Shown: piece by piece, positions 1 to 58,604 of the stretch
Layout: each line of letters opens with the position of its first letter
Position numbering within the stretch: the first letter of the stretch is position 1
DNA from: Deltaproteobacteria bacterium
GTDB lineage: Bacteria > Myxococcota > Myxococcia > Myxococcales > SZAS-1
Assembly (NCBI GenBank): GCA_018266075.1
Contig: JAFEBB010000048.1
Span: 1-58,604 of the forward strand
Direction of reading: 5' to 3'
DNA: 58,604 nucleotides
Position numbers and translations under genes: made by a program
The notes under the pieces: generated by a model
The model's database searches: none
What the model saw: only the letters and a program-made list of their open reading frames with translations
Told to the model about the DNA's origin: nothing

Positions 1-1305
1 CCAGCTACGGCGTCTCGCTCTCGGGCTCGACCGGCCTGCTCAGCCATAACACGATTGTTACAAACGGCTACGGCGTCTACTTCAACTACGCGGCGCCCTA
101 CTACAACGCCACGGGCGCCGAGACGATTCGCGACTCCGTGGTCACCGGCAACTCGAGCTACGGCGTCTACAACAACGGCTCGAACTACTCGTCCGGCGCG
201 CCCTGCGACCACGATGACATCTGGGGCAACGGCTCGAGCGGCACCTCGAATGCGTACAACATCGCCGCGGGCACCGGCGAGTTCTCGGCGAACCCGCTCT
301 TCGTCGGCAGCAACAACTACGACCCGACCACCAACTCGCCCCTCCGCCAGGCCGGCACCAGCAGCTCCGACGTGGGCGCGTTCAACTACAACAACGAGGC
401 CACCGCGAACCTCGAGGGCACGCTCTACTCGAACACCACGCTCACGGGCTCGAACAACGTCACCGGCGACCTCACCGTCGCGCCGGGCGTGACGCTCACC
501 CTCGCCGCCGGCGCCACCCTCACCTTCGCCACGAGCGACGACATGCGCTCGGGCAACGACACCTCGCACTGCGAGCTCATCGTGAACGGCGCGCTGGTGG
601 TCAACGGCACGGCGCAGAATCCGGTCACGCTCACGGGCGCAGGCTCCAGCGCGGGCGCCTGGACGGGCGTGGAGATCCAAGGCTCGGGCTCGACGCTCAC
701 CGGCGTGAACATCACCAAGGCCTCCACCGGCATCTCGGCGAGCCAGAGCTTCGCGCTCACCAACTCGACCCTCTCGGGCAACTCGACGGGCGCGGCGGTC
801 AGCGGCGGCACGGCGACGATCTCGTACGTGACCTTCAGCGGGAACGTGAACGGCGTGGCGGGCAGCGGCGGCACGCTCAACGTGGACCACGCGCTCATCA
901 CCGGGAACACCAGCTACGGCGTCTCGCTCTCGGGCTCGACTGGACTTCTGAGCCATAACACGATCGTTTCAAACGGCTACGGCGTCTACTTCAACTACGC
1001 GGCGCCCTACTACAACGCCACCGGCGCCGAGACGATCCGCGACTCGATCGTCACCAACAACTCCAGCTACGGCGTCTACAACAACGGCTCGAACTACTCG
1101 TCAGGCGCACCCTGCGACCACGACGACATCTGGAGCAACGGCTCGAGCGGCACCTCGAACGCGTACAACATCGCGGCGGGCACCGGCGAGCTCTCCACCA
1201 ACCCGCTCTTCAACAACCCCTCGGGCGGCGACTACCACCTCACCACCAACTCGCCTGCCCGCATGGCGGGCACCAGCAGCTCCGACCTCGGCGCGTTCCC
1301 GTACT
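1..1305 (+). repeat. Internal direct duplication with 909-bp spacing
   Basis: Bases 1-390 recur nearly unchanged at about 910-1305, a spacing of 909 bp (303 codons), so the frame is preserved. Runs such as CCAGCTACGGCGTCTCGCTC occur in both copies. The two copies encode the same segment of the beta-helix module, and similarity fades near the end of each copy. Since copy 1 begins at the window edge, further copies may lie to the left. Confidence 0.85.
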
Positions 1306-3476
1306 CGGTCGGCCCGGTGGACCACATCGTGGTCACCCCCGGCTCGACGACGGTCGCGGTGAACGGCTCGGTCGGTTTCTCGGCGCAGGCGTACGACGCC
1401 TCGAACACGCCGGTGAACAACGTCACCTTCACCTGGACCAGCAGCATCGGCTCCATCAACTCCAGCGGCGTGCTCACCACCGGCTGCACTGCCGGCTCCG
1501 GCCTCGTGACCGCGAGCGCCAGCGGCATCAACGGCAACGCGAGCGTGACCGTGCAGGCCGGCGCCATCGACCACATCTCGCTCACGCCCTCGAGCGCGAG
1601 CGTGAGCGCCGGCGGCTCCCAGGCCTTCAGCGCCACGGCGAAAGACTCGTGCAACAACACGCTCAGCAACACCATCACCTGGTCGGTCGCGAGCGGCGCC
1701 GGCTCCATCGGCAGCTCGGGCAACTACACCGCGCCCTGCACGCCTGGCACGTACACCTCGGCCGTCACGGCGAGCTCGGGCTCGATCTCCGCGCACGCCG
1801 ACGTCACCGTCAGCGTGGGCGCGCTCGCGAACCTCACCCTCTCGCCCACCAACCCCACCGTGCCCGCGGCCGGCACGCAGCAGTTCACCGCCAACGGCTC
1901 GGACTCGTGCGGCAACGGCCTGACCTCGAACGCGAGCTGGAGCGTGGTCAACGGCGGCGGCACGATCAACTCGAGCGGCCTCTTCACTGCGGGCAGCGCG
2001 GCGGGCACGTTCACCAACACCATCCAGGCCAGCGCCAACGGCCACACCGCGACCACGTCGGTGACCGTGGCCGCGGGCTCGGTGTCCACGCTGACGGTCG
2101 GCCCCGCGAGCGCCACGCTCAACATCGGCCAGCACCAGACCTTCACCGTGACCGCGACGGACTCCAACGGAAACCCGGTCTCGGTCACGCCGACCTGGAG
2201 CGTGGTGGCCGGCGGCGGCACCATCGACGCGAGCACGGGCGACTTCACCGCGGGCAACGCGGCCGGCACCTTCAACGGCACCGTGCAGGCCTCGGCGGGC
2301 GGCCTCACCGCGACGGCGAGCATCATCGTGCTCCCCGGCGCGACGGCCAGCGTCTTCGTGAACCCGACCTCGGCCACGCTCGCGCCGAACGGTACGACCA
2401 CGTTCAGCGCACAGACCATCGACGCGCACGGCAACGCGACGACGGACACCGTCACCTGGGCCGCGGACGCCAACGCGGGCACCATCAGCACCAACGGCGT
2501 ATTCCACGCGGGCGCCAACCCGGGCAGCTACCCGAACGCCGTCACCGCGACCGTGGGCAGCCTGAGCGCCGCCGCCAGCGTGACCATCTCGCAGACCGCG
2601 CTCTCGCAGCTCCAGCTGCTGCCGGCGTCGACCAGCGTGCGCGCGGGCGGCACCATCGCCTTCAGCGTCACGGGCATCGACGTGAACGGCAACACCGTCT
2701 CGGTCAGCCCCACGTGGACCATCCTCCACGGCGGCGGGACGATCGACGCGAACGGCGTCTTCACCGCGGGCACCACGCCCGGCACGTTCGTGGACACCGT
2801 CCAGGCCTCGGCGAACGGCCTCTCCGCCACGAGCACGGTGGTCGTCACCGCGGGCCCGGTCGTCGCGGTCTCGGTGAGCCCGGCGCACCCGACCCTGCAG
2901 CCCGGCGCCACGCAGCTCTTCAGCGCCACCGCGACCGACGCCTACGGCAACGTCGTCGCCGGGAGCACGCGCACCTGGAGCGCCGATCCGGCCGCGGGCA
3001 CCATCGACGTCACCGGCCTCTTCACGGCGGGTAACATCGCCGGCGACTTCGCGAGCGCCGTGAGCGTGACCGTCGACGGCATCGTGGGCACCGCGTCCGT
3101 CCTCGTCACCGGCTCGTCGACGACCGGCACCACCGGCACGACGAGCACCTCGACCACGGGCACCAGCGGGACCACCACGGGCACGACGGCGACGTCGACG
3201 ACCGGCACCACCGGCACGACCACAACGAGCGGCTCGACGGGCACGACGTCCACCACCGGCACGGACACCGGCACCACGACGGGCGGCAGCACGGGCAGCA
3301 CCGGCACCGACAGCGGCACGACCGACTCCGGCACCACCGGCGCCTCGGGCTCGAGCGGCCAGGCGACCGGCGGCAGTCGCAGCGTCACCGGCAAGGGCTG
3401 CGGGTCGGCCAGCGGCGGGGACTTCTTGCCCCTCCTGGCGCTGGGCCTGTTCGTCATCCGCCGCCGTCGGGTCTGA
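1..3476 (+). CDS. MYXO-CTERM surface protein with beta-helix and seven Ig-like repeats (5' partial)
   Basis: The reading frame is open from base 3 to the stop at 3474-3476, so the start and any signal peptide lie outside the window. The first ~430 visible residues are Asn/Gly/Ser-rich with short repeating strands typical of right-handed parallel beta-helices. From about base 1310 there are seven ~85-residue Ig-like (Big-type) repeats, each opening with a strand like HIxLTPxxxxV and ending in an A-S-V-T-V-type strand. A Thr/Ser/Gly linker (about 3115-3360) leads to a C-terminal tail with a Gly-Cys-Gly motif, a hydrophobic helix (LPLLALGLFVI) and an Arg run. That is the MYXO-CTERM sorting signal, processed and surface-anchored in myxobacteria. 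The role is probably structural or adhesive; no catalytic motif is seen. Confidence 0.85.
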   Translation, partial: SYGVSLSGSTGLLSHNTIVTNGYGVYFNYAAPYYNATGAETIRDSVVTGNSSYGVYNNGSNYSSGAPCDHDDIWGNGSSGTSNAYNIAAGTGEFSANPLFVGSNNYDPTTNSPLRQAGTSSSDVGAFNYNNEATANLEGTLYSNTTLTGSNNVTGDLTVAPGVTLTLAAGATLTFATSDDMRSGNDTSHCELIVNGALVVNGTAQNPVTLTGAGSSAGAWTGVEIQGSGSTLTGVNITKASTGISASQSFALTNSTLSGNSTGAAVSGGTATISYVTFSGNVNGVAGSGGTLNVDHALITGNTSYGVSLSGSTGLLSHNTIVSNGYGVYFNYAAPYYNATGAETIRDSIVTNNSSYGVYNNGSNYSSGAPCDHDDIWSNGSSGTSNAYNIAAGTGELSTNPLFNNPSGGDYHLTTNSPARMAGTSSSDLGAFPYSVGPVDHIVVTPGSTTVAVNGSVGFSAQAYDASNTPVNNVTFTWTSSIGSINSSGVLTTGCTAGSGLVTASASGINGNASVTVQAGAIDHISLTPSSASVSAGGSQAFSATAKDSCNNTLSNTITWSVASGAGSIGSSGNYTAPCTPGTYTSAVTASSGSISAHADVTVSVGALANLTLSPTNPTVPAAGTQQFTANGSDSCGNGLTSNASWSVVNGGGTINSSGLFTAGSAAGTFTNTIQASANGHTATTSVTVAAGSVSTLTVGPASATLNIGQHQTFTVTATDSNGNPVSVTPTWSVVAGGGTIDASTGDFTAGNAAGTFNGTVQASAGGLTATASIIVLPGATASVFVNPTSATLAPNGTTTFSAQTIDAHGNATTDTVTWAADANAGTISTNGVFHAGANPGSYPNAVTATVGSLSAAASVTISQTALSQLQLLPASTSVRAGGTIAFSVTGIDVNGNTVSVSPTWTILHGGGTIDANGVFTAGTTPGTFVDTVQASANGLSATSTVVVTAGPVVAVSVSPAHPTLQPGATQLFSATATDAYGNVVAGSTRTWSADPAAGTIDVTGLFTAGNIAGDFASAVSVTVDGIVGTASVLVTGSSTTGTTGTTSTSTTGTSGTTTGTTATSTTGTTGTTTTSGSTGTTSTTGTDTGTTTGGSTGSTGTDSGTTDSGTTGASGSSGQATGGSRSVTGKGCGSASGGDFLPLLALGLFVIRRRRV

Positions 3477-3495
3477 TCTTTCACATGATCATGCT

Positions 3496-3515
3496 CCGGA
3501 CCCTTCAACGTCCGG
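3496..3515 (+). terminator. Possible hairpin after the MYXO-CTERM gene
   Basis: CCGGAC (3496-3501) and GTCCGG (3510-3515) form a perfect 6-bp stem with an 8-base loop, 20 bp past the stop codon. There is no T-run, so termination here is only a possibility. Confidence 0.3.
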
Positions 3516-3573
3516 GGCCGCGCTCGCCCTCGCCGTTCGCGGAGCTGGGCCAGGATCGTGCCCGACAGTTTTC

Positions 3574-3587
3574 AATGTGATCACATT
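3574..3587. promoter_or_regulatory. Perfect palindrome AATGTGATCACATT, candidate operator
   Basis: A 14-bp perfect palindrome lies 72 bp upstream of the metallophosphoesterase start. The same half-site, ATGTGA, recurs at 3610-3615 on the plus strand and as TCACAT at 3481-3486. TGTGA is the half-site of CRP-family regulators, but here the halves abut with no 6-bp spacer, so the cognate factor is unknown. Confidence 0.4.
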
Positions 3588-3658
3588 CGCGTCACGTGGA
3601 GGGGCTTTCATGTGATCGTGTCCGCGGCAGGTTGGCGGACCCGACATGGAGGCCCGCC

Positions 3659-4366
3659 ATGCAGGTCGCCGTGATCTCCGATCTCCACCTCGGCCCGGGC
3701 GACGCGTCCGACGCCTTCGGCCACAGCGACGCCGCGTTCTTGCGCTTCGCCGACTTCCTGGAGCGCAACTTCGAGCAGGTCATCCTCCTCGGCGACGTCT
3801 GGGAGACCATGACCAGCGCCTGCCCGGGCGATCTGCGCGGCGGGTTTCGCGCGGCCCAGCGCGCGCATCCCGAGATCGCGCGTCGCTTCGAGCGAAAGAC
3901 GTACCGCTACGTGCACGGCAACCACGACCTGGTCGCGGGCGCGCTCGGGCTCGCACCCGAGGAGCTGGTGCTCGATCTGCACGGCACGCGCTTCCTCTTC
4001 ACGCACGGCCACCACCACGACCTGCTCTTTCGGAAGGCGCGCTGGTTCGTGGAGCTCGGTGTTTGGCTGGGCGCGTGGCTGCAGCGGCTGCGGATGAGCG
4101 CGCTCACCTGGCCGTTCGCGAAGCTGGAGTCGCTCGCGTGTGGGCCGCTCGCGAACAGCGCGCGGTGCACGTTTCAGCGGTGGGCGATTGGCGCGGCTGA
4201 GCTGCGCAGCGCGGACGTGGTGGTCACGGGCCATACGCACTACGCCACGCGCGCGGAGCACGGCGGCCGGCTCTTCCTGAACAGCGGCTCGTGCGCGGGC
4301 GGGCAGTTCAGCTTCTTGAGCCTCGATACGCGCGCGGGACGATACGAGGTGAACCACGCGTGGTGA
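3659..4366 (+). CDS. Calcineurin-like metallophosphoesterase
   Basis: A 235-residue protein that shows the metallophosphoesterase motifs in order: SDLHLG (near residue 7), LGDVWE (about 43), GNHD (about 85), HGHHHD (about 118) and GHTHY (about 187). These supply the two-metal centre. The layout resembles UDP-2,3-diacylglucosamine hydrolase-like and cytosolic serine/threonine-type phosphoesterases, but the substrate cannot be assigned. The start at 3659 is preferred because GGAGG lies 6 bp upstream and MQVAVISDLH puts the first motif at the very N terminus; a longer in-frame start at 3596 has no ribosome site. The gene ends 6 bp from the convergent SAF gene. Confidence 0.85.
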   Translation: MQVAVISDLHLGPGDASDAFGHSDAAFLRFADFLERNFEQVILLGDVWETMTSACPGDLRGGFRAAQRAHPEIARRFERKTYRYVHGNHDLVAGALGLAPEELVLDLHGTRFLFTHGHHHDLLFRKARWFVELGVWLGAWLQRLRMSALTWPFAKLESLACGPLANSARCTFQRWAIGAAELRSADVVVTGHTHYATRAEHGGRLFLNSGSCAGGQFSFLSLDTRAGRYEVNHAW

Positions 4367-4372
4367 TGCAGT

Positions 4373-4837
4373 TCAGCGCTGCCCGGCGCTCGCCCGCTCC
4401 TGCGCGCACTGGTTCTTCGCGCCTTCGAGCTGCTCGGTGAGCACGGTGATCGCGTCGCAGCCGGGCGTCGGAGACTTGAAGTCGTCGAACTCGCTCCAGA
4501 GCAGCAGGTCCCCGGCCTTGAGCGGCACCTTGATGCGCTTGCCCACCAGCTCGTTCGCGCGATCCGGTCTTGCGATCGAGGTGGTGACGAACTGCTCGGG
4601 CACTGCCCGCTGCGAGATCACGTCGTAGGTGATGACCGTGCCAGCCTGAACGTCGTCTGCGATGACGAGCACCGGCACCAGGTTCCACCCCGCGCGAACC
4701 GCACGACGCTCGTGCTTCACGTACATCAGCCCGCCGATGAGCAGGAGCAAGCCCGCGCCGAGCGAGATGCTCAGGCCGATGATCACGCCCAGGCCCATGC
4801 CCATCTGACCCGAAGTCTTCGGAGCTTCGTCCGCCAT
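4373..4837 (-). CDS. SAF-domain membrane protein (CpaB-like)
   Basis: A 154-residue protein with a short polar N terminus, one Gly/Leu-rich transmembrane helix (residues ~13-40), then a SAF-like domain at ~54-120 containing VLVIADDVQAGTVIT and a later stretch ending in VPLKAGDLLLW. SAF domains occur in the Flp pilus protein CpaB/RcpC and in periplasmic chaperones. A lone short copy like this is common in myxobacteria and not clearly a pilus component, since no other tad genes are nearby. GGGGGAGG precedes the ATG. It is 18 bp downstream of the epoxide-hydrolase-like gene on the same strand, so the two may be co-transcribed. Confidence 0.65.
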   Translation of the reverse strand: MADEAPKTSGQMGMGLGVIIGLSISLGAGLLLLIGGLMYVKHERRAVRAGWNLVPVLVIADDVQAGTVITYDVISQRAVPEQFVTTSIARPDRANELVGKRIKVPLKAGDLLLWSEFDDFKSPTPGCDAITVLTEQLEGAKNQCAQERASAGQR

Positions 4838-4855
4838 CGCGTCCTCCCCCGTCGC

Positions 4856-5335
4856 TCAGCCCTTGATGCCCAGCTGCCGCCAGTACGCGAGGATGTCGAA
4901 GAACGCCGTCACCTTGTGGATGCGGTTCTCCTTCACCTCGAACACGTTCACCGTGCGCAGGCTCACCGCGCGGCCGACGACGGTCGCGGGCACGTTCTTC
5001 GGCGCCGAGCGCACCGTGCCCGAGGTGAGCGTCTCCGCGAACACGCGGTCGCCGTCGGCAGCGATGGAAATGATCTCGTAGCGCGCGTCCGGCATCATCG
5101 CGTCGGCGTCGCCGAGCATCTGCGCGATCGCCTCCGGCCCAACGCGCGGCGCCACGATGCCCGTGCCCTCCCAGACCACGTCCTCCGAGAGAAACACCCG
5201 CAGCTTCACCGCGTCGGCGTGCTGGAGCTCCAAAAAGTTGCGCACGATCTCTGTCGGCGTGCGTTGAACCTGCGCCTGCGGAATCACAGGAGACGCCGTG
5301 AAGAGCGAGAGCATCAGCGGAGCGACGTGGAGCAT
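4856..5335 (-). CDS. Secreted SnoaL/limonene-epoxide hydrolase-like protein
   Basis: A 159-residue protein with a hydrophobic N terminus (residues 1-~20, ending around A-Q) that looks like a signal peptide. The rest matches the NTF2-like fold of the limonene-1,2-epoxide hydrolase/SnoaL families: an early helix with IVRNFLELQHADAV, a central VVWEG strand, and a C-terminal VNVFEVKENRIHKVTAFFD segment typical of the last strands. The enzymatic activity is not certain, because many members only bind small molecules. It diverges from the MYXO-CTERM gene at 5450 across a 114-bp gap that must hold both promoters. Confidence 0.65.
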   Translation of the reverse strand: MLHVAPLMLSLFTASPVIPQAQVQRTPTEIVRNFLELQHADAVKLRVFLSEDVVWEGTGIVAPRVGPEAIAQMLGDADAMMPDARYEIISIAADGDRVFAETLTSGTVRSAPKNVPATVVGRAVSLRTVNVFEVKENRIHKVTAFFDILAYWRQLGIKG

Positions 5336-5449
5336 GGGCGACCTCGGGGGCGCGTCGATTGTGCCACGGGAACGTCAACTCGTTTGCAGCGCCAGTGGAA
5401 GTGCGTGGGCGATTCCGGCTAATGCACGAGGCGACTCGCGGAGTGCGCC

Positions 5450-7378
5450 ATGCCCGTCTTGACGCTGCTCGCCCTGCTCAACGCAGGCGACATCTGCACC
5501 ACGCAAAATTGTGCGGTCTACGCCGAGACGGCCACCGACCTCTACCAGATTGATCCCGTCACGCTCACCCAGAGCCACCTCTGCACCTTCAGCGGCGTGG
5601 ACGGCGCCGTGAACGACATCGCCGTCGACGACAACGGCACGCTCTACGCGCTCACCGCGGACGAGCTGTACACCGTGAACATCAGCAACTGCGCGAGCAC
5701 GCCGCTCGCCAGCGTCTCCGGCGGCTCGGGCTTCAACGGCCTCTCGTTCCTGCTCGACGGCCGCCTCATCGCCACCGACACCAGCGGAGACGTCACCCAG
5801 ATCAACCCCTCCACCGGGAGCACCTCGTCGCTCGGCAACTACGGCAGCAACCTGGGCTCCTCGGGCGACGCGGTCGCGCTCTCGAACGGCCAGATCTACG
5901 CGACGGCGATCGACATCACCGGCCAGATCGCCGACGACATCCTCGTCACGCTCGATCCCAACAACGGCTTCGCGGCCACGCCGGTGGGAACGATTCAGGG
6001 CTTCCAGCACATCTACGGCCTCGGCTACTGGGCCGGCGTGCTCTACGGCTTCGACGACAAGGGCGACGTGCTCAAGATCGATCCCTCGAACGCCAGCGCG
6101 ACCGTGGCCATCAACAACAACGGCATCGAGTGGTACGGCGCGGGCACCACGCCGCAGGCGCCGACGCAGTGCACCAGCACCTGCAGCTCCGGCACCACCA
6201 GCTGCGACAACTCCGGCAACCTGCTCACCTGCACGTACGGCTCGAACGGCTGCTACGACTGGGTGCCGAGCTCGTGCGGCAGCGGCATGAGCTGCACCAG
6301 CGGCTCCTGCCAGGCCACCTGCACCGACCAGTGCTTCCCCTTCAGCAACCAGTGCGTGAACAGCACCACGCGGCAGTCGTGCCAGATCCAGTCGAACGGC
6401 TGCTTCGACTGGAACACCATCCCCTGCAGCAGCGGCCAGACGTGCTCGGGCGGCTCCTGCGGCTCGAGCTGCAGCAACCAGTGCAGCCCCGGCCAGCTCC
6501 AGTGCTCGGGCAACGATGTGCAGAGCTGCGTGGCGGACTCGAGCGCGTGCTACCACTGGCAGACGACGTCGACGTGCAGCGGCAGCGAGTTCTGTGCGAG
6601 CGGCGCGTGCACCACGAGCTGCAACAACGTGTGCCAGCAGGGCCAGTCGGCGTGCAACGGCAACATCATCCAGACCTGCGCGGTGGGCGGTGGCGGCTGC
6701 ACCGAGTGGCAGAACGGCCAGGACTGCGGCGACTACGGCTGCGTGGGCGGCGCGTGCTGCGTGTGCATGGCCGGCGATACGCAGTGCGCGGGCGACGGCA
6801 ACGTGGAGGTCTGCGGCCAGGATCCGAACGCGCCGAACGGCTGCCCGATCTGGATTGAGCAAACCTGCACCAGCGGCGCGTGCGCGAGCGGCGTGTGCCT
6901 GCAGGGCTGCTCGCCGACGAGCGAAGTGAACAACTGTCCGGGCAGCTCCGACTGCCTCGCGACGCAGGGCGGCGACTTCTGCGGCTACACCACGGCCGAC
7001 GGCGGCTTCGCCCCCGCGGGCACCAGCTCGGGCTCGGGCAGCGGCGGCAACTCGAGCGGCGCGAACGGCTCCGGCACCAACGGCAGCGGCACCGGGGCGA
7101 ACAGCACCTCGGGCGGCACCTCGGGCGGCGCGAACGGCTCGGGCGGGAACGGCGCCGGCGGCACGAACGCGGGCACGGGGAACACCATCGTGGGCGGCTC
7201 GGGCGCGAGCGGCTCGGGCGGCTCGACGGGAAGCACCGCCTCGACCGCGACGACCGGCGGAAACAAGGTCACCGCGAGTGGCTGCGGCTGCGGCGCGACG
7301 GAGACCGGCTCGGCGGGATTGCTCGCGCTGGGCGCGCTGGTGCTGCTCGCGCGGCGGCGCGCGGTCTCGCTGCCCTGA
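5450..7378 (+). CDS. MYXO-CTERM protein: beta-propeller plus five Cys-rich modules
   Basis: A 642-residue protein with a short hydrophobic N terminus (MPVLTLLALLNAG) acting as signal. Residues ~25-235 hold propeller-like repeats (YQIDPVT, VNDIAVDDNGTLYAL, YGFDDKGDVLKID). They are followed by five ~45-residue Cys-rich modules, each with a CxxxC start, a GC(Y/F)(D/H)W-type centre and a final SGxC. A Gly/Ser/Asn/Thr linker (about 7015-7270) leads to SGCGCG, a Leu/Ala-rich helix and ARRRA, a MYXO-CTERM tail. It is therefore predicted to be secreted and surface-anchored. The start at 5450 has GGAG about 6 bases upstream. Function is unknown; the modules resemble extracellular binding domains. Confidence 0.8.
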   Translation: MPVLTLLALLNAGDICTTQNCAVYAETATDLYQIDPVTLTQSHLCTFSGVDGAVNDIAVDDNGTLYALTADELYTVNISNCASTPLASVSGGSGFNGLSFLLDGRLIATDTSGDVTQINPSTGSTSSLGNYGSNLGSSGDAVALSNGQIYATAIDITGQIADDILVTLDPNNGFAATPVGTIQGFQHIYGLGYWAGVLYGFDDKGDVLKIDPSNASATVAINNNGIEWYGAGTTPQAPTQCTSTCSSGTTSCDNSGNLLTCTYGSNGCYDWVPSSCGSGMSCTSGSCQATCTDQCFPFSNQCVNSTTRQSCQIQSNGCFDWNTIPCSSGQTCSGGSCGSSCSNQCSPGQLQCSGNDVQSCVADSSACYHWQTTSTCSGSEFCASGACTTSCNNVCQQGQSACNGNIIQTCAVGGGGCTEWQNGQDCGDYGCVGGACCVCMAGDTQCAGDGNVEVCGQDPNAPNGCPIWIEQTCTSGACASGVCLQGCSPTSEVNNCPGSSDCLATQGGDFCGYTTADGGFAPAGTSSGSGSGGNSSGANGSGTNGSGTGANSTSGGTSGGANGSGGNGAGGTNAGTGNTIVGGSGASGSGGSTGSTASTATTGGNKVTASGCGCGATETGSAGLLALGALVLLARRRAVSLP

Positions 7379-7387
7379 GGACCCAAC

Positions 7388-7622
7388 ATGTCCCTTCCGG
7401 ATTTCGATCTCAGAAGGTCGACGACGCCGTTCTCGCAGTGCTCCTCTTGACGCTTCACGACGACGTGTGTGGAAGAGCTTCGATTTGGACGTCATGAACC
7501 GCCTTCACGAGCGCGGCTTCATCAGCGATCCACGAAGCAAAGCGAAGTCGGTTCTCCTGACGGACGAGGGCAAGGCACTCGCGATGAAGCACTTCCGGGA
7601 ACTGTTCGGGAAGCAGGGCTGA
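7388..7622 (+). pseudogene. Decayed DUF6429 gene with two 1-bp deletions
   Basis: Three short frames join into one DUF6429-like protein. MSLPDFDL is read from the ATG at 7388. QKVDDAVLAVLLLTLHDD is read from 7411 one frame down. WKSFDLDVMNRLHERGF and the remainder to the stop at 7622 are read from 7470, another frame down. Both jumps fit loss of one base, near 7409-7411 and near 7465-7469. The family (about 75-80 residues, function unknown) has the same order of motifs: DDAVLALLYLTLHD, WKxxDWDxLxRLHEKG, ISDPxxKAKSV. The joined length matches the family. It is therefore a recent pseudogene, or two sequencing errors. Just the last piece could be translated alone from the ATG at 7494. Confidence 0.6.
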
Positions 7623-7637
7623 CCCAGCCGTCGAATT

Positions 7638-8129
7638 CTAGAGTCGCGCGAGGACGTGCTCCGCCGCGGCGCGCGCGGCCTTCTTCTCCGCGGTCTTGTC
7701 GCTATTGGGCGAGAAGTCGTACGAGGCCTCGCTCAAGATCGCGTTGATTTGCACCTCCCAGTCGCCCTTCGCGACCAGGAAGTCGCGCTGGCGCGCGTAG
7801 TACGCCGCATCGCCGAGGTTCGCGATCCGCTCGGCGTCGCCGCGCGCTGTCAGCCGCTCGTAGAGGCGCTTCCACGTCTCGACCGTGCGCCCGCTGCCGG
7901 TGAAGCGCTGAACCGTGACCGAGATGAAGTACGACTTGCTCTTCGTCGACTCGTAGAAACACTGGTCGCCGGAGGACGGGACGGAGAAGTGCCGCGCCGG
8001 CTTCACCGGCGTGCCGAACGCGTCTGCGGCTTCTTTCTGCGTGAGCAGCGAGCACGGGTCGATCGACGCCGGCGCCTGGGTCACGGGCGCGGCAAGGAGA
8101 GCGTGCGCGAGAATGCCAACGAGGATCAT
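7638..8129 (-). CDS. Secreted hypothetical protein, translationally coupled to the GFA gene
   Basis: A 163-residue protein of unknown function. MILVGILAHALLAAP is a short signal peptide. The mature part begins with DPCSLLTQKEAADAFG, the typical opening of the DUF3558-like/'PCxLLT' secreted proteins, and has a second Cys in GDQCFYES. The rest is a mixed alpha/beta fold ending in a charged, Ala-rich helix. The chosen ATG (8127-8129) overlaps the TGA of the upstream GFA gene as ATGA, which indicates coupled translation. The frame stays open further upstream, but only inside the GFA gene. Confidence 0.65.
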   Translation of the reverse strand: MILVGILAHALLAAPVTQAPASIDPCSLLTQKEAADAFGTPVKPARHFSVPSSGDQCFYESTKSKSYFISVTVQRFTGSGRTVETWKRLYERLTARGDAERIANLGDAAYYARQRDFLVAKGDWEVQINAILSEASYDFSPNSDKTAEKKAARAAAEHVLARL

Positions 8130-8539
8130 CGGTTCTCCGGAGCCGCCCTTTTTTTCGGCAGCGTGTCGTACTTCGGCAGCTTGCCGGCGATCTCGTAGTA
8201 GTCGCTCTTGCTGCCCGCGTAGATGTGGTTCTTCTCGCGCGTACCGGTGGGCGAGTCGAGCGTGCCCGCGCAGATGGAGATCTTCGCGTCGCCCTTCTCG
8301 TCGAAGAGCAGGCTCGAGCCGCACGTGCCGCAGAAGCCGCGACGCACCTTGTTCGAGAGCTTGTGCCACTTGAGCCCGGTCGACTTGGTGAGCTTGAGGC
8401 CCTCGCGGTCGACGGCCGTGTACGCACCGAAGTGGCCGTGCCACTTCCGGCACTTCGAGCAGTGGCAATACGTTACCGCGGTCATCGGCAGGTTGATGGC
8501 GTACTTCACTGCGCCGCAGAAGCAGCTTCCCTTGGGCAT
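8126..8539 (-). CDS. GFA-family (CENP-V/GFA domain) zinc protein
   Basis: A 137-residue protein with the three cysteine clusters of the glutathione-dependent formaldehyde-activating enzyme family: GSCFCGAVKYA near the N terminus, YCHCSKCRKWHG around residue 28, and FCGTCGSSL around residue 70. These bind structural and catalytic zinc. Most members are not true formaldehyde-activating enzymes, and the substrate here is unknown. The length fits the family. It is first in a two-gene unit with the secreted protein at 7638-8129. The upstream region is the 21-bp minisatellite rather than an ordinary promoter region. Confidence 0.85.
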   Translation of the reverse strand: MPKGSCFCGAVKYAINLPMTAVTYCHCSKCRKWHGHFGAYTAVDREGLKLTKSTGLKWHKLSNKVRRGFCGTCGSSLLFDEKGDAKISICAGTLDSPTGTREKNHIYAGSKSDYYEIAGKLPKYDTLPKKRAAPENR

Positions 8540-8564
8540 GGGGCTAGCCTATCCGCCATCGTGG

Positions 8565-8945
8565 CTCGGGGTGCCTCCAAATTGGCCGTCTCCCTCGCCG
8601 GCGCCGGGCACGTGTCGGCCATCCTGGCCATCGCCCCTTCCCAACGTGCTCCCGCGCGCGCCCACCTGGCCGGTGCCCTTCGCCCATGTGCGCTCGCGAG
8701 AGCCGAATGGGTCGGGCGTGTCGCCAATTTGGCTTCGTCGTCAGCCGGGCTGGCGGCCGCGTGGCCGCTGACGTCCGCAGCGTCGACTGCGCGGGCTGGC
8801 GACTCTCGCCGATGGGCTCCCGCGTCGGTCGAATTGGCTGGCCACCTCGCCCAATGGGCTCAGCGGTGATCCAAGTGGGTCAACGGGCCCGCCGAATTGT
8901 TTCTCGAGGCGATCCAATGGGCGCGCAAGCCATCCCAACGTGCTG
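8565..8945. repeat. Degenerate ~21-bp tandem repeat (minisatellite), about 18 units
   Basis: This fills the 411-bp gap between the GFA gene and the LMF1 gene. A core like CCCAATTGGGC (variants CCAAATTGG, CCATCCTGG, CCCAACGTGC, CCAATTTGGC, CCAATGGGC, CCAAGTGGG) recurs every 19-22 bp: the TGG/TGC triplets fall near 8583, 8625, 8647, 8667, 8689, 8708, 8730, 8751, 8813, 8835, 8855, 8876, 8898, 8918 and 8941. Because 21 is divisible by 3, all frames give imperfect heptad repeats (for example PMGSRVG, PMGSAVI, PMGAQAI). No start and ribosome site support a real gene, so it is best treated as a noncoding repeat or a dead coding minisatellite. Confidence 0.7.
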
Positions 8946-8950
8946 GCGGG

Positions 8951-10465
8951 CTAGTCCTTCCACCCGTGCTCCTCGACGACATCCTTCAGCTCCGGCGTCT
9001 CCGGCGAGACCGCCGGCATCCACAAGCCCTGCTCCTCGCGCGTCCACCAACCCGGTGTCCCGAGCGGCGCGAAGCGATACCGGTAGTACTTCGCGCGGAT
9101 GTACTTCGGCGGCCCTTCGGGGTACGGATTTCCATCCAGCAGCGAGAGCGCGCCCGCGTCGTTGTGGAGCAGCTTCCACACCAGGTGAATCGCCCACGGC
9201 TGGCGATCCACGTTGCTCATGGCCGCGAACCAGATCTGCCAATCGATGCGCGGCTGATATGGGCTCGTCACGCACGGCCGCCGCATCGGGTCGCCGGGCT
9301 TGCACACGAACTCGTACGGACGCCACTCGGCGCTCGGGTCGTCCGGCGTCGCGCTGCGCGTGCCCTCGAAGATGATCTCGCCGCGCTCCTTGCCCACGGA
9401 GCCGAACGCGCCGTAGGTGTTCACGAGCTCGAACGGATCGAAGCTCGTGTTCATCGCCTGCTCGTCCGAGAGCAGGTTCTTCACCGGCTCCACGCTCAGC
9501 ACCGCGATCAGCAGCATCAGCGCGACCGACGCCGCGGTCCACGCGCGCTGCGTCGGCTCCGCGTCCTTCGCGCGCGCGACCATTCGCCACGGCAGCACGC
9601 GCGCCCACGCGCCATCGTCGAAGCACGCGAGGATCGGAACAATCATCAACCAATTAAGGAATGACAAATTGCCGCTCAGGATCAGCGTGAGCTGAAACAC
9701 GAGCATGATCATCGCGGCCACGTGTCGCGACGTGCGCCCGAGGAAGATCAGGAACGGGCAGAGGAGCTCCGCCACGTGGTTCATGAGCACGCCCGCCACG
9801 TGCACGCCGTGCGGCGCGAAGTGGAAGTACGGCGAGAGCGGGTTCGGAATCGGCTGGGTCTCGAAGTGGTAGTCGAGGCACGTGAGATCGCGCCAGCATT
9901 GGTCGCCGCGCATCTTGATCAGCCCCGCGCCGAGCATCACGCGGAACGCGAGCCACCAGAACAATCGAACCACGATCTCCGGGGGCTGGCGCTTCGGGAA
10001 GGGCCGGAGGTCGAGCGGCGGGCAAAGGAAGATGGCGAGGAAGCCCGTCTCCAGGAGCTGCATCTCCCAGCCGTAGCCGTAGAAGAGCTGCCCCACGTGC
10101 ACCACGCTCATGTACAGCGCCCAGAGCACGGCCATTACCAGCGCGTCGGCGAAGCCCGCGACGACCAGCAGCGAGAGCAGAAATCCAATCCACGCGACGG
10201 TCAGCAGCGCACTGTCGGAGCTGTGCGCCCAGAACAGCGTCGGCAATTCCCAAAAGCCTGCGCTGCGTCCTCCGGCGTTCTCCGCGACGCGGTCGAGGAA
10301 CGAATCCGCCGGCAAGAGCCCGTGGTGCCCGACCAGCGGCAGGCCCTGGCGCACGAACGCCCAGAACGCGAACGCGTACACCACGCCGAGCAGGCGCAAC
10401 ACCACGAAGCGCGTGAGCTGGAACGTCGCGCGCGGCTTCGGCGCGACGTCCTCGGCATCTTCCAT
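8951..10465 (-). CDS. Lipase maturation factor (LMF1) family membrane protein
   Basis: A 504-residue multi-pass membrane protein. Family hallmarks are visible: an N-terminal helix VVLRLLGVVYAFAFWAF, GWEMQLLETGFLAIFLCPP, FRVMLGAGLIKMRGDQCWRDLTCLDYHFETQP, and the C-terminal half with EFVCKPGDPMRRPC, YQPRIDWQIWFAAM and PPKYIRAKYYRYRF. In vertebrates LMF1 acts in the ER to fold dimeric lipases; the role of the bacterial homologues is unknown, possibly folding of secreted enzymes. The length is normal and no truncation is seen. Around 9640-9668 the codons become unusually AT-rich (AAT, TTG, TCA, ATT), in a predicted membrane segment. Confidence 0.88.
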   Translation of the reverse strand: MEDAEDVAPKPRATFQLTRFVVLRLLGVVYAFAFWAFVRQGLPLVGHHGLLPADSFLDRVAENAGGRSAGFWELPTLFWAHSSDSALLTVAWIGFLLSLLVVAGFADALVMAVLWALYMSVVHVGQLFYGYGWEMQLLETGFLAIFLCPPLDLRPFPKRQPPEIVVRLFWWLAFRVMLGAGLIKMRGDQCWRDLTCLDYHFETQPIPNPLSPYFHFAPHGVHVAGVLMNHVAELLCPFLIFLGRTSRHVAAMIMLVFQLTLILSGNLSFLNWLMIVPILACFDDGAWARVLPWRMVARAKDAEPTQRAWTAASVALMLLIAVLSVEPVKNLLSDEQAMNTSFDPFELVNTYGAFGSVGKERGEIIFEGTRSATPDDPSAEWRPYEFVCKPGDPMRRPCVTSPYQPRIDWQIWFAAMSNVDRQPWAIHLVWKLLHNDAGALSLLDGNPYPEGPPKYIRAKYYRYRFAPLGTPGWWTREEQGLWMPAVSPETPELKDVVEEHGWKD

Positions 10466-10488
10466 CTGCGCAGCTTAGCCGCGCGCGA

Positions 10489-11775
10489 TCACGGGAGGGT
10501 GAACGAGGTCACCAGGAAGCCGGAGCCTGCGCCCGCGCCGTCGGGGAACGGGCCGCCGTGAGCGGCGCTCGAATCGTTGGGGCCCTGGCCCGACTGCGAG
10601 ATGACCGGGCAGTACTGGTAGATGGCGGAGTCGGGCAGGCGCACCTGCACCGCGAGGTTCGACGTGGGGTAGCCGCCACACGCGTTCTGGTCCTGGCCGC
10701 TGGAGCAGACGGTGCTGTCGCAGTTCTCCCAGTAGTCCACGAGCACGTAGTAGGTGCCGCTCGGTGGAACCGCGGTGTTCGAGAAGAGGATGTTCTCCAC
10801 GTTCACGCCGTCCGGCTCGCCGCCGCCGCTTCCGCCACTGCCGCCGCTGCTGCCGCAGGCCGCGTTGGTGTCGCGGTCGAGCCAGCCTTCCGGGCACGGG
10901 TTGCCGCCGGTCGGCAGGCCGATGCCGCCGTCGTGGCAGAGGTAAGGGAACAGATTGCAAACCTGGCCGAGGCCGGAGTCCGGGTTATTGCCGGGGTTGC
11001 CGTAGTAGATCTCGCAGTGGCCGCCGTCGGGGAGCGGCTCGAGCAGGTGCAGGTCGAAGTCCTCGATGTCATCGAAGCTCAACGTCACCTGCAGCGTCGA
11101 CGAGCTGTTCAGGCTGCACTGGCCCTGGATGCAGGTGTAGCCCTTGGGGCACGCGGGCGCGCCAGGGCTGGTGTTGCACGCTCCCACGCCGCGGCCGCCC
11201 TGGCCGGTGACGAGGTTGGGCATGTTGTTCGGGCAGGTGCCGCCGGTGGTCGTGCCGGTCGCGGTGGCGCCGGTGGTGCTGCTGCCGGTGGTCGCCGAGG
11301 TGCCGCTGCCGGTGGTGCCGGAGCCGTTGGTGCCGTTGCTGGTCGCGCCGGTGTTCGAGCCCGTGCCGCTGGTGGCGCCGGTGACCGAGGCCGAGATGCA
11401 GTAGCCGTTGCCGTCGACGGCGCCGCTGCAGCACGCGTTGGGATCCGACGAGAACTGGCCGTCGGGGACGCAGTTGCCCGTGCCGCTGCCGTTGGTGCCC
11501 GTGGACGTCGTGTTCGCGCCGGTGCCGTTCGACGTTGCTCCGGTGTTCGCGCCCGTTCCGTTCGACGTCGCGCCGGTGCTGGTCGCGCCCGTGGAGCCGT
11601 TCGTCGTCGAGCCGCTCGCGCCTGTGCCGGAGCTGTTGTTGCCCGAGCCATTCGTGCCCGAGCCGTTCGCGGCGTGCGTGCCGCCGGTCGCGGTGGTGGT
11701 GGTGTTCGACGAGGTGGTGCTTCCCCCGCAGGCGGCCAGCGCGAGGACCAGCGCGGCCAGGACGTTCGACTTCAT
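10489..11775 (-). CDS. Ser/Thr/Asn/Gly-linker lipoprotein, hypothetical
   Basis: A 428-residue lipoprotein. The start at 11775 gives MKSNVLAALVLALAACGG with a clear lipobox (L-A-A-C) and GGAGG 4 bases upstream; the longer frame to 11841 lacks both. A linker of Asn/Gly/Ser/Thr repeats follows (about residues 20-185), interrupted by a short CVPDGQFSSDPNACCSG segment. The C-terminal ~220 residues form a Cys-containing beta domain with LTLSFDDIEDFDLHL-type and YYVLVDYWENC segments, similar to the DFDLHLL domains often seen in myxobacterial outer-surface proteins. Function is unknown. Divergent from trmB. Confidence 0.75.
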   Translation of the reverse strand: MKSNVLAALVLALAACGGSTTSSNTTTTATGGTHAANGSGTNGSGNNSSGTGASGSTTNGSTGATSTGATSNGTGANTGATSNGTGANTTSTGTNGSGTGNCVPDGQFSSDPNACCSGAVDGNGYCISASVTGATSGTGSNTGATSNGTNGSGTTGSGTSATTGSSTTGATATGTTTGGTCPNNMPNLVTGQGGRGVGACNTSPGAPACPKGYTCIQGQCSLNSSSTLQVTLSFDDIEDFDLHLLEPLPDGGHCEIYYGNPGNNPDSGLGQVCNLFPYLCHDGGIGLPTGGNPCPEGWLDRDTNAACGSSGGSGGSGGGEPDGVNVENILFSNTAVPPSGTYYVLVDYWENCDSTVCSSGQDQNACGGYPTSNLAVQVRLPDSAIYQYCPVISQSGQGPNDSSAAHGGPFPDGAGAGSGFLVTSFTLP

Positions 11776-11835
11776 GCAGCCTCCGGAATGGCGGGCGCAC
11801 TGTAGAGCAGGCGGGGATGCGGAGATCAACTGCAC

Positions 11836-11852
11836 GGACAAGGAGCTTGTCC
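11836..11852. other. Small hairpin in the divergent lipoprotein/trmB region
   Basis: GGACAAG (11836-11842) and CTTGTCC (11846-11852) form a perfect 7-bp stem with a 3-base loop, 84 bp before the trmB start. It could act as an operator or leader structure; no factor can be named. Confidence 0.3.
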
Positions 11853-11935
11853 CTCAAGCTGCTGTCGATTCAGCACGTTAGAAGCTCGGCTGGGCCTAGG
11901 ATGGCGATTCGCGGGATTTTTTCGCCGAGGCGTTT

Positions 11936-12622
11936 GTGTCCGAGAAACCCTTCACCGGTCGGCATATTCGGAGCTTCGTGCTGCGGCAGGGGCATCTGTC
12001 GAAGGCGCAGGAGCGCGCGTTCACGGAGCTGATGCCGCGCTTTGGCGTGAGCTATCGCGCCGAGCTGCTCGACTGGAAGGCGCTCTTTGGTCGCGAGGCG
12101 CCGCGGGTGCTGGAGATTGGTTTCGGCATGGGCGCGACGACGGCGGAGATCGCCGAGCGCCGGCCGGACACCGATTTTCTCGGCGTCGAGGTGCACACGC
12201 CGGGTGTCGGCAGTCTGCTCAAGCTGCTCGAGGAGAAGAAGCTCTCGAACGTGCGCGTGATCCAGCACGACGCCGTGGAGGTCGTGCGCGACATGATCGC
12301 GCCGAAGAGCCTGCGCGGCGTGCACGTGTTCTTTCCGGATCCGTGGCCGAAGAAGCGGCACCACAAGCGACGCCTCTTGCAGGGACCGTTCGTGCAGCTG
12401 CTCGCGGAGCGGCTCGAGCCCGGCGGCTACCTGCACGCGGCGACGGATTGGGAGGAGTACGCGCAGCAGATGCTCGAGGTGTTTTCCGCCGAGCCGCTGC
12501 TGAAGAACGCGCACGCGGGCTTCGCGCCGCGGCCGGACTATCGACCGCTGACGAAGTTTGAGCAGCGCGGGATGAACCTGGGCCACGGCGTGTGGGACGT
12601 CATCTTCGAGCGCGTCCCGTAG
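11936..12622 (+). CDS. trmB: tRNA (guanine(46)-N(7))-methyltransferase
   Basis: A 228-residue SAM-dependent enzyme that makes m7G46 in the variable loop of tRNAs. Diagnostic motifs are [14 protein letters not shown] (SAM site, about residue 58), [21 protein letters not shown], and [16 protein letters not shown] (the tRNA/guanine site, about residue 125), then ATDWEEYA and [10 protein letters not shown] near the end. Length and motif order are typical. It uses a GTG start with CGAGG about 7 bases upstream; the first ATG in frame lies too far inside. It stands alone and is followed by a strong hairpin. Confidence 0.95.
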
Positions 12623-12652
12623 CGATTCACACGTCGTTTAACAAATCCGACT

Positions 12653-12681
12653 CCCCTTCCCCACGGCAGATGGGGAAGGGG
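12653..12681. terminator. Bidirectional terminator hairpin after trmB
   Basis: CCCCTTCCCCA (12653-12663) pairs perfectly with TGGGGAAGGGG (12671-12681), an 11-bp stem with a 7-base loop. It lies between trmB and the convergent gene ending at 12696. It lacks a clear T-run, so it may act by itself in both directions. Confidence 0.6.
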
Positions 12682-12695
12682 TCGGGGGATGGGGT

Positions 12696-13055
12696 TTATG
12701 CGGCCGCGAGCTCCTCCTCGGCGACCTCCACCTCTTCCACATCAGTCTCGAAGTTCACCAGCGCCGGATTCACCAGCAGCTCCTTCTTCTCCTCGAACGA
12801 CCAGAGGAGCAGCGGCGCAGGCAGCCCGAGCTTCGACGCGAACTCGCCGGCCTTCTCCTCCGCGCGCCGCACCAGCACCAGCTCGCCCGGGACGAAAAAC
12901 TGCCCGGTGCGCAGCTTGGTGGGCTGGATGAACGACGCCATCCGCCATCCGCTGAAGTCCTCGCTTGGCGCCTGGTTCTTGGCCCAGTCGCGCAGCACGC
13001 CCTGGAGCTCGGTCGCCAGGTCGGCGCGCGAGGGAGGATTCGTTTCGGTCTGCAT
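12696..13055 (-). CDS. Small acidic hypothetical protein
   Basis: A 119-residue soluble protein with no recognised domain. The start at 13055 (MQTETNPPSRADLATELQG) has AGGAGA 8 bases upstream; the frame runs on to 13157 without a good site. It contains a WRMASF motif, a hydrophobic FFVPGELVLVRRAEEKA stretch, and a very acidic tail (about ten Glu/Asp in the last 20 residues). The pattern suggests a small chaperone-like or adaptor protein, but this is a guess. It is convergent with trmB. Confidence 0.55.
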   Translation of the reverse strand: MQTETNPPSRADLATELQGVLRDWAKNQAPSEDFSGWRMASFIQPTKLRTGQFFVPGELVLVRRAEEKAGEFASKLGLPAPLLLWSFEEKKELLVNPALVNFETDVEEVEVAEEELAAA

Positions 13056-13217
13056 GACACGCTCTCCTTTCGGCGCACCTCGGGCGGCACCCGCGAAACG
13101 GGCTTGGTCCTGGCGCCGCCGGGCATCCGGCGGCTGCGGTGCTGGATTTGCACACACCGTAAGGACGCGCCGAGACCTGTCAAACGCCGCCGATCCGGGG
13201 ACTTGCCGAGCGTCCGA

Positions 13218-14561
13218 TCAGCCGCGCGGCCCGTTCACGCCCAGCCGTCGCATCATGGCGCGCACCGTCCCGCCTGGATCTCGCGCCGAGCCCCGCCCGA
13301 CCTCGCCCAGCATCCGCGCGGCCGCGCTGGCGTTTCCGGCCGCACGAGCGAGCGCTTCCACCAAGGCCGCGCGCTCGAGCGCTTCGACCTCGTTCCGCAG
13401 ATTCAGCACGCCGTCGTCGAGCAAGCGCTTCAGCCGCGATCCGTCCACCAGCCCATCGCCCTTCGACGACTCGCCTCGCTGCAGCACGCGCTTCGGCAAA
13501 TCGGATAGCAGCAGCTCATCGCCGCCGCGCTTGTAGACGAGCGCCTCGAAGACCACGTTTCGCAGCTCGCGAATGTTGCCCGGCCAGGGATACGCCGCGA
13601 GCGCACGCAGCGCCGCGGGACTCACGCGCACCACGGCCGGTCGCCCCTGCGCGTCCGGCTCCTCTTTGAAGAAGCGACGCATGAAGAACTCGGCCAGCGC
13701 CGGCAGGTCATCGAGGCGCTCGCGCAGCGGTGGCAGGTGCACGTGCACGATCGCCAGTCGCTCGTAGAGGTCATCGCCGAACTGGCCGGCAGCAATGAGC
13801 TTCTTCAAGTCGCGATTGGTCGCCGCGAGAATCCGGAAGTCCACCTGGTGCGACGCGCTCTCGCCCAGCCGCGTCACCACGCGATCCTCGAGCACGCGCA
13901 GCAGCTTCACTTGAATGCTCTGCGGCGTGTCGTCGATCTCATCGAGGAACACGCTGCCGCCCTCGGCCGAGATGAGCGTGCCGTCGTAGCTGCGCACCGC
14001 GCCCGAGAACGCGCCCTTCGCGTAGCCAAAGAGCTCGCCCTCCATCAGCTCGTTGGGAATCGCCGCGCAATTGATGGGCACGAACGGCCGCTCGCGGCGC
14101 GCGCTCCACGTATGAAGCAGCCGCGCCGTCACTTCTTTGCCGGTGCCGGTCTCCCCCGTGATGAGCACGGGCATGCTCGTGCGCGCCGCACGCGCGACCT
14201 GCGCGAGGACCTTTTTGGCCACAGCGCTCTGCACCACGGCCGTCGCGGGCGGGACCGGCGCCGGATCGGGAAGCGCGAGCTCCTGCAGCCGCGCCGCGAG
14301 TCGCTCGGCGGCTTTGGGCTCCGTCAGGGAGAGCGCTTCATAGGCCCCGGAGAGCACGGCCTCGCGCGCGGCGGCGTCATCAATCGACCTCGCGCTCACC
14401 CAGATCCACGGGCCACGCTCGGGACGCACCGGCGCACGCTTGCCGTCTCGCGTGGCCACGACCGTGAGCTCGCCCTCGAGCGCGAGCGTGAATCCCACGG
14501 ACTTGAGGGCGCGAACGACATCCGCCGGCGCTTCGGAACCGTTCCAGGCGAGCTTGGGCAT
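13218..14561 (-). CDS. Sigma-54-dependent activator with receiver-like N terminus
   Basis: A 447-residue bacterial enhancer-binding protein. The AAA+ core has GETGTGKE (Walker A, ~136), GAFSGA (the sigma-54-contacting loop, ~181, Ser for the usual Thr), GGSVFLDEID (Walker B), and LPPLRERLDDLP and YPWPGNIRELRN in the C-terminal part. A Fis-like helix-turn-helix ends the protein. The N-terminal ~100 residues look like a degenerate receiver domain without a clear phospho-acceptor Asp, so control is probably not by a standard histidine kinase. The start at 14561 (MPKLAWNG) is the likeliest; an upstream in-frame start at 14672 would overlap the divergent promoter. It diverges from the ABC/OmpA operon, which carries a sigma-54 site. 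Confidence 0.88.
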   Translation of the reverse strand: MPKLAWNGSEAPADVVRALKSVGFTLALEGELTVVATRDGKRAPVRPERGPWIWVSARSIDDAAAREAVLSGAYEALSLTEPKAAERLAARLQELALPDPAPVPPATAVVQSAVAKKVLAQVARAARTSMPVLITGETGTGKEVTARLLHTWSARRERPFVPINCAAIPNELMEGELFGYAKGAFSGAVRSYDGTLISAEGGSVFLDEIDDTPQSIQVKLLRVLEDRVVTRLGESASHQVDFRILAATNRDLKKLIAAGQFGDDLYERLAIVHVHLPPLRERLDDLPALAEFFMRRFFKEEPDAQGRPAVVRVSPAALRALAAYPWPGNIRELRNVVFEALVYKRGGDELLLSDLPKRVLQRGESSKGDGLVDGSRLKRLLDDGVLNLRNEVEALERAALVEALARAAGNASAAARMLGEVGRGSARDPGGTVRAMMRRLGVNGPRG

Positions 14562-14642
14562 GCCCGTATTGGAATTCGGCCCGAACGCGATTGCAATCGC
14601 GTTTGTGATCCCGCGCACTGCCCGGTCTCGGCCACTTACGTG

Positions 14643-14658
14643 TGGCACGGCGCACGCA
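14643..14658 (+). promoter_or_regulatory. Sigma-54 (-24/-12) promoter for the ABC/OmpA operon
   Basis: TGGCACG-GCGC-ACGCA matches the consensus TGGCACG-N4-TTGCW at all seven -24 bases and at three of five -12 bases, including the invariant GC (14656-14657). It lies 71 bp upstream of the ATG at 14729 and in the region shared with the divergent sigma-54 activator gene. The predicted transcription start is about 14670. Confidence 0.65.
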
Positions 14659-14728
14659 CTCTGGGTCCCCACGCACGGACGACAAGCCCGCGCCGCGGAG
14701 CGGTCGCTTCACCGCGCTGGAGGACGCC

Positions 14729-16555
14729 ATGGATACGACCCAGAACACGATGCGACTCACCCCGCTCGCCCGAGGTTCCATCTTTCTCGGCCTCGCCGCG
14801 CTGGGCGTGGTCTCCATCCGGCTCTTCGCGCCCGGCTTCCTCGAGCGCGTGGTGCCGAGCGCCAAGGAGAAGTCCTCCATGGTGCCGCTGAGCGCGGACC
14901 TCCCGCTCCTCGGCGATGACGGCCGCACCCGCGCTATCTCGCCCATCGGCACGGGTCCTGGCTGCGCGCAGCTCCCTGAGGTGCGCGTCGAGCTCTGGGC
15001 CTGGAACGCGCAGATGGGGCTCATGCTCGCCAACGGTGGCCCGCAGAGCGCCGCGGGCAGCCTGATGTGCCAGGAGGGCGTGAACGCCAAGCTCCTGCGC
15101 CAGGACGACGGCACCAAGATGCGCGAGGACCTGGTCACCTTCGCGAAGGAGCTGAAGGAAGGCCAGGCGCAGCCGAAGGACGGCGTCGGGTTCGTGGCCA
15201 TCATGGGCGACGGCTCGGCCACGTTCCTCGCGGAGACCAACAAGGTGCTCGAGAAGCTCGGGCCGGACTTCAAGGCCAAGGTCGTCGGCTCCAGCGGCTA
15301 CAGCTGGGGCGAGGACAAGTTCATGGGCCCTCCGGCGTGGAAGCAGAACCCGAGCGCGTCTCGAGGCGGCTTGGTGGCGGGCGTGGTGCGCGACGGCGAC
15401 TGGAACATCGCCCAGAAGTGGCTGGCGGAGAACCGGCTCTGCAACAACCCGGACGACAAAACGTGGGATCCCAACTGTCTCAACTGGGTGAACACGCCGG
15501 GCTACGTGGAGGCGGCGCAGGCCTACATCGCGGGCGTGTGCGAGGACCGGAAGGTGGTCAAGAACGGCAAGCCCACGGGCGAGACGAAGCACGTGTGCGT
15601 GGACGGCGTGGTCACATGGACGCCCGGCGACGTGGACGTGGCGCAGAAGAAGGGAGGCCTGGTGTCGATCGTGTCGACCAAGGAGTACCGCGGGCAGATG
15701 CCCCAGGTGCTCATCGGCATCGACGCGTGGATGAAGGCGAACCGCAAGACCGTCGACGGGATGCTGTCGGCGATGCTGAAGGGAGGTGACCGGATCAAGA
15801 GCGACCCGACCGCGCTGGACGCGGCGGCCGCGGTGAGCGCGCAGGTCTACGGCGAAGGCGACGCGGCGTACTGGAAGAAGTACTTCCAGGGCACCACCGA
15901 GCCCGATGCCAAGGGCCAGCCCGTGGAGCTGGGCGGCAGCCGGGTGAACAACCTTGCCGACGATCTGTACCTGTTCGGCGTCAAGGCCTACGCACCCGAC
16001 TCGGCCAACCTCTTCGCCGCGACCTACACCGTGTTCGGCAACATCGTCTCGGCGCAGTACCCCGAGCTGGTGCCCAGCTTCCCGGCCGTCCGAGAGGTGC
16101 TCGACACGAGCTACCTCGAGGATCTCGCGAAGCGCGGCACGAGCACCGCCAAGGCCGACCTGCCGAAGTTCGACGCGGCAGCGCCGGTGAAGGAGGTCGT
16201 CAGCAACGGCTCGTGGGCCATTGCGTTCGAGAGCGGCAAGGCCAGCTTCTCGCCCTCGGCGAAGAAGACGCTCGATGAGCTCTTCGACCAGCTGGTCATC
16301 GCCGGCGGTGCAGCCGTGGAGATCCACGGCCACACCGACAGCCAGGGTGATTCGAAGCAGAACCTGGCGCTCTCCGAGGCGCGGGCGTTCGCGGTGAAGC
16401 GGTACCTGGAGGCGCGGTCGTCGGCCAACTTCCCGGAGGGACGGGTTCGCATCTTCGCGCATGGGCAGGAGAACCCCATCGCGCCCAATGCGACGCCCGA
16501 GGGCCGCGCGCTGAACCGCCGGGTGCAGATCATCGTGGGCACCACGAAGTCGTAG
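14729..16555 (+). CDS. ABC-type substrate-binding protein fused to OmpA peptidoglycan-binding domain
   Basis: A 608-residue protein. A single N-terminal membrane helix (about residues 13-32) is followed by a ~450-residue periplasmic binding-protein fold resembling nitrate/taurine/phosphate receptors, then an OmpA C-terminal domain (about 490-608) with IAFESGKASFSPSAKK, VEIHGHTDSQGD, LSEARAFAVKRYL and GRALNRRVQIIV. OmpA domains bind peptidoglycan, so the receptor is probably tethered to the cell wall rather than free. The start at 14729 has GGAGG 5 bases upstream; an earlier in-frame start at 14642 falls inside the promoter. Similar proteins are annotated as phosphate-binding/OmpA-family receptors, but the ligand here is unknown. 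First gene of a four-gene operon. Confidence 0.82.
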   Translation: MDTTQNTMRLTPLARGSIFLGLAALGVVSIRLFAPGFLERVVPSAKEKSSMVPLSADLPLLGDDGRTRAISPIGTGPGCAQLPEVRVELWAWNAQMGLMLANGGPQSAAGSLMCQEGVNAKLLRQDDGTKMREDLVTFAKELKEGQAQPKDGVGFVAIMGDGSATFLAETNKVLEKLGPDFKAKVVGSSGYSWGEDKFMGPPAWKQNPSASRGGLVAGVVRDGDWNIAQKWLAENRLCNNPDDKTWDPNCLNWVNTPGYVEAAQAYIAGVCEDRKVVKNGKPTGETKHVCVDGVVTWTPGDVDVAQKKGGLVSIVSTKEYRGQMPQVLIGIDAWMKANRKTVDGMLSAMLKGGDRIKSDPTALDAAAAVSAQVYGEGDAAYWKKYFQGTTEPDAKGQPVELGGSRVNNLADDLYLFGVKAYAPDSANLFAATYTVFGNIVSAQYPELVPSFPAVREVLDTSYLEDLAKRGTSTAKADLPKFDAAAPVKEVVSNGSWAIAFESGKASFSPSAKKTLDELFDQLVIAGGAAVEIHGHTDSQGDSKQNLALSEARAFAVKRYLEARSSANFPEGRVRIFAHGQENPIAPNATPEGRALNRRVQIIVGTTKS

Positions 16556-16573
16556 CAGCACATGCAGTGCGTT

Positions 16574-16615
16574 CCGCCGCCGCCCCGGGCTCCTGCTCGG
16601 GACGCGCGGCGGCGG
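16574..16615 (+). other. GC-rich intergenic hairpin between receptor and permease genes
   Basis: CCGCCGCCGC (16574-16583) pairs with GCGGCGGCGG (16606-16615), enclosing a smaller stem with CCCGG and CGGG arms. The location, just after the receptor gene in an ABC operon, fits an mRNA-stabilising or attenuating hairpin that raises receptor output over permease. Confidence 0.5.
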
Positions 16616-16684
16616 GCGCGACCTGACCGGTGGGCTCGGCCGGCGAGGTCGCGATGCAGCACTCCGAGCCAGAAGGGAGCGGCC

Positions 16685-17485
16685 ATGAGTACGTTCACGC
16701 AATCGTTCGGCGACGCGTTTCGGCCACATCGACGCGTGTCGAGCTCCACGCTCTGGCTGCTCGGGGGTGCGCAGCTCGCCATCGCGATGGGGCTCTGGCT
16801 GCGCGCAGGAACTGGCGTGCTGCCCGGTCCGACGGAGGTGATCCGCGCGCTCGGCGACCTCTGGGTCGACGAAGGCCTGGGTCGCGAGCTGGTGGCCAGC
16901 GCGCTCACCTCGCTCGAGGCCGTGGCATTGGCGAGCGCGATCGCGTTGCCGCTCGCCTGGGCGACGGTGTTGCCCGCGCTCCGGCCGCTCGCGGCGCTGC
17001 TCGCCAAGGGCCGGTTCCTGGGTCTGATGGGCTTAACTTTTTTGTTCACATTGCTGACTGGAGGCGGTCATGCGCTGAAGCTCGCGCTGCTCACCTTCGG
17101 GATGGGCGTGTTCCTGGTGACGGGGATGGCGGAAGCCGTGGCGTCGATTCCCAAGGAGAAGCTGGAGCACGCGCGGACGCTGGGGATGTCGGAGTGGCGC
17201 GTGGTGTTCGAGGTCGTCGTGCTCGGCACGGCGCACCAGGCGCTGGAGCTCATCCGGCAGAACGCTGCCATCGGCTGGACGATGGTGACGCTCGTGGAAG
17301 GCCTTTATCGCGGCGAAGGAGGCGTGGGCGCGCTGCTGCTGAACCAGAACAAGCACTTTCACCTGGCCGAGGTCTTCGCGATTCAGCTCTGCATCTTACT
17401 CGTGGGACTCGCTCAGGACGCGGCGCTGGTCGCCGTGCGACGCGGGCTCTGTCCGTACGCGGAGCTCGCGCGGGAGAGGAGGTAG
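16685..17485 (+). CDS. ABC transporter permease, NitT/TauT type
   Basis: A 266-residue inner-membrane permease with about six hydrophobic segments. It shows the family's early GTGVLPGPTEVIRAL segment and the cytoplasmic EAA loop, here IPKEKLEHARTLGMSEWRVVFEVV (about residues 155-180), which contacts the ATPase. The C-terminal part, RQNAAIGWTMVTLVEG, is typical of SsuC/TauC-like subunits. AGGGAGCGG precedes the ATG. The stretch at 17032-17058 (encoding LTFLFTLLT) uses rare AT-rich codons, including TTA and a run of six T. It stops 6 bp before the ATPase gene. Confidence 0.88.
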   Translation: MSTFTQSFGDAFRPHRRVSSSTLWLLGGAQLAIAMGLWLRAGTGVLPGPTEVIRALGDLWVDEGLGRELVASALTSLEAVALASAIALPLAWATVLPALRPLAALLAKGRFLGLMGLTFLFTLLTGGGHALKLALLTFGMGVFLVTGMAEAVASIPKEKLEHARTLGMSEWRVVFEVVVLGTAHQALELIRQNAAIGWTMVTLVEGLYRGEGGVGALLLNQNKHFHLAEVFAIQLCILLVGLAQDAALVAVRRGLCPYAELARERR

Positions 17486-17491
17486 TTCGCC

Positions 17492-18301
17492 ATGATTGCC
17501 AACGTCGAATATCGCGAGGTGCTGCTGCGCGCGGACCAGCTCTCGCTCACGCTCGGTGGCCGGCCGGTGTTGCGCGAGGTGAGCTTCGAGGTGCGCGACA
17601 TCGTTCGGCCGGGCTGCATCACCGGTCAGGTCGTCGCGCTGCTGGGTCCGAGCGGCATGGGCAAGACGCAGCTCTTCCGCGTGCTGGCCGGCCTGCAGGA
17701 CGCCGATGCAGGACAGGTGCTGGTCGATGTGGCGCAGCATCCCGTGCGTGTGGGTCAGGTGGGCGTGGTGGCACAGGCGTATCCGCTCTTCGAGCACCGG
17801 ACGGTGCTGGGCAACCTGCTCGTCGCGGGCCGAACCGCAGACCGCGAGGCGCGTGCGCGCAAGCTGCTCGAGCGCTTCGGGCTCGCGCAGCACGCCGAAC
17901 GTTGGCCGCTGGAGCTCTCGGGTGGGCAGCGCCAGCGGGTGGCGATCGCGCAGCAGTTCATGTGCAGCGAGCACCTGCTGCTCATGGACGAGCCGTTCTC
18001 GGGGTTGGATCCGCTGGCTGTCGAGGAGGTGTGTGCGCTCATTCGCGAGGTGGCGAGCCAGGACGAGCTGAACACCATCGTGATCGTCACGCACGACATC
18101 GCTGCGGCGCTCTCGGTGGCAGATCACGTGTGGCTGCTGGGGCGCGACCGCGATGCGAAGGGTGAGCCGATTCCCGGCGCGCGAATCCAAGCGACGTTCG
18201 ACCTGGTGGAGCGAGGGCTCGCGTGGCGCACAGATGGTTTGAGGTCAAACGAGTTTCAGCAGCTCGAGCAGGAGATTCGCGAGGCGTTCAAGCGCCTCTG
18301 A
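17492..18301 (+). CDS. ABC transporter ATP-binding protein
   Basis: A 269-residue ATPase with a full motif set: GPSGMGKT (Walker A, about residue 52), a Q-loop in VVAQAYPLF, LSGGQRQR (signature), LLLMDEPFSGLD (Walker B and D-loop) and VTHD (switch His). It is closest in pattern to nitrate/taurine-type subunits. A ~20-residue insert near residues 35-45 (VRDIVRPGCITGQ) precedes Walker A. AGGAGG lies within the end of the permease gene, 6 bp upstream, so the two are translationally linked. It powers the transporter whose permease and tethered receptor are encoded just upstream. Confidence 0.92.
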   Translation: MIANVEYREVLLRADQLSLTLGGRPVLREVSFEVRDIVRPGCITGQVVALLGPSGMGKTQLFRVLAGLQDADAGQVLVDVAQHPVRVGQVGVVAQAYPLFEHRTVLGNLLVAGRTADREARARKLLERFGLAQHAERWPLELSGGQRQRVAIAQQFMCSEHLLLMDEPFSGLDPLAVEEVCALIREVASQDELNTIVIVTHDIAAALSVADHVWLLGRDRDAKGEPIPGARIQATFDLVERGLAWRTDGLRSNEFQQLEQEIREAFKRL

Positions 18302-18325
18302 CGCTGTCGGAAGGAGGTTGGTGCC

Positions 18326-19219
18326 ATGACTACGACTCTCGTCAATCGGTGCATCCGCTCTGCGGCCGTGCACCCGGCGCACCTGCTCTCGGGCACGACT
18401 GCGGGCCTCATCGCCGCGCTCGTGTGGAACCCGCTACCCATCGCGCTGTTCGCGGTCGGCTCGGGCATCTGGCTCACGCACGCGGCCACGTCGCTCGGCT
18501 ATGCGAAGCGCTTGCTGCAAGCGGAGGCCGACGCGCGCGATGACGCCGCTCGCCGGACGCGCAAGGCGCACTTCGACGCGCTCGCGCTGCAACTGCTGCA
18601 GCCGCCGTTCTCGGGCTGGGTGAAGCACGGCGCCCTGCCCGACTACGCCAACCGCTACCGCGAGCTGGAGCTCACGGGCATGCGGATCGCGGAGGCCGTC
18701 GTGGGTCGGCCGGAGCTCGCGTACGAGTGGACGCTCGACCTGAAGCTCGAGGTGAACCGTCTGCTGGAGACGTACCTCGCGCTGGCGCGTGCGCGGCTCT
18801 CGCAGCTCGATCTGCTCTGTGGCGGCGACGTGCAGACCACGCCGCGCGCGCCGGGCGTCGAGGGGCGGCTCGCCGAGGCCGACAAGGAGATCGCCCGACT
18901 GCGTGCGCTCGCTGACCAGGAGCCTGCGGCTGCGGAGATTCGCCGGTCGCACCTCGAGGTCCTCGAGCGTCGCAAGGTGCAGCTCCAGACCTGCGCGGCT
19001 CGTGATGCGCGGCTCGCGGCTCAGATGGAAGCGCTCGTCGACGTCTTTCGCTTCCTGCTCGAGCGCGTGAGCGGCGCCGACGTCGACAGCGCAGGCATCA
19101 CCGAGTACCTGGGCGGCGTGCTCACCCAGGTGCAGGAGGCGCAGCGCTGGGCCGAGGTGGCGCCCGTGGCTCCGGAGGCAACGCCGCTTCGCCAGCCCGA
19201 GCGCGCGCCAATGCATTGA
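18326..19219 (+). CDS. Membrane-anchored coiled-coil protein, last gene of the ABC/OmpA operon
   Basis: A 297-residue protein with AAGGAGG 8 bases before the ATG. Residues ~15-60 form two closely spaced membrane helices (LLSGTTAGLIAALVW and IALFAVGSGIWLTHAA). The rest is long, charged and helical, with coiled-coil character (RLAEADKEIARLRALADQE and ERRKVQLQTC). This plan resembles XpaC-type ('5-bromo-4-chloroindolyl phosphate hydrolysis') proteins, which occur beside tethered receptor/ABC genes together with TelA in toxic-anion resistance clusters. No TelA gene is present here. The XpaC assignment is an inference from layout, not a motif match. Confidence 0.6.
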   Translation: MTTTLVNRCIRSAAVHPAHLLSGTTAGLIAALVWNPLPIALFAVGSGIWLTHAATSLGYAKRLLQAEADARDDAARRTRKAHFDALALQLLQPPFSGWVKHGALPDYANRYRELELTGMRIAEAVVGRPELAYEWTLDLKLEVNRLLETYLALARARLSQLDLLCGGDVQTTPRAPGVEGRLAEADKEIARLRALADQEPAAAEIRRSHLEVLERRKVQLQTCAARDARLAAQMEALVDVFRFLLERVSGADVDSAGITEYLGGVLTQVQEAQRWAEVAPVAPEATPLRQPERAPMH

Positions 19220-19256
19220 GCGTGAGAGAATGGACGCCTCGCTCGGAGCGATTCGA

Positions 19257-19660
19257 ATGACGCGCGTCCTCCTCACGATCCTCGCCTTCTCCCTCGCCGC
19301 GGCGCCCGCGCTCGGCGAGGAGAAGGAGGGCTTCAAGCTCATCAAGTCCAGCGAGCTGCAGAAGATGATGAAGACGCCGGGCAGCCGCGTGGCCGTCTAC
19401 GACGCGAACTGGGAAGGCATCCGCGAGAAGTGGGGGATGATCCCCGGAGCAAAGCCGCTCTCGAAGTTCGAGTTCGATGCGTCGAAGGAGCTGCCCGCCG
19501 ACAAGAGCACGCCGCTCGTCTTCTATTGCGGCAACCTGCACTGCACCGCGTCGCACCACGCGGCCGGCATCGCGACCAAGGCGGGCTTCACCGACGTGAG
19601 CGTGCTCTCCGACGGCATCATGGGCTGGGCGCGCTCGGGCAAGCCGGTCGTCCATCCGAA

Positions 19661-19664
<4 letters not shown>
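19257..19664 (+). CDS. Secreted rhodanese-like protein
   Basis: A 135-residue protein with a signal peptide (MTRVLLTILAFSLAAAPALG, cleaved near residue 20). The rhodanese fold is shown by VAVYDAN near the start, the active-site strand and loop LVFYCGNLHCTAS (candidate catalytic Cys), and the end segment VLSDGIMGWARSGKPV. Such periplasmic single-domain rhodaneses are thought to move sulfane sulfur or to act as redox sensors. The start at 19257 gives a good signal peptide; an earlier ATG at 19230 would add nine residues. Its stop overlaps the GTG of the helicase gene (GTGA). Confidence 0.8.
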
Positions 19665-21031
<1,367 letters not shown>

Positions 21032-21077
21032 CGCCCTTCGCGGAAGTTGCGCCCCCAGAGTCGTCCGGGCTACACCG

Positions 21078-21099
21078 CCCCGAAACGCACCTTTCGGGG
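21078..21099 (+). promoter_or_regulatory. Hairpin overlapping the lipoprotein ribosome site
   Basis: CCCCGAAA (21078-21085) and TTTCGGGG (21092-21099) form a perfect 8-bp stem with a 6-base loop, ending 8 bp before the ATG at 21108. The only Shine-Dalgarno-like bases, GGGGA (21096-21100), lie in its 3' arm, so the hairpin could mask the start, or it may simply be the terminator of the helicase gene. Confidence 0.5.
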
Positions 21100-21107
21100 A
21101 CCCTTCC

Positions 21108-22862
21108 ATGCGCCACCTGAACCGCCTCGCCTGCGCCGCTGCGCTGGCCTTCGCCGCCGGCTGCTCTTCGGGCGGCAAGTCCAGCTCCAGCTCGAGCAGC
21201 AGCGGCACGTCGACGACCACGACCACCGTCTCCAGCGCGTCGTCGTCGAGCAGCTCGACCACCTCGTCGAGCTCCAGCAGCAGCGGCTCGACCACGGCGT
21301 CGAGCAGCAGCTCTACGTCGAGCAGCAGCGGGTCGTCGACGGCGACCAGCACCTCGTCGAGCAGCAGCGCCTCGTCGAGCACGGGATCGACCGGGACCTC
21401 GTCGTCGAGCACCGGTTCGAGCGGCTCCAGCGGCGGCACCACCAGTGGCCCGCTCACCTTCCCGGAGTTCTGCGCCCAGGCGCAGACGACCGCGTGCAGC
21501 CGGCTCCAGGGCTGCGGAGTGCTGGACCCGACCTCGACCAACTGCGCGGAGGTGGGTACCTATGACGTCTTCGGCTGCAACGGGGACACGGGCGCGCGCA
21601 TCGCCAGCGGCCTCGACACCTTCGACGATGTGGCCGGCCAGGCCTGCCTCACCGCGCTCGCGGGCACCGGCTGCGACGCTGCCACGCTGACCGCGGTGTC
21701 CGCGGCGTGCACCCGGCTGCGCAAGGCCAACGTTCAGGTTGGCGGCTACTGCATCGACGACAGCGACTGCGTGTTCCCCGATGCAGGCCCGTACGCCTTC
21801 TTCAACAGCTCGGCCACGCCCACCTGCCAGGTCACCAACGCCGACGTGGCCTGCGGCGGCACCTGCATCTACGGCGTGCAGCCGGGCGACCTCTGCTCGA
21901 TCTGGCAGCCGGGCATGGGCTGCGTGGGCGGCGACTGCGTGCTCACCGCGCCCAGCGACGGCGGCTCCTCGGCCTGGACCTGCATCGGCTACGTGGAGAC
22001 CGCCGGCGCCGACTGCACGCCCGGCACCCTCGACTGCGATCCTTCGCTCTTCTACTGCTCCACGCCGACCGACGGCGGCGGCACGGTGGGCGCGTGCTTG
22101 CCCCTGGTGGCCGATGGCGGCGCGTGCAACACCTACGACGTCAGCTCGGGGCTAAGCACGCCCTGCGGCGCGAACGAGTTCTGTCAGAGCGTCGACGGCG
22201 GCAACAGCACCTGCGTCCCGGCGGGCAAGCCGGGCGACGTCTGCGACACGGCGCAGCTCCTCCCGTGCGGCGCGTTCCAGGGTTGCAACCCGATCTCCCT
22301 CGTCGATGGTGGCGTGATCACCGCGTGCACCGGCATCCAGGTCAACCTGGGCGGTCGCTGCAGCCCGCAGCTCGGCGTCAATTGCGAAGGGCAGATGACC
22401 TGCACCGACGCCCTGGACGGCATCTGCAAGCTGCCGGGCCTGGAGGGCGACGCGTGCGGCGCGAGCGGTCCGGGCTGCTTCTGGAACTTCATCTGCGCGC
22501 CCGGCAGCGACGGCGGCAACGTCTGTCAGTCGCTCCCCACGCAAGGCCAGCCCTGCAACGCCAACAACGCCTGCGCCCCGCTCCTGGTGTGCGCCGCCGG
22601 TGGCGACGGTGGCACGGTCTGCGTCTCCCAGGAGTTGATCGGCCAATCCTGCGATCTGAACACGTACATGCCCTGCGGCGACGGCTACTGCGCGGAGTTC
22701 ACCGATGGCGGCGCCGCGTGCATGCCGCTGATTCCCCTGGGGCAGCCGTGTGACGTGAACCAGTCCAACAACCCGTGCGCCTCCAACGGCTTCTGCTCGA
22801 CCACCTGGTACCAGAGCGACGGCGGCGCGCTCTGCACGGGCTTCTGCCAGCAGCCCACATGA
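21108..22862 (+). CDS. Ser/Thr-linker, Cys-rich lipoprotein inserted between XPB and Bax1 genes
   Basis: A 584-residue lipoprotein: MRHLNRLACAAALAFAAGC has a Lys/Arg-type N-region, a hydrophobic core and lipobox (A-A-G-C). Residues ~20-115 are almost only Ser, Thr and Gly. A helical segment follows (EFCAQAQTTACSRLQGCGV), then ~400 residues with some 40 Cys in repeats such as CVGGDCVLT, SDGGxxCxxL and AxGxPCD, akin to disulfide-rich Myxococcota surface proteins. Function is unknown. Its last base is 1 bp from the bax1 ATG, so the two are translated together. Confidence 0.78.
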   Translation: MRHLNRLACAAALAFAAGCSSGGKSSSSSSSSGTSTTTTTVSSASSSSSSTTSSSSSSSGSTTASSSSSTSSSSGSSTATSTSSSSSASSSTGSTGTSSSSTGSSGSSGGTTSGPLTFPEFCAQAQTTACSRLQGCGVLDPTSTNCAEVGTYDVFGCNGDTGARIASGLDTFDDVAGQACLTALAGTGCDAATLTAVSAACTRLRKANVQVGGYCIDDSDCVFPDAGPYAFFNSSATPTCQVTNADVACGGTCIYGVQPGDLCSIWQPGMGCVGGDCVLTAPSDGGSSAWTCIGYVETAGADCTPGTLDCDPSLFYCSTPTDGGGTVGACLPLVADGGACNTYDVSSGLSTPCGANEFCQSVDGGNSTCVPAGKPGDVCDTAQLLPCGAFQGCNPISLVDGGVITACTGIQVNLGGRCSPQLGVNCEGQMTCTDALDGICKLPGLEGDACGASGPGCFWNFICAPGSDGGNVCQSLPTQGQPCNANNACAPLLVCAAGGDGGTVCVSQELIGQSCDLNTYMPCGDGYCAEFTDGGAACMPLIPLGQPCDVNQSNNPCASNGFCSTTWYQSDGGALCTGFCQQPT

Positions 22863-22863
22863 C

Positions 22864-24093
22864 ATGCTGACGGCGGATCTGCTGCGCGCGCGGCGTCGCG
22901 GCGATGAAGTTCGGCCACTCTGGGTCGACGCGGAGAGCCCCGCGGAGCAGGCGCGCGCGCAGGCCCTCGTGTCGCTGTTTCAAGCGCATGTGGGCCAGTC
23001 GCGCGGCGCGCTCGACGACGCCATCGCTGACCTCGTCGGCGAGGACACCGACTACCTGCTCCACCGCGGGCTGGCGAAGCTGCTCTTCGATCGCAGCGAG
23101 TTCGAGACGCAGTCGTCGCTGGATCCGGTTGAGCTGCGCCGGCGCGTCTTCGAGCGCGCGCGGGCGCACCACCCGGTGGCGCAGCACGCGGGCGATCCGC
23201 TGCATCCGACGACGCGCGCGCAGGTGCTGGCCGACGTGGCCGCCGAGCTGAAGCTGGACGCCTCGGATGTCGAGCGCGCGCTCTACGCCGACCTCGATCG
23301 GGAGCAGGTGCTCCAGACCTTCGAGCCCATCGACGCGAAGGCGCTCCTGCAGCGCTACGACGTGGCGCTCGCGCAGGCCATGCTGCTGCGCGCGAGCTCG
23401 GTGACCATCACCATCGCTCCAGGCGATCCCAAGCGCTACCGGCAGCTCTTTCGCTTCATCAAGTTCTACGGGCTCATCCACACGGCGACGGGCGATCGTC
23501 GGCGCGGCTACGAGGTCACGCTCGACGGGCCAATGAGCCTGTTCCAGCTCACGAGCAAGTACGGCCTCAAGCTCGCCGAGTTCTTGCCGGCGCTGCTGCT
23601 CTGTGAAGGCTGGACGCTCCGCGCGCGCGTGCTCTGGGGCAAGGAGCGGCGTCAGGCGAACTTCGAGCTCACCCCCGCGGCGGGGCTGCGCTCGCACTAT
23701 CCGGATCGCGGCGTGTACGTGACCGAAGAGGAGCGCGGGCTCGTCGAGCGCTTCGAGGCGCTGGAGTCGCCGTGGAAGATCGATCGGCGAACGGAGCTCG
23801 TGGATCTCGATGGCCAGGGCGTGCTGGTGCCGGATCTCGTCTTCAAGAATCGGGACGACGGCCGCGAGGCGCTGCTGGAGCTGGTCGGCTTCTGGCGAAA
23901 GGGCTACCTGGCGTCGCGGCTGGAGTTGTTGCGCGCGCACGGGCCGAAGAACCTGGTGCTCGCGGTGTCGAAGAAGCTCGCGGGCACGCGCGAGAAGCTC
24001 GGCGAGCTGCCCGGTGAGGTCGTCCTCTTCAGCGACGTGATCCGAGCCAAACAGGTGCTCGAGGCCGTCGAGCGCGTGGCCGTGCGGCCATAA
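22864..24093 (+). CDS. Bax1-like nuclease (DUF790), XPB partner
   Basis: A 409-residue protein of the DUF790/Bax1 family. The N-terminal helical part begins MLTADLLRARRRGDEVRPLWV, as in the family. The C-terminal nuclease core shows VPDLVF (about residue 322) and LLELVGFWRKGY (about 341), the D...E-x-V pattern of a PD-(D/E)XK site, followed by a KNLVLAVSKKLAGT strand. In archaea Bax1 binds XPB and cleaves beside DNA bubbles as part of a nucleotide-excision-like system. Here it starts 1 bp after the lipoprotein stop and has no evident ribosome site of its own. Confidence 0.88.
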   Translation: MLTADLLRARRRGDEVRPLWVDAESPAEQARAQALVSLFQAHVGQSRGALDDAIADLVGEDTDYLLHRGLAKLLFDRSEFETQSSLDPVELRRRVFERARAHHPVAQHAGDPLHPTTRAQVLADVAAELKLDASDVERALYADLDREQVLQTFEPIDAKALLQRYDVALAQAMLLRASSVTITIAPGDPKRYRQLFRFIKFYGLIHTATGDRRRGYEVTLDGPMSLFQLTSKYGLKLAEFLPALLLCEGWTLRARVLWGKERRQANFELTPAAGLRSHYPDRGVYVTEEERGLVERFEALESPWKIDRRTELVDLDGQGVLVPDLVFKNRDDGREALLELVGFWRKGYLASRLELLRAHGPKNLVLAVSKKLAGTREKLGELPGEVVLFSDVIRAKQVLEAVERVAVRP

Positions 24094-24101
24094 CCGTTCG
24101 G

Positions 24102-25691
24102 TTAATGCTTCGCCCTCTGCTGCTTGGCGATCTCGGCAGCGACGGTCTTCATCGCGTCGATGGGCCGCCGATCACCGGGCATCAGCTTCGACGCCTGGCG
24201 GTAGCTCGCGTCCGCGCGGTCGAGCCGGCCCGCCCAGTGGTGGATGTCGGCCATCACCAGCAACGTCTCGCCGTTCGCGGGCTCGATGCGCAGGGCCTCG
24301 TCGAGCTCGACCAGCGCTTGCTTCTCGCCGCCGCGCGGGTCGGCGAGGAAGCGCGCGTGCGCCAGCTTCACCTTGTACAGCACCTTGCGCGGATCGCACG
24401 CGGCCGCGAACTCCAGGAACTCGATGGCCGCGCGGTGATCGCCCGAGTTGATGCGCTTCATGCCCTCTTCGAACTGGCGCGGGCCGTCGAGCATGTCGGT
24501 CTTGATGCTGAAGTCTGTGCTGCGCTTGCGCGCCTGGATCTCCTTCGCCGACGCACGCCGCTTGAGGATCGCCGACTTCTGCTCGGGATCCATGAGCGCC
24601 ACGTACGCGCGCGCGCCCGCGAGGAAGAGATCGCGCGCCTTCTCCTGCAGCGCCGCGAGTTCTCCGTCCTTGAAGCGCCAGGGCGCGAACCGCTCGCTCC
24701 ACATCATGAACGCCTCGCGCACCTCGGCGCTCGACGACTGCTCGTGCAACTCGAAGAGCTCGAGCGCGTCGCGCGTGCGGTAGCTCAGGTAGGCCGCCGT
24801 CACGTCATTGCGGAGCTTCTCCATCTCGTCGGCGCTCGGCGCGCGCGAGGTGACAGCCGCCGACGAGGCTGGCGCAGCCGCTGGCGCAGCCGCGGGCGCA
24901 GCCACCGGCGCAGCGACAGGCGCCGGCGCGGGCTTCTCCTCGGGCACCTGGCTCGCCGCGGCCACGTAGCCCAGCACGTGCAGCGCGTAGAGCTTGCGGA
25001 GCAATTCCTCCGGACTGAGGTCGAGCAGCGCCACGAGCAGGTCCAGCTTGGGGCGCTTCTTCAGCTCTTGCATGATCCGCGCGTCCTTCGCGGGCAGCTT
25101 GAGCGCGGTCAGCGGGTGCGGCGGCTTGGGAACGAGCGCGAGCGCCACGCTCGACAGCTCGCGCGTGCGGAGCTCAGCCTCCGCGAGCGGCGAGAACGTC
25201 GACGCGCCGGTGAACACCAGCTGCGGCAGGTTCACGCGCAGGGGCTGCTTCACCTCGGGCGCCTCGGGCAGGACCTTGAAGCTCGCGTTGGCCCACGTGT
25301 CGCAGAAGCAGTCGAGCAGCTTGTGCGCGAGGTTCTGCTGCAGCAGCTTGAAGAGCTCGAACGGCTGGATGAGCTGCAGCCGAAGCAGCGTCTGCTCGAT
25401 GCGCTCGTCGGTGATGACCGATTCGTTCAGCGCCTTTTGATACGAGGCCTCGTCGAGCTTGCCCTTCTCCACGAGGAAGCGGCCGGGTGTCTCGTGGAGC
25501 AGGTTCGACTCGCAGTCCACGGGCAGGCCGTCCTCGAGCGCGATGCGCTTCACGAACTGACGCGCCTTGAGCTCGATCGTCGCGGTCCGCTCGGCGGCGA
25601 AGAGCGCCTGGAGCAGCACGGGAAACGGCGTCTGCGCGAGGCTGCCCTGGTGCGCCTTGCCGAGCTCCTGCAGTTCCTTGTTGTCGATCAT
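24102..25691 (-). CDS. DUF4388 - J-like - TPR protein
   Basis: A 529-residue cytoplasmic protein. The N-terminal region (about 1-110) has the DUF4388 (PATAN-type) pattern, with SLAQTPFPVLLQALFAAE and TATIELKA. Residues ~225-280 are an Ala/Pro linker. A small helical J-like domain follows (ALELFELHEQSSSAEVREAFM with a trailing WSERFAP), and TPR-type helices fill the C terminus (LVMADIHHWAGRLDRADASYRQASKL). Such proteins act as myxobacterial gliding/signalling scaffolds. The ATG at 25691 overlaps the stop of the upstream MEMO-like gene as ATGA. The longer frame to 25724 lies inside that gene. Confidence 0.8.
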   Translation of the reverse strand: MIDNKELQELGKAHQGSLAQTPFPVLLQALFAAERTATIELKARQFVKRIALEDGLPVDCESNLLHETPGRFLVEKGKLDEASYQKALNESVITDERIEQTLLRLQLIQPFELFKLLQQNLAHKLLDCFCDTWANASFKVLPEAPEVKQPLRVNLPQLVFTGASTFSPLAEAELRTRELSSVALALVPKPPHPLTALKLPAKDARIMQELKKRPKLDLLVALLDLSPEELLRKLYALHVLGYVAAASQVPEEKPAPAPVAAPVAAPAAAPAAAPASSAAVTSRAPSADEMEKLRNDVTAAYLSYRTRDALELFELHEQSSSAEVREAFMMWSERFAPWRFKDGELAALQEKARDLFLAGARAYVALMDPEQKSAILKRRASAKEIQARKRSTDFSIKTDMLDGPRQFEEGMKRINSGDHRAAIEFLEFAAACDPRKVLYKVKLAHARFLADPRGGEKQALVELDEALRIEPANGETLLVMADIHHWAGRLDRADASYRQASKLMPGDRRPIDAMKTVAAEIAKQQRAKH

Positions 25692-26566
25692 GGCTGGACC
25701 TCGACGAGCGCGCCGGCGACCCACGTCGGATCCGGGGCGCCGAGCACGTCGCCGTAGGGCACGAGCTCACACGCGTGGATCGTGTACCGCGAGAACGGCC
25801 GCAACTCCATCAGCACCGGGCCGACGTCGCGGAAGTCGCTGCGCTCGGCGAGCGTGTGGGCCTGGAAGTCGGCGTAGCGGCGCTCGCTCAGGAGTTGGAA
25901 GCTCTTCTCAATCGACGCCCGCGCCTTAACGACTGTGTCATGGGATTCGCGCGGCATGCAGCGGTCGACCGGCGTCTCGTAGCCGCGGCCGTGGTGGATG
26001 GGATCGGTGGTCGCGACCACGGGCATGCGGTCCCGCTCGCGCCCCAAAGCCATGCCGGTGAACCCGAAGTCGGCGTTCTCCGCCACGTCGAGAAACCCGA
26101 CCGGATCGTCGCCGACGAGAAACGGGTACCACTTCATGACCTTCGGAGCCGGACGACCAGAGCGAGCGGCCGCGCGCTCGAGCAGCGCTTCGAAGCCATC
26201 GAGCGAGAACTCTTCGACCCAGTGGCGACCCGACGCATATGGCCCATGCATTCGCCGCAAAGCCTTCCGTGCGGTGGCATCCCCAGCACGCGCTGCTTCG
26301 ACCTGCTCCCGATCCTGTTCTCGAGCCCCGTGCAACACACCGAGCGCACGAACCGTGGGCGCGCCGCTCTCGACGACGGCGCGCGCCACCGCAGCCACGA
26401 GCTCGCCCGTGTGCGACAGCCGCGTGTGCGGAAAGACGAGCGCGCCGTTCTCCGGCAGCTTCACCTTCGGCGCCTTCTCGAAGAGCGCGTCCAGGCCGCG
26501 CTCGCCCAGCGCGATGCGCTCGTTGGCGTAGAAGGCCTTCCACTGCTTCGCCGTCAGCGTGGGCAC
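25688..26566 (-). CDS. Divergent MEMO-like protein
   Basis: A 292-residue protein with the MEMO (UPF0103, 'AmmeMemoRadiSam B') order: VFPHTRLSHTGELVAAVA corresponds to the APHAGYxYSG strand, ALGVLHG to the ILGPxH region, WYPFLVGDD to PVLVG, VVATTDPIHHGRGY to VxSSDFxHxG, and WVAGALVEV to the terminal YAAGAL. Two of the usual metal-ligand His positions are kept (in FPHT and DPIHHG); the LGPSHH one is altered to LHGAR. No AMMECR1 or radical-SAM partner is present. A GTG start is used. Divergent by 32 bp from the AAA+/RF2 fusion gene and coupled (ATGA) to the DUF4388 gene. The alignment is by eye. Confidence 0.6.
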   Translation of the reverse strand: MPTLTAKQWKAFYANERIALGERGLDALFEKAPKVKLPENGALVFPHTRLSHTGELVAAVARAVVESGAPTVRALGVLHGAREQDREQVEAARAGDATARKALRRMHGPYASGRHWVEEFSLDGFEALLERAAARSGRPAPKVMKWYPFLVGDDPVGFLDVAENADFGFTGMALGRERDRMPVVATTDPIHHGRGYETPVDRCMPRESHDTVVKARASIEKSFQLLSERRYADFQAHTLAERSDFRDVGPVLMELRPFSRYTIHACELVPYGDVLGAPDPTWVAGALVEVQP

Positions 26567-26598
26567 AACCAGAGCCTACCGCGTATCATGCCGGCGCC

Positions 26599-29442
26599 AT
26601 GGCCAAGAAGAAGCACAAGGGTGGGAGTAAGGACGAACTGCAGAAGCTCGTCGAGCGCGACCTCACCGCGCTCGCCCGCGACGGCAAGCTCGGCGCCGCG
26701 CACGGCCTGGACCAGGCGTGCGCCGAAGTCGTCGCGCTGCTCGAGCAGAACCGCAAGGCGCCGCTCCTCGCCGGCGATCCCGGCGTGGGCAAGAGCGCCA
26801 TCGTCACCGAGATCGCGCGCCGCATCGCGACAGGCATGGTGGGCGAGAAGCTCGCCAAGGCGCGCATCCTCGAGGTGCCTGTGGCCGGCATCTTCGCGCG
26901 CACCGCGAACCCCAAGCAGGCCGCGGAGCTCTTCGAAGAGCTCTTCGAGCACTTCGCTGAAGTGCCCGACACCATCGTCTACATCCGCGACATCGCGCTC
27001 ATTCAGGGCACCACCCTCGCGCCCGTGCTCATTCGCACGCTGCGCACGGGCCGGCTGCGCTTCGTCTTCGAGGCCGAGCTGCGCCACGCGCAAAATCTCT
27101 TGCGCAGCGACGAGACGCTCGCCGAGCGCGCGCACCTCTTGATGGTCTCGGAGCCGAGCCTGGAGCGCTCGCGGTGGATCCTGGGACGCGTGGCCGAGGA
27201 GCTCGAGGGCGAGCTCGACATCGCCATCGACCCCACCGCGTGCGACATGGCGCTGCGGCTCTCTGCGCGCTTCCTGCTCGCGCGACGCTTGCCGCGCAAG
27301 GCGCTCGAGCTCTTGCGCGAGGCCGCGAGCGAGGCGGCCGGTGCGAGCCGCGAGCGCCTCGGCCCCGAGGACGTGCTCTCGCGCTTCTGCACGGCCACGC
27401 GCCTGCCCCGCTTCGTGGTCGACGACGGCATCCCGCTCGATCTCGCGGAGACGGAGCGCTTCTTCGGCGAGCGCATCCTCGGCCAGGGCGACGCGGTGAG
27501 CGCGGTGCTGCGCTCGGTGGCGCTGCTCAAGGCGGGCCTGAACGATCCGCGTCGGCCGCTGGGCGCGTTCCTGTTCGCCGGTCCCACCGGCGTGGGCAAG
27601 ACGCACCTCGCGAAGCTGCTCGCCGAGTACCTCTTCGGCGCGGCGGATCGTCTGGTGCGGCTGAACATGGCCGACTACCCGGACAACGGCGACGAGACCG
27701 GCATCTTCGGCTACCAGTGGGGCAACACGCTCGACCAGAAGCGCGGCGAGCTCACGCGCCTGCTCGACGGCAAGGCGTTCGCGGTGCTGCTCCTCGACGA
27801 GTTCGAGAAGGCCTCCAGCGCCTGCCACGACCGCTTCCTGCAGCTCTTCGACGAAGGCCGCTTCATCAACGCCGCCGGCGAGACCGTGCCCTGCAACAAC
27901 GTGCTCATCGTGGCCACGAGCAACGTGGGCGCCGACGTGTACCGCGAGCCCCCCATCGGCTTCTCCGGCACCCGCACGCGGAGTGAAATCATCTCCGAGG
28001 TCGATCGCCGCATCGCCGAGGCGTTCCGCGCCGAGTTCCTCAACCGCTTCGACGCCATCTGTCACTTCCACCCGCTGGGCAAGGTGGAGATCCGAAAGAT
28101 CGCCCAGCGTGAGGTCGGTCGCGTGCTCGAACGCGAGGGCATCCGCGCGCGCGGGCTCGACGTGGAGGTCGCGCCCGCGGTCATCGACCTGCTCGTGGAG
28201 CGCGGCTACTCGCCCTCCTTCGGCGCGCGCTTCCTGCAGCGCGAGATCGAGAAGACGCTCACCAGCGCGCTGGCCGTGGAGATCGCGCGCAAGCCGCTGC
28301 CCGCAGGCACGCACGTGACCGTGGTCGCGCGGACCGCTGGACGCGTCGTCGCGCACGTGGAGTCGCGGGCCACGCCGGCTCCGGCCACCGCAAAGGTGTC
28401 GCTGCCTGCGGCGGGCGCGGCCGTGTCGCGGCGGCGCCTCTCGCGCGATGAGCTCGTGGGTCAGTCGCGCGGCTTGCTGCGTCGCGCGGAGACGCTCGCT
28501 GTCGCCGCGGGCAAGGCCGAGCTCGAGTCGCGGCGCTCGCAGCTGTTGGCGGAGTCGCAGGCGCCCGGCTTCTGGGACGACCCGGATAGTGCGGCCGAGA
28601 CGCTGCGTCGCTTCCGCGCCGTCGAGGCGCAGCTGGCGGATCTCGATCGTCTGGTGAAGTCGTGCCAGTTCGCGCAGCGGCGCGCGCTCGAGGCCAAGAC
28701 CGAGGCCCAGCTCGCGGCGGCCGGACGCGCCGTGGAAGAGGCCGCGCGCGAGGTGCAGCTCACCGAGGCGCGCACGGCTGCGGGGAGCACGGGCGAGGTC
28801 GACGAGGCCATGGTCGAGGTGGTCGCCGCCGGTGACACCACCGCGCACGGCGCGTGGGTCGCCGAGCTGGTGCACATGTACCTCTCGTGGGGCGAGCGGC
28901 GCGGCTATGACGCGCGCGCCGTCGCCGAGGGCACGGGCCCCGTGAGCGCCATCTTGCGCGTGAGCGGCCCGGGCGTGCTGGGCTTCCTCGCGGGTGAGGC
29001 GGGCCTGCACCGCCGCATCGACGAAGAGAGCCGGCTGGGCGCGTTCGTGCGCGTGCACCGGGCGACGTCGAGCGCGCCCGAGGGCATGGAGATCGACGTG
29101 CGAGAGGTGAAGCGTCGCCCGGGCACGTTCGTGGAGCGCGTGGGTTGTGAAGGCGTGGTGCGCGACGAGCGTCGCGGACGCGCGGTCTCACTCGCGGGCG
29201 GCGAGGGCACGGACGCACTTGCTGCCGTCGGCGGCACGATGCTCGCGGCGGACGCGATGCCGGATCATGAAGCGCGGCGCTACCACCTCGGTCGCGGTGC
29301 GCGAGTGGAAGATCCGCGCACCGGTGCGGGCACGCCGCGCTGGAAGGACGTGCTCCGCGGAGAGCTCGATCTCTTCATCGCCGCGTGGCTCGCGCGGCCG
29401 CCGGCGGGTGATGGCGCGGCGACATTGCACGAGATCGCGTAG
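26599..29442 (+). CDS. Double AAA+ ATPase fused to a GGQ-less release factor 2-like module
   Basis: A single 947-residue frame. D1 has Walker A GDPGVGKS (59-66) but a degenerate Walker B (TIVYIRDIALI, 125-135). D2, of the ClpA/ClpB type, is complete: GPTGVGKT (328-335), LLLDEFEK (397-404), sensor-1 ATSNVG, FLNRFDAI, and a C-terminal SFGARFLQREIEK. There is no Clp N-domain or ClpB middle domain. From about residue 614 the protein matches RF2: a coiled-coil with FWDDP (658), then AGDTTAHGAWVAELVHMYLSW in place of [28 protein letters not shown] for ETGVHR, and DPRTGAGTP...VLRGELDLFI near the end. The GGQ of RF2 is replaced (near GCEG) and the SPF codon-recognition motif is absent. A non-catalytic ribosome-binding role is inferred; ATP-driven action on ribosomes or nascent chains is possible. 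No ribosome site is visible before the ATG. Confidence 0.85.
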   Translation: MAKKKHKGGSKDELQKLVERDLTALARDGKLGAAHGLDQACAEVVALLEQNRKAPLLAGDPGVGKSAIVTEIARRIATGMVGEKLAKARILEVPVAGIFARTANPKQAAELFEELFEHFAEVPDTIVYIRDIALIQGTTLAPVLIRTLRTGRLRFVFEAELRHAQNLLRSDETLAERAHLLMVSEPSLERSRWILGRVAEELEGELDIAIDPTACDMALRLSARFLLARRLPRKALELLREAASEAAGASRERLGPEDVLSRFCTATRLPRFVVDDGIPLDLAETERFFGERILGQGDAVSAVLRSVALLKAGLNDPRRPLGAFLFAGPTGVGKTHLAKLLAEYLFGAADRLVRLNMADYPDNGDETGIFGYQWGNTLDQKRGELTRLLDGKAFAVLLLDEFEKASSACHDRFLQLFDEGRFINAAGETVPCNNVLIVATSNVGADVYREPPIGFSGTRTRSEIISEVDRRIAEAFRAEFLNRFDAICHFHPLGKVEIRKIAQREVGRVLEREGIRARGLDVEVAPAVIDLLVERGYSPSFGARFLQREIEKTLTSALAVEIARKPLPAGTHVTVVARTAGRVVAHVESRATPAPATAKVSLPAAGAAVSRRRLSRDELVGQSRGLLRRAETLAVAAGKAELESRRSQLLAESQAPGFWDDPDSAAETLRRFRAVEAQLADLDRLVKSCQFAQRRALEAKTEAQLAAAGRAVEEAAREVQLTEARTAAGSTGEVDEAMVEVVAAGDTTAHGAWVAELVHMYLSWGERRGYDARAVAEGTGPVSAILRVSGPGVLGFLAGEAGLHRRIDEESRLGAFVRVHRATSSAPEGMEIDVREVKRRPGTFVERVGCEGVVRDERRGRAVSLAGGEGTDALAAVGGTMLAADAMPDHEARRYHLGRGARVEDPRTGAGTPRWKDVLRGELDLFIAAWLARPPAGDGAATLHEIA

Positions 29443-29445
29443 CGG

Positions 29446-32400
29446 CTACCGCTTTGCGGTCTTCGCGTTCTTCACCGTCGCCGGCCCGAAGATGATGGCC
29501 GCGTCGAGCCGCGCGTTCGCCTTCTGCACATCCGCGCGGAACGCCGGGTAGTCACTCGCAGGCAACACGATGCAGGTGCGCTCGAACTCGTCGTGCACGG
29601 TCAGGTCGCGCCCGGCCACCTTCACCGTGCGCTTCACGTGGAAGCAGGCGGTCTTGATGTCCGTCTCGGGCGGCGGGTCGATGAGCTGCATGCCCTCGGG
29701 CACGCGCGCGTGTAGGTCCAGCGTCTGCGAGTACGGCGCGCGCATGTCCATCGCCGACTCGCGCTTATCCAGGCTCACCTGCTCCGAGAGGATGAACGTC
29801 GGCGGCAAGCGGAAGCGGAAGTGATCGCCCTCGGGCTGCAGCGTGTTCGACGCGTCCATCTCCAGCTTGAGCACCACCGGGTGGCTGAAGTCCTCGTGGT
29901 CCGGCGCTTCGCCGTGCAGCAGCGTCGCGCGCGGGAAGAAGTGGTTGGTCACCAGCGCGTAGATCTGCTGCGCGCGGTGCTCGTTGCGGAGCGCGATGCG
30001 AAGCGACGACGCTGGGCTGCCGCGCAAGCTGAGCTCGTCGGTGGCGAGCGCCTTCTGCGGCGACTGGATGTCGATGTCGATCTTGTGGCCCTCGTGCTGG
30101 AACTCCGGGCCCTGATACGGGATCTGCACGAAGCTCCAGCTCCCGGTCTTCGGGTCGAGCACCAGGCCTTGGGAGCCCTGGTCGTCCTCGCGCAGGTTGC
30201 CGAGATCGAGCGCGTCCACGGTCGGGTCCATGAAGAAGCCCTTCTCGAAGCCGTCCTGCTTGGGCACGTAGACGATGGCGTGGTCGAAGTCGGGGAACGG
30301 CGTCTTGCGGTCGGGGTGGCCCACCGCGTGCGTGCCGAGCACGGTGAACTCGAGGCTCAGGCCTGCACTGCGCGCGAGCGCGATGAGCAGCGTCGCCTTG
30401 TCCTTGCAGTCGCCATACTTGCGCTCGAGCACCACCGCGCTCGGGTGCGGCTGCCAGCCGGCGATGATGGTCTCGTACTCCTGCTGGTAGCGGATCTCCT
30501 GGGCCACGTAGCGGAAGAGGCGGTCCAGCTTCTCCTGCGGCGTCTTGGCGCCCTCGGTGAGCTTCTTGGCGAGCGCGTCGAGCTTGGGGTCTTCCGGGAA
30601 CGACTCGAGCAGCAGCGCCTTCTCCCAGCTCACGAAGTTGTCCCAGCCCGGGAAGGTGGAGAGCCGCACGCGGGGCAGCACGTCGGCATAGGGCGGCATG
30701 CTCGGCTCTGCGGGCACCGCGGCCACGTCGTTGCGCGTGAAGGTGCGCACGTCCCAGTTGCCGGCCTGCGCCGTATCCGCTTTCACCACCGGCGGCGCCT
30801 CGACGGCCACCTGCCGGCCGTGCTCGGTGAGCACCAGCCAGCGAATGCGATCGATGTGCCAGTTGATGTACGCGAAGTTCTCCCACTGGAAGTACTGGCC
30901 GTCGGCCACGCCCTCGCCGCGGCGGCCGTAGCTCAGGTACTGCAGCACCACGATGGAGCCGACCTCGAGCGAGCGGAAGCGGACCTCCGTCGACTTCACG
31001 CTGGAGGCCTCGGTGCGCTCGCCATCCGGCGAGATGGCGAAGGCCTTGAGCACGCGATTCTGCGCCTTGCCCTCGAGCGTGATGTGCACCAGCGCGTCGC
31101 GGCCTTGCTGATTGAGCGCGCGAGCGATCTCGGTGTGCATCGTCTTGGTGCTGCCGTCGGCGTTCACCAGGGTGACGGTGTCCTCGAGGATCGCCTCCAC
31201 CTGCGCGGCGGAGTCCTTGGTGGGCGCGGGCGGATGCGCGAGCAGCGACGCGAGCGCCTCGTCGGTGAGCTCATAGGGCGTGAGCGCGTCGGCCTCGGGC
31301 GGGTGCAGGTGATCGAGCCGCTCGGTGACCCAGGCGTCGTTCGGGTCGCGCTCGCGGGCCTTCTCGAGGAAGGCGATCGCGTTCGCCTTGTCGCCGCGGG
31401 CCTCGGCGAGGTTCGAGCGCCGCACCAGCACGCGCGCGGAGTCGGGCTGCTGCTCCTGGAGCGCCGCCAGGAGCTTGTCGGCGCCCTCGGGGTTGCCCGC
31501 GAGGCGCTCGATCTCCGCGCGCACGAGCTGGTCATCCACGTTCGACGGCGCCAGGTGCGCCAGGCGCGTCGCGTAGTCGCGCGCCTCATCGAAGTCCTCG
31601 CGGCGGAGGGCGTCGTCGCGCAGGACGCGGATGTCGTAGACGTGCCCCGGCAACATCGCCAGCACCTGCTTGCGCAGCGCCACGCCGTCCGCGCGGAAGC
31701 CGAGCTCTTCACGTGTGGTGGCGAGCTCCTCGAGAATCACGTCGGCGTCGGGCCAGCGCGCGAGCGCCACGCGCAGCCGCGCCTCGCGATCGTGCTGCCA
31801 GCCGCGCGCGTGCAAGAGGCGCGAGAGCTGCAAGTAGCCCATTCGCGCGCCGGGCTGGGCCACGAGCGCCGCTTCGATGTCGCGCTGGGCCTGGTCCTTC
31901 AAGTCCTTGTGCTCGTAGATGTGCGCGCGCGCGAGCTGAAAGCCGGGGAACGGCTTGGGCTGGTGCTCGATGCCTTCGGTCAAGAGCCCCAGCGCGCGCT
32001 CGACCTTGTCGTCGGCATACGCGGCCTCTGCGGCGTGGAAGCGGATCATCGTGGCGGTCGGGTGCTCGGCCTGGAGCGCGGAGAAGCGCTGACCGGCGGA
32101 GGCAGCGTGTCCCGTCAGCGATGCTTCACGCGCGGCCAGGAAGCGGCCGGCGAGCGTGGTCGGCGCTTCGACGCTCGGCGGCGCGAGCGGAACGCCCTTC
32201 GGCGTCTGCTGGGGCTCGTGCGAATACGTCAGGCCCGCGAGCGGCACGCCCTTGGCGTCCGTGAAGCGCATGCCCACGTACCAGCGCTCCGTGCGCACCG
32301 CCGACTTCACCAGCAGCTTGTTCCAGCCCGCGTGCAGCGTGCCCTGCCCGACGACGTTGTCGATGGCGCCGCTGCGCACGTGCGGATCACTCACCAACGG

Positions 32401-33216
32401 TGCGTCGTTGAGCCACGCGGCGATGGGCGCGCCCGAGGTGAAGCGCACCTGCGCCAGCGTGTCCGCGTCGGCGTGGACCCAGGTGACGAGGTAGGCCACC
32501 ACCTGCGCGCTGGGTGAGACGAACTCGCCGGGGCTGACCACGCCGTCGCGCTCGGTGTCGGCGACCTTTCGCCAGCGCACCGGCCGCAGCTTGCCAGGCA
32601 TCTCTGCGTTGAGATCGATGCCCTGCTCCGGCGGATACGGCGTGGCGAAGCCCTTGCCCTCTTCGTTCTCGAACGGCCCCACGATGAGCAGGTCGCGCAC
32701 CATGCCCATGGGCTCGGCGGCGTGCCGCGCGCCGTCGACGTCGCCCTCGGCGCCGAGCGCGTAGACGAGGTCGTTGGCCGCGAGCGCGCGCACCTCGGGG
32801 TCGGGATGGTTGGCCGAGAGCTCGCTGAAAAGATCGAGCAGCGCGTGGTGCTGGTCGCCGGTGGAGTCGAGGTGCGCCCACTCGCGGAGCGCGAGCGCGG
32901 CCTGCGGATTGTTTCGATCGGCAGCCGCGCGCAGGAAGTGCTCCCACGCCGCGTCGTCGTCGGCGCGGAGCTCGGCCCAGTAGCCCGCCCAGAGGTGCGC
33001 CTGGCCGCAATCGGGGTTCGCGGCGAGCACGCCAACGAGCTGCTTGCCGAACGCGTCGGGAGCGAGGTCCTTGCTGAGCAGGTCTTCGGCGAGCGCGTCC
33101 ACCTCGGGGCCGCACTTGCCATCGACGAGGTGGATGGCCGTCGTCGAAGCGGTGCCGTGCGGAACGGTGGCACAGCCCAGCGCTGCGAGCGCGAGCAGCG
33201 GGAGAGCGCGGTTCAT
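29446..33216 (-). CDS. Large DUF3857/transglutaminase-like lipoprotein with TPR region
   Basis: A 1256-residue lipoprotein. MNRALPLLALAALGCAT has a lipobox (A-L-G-C); the start at 33216 follows GAGGGAAATTTC. Residues ~30-600 hold TPR-like helices (LAANDLVYALGAEGDVDGARHA; AFLEKARERDPNDAWVTERL). DUF3857 begins near 640 (ALNQQGRDALVHITLEGKAQNRV; LRSLEVGSIVVLQYLSYGRR). The transglutaminase-like domain has YGDCKDKATLLIALARSAGL (catalytic Cys, ~936), then FDHAIVYV (His) and a later Asp. A C-terminal beta-rich part follows. Such proteins may cross-link or cleave cell-envelope proteins; the substrate is unknown. It ends 3 bp from the convergent AAA+/RF2 gene. Confidence 0.82.
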   Translation of the reverse strand: MNRALPLLALAALGCATVPHGTASTTAIHLVDGKCGPEVDALAEDLLSKDLAPDAFGKQLVGVLAANPDCGQAHLWAGYWAELRADDDAAWEHFLRAAADRNNPQAALALREWAHLDSTGDQHHALLDLFSELSANHPDPEVRALAANDLVYALGAEGDVDGARHAAEPMGMVRDLLIVGPFENEEGKGFATPYPPEQGIDLNAEMPGKLRPVRWRKVADTERDGVVSPGEFVSPSAQVVAYLVTWVHADADTLAQVRFTSGAPIAAWLNDAPLVSDPHVRSGAIDNVVGQGTLHAGWNKLLVKSAVRTERWYVGMRFTDAKGVPLAGLTYSHEPQQTPKGVPLAPPSVEAPTTLAGRFLAAREASLTGHAASAGQRFSALQAEHPTATMIRFHAAEAAYADDKVERALGLLTEGIEHQPKPFPGFQLARAHIYEHKDLKDQAQRDIEAALVAQPGARMGYLQLSRLLHARGWQHDREARLRVALARWPDADVILEELATTREELGFRADGVALRKQVLAMLPGHVYDIRVLRDDALRREDFDEARDYATRLAHLAPSNVDDQLVRAEIERLAGNPEGADKLLAALQEQQPDSARVLVRRSNLAEARGDKANAIAFLEKARERDPNDAWVTERLDHLHPPEADALTPYELTDEALASLLAHPPAPTKDSAAQVEAILEDTVTLVNADGSTKTMHTEIARALNQQGRDALVHITLEGKAQNRVLKAFAISPDGERTEASSVKSTEVRFRSLEVGSIVVLQYLSYGRRGEGVADGQYFQWENFAYINWHIDRIRWLVLTEHGRQVAVEAPPVVKADTAQAGNWDVRTFTRNDVAAVPAEPSMPPYADVLPRVRLSTFPGWDNFVSWEKALLLESFPEDPKLDALAKKLTEGAKTPQEKLDRLFRYVAQEIRYQQEYETIIAGWQPHPSAVVLERKYGDCKDKATLLIALARSAGLSLEFTVLGTHAVGHPDRKTPFPDFDHAIVYVPKQDGFEKGFFMDPTVDALDLGNLREDDQGSQGLVLDPKTGSWSFVQIPYQGPEFQHEGHKIDIDIQSPQKALATDELSLRGSPASSLRIALRNEHRAQQIYALVTNHFFPRATLLHGEAPDHEDFSHPVVLKLEMDASNTLQPEGDHFRFRLPPTFILSEQVSLDKRESAMDMRAPYSQTLDLHARVPEGMQLIDPPPETDIKTACFHVKRTVKVAGRDLTVHDEFERTCIVLPASDYPAFRADVQKANARLDAAIIFGPATVKNAKTAKR

Positions 33217-33235
33217 GAAATTTCCCTCGTTTGAT

Positions 33236-33313
33236 GCCGAAAAATCCCTCGTCGCCAAGCCGTCTCCTCCGCGTGCCGCGGAGGCGGAAGCTCACCGGAT
33301 GGGATTTTTCGGC
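33236..33313. repeat. 78-bp element with 13-bp inverted ends and an inner hairpin
   Basis: GCCGAAAAATCCC (33236-33248) is the exact reverse complement of GGGATTTTTCGGC (33301-33313). Between them CCTCCGCG (33266-33273) pairs with CGCGGAGG (33277-33284). The element sits 20-97 bp upstream of the transglutaminase start and 6 bp after the AIM24 stop. It could be a MITE-like remnant, a terminator, or a leader structure. Confidence 0.6.
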
Positions 33314-33319
33314 AGAACA

Positions 33320-34189
33320 TCAGTCGAAGATGCCCTTCACCACCGAGCGCACGAGCGCATCGCCCGGCGTGGTCTGCTCGGCGCTGCCCGCTTGCGGCGG
33401 GTGATAGCTCATGGACTGGATGCCCACGCGCCCCGGGCCGGTGAAGCGGTTGATGGTGAAGCTCACGCCGCCGAAGAAGCCGGTGGAGAGGTTGGTAAGG
33501 ACGGTGTCGATCTTCACGCTCGCGTCCTTCCAGAGGAACGCGCCCGGCTCGATGTCCAGGCTCTCGCCCGCGCGCAGCTCCTTGGTGAAGACGTTCCCGT
33601 AGCCGTGAAGAAGCAAGAGCCCTTCGCCGCCCTGCACCTTGAAGCTGTCGATGAAGAAGCCGGTGCCGCCGAAGAGGATGTTGGCCACGCCCTTCACGCG
33701 GAAGTAGTCGTAGTCCACGTGGCCGCTGGCGAGCAGGAACTGGTGCTCGCGCACGTGCACCTCTTCGCCGGCGCGCAGCAGGATGGGCACGATCTGTCCG
33801 GGCGCGTCGCGCGAGAAGGCGATGTTTCCGGAGCCCTGCGTCTCGGTGACGAAGATCTGCAAGCCGGCGAAGAAGCGCTTCACCGCGCCCTTCAGCGAGC
33901 GGGTGACGATGTTCACCTGGGGCTGCTTCCAGAGCAGCGTGTGGTGCTCGAAGTAGACGTTGTCGCGGCCGCCGAGGATCACGTCGACCACGGGCACCAG
34001 CTCGCCTTCGATCTTCACGGTCACGTCGCCGGCGCGGAAGACCTTGCCGGCCTCGGGCTCCTGCTCGTGCGGCTCCACGTAGCCCGGGGCGGCGGTGCGC
34101 GCGGCAGGCGCGGCAGCGAGTCGGAAACCGCAGCTCACACAGAAGGCGGAGCCGTGATCCATCGGCTGGCCGCAGCGGGGGCACTTCAT
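33320..34189 (-). CDS. AIM24-family protein with N-terminal zinc ribbon
   Basis: A 289-residue protein. The start at 34189 gives MKCPRCGQPMDHGSAFCVSCG, a four-Cys zinc ribbon. After a Pro/Ala linker (to ~residue 45) the AIM24 domain spans about 60-270: GDNVYFEHHTLLWK-like beginning GRDNVYFEHH, IAFSRDAPGQIVPI, VREHQFLLASG, GFFIDSFKVQGGEGLLLLHGYG and EPGAFLWKDASV. AIM24/TRAP-like proteins form trimeric beta barrels of uncertain function, in yeast needed for mitochondrial inner-membrane organisation. GAGAGG precedes the start. It lies head-to-tail with the transglutaminase gene, with the inverted-repeat element between them. Confidence 0.85.
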   Translation of the reverse strand: MKCPRCGQPMDHGSAFCVSCGFRLAAAPAARTAAPGYVEPHEQEPEAGKVFRAGDVTVKIEGELVPVVDVILGGRDNVYFEHHTLLWKQPQVNIVTRSLKGAVKRFFAGLQIFVTETQGSGNIAFSRDAPGQIVPILLRAGEEVHVREHQFLLASGHVDYDYFRVKGVANILFGGTGFFIDSFKVQGGEGLLLLHGYGNVFTKELRAGESLDIEPGAFLWKDASVKIDTVLTNLSTGFFGGVSFTINRFTGPGRVGIQSMSYHPPQAGSAEQTTPGDALVRSVVKGIFD

Positions 34190-34333
34190 GACGCACCTCT
34201 CGAGGGGACGGCCGCCAGCATGCCTGGACTGCGGCCCTCTGGCGACCACGGTGCGCAGGAGAACGGCCAGTCGAGCGGGATATTTCGATGGAGCCGTCCC
34301 ACGTTCCGTGCCAGGTGAATCTCGCAGCGCGAG

Positions 34334-35581
34334 TCAGTGTGCAGTCTTCTTGCGCTTGCTCTTGCGCCTTGGCGGCGCCTCGTCGGACTTCTCGTGAAAC
34401 ACCTTGTAGAGAGTGTGTATGACCGTCTCCAGATCTCCGGATTCAAACTGGGTATTGACAAACTCCTTCACCCCGAGCGGACCGGTGATGTGCACGCCCA
34501 TTCGCCGAGCCGTCTCGACCAGAAGCGCGTAGCTCGGATTGTTCCACTCCGCGTGGAGCACATTCGCCAGCGCCAGCTCCACGTCGGGATGCAGCATCGC
34601 CAGGCACGTGTCGGCGGGCTCGAAGCCATGCTCCTCCTTCGCCCAGCGGTAGAAGTCCCGCAGCTCGTTCACCAGGGCGGCGGCGTGGGCCGGCTCGCAT
34701 GAGAGCTGGTTGGGAACGATCTCGAAGACGAGGTAGCGAAGCGCGGCCGCTTCGATCATGCCCAGGGGAAGCCCCGTGAACGTCCGCGCGTGTTGAAGGA
34801 TGGTGCGGATCCATCGGCCATCTCTGGGCACGGCGCGCTTCCTGGAGCTCTCGACAAAGCGACGGACCACCTCGTCATTGAAGGCCGTCACCCACTCGGA
34901 GCGGAGCCGATTTCCTTCGCCCCAACGCGCAGCACGAAGATCGAAAGTGCCGTCGACGGCCTCGACGGTCTTCGGCCGGGTGCACGGCCGCAGGCGAACC
35001 TCGACCTTGGAGTCTTCAACCGCGATCACCACGGTGCGATCGATGTCTTCGCCATCCAGGTTTGGCTCCCGGCGTGCGCGGAGCTCTTTGGCGAGCTCGG
35101 TCAGGGCACGTGCCGTCGCTTCGAGGATCATCAATTCATGGTTCGTGATGGCGTCGTGGCCGTCCGACAGCGCCACCGGGCTGGGCAGCTTCTTCAGGCC
35201 GTGAATGGCAAGGCGCTCCTTCCCGTTGAGCGAACGATGCCTGCTGGTGACCCGGCGAGCCGGCTCGGGATTGAACGCCAGGTGCCGTGGGATCGCCGTG
35301 GAGGTGCGGCCTTCGGCCAGTTCCTGGACCCCGGTGCGGAACAACTCGTAGTCGCTGCGGCGGTTGAAGACCGTGACGATGTCGTCTCCTTTCGCTCTCT
35401 GAAGGAAGATGGCGAAGGCCTCCACGCCGAGGGCGGGAATCCACATCTCGATGAGCGGCGCTACGCCCTCGATGGCCTCACACGCGCGCGCCTGGAGCAT
35501 CTCTGCCGCGGCAATGATGGCTCCCAGCATGCGCTCCTCGTCGAGCGCGAGGTGTGTCGGTTCCCTGCGCTTGCCAACCAT
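34334..35581 (-). CDS. Hypothetical protein with paralogous fragment nearby
   Basis: A 415-residue protein with no recognised domain. The ATG at 35581 (MVGKRREPTHLALDEERM) follows AGGGGG by 6 bases; the frame continues to 35599 only through a TTG. The N-terminal ~110 residues (ACEAIEGVAPLIEMWIPAL, IFLQRAKGDDIVTVF) may be a small binding domain; the rest is helical and charged, with WVTAFNDEVVRRFVE and a Lys/Arg-rich tail (KSKRKKTAH) that could bind nucleic acid. About 110 bp of its 5' region is duplicated, with a deletion, at 36124-36237. The G+C content is a little lower than that of neighbouring genes. Confidence 0.6.
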   Translation of the reverse strand: MVGKRREPTHLALDEERMLGAIIAAAEMLQARACEAIEGVAPLIEMWIPALGVEAFAIFLQRAKGDDIVTVFNRRSDYELFRTGVQELAEGRTSTAIPRHLAFNPEPARRVTSRHRSLNGKERLAIHGLKKLPSPVALSDGHDAITNHELMILEATARALTELAKELRARREPNLDGEDIDRTVVIAVEDSKVEVRLRPCTRPKTVEAVDGTFDLRAARWGEGNRLRSEWVTAFNDEVVRRFVESSRKRAVPRDGRWIRTILQHARTFTGLPLGMIEAAALRYLVFEIVPNQLSCEPAHAAALVNELRDFYRWAKEEHGFEPADTCLAMLHPDVELALANVLHAEWNNPSYALLVETARRMGVHITGPLGVKEFVNTQFESGDLETVIHTLYKVFHEKSDEAPPRRKSKRKKTAH

Positions 35582-35793
35582 GGAATCCCCCTTCGTCAAA
35601 CCGGCTAGCTTGGGTCCGCGAGCTCCACACTATGGCGCTCGAATCATCGAGTCCGGCGGACTCCAGGTCCTGCTCGATTTCCCCGTGACATACTCGAGCT
35701 TGTGACCGGGCAGCCACTTGGCCTGGAAGTCACCCGTCTGCGTGGTGACTTCGACAGGCGCTCCGCCATGGATGCTTTGAACGATAAGGTCAT

Positions 35794-35980
35794 TCGAAGG
35801 GTCCGAATCCTCCGCTCAACTCATCGAATGAAAGCCCCGTCCACTCGCTCAAATGCCCCGATGACTCGAAGCCCTCTCCTCGGGTTTTCGAATGAACGCC
35901 CCGTTCATTCGATCGAACAACCCGATGATTCGAAGCCCTGCCCGGAGGTTTCCGAATGAAAGCTTCGTTCATTCCCTCCG
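35794..35980. repeat. 64-bp tandem repeat with embedded palindromes
   Basis: The units begin with CGAATGAA at 35825, 35889 and 35953, an exact 64-bp period, and TCGAAGCCCT repeats at 35866 and 35930. The middle unit holds CGAATGAACG-CCC-CGTTCATTCG (35889-35911), a perfect 10-bp inverted repeat; the third has GAATGAA/TTCATTC arms. A partial unit starts near 35794. The stretch is AT-richer than its surroundings. It lies in the 682-bp gene-poor gap between 35582 and 36263, which otherwise contains only the gene fragment at 36124-36237. Confidence 0.75.
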
Positions 35981-36123
35981 TCACGCCGACGTCTTGCTTC
36001 CTCCACCCGCCGGCTTCCTGAGGCCATTTGCGGCCTCCGATGGCACACCGGGTCCGCCGCTTACTCCCAATCGGGGCCCCACTTGTCGCGCACCACTCAC
36101 ACTCCGTGTGAACCCCGTTTTGC

Positions 36124-36237
36124 AGCGGCTGCCGAAGACGGTGACGAAGCCGTCTCCTTTCGCTTTGTGAAGAAGGATGGCGAAGGACTCCGCGCCGAGG
36201 GCGGGAATCCATGTCCTCACACGCGCGCGCCTGGAGC
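36124..36237 (-). pseudogene. Truncated duplicate of the 5' part of the 34334-35581 gene
   Basis: On the minus strand this reads WIPALGAESFAILLHKAKGDGFVTVF, close to WIPALGVEAFAIFLQRAKGDDIVTVF in the 415-residue protein. At the DNA level the copy keeps the segments around ACGCCGAGGGCGGGAATCCA (35425) and CTCACACGCGCGCGCCTGGAG (35476), but the ~30 bp between them is deleted. No intact frame remains on either side, so it is a fragment, abutting the end of the M3 peptidase gene. Confidence 0.7.
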
Positions 36238-36263
36238 CTCGCGCTGCGCTCCTCGGAGGCGAT

Positions 36264-38441
36264 CTACTTCGGCTTGCCCACGACGGCCGTATCGAGCCCG
36301 CGCTTCTCGAGCAGCGGCTTCACCGACGGCTCTCGGCCGCGGAACTTCACAAAGAGGTCGTGCGTATCCACGGTATTGCCGCGCGAGAGGATCTCCTCCC
36401 GGAAGATCTTGCCGTTCTCCGCTGTGAGCCCGCCGTGCTCGACGAACCACGCGTACGCATCCGACGCGAGCACCGCCGTCCACGCGTACGCGTAGTAGCC
36501 CGCCGCATAGCCGCCGTCCCAGATGTGCGAGAAATAGGTCGTGTGATAGCGGGGCGCGACGGTCGGGAGATCGACCCCGTGCTTGTGCAGCGCGGCCGGC
36601 TCGAACTTCTCCACATCCTGCAGCTCGGCCGACGCGGGCAGCGCGTGCCACTCCAGATCGAGCAGCGCGCTCTCCGTGGCCTCGAGCGTCTCGAAGCCTT
36701 CGTTGAAGGTCGACGCCTTGCGGATCTTCGCCACCAGATCCGCCGGCATCGCCGCGCCGGTTTGATAATGCTTTGCATAATTTGCAAAGACGCTCGGCTC
36801 GAGCGCCCAGTTCTCGTTGAACTGCGAGGGGAACTCGACGAAGTCGCGCGGCGTGTTGGTGCCCGACATGTACGGGTATTTCACTTGCGAGAAGAGCCCG
36901 TGCAGCGCGTGGCCGAACTCGTGGAACATCGTCGTCACCTCGTCGAAGGTCAGCAGCGCGGGCTGACCGGCGGCGGGCTTGGGAATATTGAGCGTGTTGC
37001 ACACCACCGGCTTCTCGCCCAGCAGGTCGCTCTGGTCGACGAAGCTGTTCATCCACGCGCCGCCGTGCTTGCTCTCGCGCGCGAAGTAATCGGTATAGAT
37101 GAGTCCGATGGTGCTCCCGTCGGCGTTGAACACTTCCCACACGCGCACGTCGGGCTGAAAGACGGGCAGGTCCGTGCGCTGCTTGAAGGTCACGCCGTAG
37201 AGCTTGTTCGCGGCGTAGAACACGCCGTCCTGGAGCACGCGATCGAGCTCGAAGTATTGCCGCACCTGGCTGTTGTCGAGCGCGTACTTCGCCTGGCGGA
37301 CCTGCTCCGCGTAGTAGGCCCAGTCCCACGGCTGCAGCTTGAAGCCACCCTTCTGGGTGTCGATCACCTGCTGCATCTCGGCGCCCTCGACCTTCGCGCG
37401 CGCCACCGCGGCCGTGCCCAGCTGGGTGAGCAGGTTGAGCGCCGCCTCGGGCGTCTTCGCCATCTGATCGTCGAGGGTGTACGCGTCGAAGCTCGGGAAG
37501 CCGAGCAGCTTGGCCCGCGTCGCGCGAATCTGCGCGAGGCGCGCGACCAGCTTGGTGACGTCATTCGGACCGCCGGAGTGCCCTCGACGGATCGACGCCT
37601 CGAAGATCTTCTCCCGCAGCTCCCGGTTCTTGAGCGACGCGAGCGGCGCCTGGCCCGTGGTGTTCCGGAGCGGGATGACCCACTTGTCCTTGAGCCCGCG
37701 CGCCTGGGCGGCGGCGGCAGCGGTGGCGATGTCGGACTCGGACATGCCCTCGAGCTGGTGCACGTCATCGACCACCACGGCGCCCGCGTTCATCTCCTTG
37801 ATCTGCAGCTCGGAGTACTTCGCGGCGAGCGACGACTCCTCCTCGTTGAGCTTGCGGAGCTGCGCTTGATCGGTCGGCGAGAGCTGCGCGCCGGCGCGGA
37901 CGAAGTCGAGGTGGTAGCGCTCGAGCAGGCGCAGGTCGACGGCGTCGAGCCCGAGCTTCGCGCGCTGTTGATAGAGCGCATCGACGCGCGCGAAGAGCTT
38001 GGCGTCGAGGTGGATGTCGTCGGCGTGCTTCGCGAGCAGCGGCGCGACGTCGTTCTGGATCTTCTGCATGGTCGGGTCGTCCATCGATCCCGACATGGCG
38101 CCGAAGATGTAATTCACGCGGCGCAGCAGCTGGCCCGACTTCTCCAGCGCGACGATGGTGTTCTCGAACGTCGGCGGCTCGGCCTGGTTGGCGATCGCTT
38201 GCGTCTCGGCGAGCTCTTGCTTCATGCCCTCTTCGAAGGCGGGCATGTAGTGCTCTTCGCGGATCAGATCGAAGCGCGGGGCCTCGAGATAGAGCGTGCT
38301 CTTCGTGAGGAGCGGGTTCGACGGTGGCTGCATGGTTTGAACCGACGCCGCGGCGGGCGATCCGGGTGACGGATTCTCCGTCGCGCACCCGCTAATCAAG
38401 AAGCCAAACAACAAGCCACGGGAGATGAGGGAAGTTCGCAC
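36264..38441 (-). CDS. M3-family peptidyl-dipeptidase lipoprotein
   Basis: A 725-residue zinc metallopeptidase of the M3 (Dcp/oligopeptidase) family, which removes dipeptides from peptide C termini. The zinc motif HEFGH is at about residue 507 with the downstream Glu in a helix (NENWALEPSVF), and MFHEFGHALHGLFS matches the family. A GTG at 38441 starts VRTSLISRGLLFGFLISGC, with lipobox I-S-G-C, so it is probably envelope-attached. An upstream ATG (38501) is possible but would bury the signal. At 36763-36790 codons are unusually AT-rich (GCA AAT TAT GCA AAG CAT). Length is typical of Dcp plus a lipoprotein leader. Confidence 0.88.
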   Translation of the reverse strand: MRTSLISRGLLFGFLISGCATENPSPGSPAAASVQTMQPPSNPLLTKSTLYLEAPRFDLIREEHYMPAFEEGMKQELAETQAIANQAEPPTFENTIVALEKSGQLLRRVNYIFGAMSGSMDDPTMQKIQNDVAPLLAKHADDIHLDAKLFARVDALYQQRAKLGLDAVDLRLLERYHLDFVRAGAQLSPTDQAQLRKLNEEESSLAAKYSELQIKEMNAGAVVVDDVHQLEGMSESDIATAAAAAQARGLKDKWVIPLRNTTGQAPLASLKNRELREKIFEASIRRGHSGGPNDVTKLVARLAQIRATRAKLLGFPSFDAYTLDDQMAKTPEAALNLLTQLGTAAVARAKVEGAEMQQVIDTQKGGFKLQPWDWAYYAEQVRQAKYALDNSQVRQYFELDRVLQDGVFYAANKLYGVTFKQRTDLPVFQPDVRVWEVFNADGSTIGLIYTDYFARESKHGGAWMNSFVDQSDLLGEKPVVCNTLNIPKPAAGQPALLTFDEVTTMFHEFGHALHGLFSQVKYPYMSGTNTPRDFVEFPSQFNENWALEPSVFANYAKHYQTGAAMPADLVAKIRKASTFNEGFETLEATESALLDLEWHALPASAELQDVEKFEPAALHKHGVDLPTVAPRYHTTYFSHIWDGGYAAGYYAYAWTAVLASDAYAWFVEHGGLTAENGKIFREEILSRGNTVDTHDLFVKFRGREPSVKPLLEKRGLDTAVVGKPK

Positions 38442-38520
38442 GCGCGGACCGTACACAACGGGCCCATTCGGGTCTATCCGCGCGGGGAGCCTCGAGCTCA
38501 ATCTTCGCGGCGGAGCGGCG

Positions 38521-40821
38521 TCACCTCACTTGTTCATACAAGCCATCACCGGAGCCGGAGAGGACGCCTTCGGTCCAGAAGAGGGCCCCGAAGCTCGGCC
38601 CGGTGCCCAGGGCGACGTTGTTCACCGTCCCCAGGCCGGAGCCGTACACCACCACCGGGCCGCCGATGGCGAGCATGGAGCTCACGCTGCTGTTGCTGAC
38701 CGAGCGCTCGCTCCAGGATAGCAGGCCGCCTGCGACGACCAACGAGACCACCGGGCCGGTCGCGGTGGAGGTGGTGTACAGGGGCGTGATCGCGCCGGTG
38801 GGAATGGCCGCGAGCGGAGCGGGGATGGCCGCCGACTTGATGGTCACGCTGTAGTTCGAGCCCGACGCAGGGGTGCTGGTGGCCCAGTAGATCTGCGACC
38901 CGTCGGTGGCGATCGCCGTGACGTCCGTCTCGCCCGTGACCAGGACCACGTTGCCGTTGGCCACGCCCACCGGCGCCGCGTTGACGGTGTTCGACGTGCC
39001 GTCCACCCAGAACACCGTGCTGGCCGAGGTGGTGGAGTCGATGGCCAGATCGCGCGGGAAGGAGCTCCCCGGGACACCGGTGAAGAGGTCGATGACCGGC
39101 GTGTTGTTCCCCGAGGTCGGGATCTGGCTCACCGTCGGTGCTCCGCTTCCGCCGGGCACCGAGCACCAGTAGAGGTTGTTGTCGTCCGCGGCGATCGCCT
39201 CACCCTCGCCGCCGTTCCCTCCGCTCAGCGTGGTCACGGTGTACGGCGCGGCGATGAGGACCTTCTCGAGCACGTCGCTGTTCTCGTCGGAGACGTAGAC
39301 GTAGGTGCTGTCCACGGCCAGGTGGAACGGCCGCACGTTGCCCAGACCGGTGAGCACCGTGTCCGCGGCGCTGGCCAGGTTGTAGACGTGCAGCGCCGTG
39401 TCGCCGTCCGAGGCCCAGTACACGTTGGCGCCGATGGGATCGACCGCCAGCGAGTGGAAGGAGCCCAGGTTGTTGCTGTCGGAGGCGAGCTGGGCCGGCG
39501 CGCACTGGCCGCTCACGCACGCCGCCGGGCCGCTCACGCCGGTGGGGCACACCCGGCCGCAGCCGCCGCAGTTGTTGGCATCGGTCTGCTCGTCTACGCA
39601 GCTGCCGCCACAGGCGCTGAGCCCGGAGCCGCAAGAGCCATGGTCCTGGTTGAGCACGTCGAAGATCTCGGGAGGCGAGAGCACGCGGTCGTAGATGAGC
39701 ACGTCGTCCAGCGCCCCGGCGAACGGCTCGGCGCCATGGCCGGGCACCGCGTTGCCCAGCACCAGCGTGGTGCCGGAGGTGTTCAGCGCGAGCGAGCCAT
39801 TCACGTCGGGCATGCCGTCGACGTACTCGGCGACGCTCGCCCCGTCGTAGGTCACGATCACGTTGTGCCACTGGCCGTCGTTGAGCAGCCGCGTCCCGTT
39901 CAGGTCCGCGAACTGGCCCACGAAGTACTCGGTGTCGCCGTTCTGGGTGATGAGCTCACCGAACCGCGAGCCGCTCGCACAGCAACCACCCCAGTTCCAG
40001 AAGTCGCCCGCGTTGCCGCGGATGCCGTAGTCGGTCGAGGTCTGGATCCACACGGAGACCGTGCGCGGCGCGGTGCCCACCGGAAGCAGCGGGTTGCTCC
40101 CCGAGATGGCAGTGGCGCCGTCGCCGGAGCTGCCGGGGCTGAAGAGCGACGCCGCGTTCGCATTGCCGAAGCGGTCGGTGGTGGTGGTCACGTTGCCCGC
40201 GGCCGCGAGGTCGTTCCCGTTGCCGGAGAGGTCGACGGTGGTGCGGTACCAGGCCACCAGGCCGCCGGTGGGGATGCCGACGCTGCCCGAGGTGCCGCTG
40301 CCCGACAAACCGTTGCTGCCCGACGAACCGGTCGACGCACCGACGCTGCCCGAACCGGACGAGGCGCCGACGCTGCCCGAACCGCTGCCGCTGACGCTTC
40401 CCGAACCGCCGCTCCCCGAACCGCTGCCGCTGGTCGAAGAGCTGACGGATGTGCTGCCACTGGTCGAGGAGCTGCTACTGGATGCGCTGCTGCTGGTCGA
40501 AGAGCTGCTGCTGGTCGAAGAGCTGTTGCTGGTCGAAGAGCTGTTGCTGCTCGAAGAGCTGCTGCTGGTCGAAGAGCTGCTGGACGTGCCGCCGCTGCTC
40601 GAAGAGCTGCTGCTGGTCGAAGAGCTACTGGACGCGCTGCCGCTGGTCGATGAGGACGTGGAGCTCGTGCTGCTCGCGCTGGTGGCGGAGCTGCTGCTGC
40701 TCGACGAGCTGGTGGGTCCCGTCGAGGAGGCAGCGGTGGAGCCGGTGGTGGTGTCGATGATGGTGCCGCCGCAGCCCACCGCGAGGAGAGCGCCTGCAAG
40801 CAAAGCCAAGATCCGATGCAT
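38521..40821 (-). CDS. Lipoprotein with Ser-rich linker, LamG domain, Cys motif and beta-propeller
   Basis: A 766-residue lipoprotein: MHRILALLAGALLAVGCGG has lipobox A-V-G-C, and GAGGAG lies upstream of the ATG at 40821. A ~150-residue Ser/Thr/Gly linker (DNA ~40300-40750) is followed by a LamG/concanavalin-like domain (GLVAWYRTTVDLSGNGNDL; LLNDGQWHNVIVTYDGAS; FAGALDDVLIYDRVLS), then a short Cys-rich motif (CSACGGSCVDEQTDANNCGGC, CGRVCP), and a C-terminal ~300-residue propeller (VYWASDGDTALHVYN, IYWATSTP). It is probably exposed on the cell surface and binds glycans or proteins. No catalytic site is seen. Confidence 0.8.
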   Translation of the reverse strand: MHRILALLAGALLAVGCGGTIIDTTTGSTAASSTGPTSSSSSSSSATSASSTSSTSSSTSGSASSSSSTSSSSSSSGGTSSSSSTSSSSSSSNSSSTSNSSSTSSSSSTSSSASSSSSSTSGSTSVSSSTSGSGSGSGGSGSVSGSGSGSVGASSGSGSVGASTGSSGSNGLSGSGTSGSVGIPTGGLVAWYRTTVDLSGNGNDLAAAGNVTTTTDRFGNANAASLFSPGSSGDGATAISGSNPLLPVGTAPRTVSVWIQTSTDYGIRGNAGDFWNWGGCCASGSRFGELITQNGDTEYFVGQFADLNGTRLLNDGQWHNVIVTYDGASVAEYVDGMPDVNGSLALNTSGTTLVLGNAVPGHGAEPFAGALDDVLIYDRVLSPPEIFDVLNQDHGSCGSGLSACGGSCVDEQTDANNCGGCGRVCPTGVSGPAACVSGQCAPAQLASDSNNLGSFHSLAVDPIGANVYWASDGDTALHVYNLASAADTVLTGLGNVRPFHLAVDSTYVYVSDENSDVLEKVLIAAPYTVTTLSGGNGGEGEAIAADDNNLYWCSVPGGSGAPTVSQIPTSGNNTPVIDLFTGVPGSSFPRDLAIDSTTSASTVFWVDGTSNTVNAAPVGVANGNVVLVTGETDVTAIATDGSQIYWATSTPASGSNYSVTIKSAAIPAPLAAIPTGAITPLYTTSTATGPVVSLVVAGGLLSWSERSVSNSSVSSMLAIGGPVVVYGSGLGTVNNVALGTGPSFGALFWTEGVLSGSGDGLYEQVR

Positions 40822-40941
40822 CAAAGTTGCTCCTCTGCCCGGCAAGACATTCGTCAAACTATTGGCCCTTCGGTGAACCGACGCAATGGAACGAGCCCGC
40901 GACCGTGACTGAAGGGATCGATTCGGGGTTGAAGTGAAGGG

Positions 40942-43413
40942 TCACCCGCGCTGCGCGAGGTCGCTCGTCCGCCCGGGAGCCTGTTTCTCCAGGCGCTTCT
41001 CCACGAAGCTCGCCACCGCTGGAGGCACCGCGGTGAAGCGCAGCGTGGCGCTCGCGCCGCCCGCGGTCACCTTGGCGTAGAGGTCGCCCTCCACCAGCTC
41101 GTCGGACGGCCCGACGATCCGCATCTTCAAGTTCTTGAACGCCTCGAGCCCGGTCCCATCGCACTCGAGCGTGGCGCCCAATGCCGAGAGCGCCCGGAAT
41201 CGCCCGGAGAGCTCGGGGCCCTCCTCGTTCTTGCTCTTCATCACCCGGAGCTTCACCTCCACCGGGCTCTCCAGTCCGACGAGCGCCAGGTTCACCTCCT
41301 CGAGGAAGAGGTTGTACTCGCCGCCCAGGCCCAGCACCTCGTGCGCCGCGATCGGCTCCGGGAAGCCCTTGGCCACGATCATCTGCTTCTCGCCGAGCTT
41401 GAGGTCGGCGCCGGCGAGCTCCAGCGTGCTGGCCGAGATGAGCACCTGCCCGCCCACGGTGTTGGACTCGATCCGTGCGGTGAGGTTCACGTGGCTCCCC
41501 ACCACGCCGTACTTGATGTGCTTCTGCGAGCCGATGTTGCCGACGATCACCTCGCCGGTGTTGAGTGCAATCCCCATCTCGATCTTGGGCAAGCCCTGGG
41601 CCGCGTTGTGCGCGTTGATGTCCTTCATGGCGCGCTGCATGGCCACGGAGCAGGCCACCGCGCGCCGCGCGTCGTCGGGCCGGGCGATGGGCGCGCCGAA
41701 GATGACCAGGATGGCGTCGCCGATGAACTCGTCGATGGTGCCGTCGTGCTCGACGATGATGTCCGCCATGGTGCCCAGGTAGTGGTTGAGCACGCCCAGC
41801 ACCTGCTCCGGCTTGAGCCGCTCGGCCATGGCGGTGAAGCCGCGCAGGTCGGACATCATGATGGTGAGCCGGCGATTCTCGCCGCCCAGGCTCAACCGGG
41901 CCGGGTCCTGCAGCATCTGGTCGACCACGGCCGGCGCCAGGTACTTGGAGAACGCCCCCCGGATGAACTTCTTGGAGCGCTCCTCGAGCACGTAGTTGAC
42001 CGCCAGCGTGGCCACGAACAGGCTCGCCAGCTCGCCGAAGAAGAACACGCTGTTCAAGTTGACCCGGTGGCGCGCGAACAGGAGCCAGCCATCGGCGAGC
42101 GCCAGCACCGCGACCACGCCCACGAAGCAGAGCATCGCCGGCAGCGCCTCGAGCCGCCGCAGCGCGAGCGCGAAGGCCAGGGCGCCGAGGGTCATCATCA
42201 GCAGCAGGAGCGGCACGCTCCACGCGCCGACGCCGGTGCGCAGGGTCTGGTTGGAGAGGAGGTTCTCCAGCACCGTGGCCTGGCCCTCGACGCCGGGCAC
42301 GCGCGGGCCGAAGGGGAAGTTGCGCAGGTCGTTCACGCCCTGGGCGCTGAGCCCGATGAAGACGTAGGCGTCCTTGAAGAGCGCGTCGCGCGCGGCGGTC
42401 TCGACCTTCGCGTTGCGCACGAACTGGATCTGCGCGTCGTCGCCCAGGAGCTGCATCGCCGGCACCCAGGGGAGCACGCCCTGGTGGTACCCGGGGCCCA
42501 GGAAGTTGATGGCCATCGCCCCGCGCGAAGAGACCGGCAGCTCCGGGCTGGTGCGCTCCAGCCCGATCCGCTCGATCCAGCCGTGCGCGTCGAAGCTCAG
42601 CGCCAGCTCGTCGCCCAGCCCCACGCGCGCCATCTCCAGCGGCAGCGAGGGGAACACCCGCCCATGCGAGGTCACCGCGAGGAAGGTCTTGCGGGTCACG
42701 TCGTCGGCGTCGGGCCAGCCCAGCAGGTACCCGGAGTGCGCGGCCGCCTCGTCGAAGCCGTCGATGTTGGCGATGATGGTGGGCGCGTCGATGAGCCCGG
42801 TCTTCGCCTGGTCGAAGGAGCCCTGCACCTTGCCGTAGGCGAACTTCTCGAAGCCCTTGGGCAGGGCCGGCGCCGGACTGCACACATCGGTGGCGGGGAT
42901 GCACCAGTCGTCGTTCATCCACCCCAGCACCAGCTGATCGCGGTGCAGGGCGATCACCCGCTGCAGCAGGAGGTCGGTCTCGAACCGGGGGATCTGGTCG
43001 CCGAGGTCGTGGGCGCGCAGCAGCTCCGCCACCCCGTCGGGCACGCGCACGTCGGGCTCGGAGAAGACGATGTCCAGCCCCACCACCTTGGCCCCGGCGT
43101 CGAACGCCGACTGGATGAGGCCGGCCAGGAAGTCGCGGTGCCAGGGCCAGCGCCCCACCTGCTCGATCGCCTCCTCGTCGATGTCCACCATCACGATCTT
43201 CGCGCCGGGCTGGCGTGGCCCGCGCAGGCGGAACTTCACGTCGGTGGCCCAGCCCGACATCGGCTGCAGCCTGGGGTAGAGCGCGCGCAGCATGGGGCTC
43301 TGCAGGGTGCCGGCCGCGCCCCACTCCACCACCAGGAACAGGAAGGTCCACACCGCGATGATCGGGGCGTGGACGAACCAGACCTCCCTGGGAATGAGCT
43401 TGGACCGGGCCAT
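40942..43413 (-). CDS. CHASE2-domain adenylate/guanylate cyclase
   Basis: An 823-residue membrane cyclase. An N-terminal helix (about 10-30) is followed by a large extracytoplasmic CHASE2 sensor (about 40-390; KFRLRGPRQPGAKIVMVDIDEEAIEQVGRWPWHR). Three membrane helices lie near 395-490. A class III cyclase domain follows at ~520-680, with MMSDLRGFTAMAERL (metal Asp), FIGDAILVIFGAP (second metal Asp), and VGNIGSQKHIKYGVVGSHVNLTARIES. The C-terminal ~120 residues have a PilZ-like pattern (SGRFRALSALGATLEC). It makes a cyclic nucleotide in response to an envelope signal. The ATG is 2 bp past the OmpA stop, and the gene is third in the FecR operon. Confidence 0.9.
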   Translation of the reverse strand: MARSKLIPREVWFVHAPIIAVWTFLFLVVEWGAAGTLQSPMLRALYPRLQPMSGWATDVKFRLRGPRQPGAKIVMVDIDEEAIEQVGRWPWHRDFLAGLIQSAFDAGAKVVGLDIVFSEPDVRVPDGVAELLRAHDLGDQIPRFETDLLLQRVIALHRDQLVLGWMNDDWCIPATDVCSPAPALPKGFEKFAYGKVQGSFDQAKTGLIDAPTIIANIDGFDEAAAHSGYLLGWPDADDVTRKTFLAVTSHGRVFPSLPLEMARVGLGDELALSFDAHGWIERIGLERTSPELPVSSRGAMAINFLGPGYHQGVLPWVPAMQLLGDDAQIQFVRNAKVETAARDALFKDAYVFIGLSAQGVNDLRNFPFGPRVPGVEGQATVLENLLSNQTLRTGVGAWSVPLLLLMMTLGALAFALALRRLEALPAMLCFVGVVAVLALADGWLLFARHRVNLNSVFFFGELASLFVATLAVNYVLEERSKKFIRGAFSKYLAPAVVDQMLQDPARLSLGGENRRLTIMMSDLRGFTAMAERLKPEQVLGVLNHYLGTMADIIVEHDGTIDEFIGDAILVIFGAPIARPDDARRAVACSVAMQRAMKDINAHNAAQGLPKIEMGIALNTGEVIVGNIGSQKHIKYGVVGSHVNLTARIESNTVGGQVLISASTLELAGADLKLGEKQMIVAKGFPEPIAAHEVLGLGGEYNLFLEEVNLALVGLESPVEVKLRVMKSKNEEGPELSGRFRALSALGATLECDGTGLEAFKNLKMRIVGPSDELVEGDLYAKVTAGGASATLRFTAVPPAVASFVEKRLEKQAPGRTSDLAQRG

Positions 43414-43415
43414 GG

Positions 43416-46088
43416 CTAGTTCACGAAGACCTCGACCCGCCGGTTCTTCGGCTCGGGGATGCGCCGGTTCCGCACCTTGACCGCCGGTTGCGACGAGCCC
43501 CTGCTGCTGGCGCGGATCTTCTCCCGGGGAATCCCCGCGGCCACCAGCCGGTCGACGATGAGCTGCGCCCGGGCCAGGCCGATGCGCACGTTCGCGGCCT
43601 CGGAGCCGGTCTCGTCGGTGTGCCCGATGACGTCGATGGTGAAGTCGCGGCGCTGCCCCACCTCGCCCACGATCTGGTCGATGGGGCCGGTGAGGTCGCG
43701 GGCGGGCTGGGCCAGCGAGTTGAAGTAGATGACCATCCGCGCGCCCACCGGCCGGGCGGCCATCGCCGGACCGAAGTGCTGCACCACCAGGGCGGGGTCG
43801 GTGCGGCTGCGGTCGGCCCTGCCGTCGGAGCCCACCAGCGCGGTGGCGTAGGCGGTGTCGAGGAGGGTCTTGGTGTGGCCGTCGTCGACCTCCACCGCGC
43901 CCACGTGGCCGTCCGCGTCGGGCAACACCACCACCCGCTCCACCACGTGCGGGCAGCCGTTCCGCTTCGGGTCCTCGCTGGGATCGCCTGCTCGGTCGGG
44001 GCACGCGTCGTGGACGTCGAGGACCCCGTCGCCATCGCGGTCGGCGGGGAACGCCTTGGCCAGCTCGAGGACGGCGCGGTTCACCGCCCAGGCCGGCGAG
44101 GGCGACACCGCCTGGGCATGGCCGTCCGCGCTCACCTCCGCGCTGGAGTAGGCCTTGTCGAGCACGGTGACGGTCTTGCCGTCGTTCACCTCCACGCCGC
44201 CCACGTGCCCGTTCGCGTCGGGAAGCACCACCACCCGCTCGCTGGCCGCGGGGCAGCCATTGGCCAGCGGATTGCGCGAGGGCACACCAGCGCGGTCGGG
44301 GCAGGCGTCGTCCTCGTCCCGGACCCCATCGCCGTCGCGGTCGGCGCTGGGCAGGGTGCGCGCCATCGCGGCGACGGCGTGCTCGATCGAGCGCGGCGAG
44401 GTCGGAGGCAGGGCGTGCGCGGCGCCGTCCGCGCCGACCTCCGCCGAGGCGAAGGGCTTGTCCAGCAAGGTCTTCTGCTTGCCGTCGTCGACCTCCACGC
44501 CGCCCACGGTGCCGTCCGGGTCGGGCAGGATCACCACCTTCTCCACGGCCTTGGGGCAGCCGTTGCGCACCGGATCCGTCGACGGCAGTCCCGGGCGATC
44601 CGGGCAGGCGTCGTCTGCGTCGGCGATGCCGTCGGCGTCGCGATCGGACGGCGGCAGGGATGCGGCGATGGCGCCCACCGAGCCCTCCACCGATTTCGCC
44701 GGCGAGGGCGGCACGGCCTGCGCGCGTCCGTCGACGCCCACCTCCGAGCTCATCCAGGGCGCGTCGAGCAGGATCTTCTGCCTGCCGTCGTTGACCTCCA
44801 CGCCGCCCACGTGGCCGTCGGCGTCGGGCAGCACCACCACCTTCTCCGAAGACGTGGGGCAGCCATTGCGAATGGGATCCGGCGAGGCCGCGCCGGGGCG
44901 ATCGGGGCAGGCGTCCTGCGCGTCGGGCACGCCGTCGTGGTCGCGGTCCGGAGGCGGGAGCGTGCGCTCCAGCGCCCCCACCGTCGAGGCGACGGCCTGC
45001 GGCGAACTCTGCACCGGGCGGAGCACGCCGTCGTCCTTGCTGAGCTCGCTCGAGGCGTAGGCGGTGTCGAGCACGGCCTTCTGCTTGCCGTCGTCGACCT
45101 CCACGCCGCCCACGTGGCCATCGGCGTCGGGCACCACCACCACCCGCTCGAAGCTGGAGAGCTGCTCGCGAAGCGGCGCCCAGGCGATGGAGAAGATCAC
45201 CCGGAAGTCGGGCGGCCCCGGGGTGAGGGCGGCGCCGGCCGCGAGCCCCACCTGCACCGTGTCGAAGGCGAGGTAGTGCGCGCCACCCAGCACCTCCACC
45301 GTGGCCCGCGACTGCCCGGCCGGAATGTCGCTGACGGCCACGTCGGTGACAGCCTCGGGACCCACGCTCAAGCGGCCCTCCAGGGCGAGGTAGCTCACCG
45401 CGGCGGCGAGCTGGATCTGGGAGCCCACGGTGTTGCCCACGGGCGAGATGGAGCTCGAGAGGTGCGCGGTGGAGCGCGCCAGGAACCCGGCGTTCGCCGC
45501 CCAGCGGAAGTTCTCCAGCGCCAGGCCGCCGAGGGTCAGCCGGGGCAGGAGCCGCGCGCCGCTGTCGCCGGCGAGGTGCTTCTCCGCGCCCACCGGGATC
45601 CACACGTAGCCCGACAGGCCCAGCGTGAACGCGGTGTCCGGCTGGCCCCAGAGGCGCACCCGCGCGCCGAGCCGCGGATCGCCGACCACGGTGCCGCTGG
45701 GGCCGATGCCGTCGATGGGCGTGCCGCTGGCATGGAGCACCATGGGCACGCTGAGGTTGAGCCCCAGCCGATCCCAGAAGGAGGCGGCGAGGTCGAGGTG
45801 GCCATCGAGCTGGCTGGCGATCGGCGCGGGATCGGCGACGACGTTTCCGGCGGCGTCGTGGTGCTGGGAGACGATCAGGTTGTGGGCGTAGTCCAGGGTG
45901 AGCCCGGCCGCGAAGGCGCGCGTGCCCGAGTACCAGGGATACTCCACCACGGTGTACGGATCGCCGGCAGGCGGGGGCTCGAAGGCGTTGAGCTGGTAGC
46001 CCACGTTGTCCGCGAACGCGGACGGCCCCACCAGCAGCGAACAAGCGAGGACCGCGGCTGGAAGCCCGACGAGTCGGAGTGCGCGCAA
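43416..46088 (-). CDS. OmpA-family outer-membrane protein with five TSP3-like modules
   Basis: An 890-residue protein with a signal peptide (MRALRLVGLPAAVLACSLLVGPSAFA). Residues ~27-310 look like a beta barrel (alternating strands such as FTLGLSGYVWIPVGA). Five ~100-residue modules follow, each with VVxPDADGHVGGVEVDDG, then a Ca-binding thrombospondin-type motif DRDGDGVxDxxDACPDRPG and GCP. The C-terminal OmpA domain includes IDVIGHTDETGSEAANV and LARAQLIVDRLVAAGIPREKI, which bind peptidoglycan. It is between the FecR-like gene and the CHASE2 cyclase gene and probably spans the outer membrane to the wall as part of one signalling unit. Confidence 0.85.
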   Translation of the reverse strand: MRALRLVGLPAAVLACSLLVGPSAFADNVGYQLNAFEPPPAGDPYTVVEYPWYSGTRAFAAGLTLDYAHNLIVSQHHDAAGNVVADPAPIASQLDGHLDLAASFWDRLGLNLSVPMVLHASGTPIDGIGPSGTVVGDPRLGARVRLWGQPDTAFTLGLSGYVWIPVGAEKHLAGDSGARLLPRLTLGGLALENFRWAANAGFLARSTAHLSSSISPVGNTVGSQIQLAAAVSYLALEGRLSVGPEAVTDVAVSDIPAGQSRATVEVLGGAHYLAFDTVQVGLAAGAALTPGPPDFRVIFSIAWAPLREQLSSFERVVVVPDADGHVGGVEVDDGKQKAVLDTAYASSELSKDDGVLRPVQSSPQAVASTVGALERTLPPPDRDHDGVPDAQDACPDRPGAASPDPIRNGCPTSSEKVVVLPDADGHVGGVEVNDGRQKILLDAPWMSSEVGVDGRAQAVPPSPAKSVEGSVGAIAASLPPSDRDADGIADADDACPDRPGLPSTDPVRNGCPKAVEKVVILPDPDGTVGGVEVDDGKQKTLLDKPFASAEVGADGAAHALPPTSPRSIEHAVAAMARTLPSADRDGDGVRDEDDACPDRAGVPSRNPLANGCPAASERVVVLPDANGHVGGVEVNDGKTVTVLDKAYSSAEVSADGHAQAVSPSPAWAVNRAVLELAKAFPADRDGDGVLDVHDACPDRAGDPSEDPKRNGCPHVVERVVVLPDADGHVGAVEVDDGHTKTLLDTAYATALVGSDGRADRSRTDPALVVQHFGPAMAARPVGARMVIYFNSLAQPARDLTGPIDQIVGEVGQRRDFTIDVIGHTDETGSEAANVRIGLARAQLIVDRLVAAGIPREKIRASSRGSSQPAVKVRNRRIPEPKNRRVEVFVN

Positions 46089-46094
46089 ACCGGG

Positions 46095-46535
46095 CTACTC
46101 GTCGACCGAGACGACGAAGGTGGTACCGCGGACGCCGAGCACGGTCCGCGGCGTCTTGATCTGGACCGAGCCTGGCTGCTGTTTGGTCAGCTCACCCGAG
46201 CGAACCATCATGCTGCCCTTCTTGAGCTGGGCCAGCAGGTTTCCCTTCAGGTTCTTGGGATCGAAGAAGTAGGTGTCGATGGCCACGTGGCTGTTCGGGC
46301 CGATGGAGAAGGCGGTGTTGTCGACGAAGGTGATGCCCAGGCTGCCGGTGCCATCGGTCTCGAAGACGTCGTGCTCGAGGATGGCGTCGCCGACCTTGAT
46401 CGGGGTCTTCTCTCCGCCGCGCACCACCACCGCCGACCCGGTGACGATCTTGGCCGTTCCGATGGGCGCCGCCTCCGCCACGGCCACGTTGGCGACCACC
46501 ATGACCGCGAGCACTGCCACCTGCTTCATTCGCAT
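46095..46535 (-). CDS. FecR-domain periplasmic protein
   Basis: A 146-residue protein with a signal peptide (MKQVAVLAVMVVANVAVAEA after a short MRM start). The FecR domain is complete: AKIVTGSAVVVRGGEKTPIKVGD, then an LGITFVDNTAFSIGPNSHVAIDTY core and PGSVQIKTPRTVLGVRGTTFVV. It lacks the transmembrane anti-sigma part of true FecR. FecR - OmpA - CHASE2 cyclase gene sets recur in proteobacteria, and the genes here are 6 bp and 2 bp apart, so this is one operon. The FecR protein probably senses or binds an extracytoplasmic ligand for the cyclase. Confidence 0.88.
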   Translation of the reverse strand: MRMKQVAVLAVMVVANVAVAEAAPIGTAKIVTGSAVVVRGGEKTPIKVGDAILEHDVFETDGTGSLGITFVDNTAFSIGPNSHVAIDTYFFDPKNLKGNLLAQLKKGSMMVRSGELTKQQPGSVQIKTPRTVLGVRGTTFVVSVDE

Positions 46536-46923
46536 GGATGACCCGGTGATTTCGGTGAGCGTCCATTTGTATCACTTGAGGAGCAGGTTGTGTGCTCGGC
46601 AACACTCGCGCGGTCGCGAGGATGCGCGGGTCCGTCGATGGATGCCGCCGCACGTACACCAGATGGGCTTCGAGATGGTCGGCCAACCCGTTGAGGAAGA
46701 TTCCTCACCGCTACAGCCAGCCTCCGCCGCCACGCATTCTTCAACCAATGGCTTTCGCGGCTTCATTGCGGAGCAGGCGTGGCCTGTCCTGGGTGCGTCT
46801 CTACGAGCTGGGCTTCCCACAGCGGCGACCGGGCGCGCGCGGGTCGATGCACTTCGTCACGATGTCTGGGCGAGCGCGTCGCAGAAGGCTCGTGCTTCAA
46901 CGCGCGCAAGATCGCCTCAGCCG
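46536..46923. other. Gene-free gap upstream of the FecR operon
   Basis: Nothing with a convincing start is seen in these 388 bp. There is a short palindrome at 46692-46707 (TGAGGAA-GA-TTCCTCA). One minus-strand frame (46580-46700) looks protein-like (ADHLEAHLVYVRRHPSTDP) but has no start or family match and may be a gene remnant. The FecR operon promoter must lie near 46540-46620. Confidence 0.4.
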
Positions 46924-47502
46924 TCAGTGGAGCCGCTTGCCGTCCTTCATCATCTGGAGGAGCTGCTCGAAGCGCCGCGCGCGGGTCTCGGGCTTCTTCG
47001 CGGTCTGGAGCCGATAGCTGATGGCATATCGGTTCGCCTTGTTGAGCGTGTTGAAGAACGCCTCGGCCTTCTTGTGCTTCGCGAGCGCCGCGAGGAAGTC
47101 GGCCGGAACTTCGGAGGCGCTCGGTGAATCGTAGGCCGCGTCCCACCGGCCGTCGGCCTTGGCGGCTTCGACCTGCGCCAGCCCGCTCGGCTTCATGCGC
47201 CCTTCGCGAGTGAGCCGCTCCACGTGGTCGCGGTTGCGTTTGGCCCAGCCACTGCGCGGCCCGCGCGGCGTGAAGCGACGCAGAAAGGCGGTGTCGTCGA
47301 AGGGCTTCAGTTGGCCATCGATCCAGCCCCAGCACAGCGCCTCATCGAGCGCCTGGTCGTAGGTCACCGTCGCGACGCCGCTGCCCTTCTTGAAGAACTT
47401 GATCCACAGCCCGGTCGAGCTCGCGTGGTGTTCTTGGAGCCACGCCGCCCAGGCCTCGGGCGTCTTGAACGCCAGGTATTTCTGATTGGGCTTACTCGGC
47501 AT
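46924..47502 (-). CDS. YdeI/OmpD-associated family protein
   Basis: A 192-residue soluble protein with the family's ordered motifs: LAFKTPEAWAAWLQEHHASS, GLWIKFFKKGSG, TYDQALDEALCWGWIDG, FTPRGPRSGWAKRNRDHVERL and DFLAALAKHKKAEAFFNTLNKANRY. Family members are linked to antimicrobial peptide or bacteriocin resistance in some bacteria, but the mechanism is unclear. The start at 47502 (MPSKPNQKY) matches the family; the frame runs to 47544 without support. It stands alone. Confidence 0.85.
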   Translation of the reverse strand: MPSKPNQKYLAFKTPEAWAAWLQEHHASSTGLWIKFFKKGSGVATVTYDQALDEALCWGWIDGQLKPFDDTAFLRRFTPRGPRSGWAKRNRDHVERLTREGRMKPSGLAQVEAAKADGRWDAAYDSPSASEVPADFLAALAKHKKAEAFFNTLNKANRYAISYRLQTAKKPETRARRFEQLLQMMKDGKRLH

Positions 47503-47753
47503 TTGGAGGATGGGGCGAACAGGTGCGGTTCGAAGGTCTGGCAAGGTTGATGATGTTCAAGCCCGCCTGCGCCGCCCTGACCCGCTCCACGCCATGATAT
47601 CAACTCGAGCCATCGAGCCACCCCGAAATGCGAAGGTTTTATTCATGAGTCGCTGAAGGGTGGCCTGCCTCTACTCTTGAGGAAGCCGTTCAAGTCGCAC
47701 TTCGACACCTGGGAAGGTCGGGCATGTCAAATCCCTGGCTCGAAGCACTCGGC

Positions 47754-48620
47754 ATGAGGTGCGTCGCAGCATTTCTCCTCGCGGCGCTTCCCGCTTGTTT
47801 CTCTGCGCCTGGAGCTCCGGCGTCGTCGACCGGTGGGGTTGGAACCTCGAGCCACACCACGACATCCACGACCGCTTCGGCCAGCGGAACTGGACCCAGC
47901 CTGGGTTCGAGCTCGGGAAGCGGCACTGGGTCGAGCTCGAGCGGTGGTTCCCAGGGAACCACAGGCCTGAGCGGTTGCACTCAAGCAACTGGCACCAGCG
48001 TGACTTCGTGCGGTCAATGCGACCCAGCCGTGGCGATATGTACGGACCCACCTTCGTGTCTTGACACCTGTACCTCCTGCGGCTGCGTACACGTCACTGT
48101 TCCCATCCCGGATGCGGGATCGGTTGCAGCCGACCTCCGGCTCCCTTCCGCGACGTGCGCGAGCTTGTGCTCGACGAGGCCCGACGGTGGCGATTACTCA
48201 GTATCCGAATGCCATTTCGAGTACGACGGTGCTCTCAACCCGTTGAGCGACTCAAACGGTGCGAAGCTGCTTTCGTGCACCTGGATTGAGTCCCAGCCTG
48301 TCTGTGGCCCTGGCGATCTCCCCTGTCAGCATTGCTCGCCCGAGACCGATCTCTGCCTCGTAGCAACAGGCGAGTGCGCCCATCTCTGCGCTCAATGCGC
48401 ATGCACGTTCAATGAGACGACGGTTTCGGACGCAGGCCCCCTCTCCGATGGTGGTGAGCTGAGCCCCGACGTCTGCGCCACAGCTTGCGTGGCACCTCAG
48501 GGCGTTCAAGGAACCTTGATCGGCTGCCATCTCGAATTGCTGCCAGATGCAGGAGCGAGGACTTGTGGCAACGAAGAAGTGATCTCTTGCACCTGGAGAC
48601 ACGGCGGATTGTGCGAATAG
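47754..48620 (+). CDS. Cys-rich lipoprotein with Ser/Thr/Gly linker
   Basis: A 288-residue lipoprotein. The ATG at 47754 gives MRCVAAFLLAALPACFS with lipobox L-P-A-C; an ATG at 47724 would add ten residues. A ~60-residue Ser/Thr/Gly linker is followed by ~200 residues with about 25 Cys in two related halves, each containing a CxxC(A/G)C-type motif and a SxxECHFE/GCHLE segment, then CTW. It probably forms a disulfide-rich domain duplicated once. No function can be assigned. It resembles other proteins of the lipoprotein cluster in layout only. Confidence 0.72.
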   Translation: MRCVAAFLLAALPACFSAPGAPASSTGGVGTSSHTTTSTTASASGTGPSLGSSSGSGTGSSSSGGSQGTTGLSGCTQATGTSVTSCGQCDPAVAICTDPPSCLDTCTSCGCVHVTVPIPDAGSVAADLRLPSATCASLCSTRPDGGDYSVSECHFEYDGALNPLSDSNGAKLLSCTWIESQPVCGPGDLPCQHCSPETDLCLVATGECAHLCAQCACTFNETTVSDAGPLSDGGELSPDVCATACVAPQGVQGTLIGCHLELLPDAGARTCGNEEVISCTWRHGGLCE

Positions 48621-49063
48621 CCGACTCGAACGTCGATCCCGTTCTCGAGTCGGGCATCCCCGCCGAAGCCAGGAAGCAGGGGATCCTCACTGCCGGTGAA
48701 CCGGTGCGCTGCAGCAGTGAATTCGACGCTCGAACAACTTTCGCACGCATACAGCGATTACTCGAAGCACGTGTCGAGCTCGATGAACACGTCCCACGCA
48801 TTCTTCGAGAACCGTGCGCTCGAGCTCGGCGGGGCGCACGCCTTTCCAAAGGTGCCCGACTGGCTGCTGGCGCGGATGAGCGGTCCTTCCGCGCCTGATG
48901 GTCCGCGCTACGTCAATCCTGCCTCCGGAGCTCCCCTCGTTGGATCATCCGGATCGCGTCGCGCGAGCTCACCTCGCGCGAGAACGAGCCGACGTGAGGC
49001 ACGGAGTTGCGCCGCGCCGCGGCCTTCACAGTGGGCGCAGCGCCTTCCTTCGCTTGCCGAGGC
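48621..49063. other. Gene-poor gap with copy A of an imperfect direct repeat
   Basis: This 443-bp gap holds repeat copy A at about 48882-48981. A plus-strand frame from 48696 (NRCAAAVNSTLEQLSHAYSDYSKHV; HAFPKVPDWLLARMSG) looks protein-like but has no ribosome site or family match, so a decayed gene is possible. On the minus strand the repeat reads SRDAIRMIQRGELRRQD then a stop. Confidence 0.45.
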
Positions 49064-51070
49064 TCACTGCGGCGTGGCCCGGATGACGGAGTTGTTGAGG
49101 TTGTCCGTCGCCCACACGGTCAGGTCGCTTCCGACCGCGATCCCCACGGGACTGATGTTCGCGCCGCCGATCTGGGTGGAGTACGGATCGGACCCGCCAA
49201 AGCTGGTCACTCGGACCAGGCCATTGCTCCCCGGCTCGGTCGCCCAGATCGCGCCGTCACCCGCCCCGACCAGCTCGTTCGCCACGTCGCCCACGCCGAC
49301 CAGCTGGAAGTTGCGAAGCGTGCCCGTACCCGGGTCGAACTCGTAGACCCCGCCCTCGTTGAGGTAGGAGATCCACACCGTCCCGTTGGGTCCGGTGGTC
49401 ATGAAGGTCGCGTAGGTGCTGGCGCTGAGGCCGGTGAGCGCGAAGCTCGCGCCGGTGGTATTGAAGAGGCTCTGCTGGCCGGTGGAGTCGGTGCCCGCCC
49501 ACCAGGTCACCCCGTTGGCGTCGACGGTCATGGCGGTCGCGGCCGGCGTGTATGGGCCCTCGGCGGCGCCGGTCTGGTCCACGATCCACATCTGACCGCT
49601 GTTCGGCTCGACCACGTCCACCCGAACCGTCCCGAACTGGCTGGTGGCGATCCTCGAGCCGAAGACCGTCGCGCCTCCCTCGGTGGTGGGCAGGGTGGGC
49701 ACCTGCGTGACCGTGCCGCTGGTGCTCACGGAGTAGAGCACGGTGGGGAAGCCGCTGTGCACGAAGTCGTAGTCGCCCCAGCCCGTGAAGTACATCAGGC
49801 CGTCGCTCGCGGTGACGAGGTGGCCGGGGTTGACGCCAGCGTCGCGGCCTCCCGAGTCGCCCATGACCGCCGGGAGCGGGTACTCGGTGATTGCGCCGCT
49901 GGTGGGATCCACGCGGCCCACCTGGTTCGCGTTCTGGTACGTCTCCAGGAACCACGCCGCGCCATCCGGCCCGACGGTGATGGAGTCGGGCCCCGAGGCC
50001 GGCGTGGGAATCGGGTAGGTGGTCAAGGTGTAGGCCACGGGCTGGGCCGCGAACACGCCATGCGCGGCGCCGAGGTTGGGGTCCGACGGCGTCGCCGCCA
50101 GGTTGGCCACGAAGGTCGACGGGGTCAGGCCCGTGTAGCTCAGGGTCACGGGCGAGTCGGCGGGGCTCGCGAGCTGCGTCGCCGAGAGCGTGGTGGCGCC
50201 GGTGGTGTCCGAGTCCGAGAGGGTGATGGTGAAGAGGCCGCCGTCCGTGTCGGAGAACGGGCCGGTGCCGTCGATGACGTCTTCGTCGGCGTCGAGCGCG
50301 GAGACGACCACGCTCGCCGTCGCCGCGTGACCGATGGTCAGCCGCACGGGGTTCACGGTCAGTGTGATGGAGGTGACCGCGCCGGAGAGCTCCACCGGGA
50401 TGGGCGTGACCTGGCCCTGGGTGATGGTCGCCGAGGCGGTGCCCACCGAGAGCACGTTGCCCTGGCCGCCGTACGCGTCGAAGGTCTTGACCGTGAAGCT
50501 CTGCGTGCCCGGCGGCGCGTCGGCGAGCACCGTGCAGACCATGTCGCCCTGATCGTTCGCGCAGCCCGCGGTGGCGCCGGAGAGGTCGGTCGCGCTCGGC
50601 GACCCACCATTGACCGAGATGGTCATCGACAGGGTGTACGGCGAGACGAAGCCCGGCCCCGCACCGCCGTCGCTCCGCCCCGGGACGGTGATCACCAGCT
50701 CACCCTGCCCCAGGTTCGAGCCGGTCGAGCCGGTGGAGCTGCCCGTGCCGGTGGAGCTGCTCGTGGAGCTGCTGGTGTTGGTGGAGCTGGTCGTGCCGGT
50801 GGAGCTGCTCGTGCCGGTGGAGCTGGTCGAGGTCGAGGAGCCCGTGCTCGCAGCGCCGGTGGTCCCCGAGCTGGAGCTGGAGCTGCCCGACGTCACGGAA
50901 CCCGAGCTCGGACCGGTGCTCGATCCGCTGGAGGCCTGCGACGTCGTCCCCGAGGAGCCAGACCCCGCGGCCCCCCTGGTCGAGGAGGTCGGGCTGGTTC
51001 CCGGCTCGCATCCGACGAGGAGCGAGACAGCGAGCGTGGCGCACGCGACCGTGCCGAATGGGCGCAGCAT
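49064..51070 (-). CDS. Lipoprotein with Ser linker and streptogramin-lyase-like propeller
   Basis: A 668-residue lipoprotein. MLRPFGTVACATLAVSLLVGC has lipobox L-V-G-C with GGAGG upstream. A ~90-residue Ser/Thr/Gly linker leads to an Ig-like region (about residues 115-330). The C-terminal ~330 residues form a Vgb (virginiamycin B lyase)-like propeller: YPIPTPASGPDSITVGPDGAAWFLE, QVGRVDPTSGAITEYPLP, and blades ending SPVGIAVGSDLTVWATDNLNN. The active-site His residues of Vgb are not clearly kept, so binding is more likely than lyase activity. It lies between the imperfect direct repeats. Confidence 0.8.
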   Translation of the reverse strand: MLRPFGTVACATLAVSLLVGCEPGTSPTSSTRGAAGSGSSGTTSQASSGSSTGPSSGSVTSGSSSSSSGTTGAASTGSSTSTSSTGTSSSTGTTSSTNTSSSTSSSTGTGSSTGSTGSNLGQGELVITVPGRSDGGAGPGFVSPYTLSMTISVNGGSPSATDLSGATAGCANDQGDMVCTVLADAPPGTQSFTVKTFDAYGGQGNVLSVGTASATITQGQVTPIPVELSGAVTSITLTVNPVRLTIGHAATASVVVSALDADEDVIDGTGPFSDTDGGLFTITLSDSDTTGATTLSATQLASPADSPVTLSYTGLTPSTFVANLAATPSDPNLGAAHGVFAAQPVAYTLTTYPIPTPASGPDSITVGPDGAAWFLETYQNANQVGRVDPTSGAITEYPLPAVMGDSGGRDAGVNPGHLVTASDGLMYFTGWGDYDFVHSGFPTVLYSVSTSGTVTQVPTLPTTEGGATVFGSRIATSQFGTVRVDVVEPNSGQMWIVDQTGAAEGPYTPAATAMTVDANGVTWWAGTDSTGQQSLFNTTGASFALTGLSASTYATFMTTGPNGTVWISYLNEGGVYEFDPGTGTLRNFQLVGVGDVANELVGAGDGAIWATEPGSNGLVRVTSFGGSDPYSTQIGGANISPVGIAVGSDLTVWATDNLNNSVIRATPQ

Positions 51071-51315
51071 GAATCCTCCCGATACCCGATGAACTTGGAA
51101 GCCGTACGCCGCAGCGCGACCCTCGCGGCGACGCGGTGCAGCCTATCCTGGAAACTCGATCCGGGTAGGCCAATCGGAGCGCGAATCGTTCGACGAAGCG
51201 TGCGTTCTCGCCCCATCGAAAACTTGAATCCGGCAACGCCGACACCGCGAACAGGCCCGGGCACCTGCTGAGAACTTCGAGCGCGATCGGGAAGGTCCAA
51301 ACACCTCCCGTCGGT

Positions 51316-51945
51316 TCAGAGCGCCATTCCGGCGAAGAGATCGACCGTCCCGGTGCCGTCGGCGGTGAAGGTGCCAGTGGCCAGCCCGCCGTCGCCCTGG
51401 GCTTCCATGGTGACGCCGCTGTACGAAAACGTGACCTTCTTGTTGGCCCCTGGGGTCGCGCCCGAGGGCTGGGGGTTGGGGTCGTCCACGGCGTTGATCT
51501 GGATCGTGCCCCCGGAGGAGCGCCACTCCTTGAGCGGGCCGGCCGTCACGCAGCCCTCGTCGTAGATGAGGAAGCCCTTGCCGTTGAGGTTCACCGGGCC
51601 GCCGTCCGTGGCGTCCGGGTTGTAGTCGACGAGGGTGATCACCTCCCCGGCGGCCGGCTTGCCCGCGAAGCCCAGCGCCACCGACTTGCAGGTGGTGGTG
51701 TCCAGCACGTTGGGCGTGCCGGTGATCACCGACCAGCCGGCGTCGGTGAGGTTCGCGTTCTGGCCGGTGGCGTAGGAGCCGGTGATGGTCTTCGCCTCGA
51801 ACGTGCCCGGGGTGGCGTTGGAGCCAACCGGGCTGGCGACGTTGATGGTGAAGGTGCCGCCCGCCGATTCGTTCTTCGCGGCATCCAGAACGCCGCAGCC
51901 CACGCCCGTCGCCATCACCAGCACGCCGATGAAGATTCGACCCAC
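51316..51945 (-). CDS. Small hypothetical lipoprotein
   Basis: A 209-residue lipoprotein: MGRIFIGVLVMATGVGC has lipobox G-V-G-C, and GGGAGGGA lies just upstream. Unlike its neighbours it has no Ser-rich linker. The mature protein is beta-rich, with TFTINVASPVGSN, a lone Cys pair (CKSV and EGCVT), and a C-terminal TFTADGTGTVDLF strand. No family is recognised. It is 246 bp upstream of the propeller lipoprotein on the same strand. Confidence 0.6.
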   Translation of the reverse strand: MGRIFIGVLVMATGVGCGVLDAAKNESAGGTFTINVASPVGSNATPGTFEAKTITGSYATGQNANLTDAGWSVITGTPNVLDTTTCKSVALGFAGKPAAGEVITLVDYNPDATDGGPVNLNGKGFLIYDEGCVTAGPLKEWRSSGGTIQINAVDDPNPQPSGATPGANKKVTFSYSGVTMEAQGDGGLATGTFTADGTGTVDLFAGMAL

Positions 51946-52642
51946 GGATCCCTCCCCTGATGTGGCCGCGCTCGCTTCGCGGTGCGGCGCTGTTCAAGAA
52001 AAGCGAATCGACCGGAAAGTTCTACCACGGCCGGAATCACCCATGGGCAACTCTCGGAGGTAGGAGGTTGAACCGATCTCTTGCGGTCGTGGGCTCGTCG
52101 GGTCCGGTGCGGATTGCGTCCGAGCCAAGACGCGACCGAGCACCCAATCGTTGGCTCGCGCCAGCCGCGGTCCGACCTCAAATATCGAGGCGGTCTCGAC
52201 GAAAGATCAAAACTCGAGTTCTTGGCTTGGCCGACGGGACGGGTGCTGCCCCCGACCCGCGTCCAAGCGGTCCACAGGATTGGCGCGCGCCGAGAGCACG
52301 AGCTCACGAGCCGCCGCGGAGCGGATGGTATTCGCAATAAATTTGAATGATTACTTACTTTTGTGTTTGAGAGAGGATCAGGCGTTCAAGCCGGCGTTCA
52401 AGCCGCCTTTGAGGGTAAGGCGGGCAAGCGGACCTTCGGCGCCTGATAGCCTGCGTTACGTCAAATCCTGCCGCCGGAGCTCCGCCCTTCCCTCGCCATG
52501 CCACCCTCGTTGGCTCATCCGGATCGCGTCGCGCGACACCGGACCGCGTCGCGCGATCTTCGGGAGCGCGTCGACGCGAGCAAGCTGCGCGTGCGAGCTG
52601 CGCCAGCAGGACGGCCGTCGCCGTTTGAAGCATGATGAACCC
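51946..52642. other. Long gap with copy B of the direct repeat
   Basis: Nothing with gene-like support is seen in most of these 697 bp. Copy B of the direct repeat occupies about 52430-52556. An AT-rich patch lies at 52325-52385, followed by a short tandem GGCGTTCAAGCC pair. A palindrome, AACTCGAGTT, is near 52210. Confidence 0.5.
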
Positions 52643-53461
52643 ATGATGGTTTGCCGCGCGCGAGCTACCCGGGTCGGAGCCGTCTTGCTCGGACTTCTCG
52701 GTTGCCATGGCGGCACGATGGGCCGCCCAGGCTCGACGACAGCGGGCTCGAGCTCCGGAGCCGCCTCCTCTGGCGGCACCACAAGCGGCGCCGTGAGCAC
52801 CGCGAGCAGCGGCGCCACGACCACCGGAAGCAGCAGCACGACCTCCACCGGAAGCAGCAGCACGACCTCCACCGGCAGCAGCGGGAGTACCAGCGGCAGC
52901 AGCGGCAGCAGCGGCAGCAGCGGCAGCAGCGGCGGCTGCATCGGCGACCAGCAGCGTTGCACCCTCGGTTCGGCCGAATGCTGCGCCCCAGAGGTCTGCG
53001 TCAACCATGGCGTCGGCGACCCAACCATCACCGTCTGCTGCGTCGACTTCGGCGGCTCCTGCAGCCCGGGTGCGAGCTGCTGTGCGCCGAGCGTGTGCGT
53101 GAACGGCAATTGCGTTGCGCCGCTCTGGCCTGACGGCGGAGATCTCAACCTGTACTGCACGCCCGACATGGCGTGCGTCGCGCCTTCGGTTTGCACGAAG
53201 ACCTACGGCATCGACGCCGCGCCCAGCAAATGCCGCCTGCCCGAAGGCGCAGCGTGCAGCGCCACCAACGACGACTGCACCAGCGCCTTCAACGACCGCG
53301 ATCCGGCTTCGTGTTGCGCGAGCAGCGTCTGCGATGCGGGAACGTGCGTGTGCCTTCCAGACGGCGCGAGCTGCGTGAGCTACGGCGCTCCCGGATATCC
53401 TGGCGAAGGCTGCTGCGGTGACGAGGTCTGCAACAACGGTCGGTGCACGCCGCCGGCCTGA
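52643..53461 (+). CDS. Cys-rich lipoprotein with Ser/Thr/Gly linker
   Basis: A 272-residue lipoprotein. The start at 52643 gives MMVCRARATRVGAVLLGLLGC with lipobox L-L-G-C; the open frame runs further upstream but without support. Ser/Thr/Gly repeats fill residues ~30-100 (DNA 52730-52935). The C-terminal ~170 residues carry about 24 Cys in repeats like CCAPxVCVNxG, typical of disulfide-rich surface modules (GSCSPGASCCAPSVCVNGNC). Function is unknown. It faces away from the two genes between the direct repeats. Confidence 0.7.
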   Translation: MMVCRARATRVGAVLLGLLGCHGGTMGRPGSTTAGSSSGAASSGGTTSGAVSTASSGATTTGSSSTTSTGSSSTTSTGSSGSTSGSSGSSGSSGSSGGCIGDQQRCTLGSAECCAPEVCVNHGVGDPTITVCCVDFGGSCSPGASCCAPSVCVNGNCVAPLWPDGGDLNLYCTPDMACVAPSVCTKTYGIDAAPSKCRLPEGAACSATNDDCTSAFNDRDPASCCASSVCDAGTCVCLPDGASCVSYGAPGYPGEGCCGDEVCNNGRCTPPA

Positions 53462-53605
53462 CTCGACGGCGCCACCCTCCGCCTCACGGCTTCGGATGGG
53501 CGAAGAGCCAGTCGGTCGCCACGCCCGGGAAATCGTTTCCGAGGTTGGGCATCTGTCAGCCCGAAGCACACGTGCGTGGCTTGAAGCGATCGACGTCTTT
53601 GGTGG

Positions 53606-54922
53606 TCACGGATGCACGAAGGTCTGATCGCTCCAGCCTCCATCGTTCGCGACCATCTGCTGAATCCAGGGCATGAAGTCTGGAATCAAGGTCGGATCGC
53701 TCTCCACCACGTGTGATTGTTTGTTGGTCACGATGTACGTGGCCGCGTTCGGATCTCCGGCGAGGCTCGTGGAGAACGAATCAAGCACGGGCGGGAACGT
53801 GGCGGGCGTGTAGCCAAAGTCCACCGAGATCACCGAGTCCTCCGCAAAGGAGAGGAATGCATACTGGCTCGCCGGCTGGCTCTGGCGATCGAAGTCGAAG
53901 ACCGCGCGAAAGCTGTCACACCCCACGCAGCCCGCCGGCGGGATCACCACCCAGGTGCTGAAGGTGTTGGCGTTGTTGGAGCCGCCGTTGGGTGGGATGG
54001 GCGGCCCCGAGTCGTCGATGATGTCCACGCGGACGCCAAAGGCCCGCGCGACGCGATCAAAGTTGAGGATTGTCCCGTACCCGCCTGCGCTCGTTCCATA
54101 CAACCAGACGTGCGTCGTCCCGGGGAACGTGGGCACCACGCGCGCCAGGAAGAGGTCGAGGTCGTTGGCGCCCCAGAAGTAGGTGGGGATCACGCCGCCG
54201 TCGGCGGGAAGGTCGGACTCGATGGTGCCCGCGTGCATGTCGCCCGTGCAGTACGGCACGTAGACCATGTTCGCGGCCGCGAACGGATTGCTGGCGAGGG
54301 TCCGATTCAGGAGTGCGTAGTTCACCTGTTGCGCGCTGGCGAAGGTCGTCGCGTCGTAGCCGGCGAGGTTGCGGGCCTTCGGGCTGGTGCCCCAGCAGGT
54401 GGTCGCGTTGGAGCACGCGCCACCGCCCTCCATGTAGATGATCAAGTCCGTCGAGCCGGCGTGCGGGTTGACGGCAAGGCCGGTCGGCGTCCCCGACGCG
54501 CAGCGCGAGCTCGGGAAGTCGACCCACGTCCACTGGTCGGGCGCGGCCGTGATGGGCGAGGTGTCACCGCCGTCGAGGTTGCCGCCATCCGGGGCTCCGG
54601 TCGTGCCCGACGCGCCGCTGCTTCCCGAGGAGCTGCTGCTGGAGCTGGTCGAGGCACTCGCGCTTCCACTCGAGGCACCGGTGCTGCTGCCCGAGCTGGT
54701 GGTCGAGGCACTGGAGACGCCGGTGCTCCCACTGGAAGCGCCGCTCGCGCCCGCGGAGCTCCCGCTGCTGCCGGTCGTGGTCGACGCCGACGAGCCGCTC
54801 CCGGAGCTGGAGCTCGAGCTGGTCGACGAGCTGGAGCTGGTGCCGGCGGCTCCCGTCGAGCTGCCGGAGCACGCGACGAGCGCGCCCACTGCGACGACCG
54901 CGGATGCAAGACGAAGGTGCAT
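53606..54922 (-). CDS. Pectinacetylesterase/NOTUM-family lipoprotein
   Basis: A 438-residue lipoprotein: MHLRLASAVVAVGALVAC with lipobox L-V-A-C; the longer frame to 55048 lacks a site. A ~90-residue Ser/Ala/Gly/Thr linker is followed by an alpha/beta-hydrolase-like pectinacetylesterase domain: LIIYMEGGGACSNATTCWG (oxyanion region), VYVPYCTGDMHAG, VWLYGTSAGGYGT (nucleophile Ser, about residue 278), and DDSGPP. Family members remove acetyl groups from pectin or, in NOTUM, a fatty acyl group from a protein. The bacterial substrate is unknown. The protein is predicted to be surface-anchored. Confidence 0.85.
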   Translation of the reverse strand: MHLRLASAVVAVGALVACSGSSTGAAGTSSSSSTSSSSSSGSGSSASTTTGSSGSSAGASGASSGSTGVSSASTTSSGSSTGASSGSASASTSSSSSSSGSSGASGTTGAPDGGNLDGGDTSPITAAPDQWTWVDFPSSRCASGTPTGLAVNPHAGSTDLIIYMEGGGACSNATTCWGTSPKARNLAGYDATTFASAQQVNYALLNRTLASNPFAAANMVYVPYCTGDMHAGTIESDLPADGGVIPTYFWGANDLDLFLARVVPTFPGTTHVWLYGTSAGGYGTILNFDRVARAFGVRVDIIDDSGPPIPPNGGSNNANTFSTWVVIPPAGCVGCDSFRAVFDFDRQSQPASQYAFLSFAEDSVISVDFGYTPATFPPVLDSFSTSLAGDPNAATYIVTNKQSHVVESDPTLIPDFMPWIQQMVANDGGWSDQTFVHP

Positions 54923-55052
54923 GGCAATTCCTTGGCCTGAAGCCTGTCTCAACACACGAACCTGCCACGGGTTGCGCGACGGCTGTGGATGATTCCGCAG
55001 AAGGCCGAGCGGTACCCCACCGGTTGGTACACTTCGCCGGTCAGCCACGACG

Positions 55053-55087
55053 ACGCGGCCTCAGCCATCAAGGCGCTGAGGCCGCGT
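55053..55087. terminator. Strong terminator hairpin between the O-methyltransferase and esterase genes
   Basis: ACGCGGCCTCAG (55053-55064) pairs with CTGAGGCCGCGT (55076-55087), a 12-bp perfect stem with an 11-base loop, followed on the plus strand by TTCTGTCTT. It lies 35 bp beyond the minus-strand methyltransferase stop and probably ends that transcript; it has the U-tract of an intrinsic terminator on the plus strand. Confidence 0.75.
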
Positions 55088-55121
55088 TTCTGTCTTGGGT
55101 CCTGCAGACGTCGCGCTCGTC

Positions 55122-56132
55122 CTACCGGGCCTTGGTGGCCTCGATGATGGAGAACGGCGAGTGGGTGGGGTGCATCCGGTTCGCCTCGAGGCCGGCGGCG
55201 GCGAGCAGCTTGGCGTACTCCGAGCGGGTGCGCTCACGGCCGGGCAGCATCACCAGCATGTTGATGTCCATCAGGTGCGCCGGGCTCGGCTTGCCGTCCT
55301 CGGCGACCACCATCTCCACCACCAGCACCCTGCCGCCCACCGGCAGCGAAGCGGCGCAGTTCTTGAGCAGCGTGACGCACTGCTCGTCGTTCCAGTCGTG
55401 GAGGACCTGCTTGAGCAGCATCACATCGCCCTTTGGCACCGACTGGAAGAAGTCGCCCGCGATGGCCTCGCAGCGCTCGGCCAGTCCTACCGCGGCCAGC
55501 GCGCTCTTCGCCGACGCCACCACGTGCGGCAGCTCGAAGAGCACGCCCTGGGTTTGAGGGAACGCGCGCAGCACCGCCGACACCAGGGTGCCGTTCGCCC
55601 CGCCCACGTCGACCACCCGGCTGGCCTTGCTGAGGTCGATGAGCTTGGTCAGCTCGGAAGCCACGAGCGCGGCGAGGTTGTGCATTGCCCCGCTGAACGC
55701 GGCGGCCTCCTCCGGGTGGTTGCCATACCACTCGAAGATCTCCCGCCCCAGCACCGGCACGGTGGTGCGCTCGCCGGTCTTCACGGCGTCCTCCAGGCGC
55801 TCCCAGGGACGCCAGTGGCCGGCGCTGCTCTGGGCGATGGCGAAGTCACGCATCGACCCGGGCACGTTGGAGCGCAGCGTCTGCGAGAGGGGGCTGTTGG
55901 CGAAGGTGCGGCCCGGCTGTTCGACGAAGACGCCCACCGCGGTGCAGGCCCGCATCAACCGATAGAGCGCGTCCGGGTTGGCGCCGACCTTGGCGGCGAG
56001 CTCGGTCACTGGCTGAGGCCCGGCCTCCAGCCGATCTGCCAGCCCGAGCCGGGAGGCGGTGCCCATCAACTGGGTCACCCAGTAGCCGGTGATGTGCTGG
56101 AACATCTGCTGCGAAGGGGGAAGCTGGTCCAT
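55122..56132 (-). CDS. SAM-dependent O-methyltransferase (plant COMT/ASMT-like)
   Basis: A 336-residue enzyme. The start at 56132 (MDQLPPSQQMFQ) has AGGAG 7 bases upstream. The N-terminal dimerisation helices are followed by VVDVGGANGTLVSAVLRAFP (SAM motif, ~175), VLFELPHVV, GDFFQSVPKGDVMLLKQVLHDWNDEQC (catalytic His), and the C-terminal ALxVVEMVVAED-like GGRVLVVEMVVAED. This family methylates hydroxyl groups of small aromatic metabolites, often secondary metabolites. The divergent LysR gene 122 bp away is its probable regulator. Confidence 0.9.
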   Translation of the reverse strand: MDQLPPSQQMFQHITGYWVTQLMGTASRLGLADRLEAGPQPVTELAAKVGANPDALYRLMRACTAVGVFVEQPGRTFANSPLSQTLRSNVPGSMRDFAIAQSSAGHWRPWERLEDAVKTGERTTVPVLGREIFEWYGNHPEEAAAFSGAMHNLAALVASELTKLIDLSKASRVVDVGGANGTLVSAVLRAFPQTQGVLFELPHVVASAKSALAAVGLAERCEAIAGDFFQSVPKGDVMLLKQVLHDWNDEQCVTLLKNCAASLPVGGRVLVVEMVVAEDGKPSPAHLMDINMLVMLPGRERTRSEYAKLLAAAGLEANRMHPTHSPFSIIEATKAR

Positions 56133-56254
56133 GGAGCGCTCCTGACGGCTTGGAGGCGAGGTCATCTCGCCACGAATGCACGACAGGGTACGGGCGCCTC
56201 GCGTCGCCACTCCCATGGGAAGTTCGCAAGCCACGTGTGCAAGAATGCCCAGGC

Positions 56255-57142
56255 GTGGATTGGAACGATCTCAAGTACTTGCTGGCGTTGAAGCGGGCCG
56301 GAACGCTGGCGGCCGCCGCGCGCGAGCTGTCGGTGGATCACTCCACCGTGAGCCGTCGGCTCGCCGCGCTGGAAGAGGAGATCGGCAACACCCTTCTTCG
56401 CCGCACGCCCGAAGGCCTCGTCTTGACGGAAGCGGGAGAGCAGGCCGCTTCAACGGCCGAGGTCGTGGAGCGCACCACCTCCGAGCTTCTCGCCAGGTTG
56501 GCCGGCGCGGACGACCGCTCCGAGGGCCCCGTGCGGCTGACCATTCCCGAAGGCTTCATCCCGCGGGTCGCCCAGGCGCTCGCGCGACTGCACCAGGCGC
56601 ACCCGGGCCTGAAGGTCGAGTTGCTCTCGGCGGTCGCGGCGCTGGATCTCCTCCGAGGCGAGGCCGACGTGGCGCTGCGAATGTTCCGCCCGATGCAGCA
56701 GGGCCTCGTCGCGCGGTTGCTCGGGAACGTGGGTTGGTCGCTCTACGCGAGCGAGGCGTACCTGGCGCGCAAGGGACCAGTCAGCGTCGGCGAGCTCGCC
56801 GGCCATGAGGTGATTGCGTACGACGAGGAGCTCAAGGGCTCTCCAGGCCAGCGATGGCTCGACGAGAACGCGCGCACCGCCTCGGTGGTGATGAGGGGAG
56901 GCTCCATGCGAAGCATCCAGGTCGCGATCGCCCAAGGGCTCGGCATCGGCTCGATGCCCTGCTTTGTCGCCGCAAACGACCCCGGTGTGCGGCGGGTGGT
57001 GCCCGAGACCATCGCCAGCGGGGATGCGTACGTGGTGACCACCCCCGACCTGCAGAAGGTGAAGCGCGTGCGCCTGGTGATCGACGCGCTGGTCGAGATG
57101 TACGAGCGCGACCGCGCGCTCTACCTGGGATCACTCGCTTGA
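56255..57142 (+). CDS. LysR-family transcriptional regulator
   Basis: A 295-residue regulator. The GTG at 56255 gives VDWNDLKYLLALKRAGTLAAAARELSVDHSTVSRRLAALEEE, the LysR winged helix-turn-helix, immediately at the N terminus. The effector-binding domain spans ~90-290 (LTIPEGFIPRVAQAL; GIGSMPCFVAAN). The VDHSTVSRR variant is typical of the subgroup that includes many aromatic-catabolism regulators. An earlier ATG at 56150 would add 35 unrelated residues. Divergent from the O-methyltransferase gene, which it probably controls. Confidence 0.9.
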   Translation: MDWNDLKYLLALKRAGTLAAAARELSVDHSTVSRRLAALEEEIGNTLLRRTPEGLVLTEAGEQAASTAEVVERTTSELLARLAGADDRSEGPVRLTIPEGFIPRVAQALARLHQAHPGLKVELLSAVAALDLLRGEADVALRMFRPMQQGLVARLLGNVGWSLYASEAYLARKGPVSVGELAGHEVIAYDEELKGSPGQRWLDENARTASVVMRGGSMRSIQVAIAQGLGIGSMPCFVAANDPGVRRVVPETIASGDAYVVTTPDLQKVKRVRLVIDALVEMYERDRALYLGSLA

Positions 57143-57341
57143 TCAGTGCGTCGACCGGAGGCCGGGGTTGGGGGGCCGCTTGGCGTGAGATGCTCATTCG
57201 ATGATCGTGCTTGCCCGTCCTCGCTGCCGCGCCGTGCACCTCGGGCGTGTGCTTCGAAGTGACGTCGGATGATCGCTCGGCCACGCTGCGCGCGGTGGCC
57301 CGTTCCACCAAAGCCCAAAGTGGCATGTGCGGATCGTCGGC

Positions 57342-57376
57342 TGGCGCCTACCGTCGGAGTCGACCGGTAGGCGCCA
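57342..57376. terminator. 12-bp hairpin after the Cys-rich gene
   Basis: TGGCGCCTACCG (57342-57353) pairs perfectly with CGGTAGGCGCCA (57365-57376), with an 11-base loop, 15 bp past the stop of the minus-strand gene. It has no T-run. It probably ends that transcript and may also stop readthrough from the LysR gene. Confidence 0.7.
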
Positions 57377-57390
57377 GGCCCTCGCAATGC

Positions 57391-58604
57391 TCAAGGCATC
57401 AAGCAGAGCGTGTACCCGTGCGGCTCCGTGACGTCCATGTAGCTCAACGAGGAGTTGCAGTAGGTCCCGCTGCACCAAACGTTGGAACAGTTGCTCCCGC
57501 CCGAGCCGCAGTAGTGGAAGCCGAAGGAGTTGCTCCCGGTGGCATCGGAGTAACCCGCCATCGACGCCGCAGCAGCCACTCCACTCGAGGGGTTGCAGCC
57601 CAGGGTTCCGTTGACCCCGTTGGAGGCGAAGAGCGTGCCGCAGTCGGAGTAGCCGGAGACGCCAGGATCGTACGGCGGGCCGCAGCCCACGGGCTGACCA
57701 CCCAGGTTCTGGCAAAGCGCCTCGTAGTCCGCACACCAGGTGGCCCCTGCCGAGGTGTTCGAGAGCAAGGACACCTCGAGGACATCGTAGGTGTAGCCCT
57801 GGTAGGTGACGCTCGCGGTGGAGATGATGTTGAAGTTGTTGGCCACCCCGGGGACGCACACCTCCGCGCTGCAATGCGAGCCCGTGCCACAGACGACGCC
57901 ACAGCCGCCGCAGTTCTGAGGATCGTTCAGGGAGACCTCGCAGCCGTTGGCGGCCGAGTGGTCGCAGTCGGCATAGCCCGGCGCGCAGCTCGCGATGCCG
58001 CAGGTTCCACTCAGACAGCCGCGGACGCCATGGGTGGGCGTGGGGCAGCTGTTTCCGCAGGCCCCACAGTTATCAAGGTCGGTGAGATCATCCACTTCGC
58101 AGCCATCGGCGAGGCTGTGGTTGCAGTCCAGGTGTGAGCCGTCGCAGACGAAGGCGCAGGACCCGAGGATGCACACCGCCGCGCCATTGTTGTGCGTGGA
58201 GCAGCTCGTTCCACAGCCACCGCAATTCAGTGGGTCGTTCTGCTCGTCGGCGCAATAGTCACCAGCCCCGCCATCGGTATTACAGACGACGAGCGGCGCT
58301 GCGCACGTGGTCTGGCAGGTGCCTCCGGAGCACATCGTCCCGTCGGAGCACGCGGTCGCGCAACTTCCACAGTTCTGATTGTCAGTCAGCAGGTTGGCAC
58401 AGGAGGCGCCGCCGTCGCCCGAGGTGCACATGCTCTCGTTGGGCTGGCAGCTCGTCTCGCACACACCGCTCGAGCACACCTGACCCTGAGGGCAGGTCGC
58501 GCCGCAAGCGCCGCAGTTTGCATTGTCCGATTGGAAGTTGGCGCAGTAGGCGCCGCCGTCACCCGAGGTGCACATGCTCTCGTTGGGCTGACAGCTCGTC
58601 CCGC
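57391..58604 (-). CDS. Cys-rich MopE-like surface protein (5' partial)
   Basis: The minus-strand frame is open from the window edge to the stop at 57391, so the N terminus is outside. The visible ~404 residues contain repeated 40-50-residue modules with NCGGCGxxC or NCGSCGxxC and GxCxxxC signatures (CANLLTDNQNCGSCATACSDG, then C-T-C). Two modules at the 5' side are near-identical at the DNA level with a 144-bp (48-residue) period (58421 and 58565). The last ~130 residues (YQGYTYDVLEVSLLSNTSAGA; FHYCGSGGSNC) form a different, less Cys-dense domain, like those in exported fungal-lectin-type proteins. Function is unknown; the repeats resemble MopE-type metal or surface proteins. Confidence 0.75.
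   Translation of the reverse strand, partial: GTSCQPNESMCTSGDGGAYCANFQSDNANCGACGATCPQGQVCSSGVCETSCQPNESMCTSGDGGASCANLLTDNQNCGSCATACSDGTMCSGGTCQTTCAAPLVVCNTDGGAGDYCADEQNDPLNCGGCGTSCSTHNNGAAVCILGSCAFVCDGSHLDCNHSLADGCEVDDLTDLDNCGACGNSCPTPTHGVRGCLSGTCGIASCAPGYADCDHSAANGCEVSLNDPQNCGGCGVVCGTGSHCSAEVCVPGVANNFNIISTASVTYQGYTYDVLEVSLLSNTSAGATWCADYEALCQNLGGQPVGCGPPYDPGVSGYSDCGTLFASNGVNGTLGCNPSSGVAAAASMAGYSDATGSNSFGFHYCGSGGSNCSNVWCSGTYCNSSLSYMDVTEPHGYTLCLMP

Follow-up and report, generated by a model that had tools for sequence, protein, structure and literature searches.

Release-factor homologues that lack the GGQ motif and perform other jobs are already known, and the closest described systems are given here as the cited portions of each report present them. 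Balon lacks both the codon-reading and the GGQ motifs yet binds the ribosomal A site (PMC10901736), PrfB3 of land plants has lost SPF and GGQ, stabilises mRNA and prefers the petB 3' UTR (PMC5897788), and the inactive Dom34 acts on stalled ribosomes (PMC6514570). Vms1, which is release-factor-like, cooperates with the AAA+ ATPase Cdc48 (PMC5989216). RF1 with a shortened switch loop is held compact on the ribosome together with blasticidin S, and compact factors have been suggested to enter the A site whatever the state of the decoding centre (PMC6561943). On the AAA+ side, the AGF motif of S. aureus ClpC docks ClpP and its mutation abolishes the interaction (PMC12521514), whilst M. xanthus DK1622 carries eight clpA/B/C copies, with clpB and clpC cited as affecting development (PMC11423568). 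No AAA+/RF2 fusion was found in the published literature searched, which agrees with a preliminary description of the present DNA whose author knew of no system of such a plan.

The window (the whole 58,604-nucleotide stretch that was analysed) encodes a fusion of exactly these two parts: a ClpA/ClpC-like AAA+ pair (residues 11-590) followed by a complete RF2 fold (residues ~616-936). The gene is a single uninterrupted frame running from an ATG at 26599 to a stop codon at 29440-29442 (947 aa). The mechanical list of open reading frames places the start upstream, at 26239; in relatives a start codon (scripted as the start nearest the match) lies at, or a few residues from, the position aligned with the ATG at 26599. 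The AAA+ motifs (pore loops and ClpP loop aside) are named, and the N-domain is labelled Clp_N, according to common usage. The features, with counts for the 39 aligned members described below, are:

26599..29442, + strand: whole gene, AAA+ pair and RF2-derived module, 947 aa
26632..27156, + strand: D1 large AAA+ domain, residues 12-186
26773..26796, + strand: D1 Walker A, GxxGVGK[ST], in 39/39 members
26986..26991, + strand: D1 Walker B position, R130-D131 replacing D-E in 39/39, from alignment to ClpC and ClpB
27157..27393, + strand: D1 lid, residues 187-265, with AAA_lid_9 at 190-249
27448..28059, + strand: D2 large AAA+ domain, residues 284-487, with AAA_2 at 319-487
27580..27603, + strand: D2 Walker A, GPTGVGKT, in 39/39
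27688..27753, + strand: D2 pore-loop region, residues 364-385, without GYVG; Trp374 (27718-27720) invariant
27784..27801, + strand: D2 Walker B, VLLLDE, in 39/39
27955..27963, + strand: PhiGF tripeptide I453-G454-F455, aligned with the ClpP-docking AGF of S. aureus ClpC
28060..28368, + strand: D2 small domain, residues 488-590
28369..28443, + strand: linker, residues 591-615, two predicted strands
28444..28782, + strand: RF domain-1-like helical part, residues 616-728, with FWDDP at 658-662
28783..29076, + strand: RF domain-2-like part, residues 729-826, GAGGTE element and SPF loop lost, ExGxHRR (800-806) in 39/39
29077..29268, + strand: RF domain-3-like part, shrunken, residues 827-890, GGQ loop deleted
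29269..29406, + strand: RF domain-4-like part, residues 891-936, with DPRTG, the best conserved part of the RF module

The preliminary description had recognised this plan by eye, and Pfam, a PDB sequence search and a fold search all agree with it. Pfam placed AAA_2 (1.7e-29), ClpB_D2-small at residues 493-575 (1.2e-13) and AAA_lid_9 in the N-terminal two thirds and PCRF at residues 643-805 (9.2e-13) in the remainder, where the PDB search also returned E. coli RF2 (2.5e-15) plus a weak second C-terminal piece. The predicted model of the whole chain (pTM 0.50) leaves the RF module without a settled placement relative to the ring.

Strong matches to the fusion were found in 84 of 195 genomes of the phylum (the window genome counted), one per carrier, and it is present as a single open reading frame in 15 of 59 other near genomes. 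The domain junction is shared, with 82 of the 84 best matches crossing the AAA/RF boundary, whilst the other two stop near residue 600: in one (G136) the RF half carries on in another frame after the junction, and the second (G142) lies at a contig edge (starting at base 8, minus strand). Five more matches lack one end (G090, G091, G102, G119, G123), and three that were flagged with TGA only overrun the natural stop. A scan of the genome collection with two short C-terminal patterns, RVEDPRTG[AE] and D[VL]FIAAW[IL], which distant relatives can escape, gave 47 loci, of which 38 yield full-length frames; these and the window form the 39-row alignment, the nine partial or split loci being excluded. 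One locus (L079) is split inside D1, in one genome the RF half stands alone, with no AAA pair, and M. xanthus itself is a carrier (locus L093, strain AM003). Viral contigs gave 12 pattern matches, none of them a relative, and plasmids gave no relative at E 1e-50, so both a phage and a plasmid origin were rejected.

Selection across the fusion is uneven. Median dN/dS (Nei-Gojobori, up to 733 non-independent pairs) was below 1 in every region measured, at 0.22 in D2 and 0.41 in most of the RF module, the latter indicating moderate selection. RF domains 1 and 2 share 66-68% mean pairwise identity, the domain-3-like part only 52% (lowest of the nine regions measured; median dN/dS 0.66) and domain 4 84% (median dN/dS 0.12). 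This conservation of identity, together with the low ratio in domain 4, indicates that selection maintains the RF module for some role other than release.

The AAA+ half contains two Clp-type domains in tandem, matching ClpC, ClpA, ClpB and Hsp104 chains at Z 24-31 within residues 7-591. The ClpA profile covers residues 7-575 in one stretch; the NCBIfam ClpA and ClpB models scored 286 and 301.8 bits, far below their cut-offs of 993 and 1232. Only ~11 residues precede D1, and no Clp N-domain was detected, either by Pfam in the window protein at E 0.01 or in the 39 members, for which 25 families are listed. Between the end of the D1 lid (~265) and the start of D2 (~284) there is no ClpB-type middle coiled-coil domain. 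In the tree the nine fusion rows form one isolated clade (100/100) on a stem of 3.2 changes per column and with long branches, for which reason we claim no sister for the AAA pair. PADLOC matches of the window protein are confined to its AAA parts, and membership of a defence system was rejected.

The two domains differ in the state of their motifs. D1 keeps its Walker A in every member, while at its Walker B position all members have RD for DE, which bears out the broken Walker B noted in the preliminary description, and D2 retains intact Walker A and Walker B motifs, the arginine finger FRxEFLNR and the sensor-2 GAR in 39/39. The aromatic pore-1 loop of D2, GYVG, is absent from all 39 members, yet all 17 Clp paralogues used as controls (14 loci from the near-genome search and three of the window's own genome) have it; this speaks against threading into ClpP in the ordinary way. 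The same absence weakens the earlier suggestion of nascent-chain extraction, although the invariant Trp374, located in the D2 pore-loop region, may stand in for the missing loop. Torsins, Clp relatives not known to have pore loops, are a possible comparison. The D1 pore-1 loop K[YF]RG was likewise found in 0/39 members; this loss is not special, since the near-identical pattern K[YF][RK]G occurs in only 9 of the 17 paralogues.

A PhiGF tripeptide is present in 39/39 members. Its G454-F455 are invariant and match G672-F673 of S. aureus ClpC residue for residue in the alignment, whilst positions 451-453 and 456-458 vary, with 4 to 9 different residues each. The docking motif is found in 14 of the 17 Clp paralogues and missing from three ClpB-like ones (L026, L028, L141), and the window's genome encodes ClpP (two strong matches). 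By this likeness to ClpC the loop would dock ClpP; it could also be a relic of a ClpA/ClpC ancestor.

The C-terminal half is derived from RF2. The PCRF domain occurs in all 39 members, and the fold search with the modelled C-terminal part aligned 307 residues with E. coli RF2 (1gqe; Z 20.4, rmsd 4.3 A), the model being closest to compact RF2. Rows 1-46 of that search are bacterial or mitochondrial RF1/RF2-type chains and PrfH, a list from which the absence of aeRF1 is no test. NCBIfam prfB scored 72.7 bits against 18.9 for prfA, below the prfB cut-off of 370. The RF2 motifs that had been named by eye were all located (FWDDP at 658-662, EAGLHR at 800-805, DPRTG at 905-909), and ExGxHRR and DPRTG are invariant among the 39 members. 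Measured against seven true RF2s, taken from the window's own and related genomes, 28 of the 154 columns conserved among these seven persist in the module.

What has gone is equally consistent. As had been read from the window protein, GGQ and SPF are lost: none of the 39 members has GGQ at the RF2 position, none has SP[FYW] in the RF half, and the SPF loop is deleted in the alignment with the seven RF2s. A GGQ string does occur in the linker near residue 606 in three members, and in one of these also at residue 886. The Pfam RF-1 domain gives no match to the RF half of the window protein even at E 10, the switch loop is lost, and the GAGGTE element, which takes part in stop-codon reading, is not at its place in any of the 39 members. 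An active release factor was rejected on these losses. The net charge of the RF half (median -1, range -6 to 5) speaks neither way on RNA binding, given that the seven true RF2s, which bind ribosomes, range from -14 to -2. The RD pair in all members beside intact D2 Walker motifs, the loss of GYVG with the invariant Trp374, the PhiGF motif, the missing Clp N-domain, the lost switch loop and GAGGTE element and the compact RF2 model are new beyond the preliminary description.

The genomic setting offers little guidance. None of the 10 window open reading frames around the gene was matched in 44 related loci, some of which have short flanks, and no conserved gene neighbourhood points to the ribosome. 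Among other neighbours the most widely shared, an HNH gene found upstream in 16 of 27 loci, is in our judgement uninformative. No stress or sporulation context was found. The window's genome carries true RF1 and RF2 genes elsewhere and tmRNA, and in the order carriers and non-carriers alike mostly have three RF-1-domain matches. On these counts, which differ in no clear way when judged by eye, replacement of ArfB, RF1 or RF2 was rejected; with RF1, RF2 and tmRNA all present as well, there is no sign that the fusion replaces a known factor.

We tentatively propose that the fusion is a ClpP-capable motor driven by D2, with a degenerate D1 and a pseudo-RF2 that targets it, serving to remove or degrade proteins at ribosomes. 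The AAA+ pair would form a Clp/Hsp100-type ATPase, hexameric if it follows its family, with D2 alone apparently built for ATP hydrolysis and the degenerate D1 ring serving mainly as structure. Since no Clp N-domain is detectable and a ClpB middle domain would not fit, the fusion lacks the usual adaptor sites, and the RF2-derived module, presumably unable to read stop codons or to cleave peptidyl-tRNA, most likely targets the motor. The PhiGF loop would dock ClpP, the compact pseudo-RF2 may act as a ribosome-facing tether, and the most likely job would be ATP-driven removal, or degradation by ClpP, of protein at translating, stalled or resting ribosomes. The ribosome as target is a guess from homology, with Balon, Dom34 and the Vms1-Cdc48 pair as precedents. 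Counting against the proposal are the small share of RF2-conserved columns kept (28 of 154), the missing GYVG loop, the chance that PhiGF is a relic, the genome with an RF half alone and the moderate selection on most of the RF module. Occupancy of the A site by the RF part, as suggested in the preliminary description, is possible on the same footing, because Balon binds there without either kind of motif (PMC10901736). A more specific version, which we consider doubtful, is a myxobacterial ribosome quality-control protease: the pseudo-RF2 heads of the ring would go into the A site where ribosomes are stalled or at rest, release no chain and hand ribosome-bound protein to ClpP.

Against the proposed ribosome-directed motor stands the reading, unlikely but to be taken seriously, that the dead RF2 now binds protein or RNA and has lost its link to the ribosome, the AAA+ ring remodelling some other substrate. 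The loss of codon-reading and catalytic elements favours it, as do the peak of conservation in domain 4 instead of the former active sites and the preference of PrfB3, without SPF and GGQ, for the petB 3' UTR (PMC5897788); however, Balon retains A-site binding despite such motif losses (PMC10901736), and the data suggest no RNA or protein partner except possibly ClpP. It is decidedly less than likely that the protein is a hibernation or protection factor, useful to sporulating organisms, whose pseudo-RF2 plugs the resting A site whilst the ATPase removes or seats the plug. The functional parallel with Balon (PMC10901736) and a module without a switch loop that models nearest to compact RF2, comparable with compact RF1 (PMC6561943), are consistent with this, but the compact state in AlphaFold proves nothing about the cell, the stress or sporulation context is lacking, and the ClpP-docking motif would be left without a role.

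That the RF2 module is a structural appendage for ring assembly or solubility, with no part in targeting, is improbable: drift in the domain-3-like part would suit it, yet domain 4 is highly conserved, ExGxHRR and DPRTG are invariant, and Clp relatives assemble with no module of the kind. A rescue or release factor that is still active and carries an ATPase has the overall RF2 fold in its favour and is nearly refuted by the sequence, with the GGQ loop deleted, no RF-1 match, and SPF and GAGGTE gone throughout, leaving it a very slight chance. The chance of an assembly error, a frameshift artefact or a pseudogene is next to nil. The frame change at the junction in G136, the RF half found alone in one genome and the split L079 could be cited for it, but conservation refutes it: the frame recurs intact in the relatives at 38 of the 47 loci, the matches span the junction, dN/dS is below 1 throughout, and spread over 84 of 195 genomes rules out a chance frame as well.

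Should the RF module still find its way to the ribosome, the fusion would link the translation machinery to an AAA+ motor within one bacterial protein; if it does not, an essential translation factor would have been duplicated, have lost both active sites and been put to new use in targeting. Either way it is a conserved, testable member for myxobacterial Clp biology, with the laboratory organism M. xanthus among its carriers.

Set beside known systems, the fusion resembles ClpA/ClpC in its two AAA+ domains without a ClpB-type middle domain (as in ClpA), its intact D2 ATPase motifs and its PhiGF loop, and differs in lacking a Clp N-domain match, the D1 Walker B and GYVG and in carrying an RF2 module; from ClpB/Hsp104 it is set apart by the absence of the middle coiled-coil domain. 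It shares the complete fold of bacterial RF2 (prfB), yet without GGQ, SPF, GAGGTE or the switch loop and joined to AAA+ domains. Balon, too, is a homologue of release factors that has neither codon-reading nor GGQ motifs, but is a bacterial hibernation factor of the aeRF1 lineage, not of RF2, with demonstrated A-site binding and no ATPase domain mentioned in the cited portion of its report (PMC10901736). Chloroplast PrfB3 is an RF2 relative whose SPF and GGQ are gone and whose job has changed; unlike the fusion it binds the petB 3' UTR, and the cited portion mentions no AAA+ domain (PMC5897788). Dom34/Pelota is a catalytically dead release-factor relative at stalled ribosomes, but archaeo-eukaryotic, of the aeRF1 fold and GTPase-loaded in eukaryotes (PMC6514570). 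Vms1-Cdc48, of eukaryotic ribosome quality control, also pairs a release-factor-like domain with an AAA+ ATPase, although Vms1 has an eRF1 fold, keeps the catalytic Gln and binds Cdc48 through a short motif rather than by fusion (PMC5989216, PMC6514570); were the quality-control protease reading true, the protein described here would be a bacterial counterpart of this partnership in one piece.

The fusion is a single gene whose 947-residue frame joins a Clp-type AAA+ pair to an RF2-like module, as the preliminary description had proposed, and Pfam matches to AAA_2 and PCRF lie in its two parts:

26599-29442, + strand: fusion gene, 947 residues
residues 11-590: Clp-type AAA+ domain pair, with the next three matches
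residues 190-249: AAA_lid_9 (Pfam)
residues 319-487: AAA_2 (Pfam, 1.7e-29)
residues 493-575: ClpB_D2-small (Pfam)
residues 643-805: PCRF domain (Pfam, 9.2e-13)

The nearest solved-structure sequences to the AAA+ pair are ClpC and ClpB, and its nearest folds are ClpC, ClpA, ClpB and Hsp104 (Z 24-31, the matches lying inside residues 7-591); there is no Pfam match to Clp_N and no space for a ClpB middle domain. The C-terminal part is nearer to RF2 in sequence (prfB 72.7 bits vs. RF1 18.9 bits), and modelled by itself (mean pLDDT 80.4, pTM 0.66) it took the RF2 fold, matching E. coli RF2 (1gqe) at Z 20.4 and rmsd 4.3 over 307 residues, followed by RF1/RF2 chains at Z ~17 and PrfH at ~10, with Foldseek concordant (top E 9.6e-15). 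Upstream, a divergent open-reading frame without a Pfam match (25688-26566, − strand) begins just 32 bases from the first codon of the fusion gene (26566-26599), so that, if both are genes, their promoters would overlap. Elsewhere in the window, a helicase of the XPB type, with an XPB damage-recognition domain, lies near a DUF790 protein (19430-21031 and 22864-24093, both +) with one open-reading frame between them; DUF790 is Bax1, the nuclease partner of XPB.

Full-length matches were present in 15 of 59 other near genomes at 62-66% identity, and a phylum scan (E ≤ 1e-100) found a match in 84 of 195 genomes, one per genome, 83 of them in family f3 and the remaining one the window's own genome in family f1. 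The preliminary description had raised a frameshift or assembly error between the two parts; the best matches cross the junction in 82 of the 84 carriers. The exceptions are G142, whose match stops at a contig edge, and G136 (locus L140, G136:C1:3000000-3008000), where the frame changes at the junction near 4135 with both halves otherwise readable, which may be a sequencing error or a real split. The gene is not universal in f3: when 13 f3 genomes lacking a strong match were rechecked with the RF half, two had an RF end close to the edge of a contig, one had the RF half only, and ten showed at most ordinary release-factor-like matches. Two C-terminal patterns run against a genome collection (84,980 species, per the tool description) yielded 106 stretches and 47 relatives, titled Myxococcus, Corallococcus, Pyxidicoccus, Archangium, Hyalangium, Citreicoccus, Myxococcaceae, Archangiaceae and Myxococcales, with one titled 'Comamonas sp. 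KCTC 72670' (L092, BNCN01000002.1); this last bears a myxobacterial fusion gene and is probably mislabelled. No relative was found on viral contigs, nor on plasmids at E 1e-50. A single case among the loci examined, from one metagenome-assembled genome (L103:6786-10846, JADGRA010000047.1; also G118:C77 and G195:C77), carries the RF half (~50% identical, DPRTG kept) without the AAA pair, between xerC and hslV-hslU, with a short fusion-like start just upstream in another frame; it may be a relic, a deletion or a misassembly, and its position beside hslV-hslU could hint at a link to another AAA+ protease.

Full-length proteins from 38 of the 47 relatives were aligned with the window protein (39 rows), and 17 Clp paralogues, 14 from related genomes and three from its own, served as controls. 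In all rows the D2 motifs are intact: Walker A (GPTGVGKT), Walker B (VLLLDE), the arginine finger (FRxEFLNR) and sensor-2 (GAR). D1 keeps Walker A and has RD in place of the Walker B DE in 39/39 (38 by a regular expression, which missed row L096 for an alanine within its hydrophobic stretch), so the break first noticed in one protein is family-wide; at least two Walker B DE motifs are present in 16 of the 17 paralogues, all but L025. ClpA grips substrate through pore-1 loop aromatics, KYR in D1 and GYVG in D2 (PMC9663308). No fusion member has GYVG, present in all 17 paralogues, and none has the D1 pattern, a loss which is not distinctive because only 9 of 17 paralogues have it. In the D2 loop Trp374 is invariant amid variable neighbours, so the loop may possibly grip substrate in an altered way; it was modelled at low confidence (pLDDT <50 at 364-383). 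The third paralogue of the window's own genome (L143, G000:C9:49000-54500) is ClpC-like, with an MGF loop and a long branch (1.67) in the AAA tree.

In S. aureus ClpC, AGF (residues 671-673) docks into ClpP and its mutation abolishes the interaction (PMC12521514). At this position the fusion family has [ILMV]GF in 39/39, with G454 and F455 never varying and positions 451-453 and 456-458 each taking 4-9 residues; the window's own genome has three ClpP matches, two strong and one weak. A GF motif of this kind occurs in 14 of the 17 paralogues and is absent from the three ClpB-like ones. Alternatively the motif may be a relic of ancestry. As a candidate dock, the loop is the strongest functional lead beyond the preliminary description.

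Aligned with seven true RF2s, the RF module lacks the GAGGTE stretch, the SPF and GGQ loops, as read by eye beforehand, and the switch-loop region, and retains 28 of 154 RF2-conserved columns. Stray GGQ strings occur in three members in the linker near residue 606, one of which has an extra GGQ at residue 886, not the RF2 position, and one member has a GAGG string, but in the domain-3-like part. The fold, FWDD (W659 invariant), ExGxHRR (39/39) and DPRTG (39/39) are retained. Domain 4 is the best conserved, with a mean pairwise identity of 84% against 68% in domain 1, 66% in domain 2 and 52% in the domain-3-like part, and with a median dN/dS of 0.12 against 0.40 in domains 1 and 2 and 0.66 in domain 3; selection is therefore largely off the catalytic domain and persists on domain 4. 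An RF1 with a shortened switch loop releases peptide more slowly, which its authors link to the compact-to-extended change (PMC6561943), so the fusion module, missing this region, may stay compact; its predicted model best matches compact RF2. The median net charge of the RF half (−1 vs. −14 to −2 in the seven RF2s) tells nothing for or against ribosome targeting.

RF1, RF2 and tmRNA are all encoded in the window's own genome, and within the order most genomes have three RF-1-domain matches whether or not they carry the fusion, so there is no sign that it replaces a missing factor. For the bacterial type, a survey of release-factor families covers RF1/2, ArfB, prfH and eukaryotic derivatives (PMC6514570). 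Its main text, searched by word, has no 'Clp', 'myxobacter' or 'deltaproteobacter', and at least two of its three 'AAA+' passages concern CDC48. Full-text searches, with subscription papers and preprints mostly outside their scope, returned no recognisable paper on an AAA+/RF2 fusion, in keeping with the preliminary description, to which no system of this plan was known. We propose a motor that would be powered by D2, is predicted to be ClpP-capable, and would be aimed by the dead RF2. Ribosomes as its target are a guess from homology. Balon, Dom34 and Vms1-Cdc48 back this guess as precedents, whereas two findings weaken it: most RF2-conserved residues have been lost, and the neighbourhood of the fusion loci holds nothing supporting a ribosome link.
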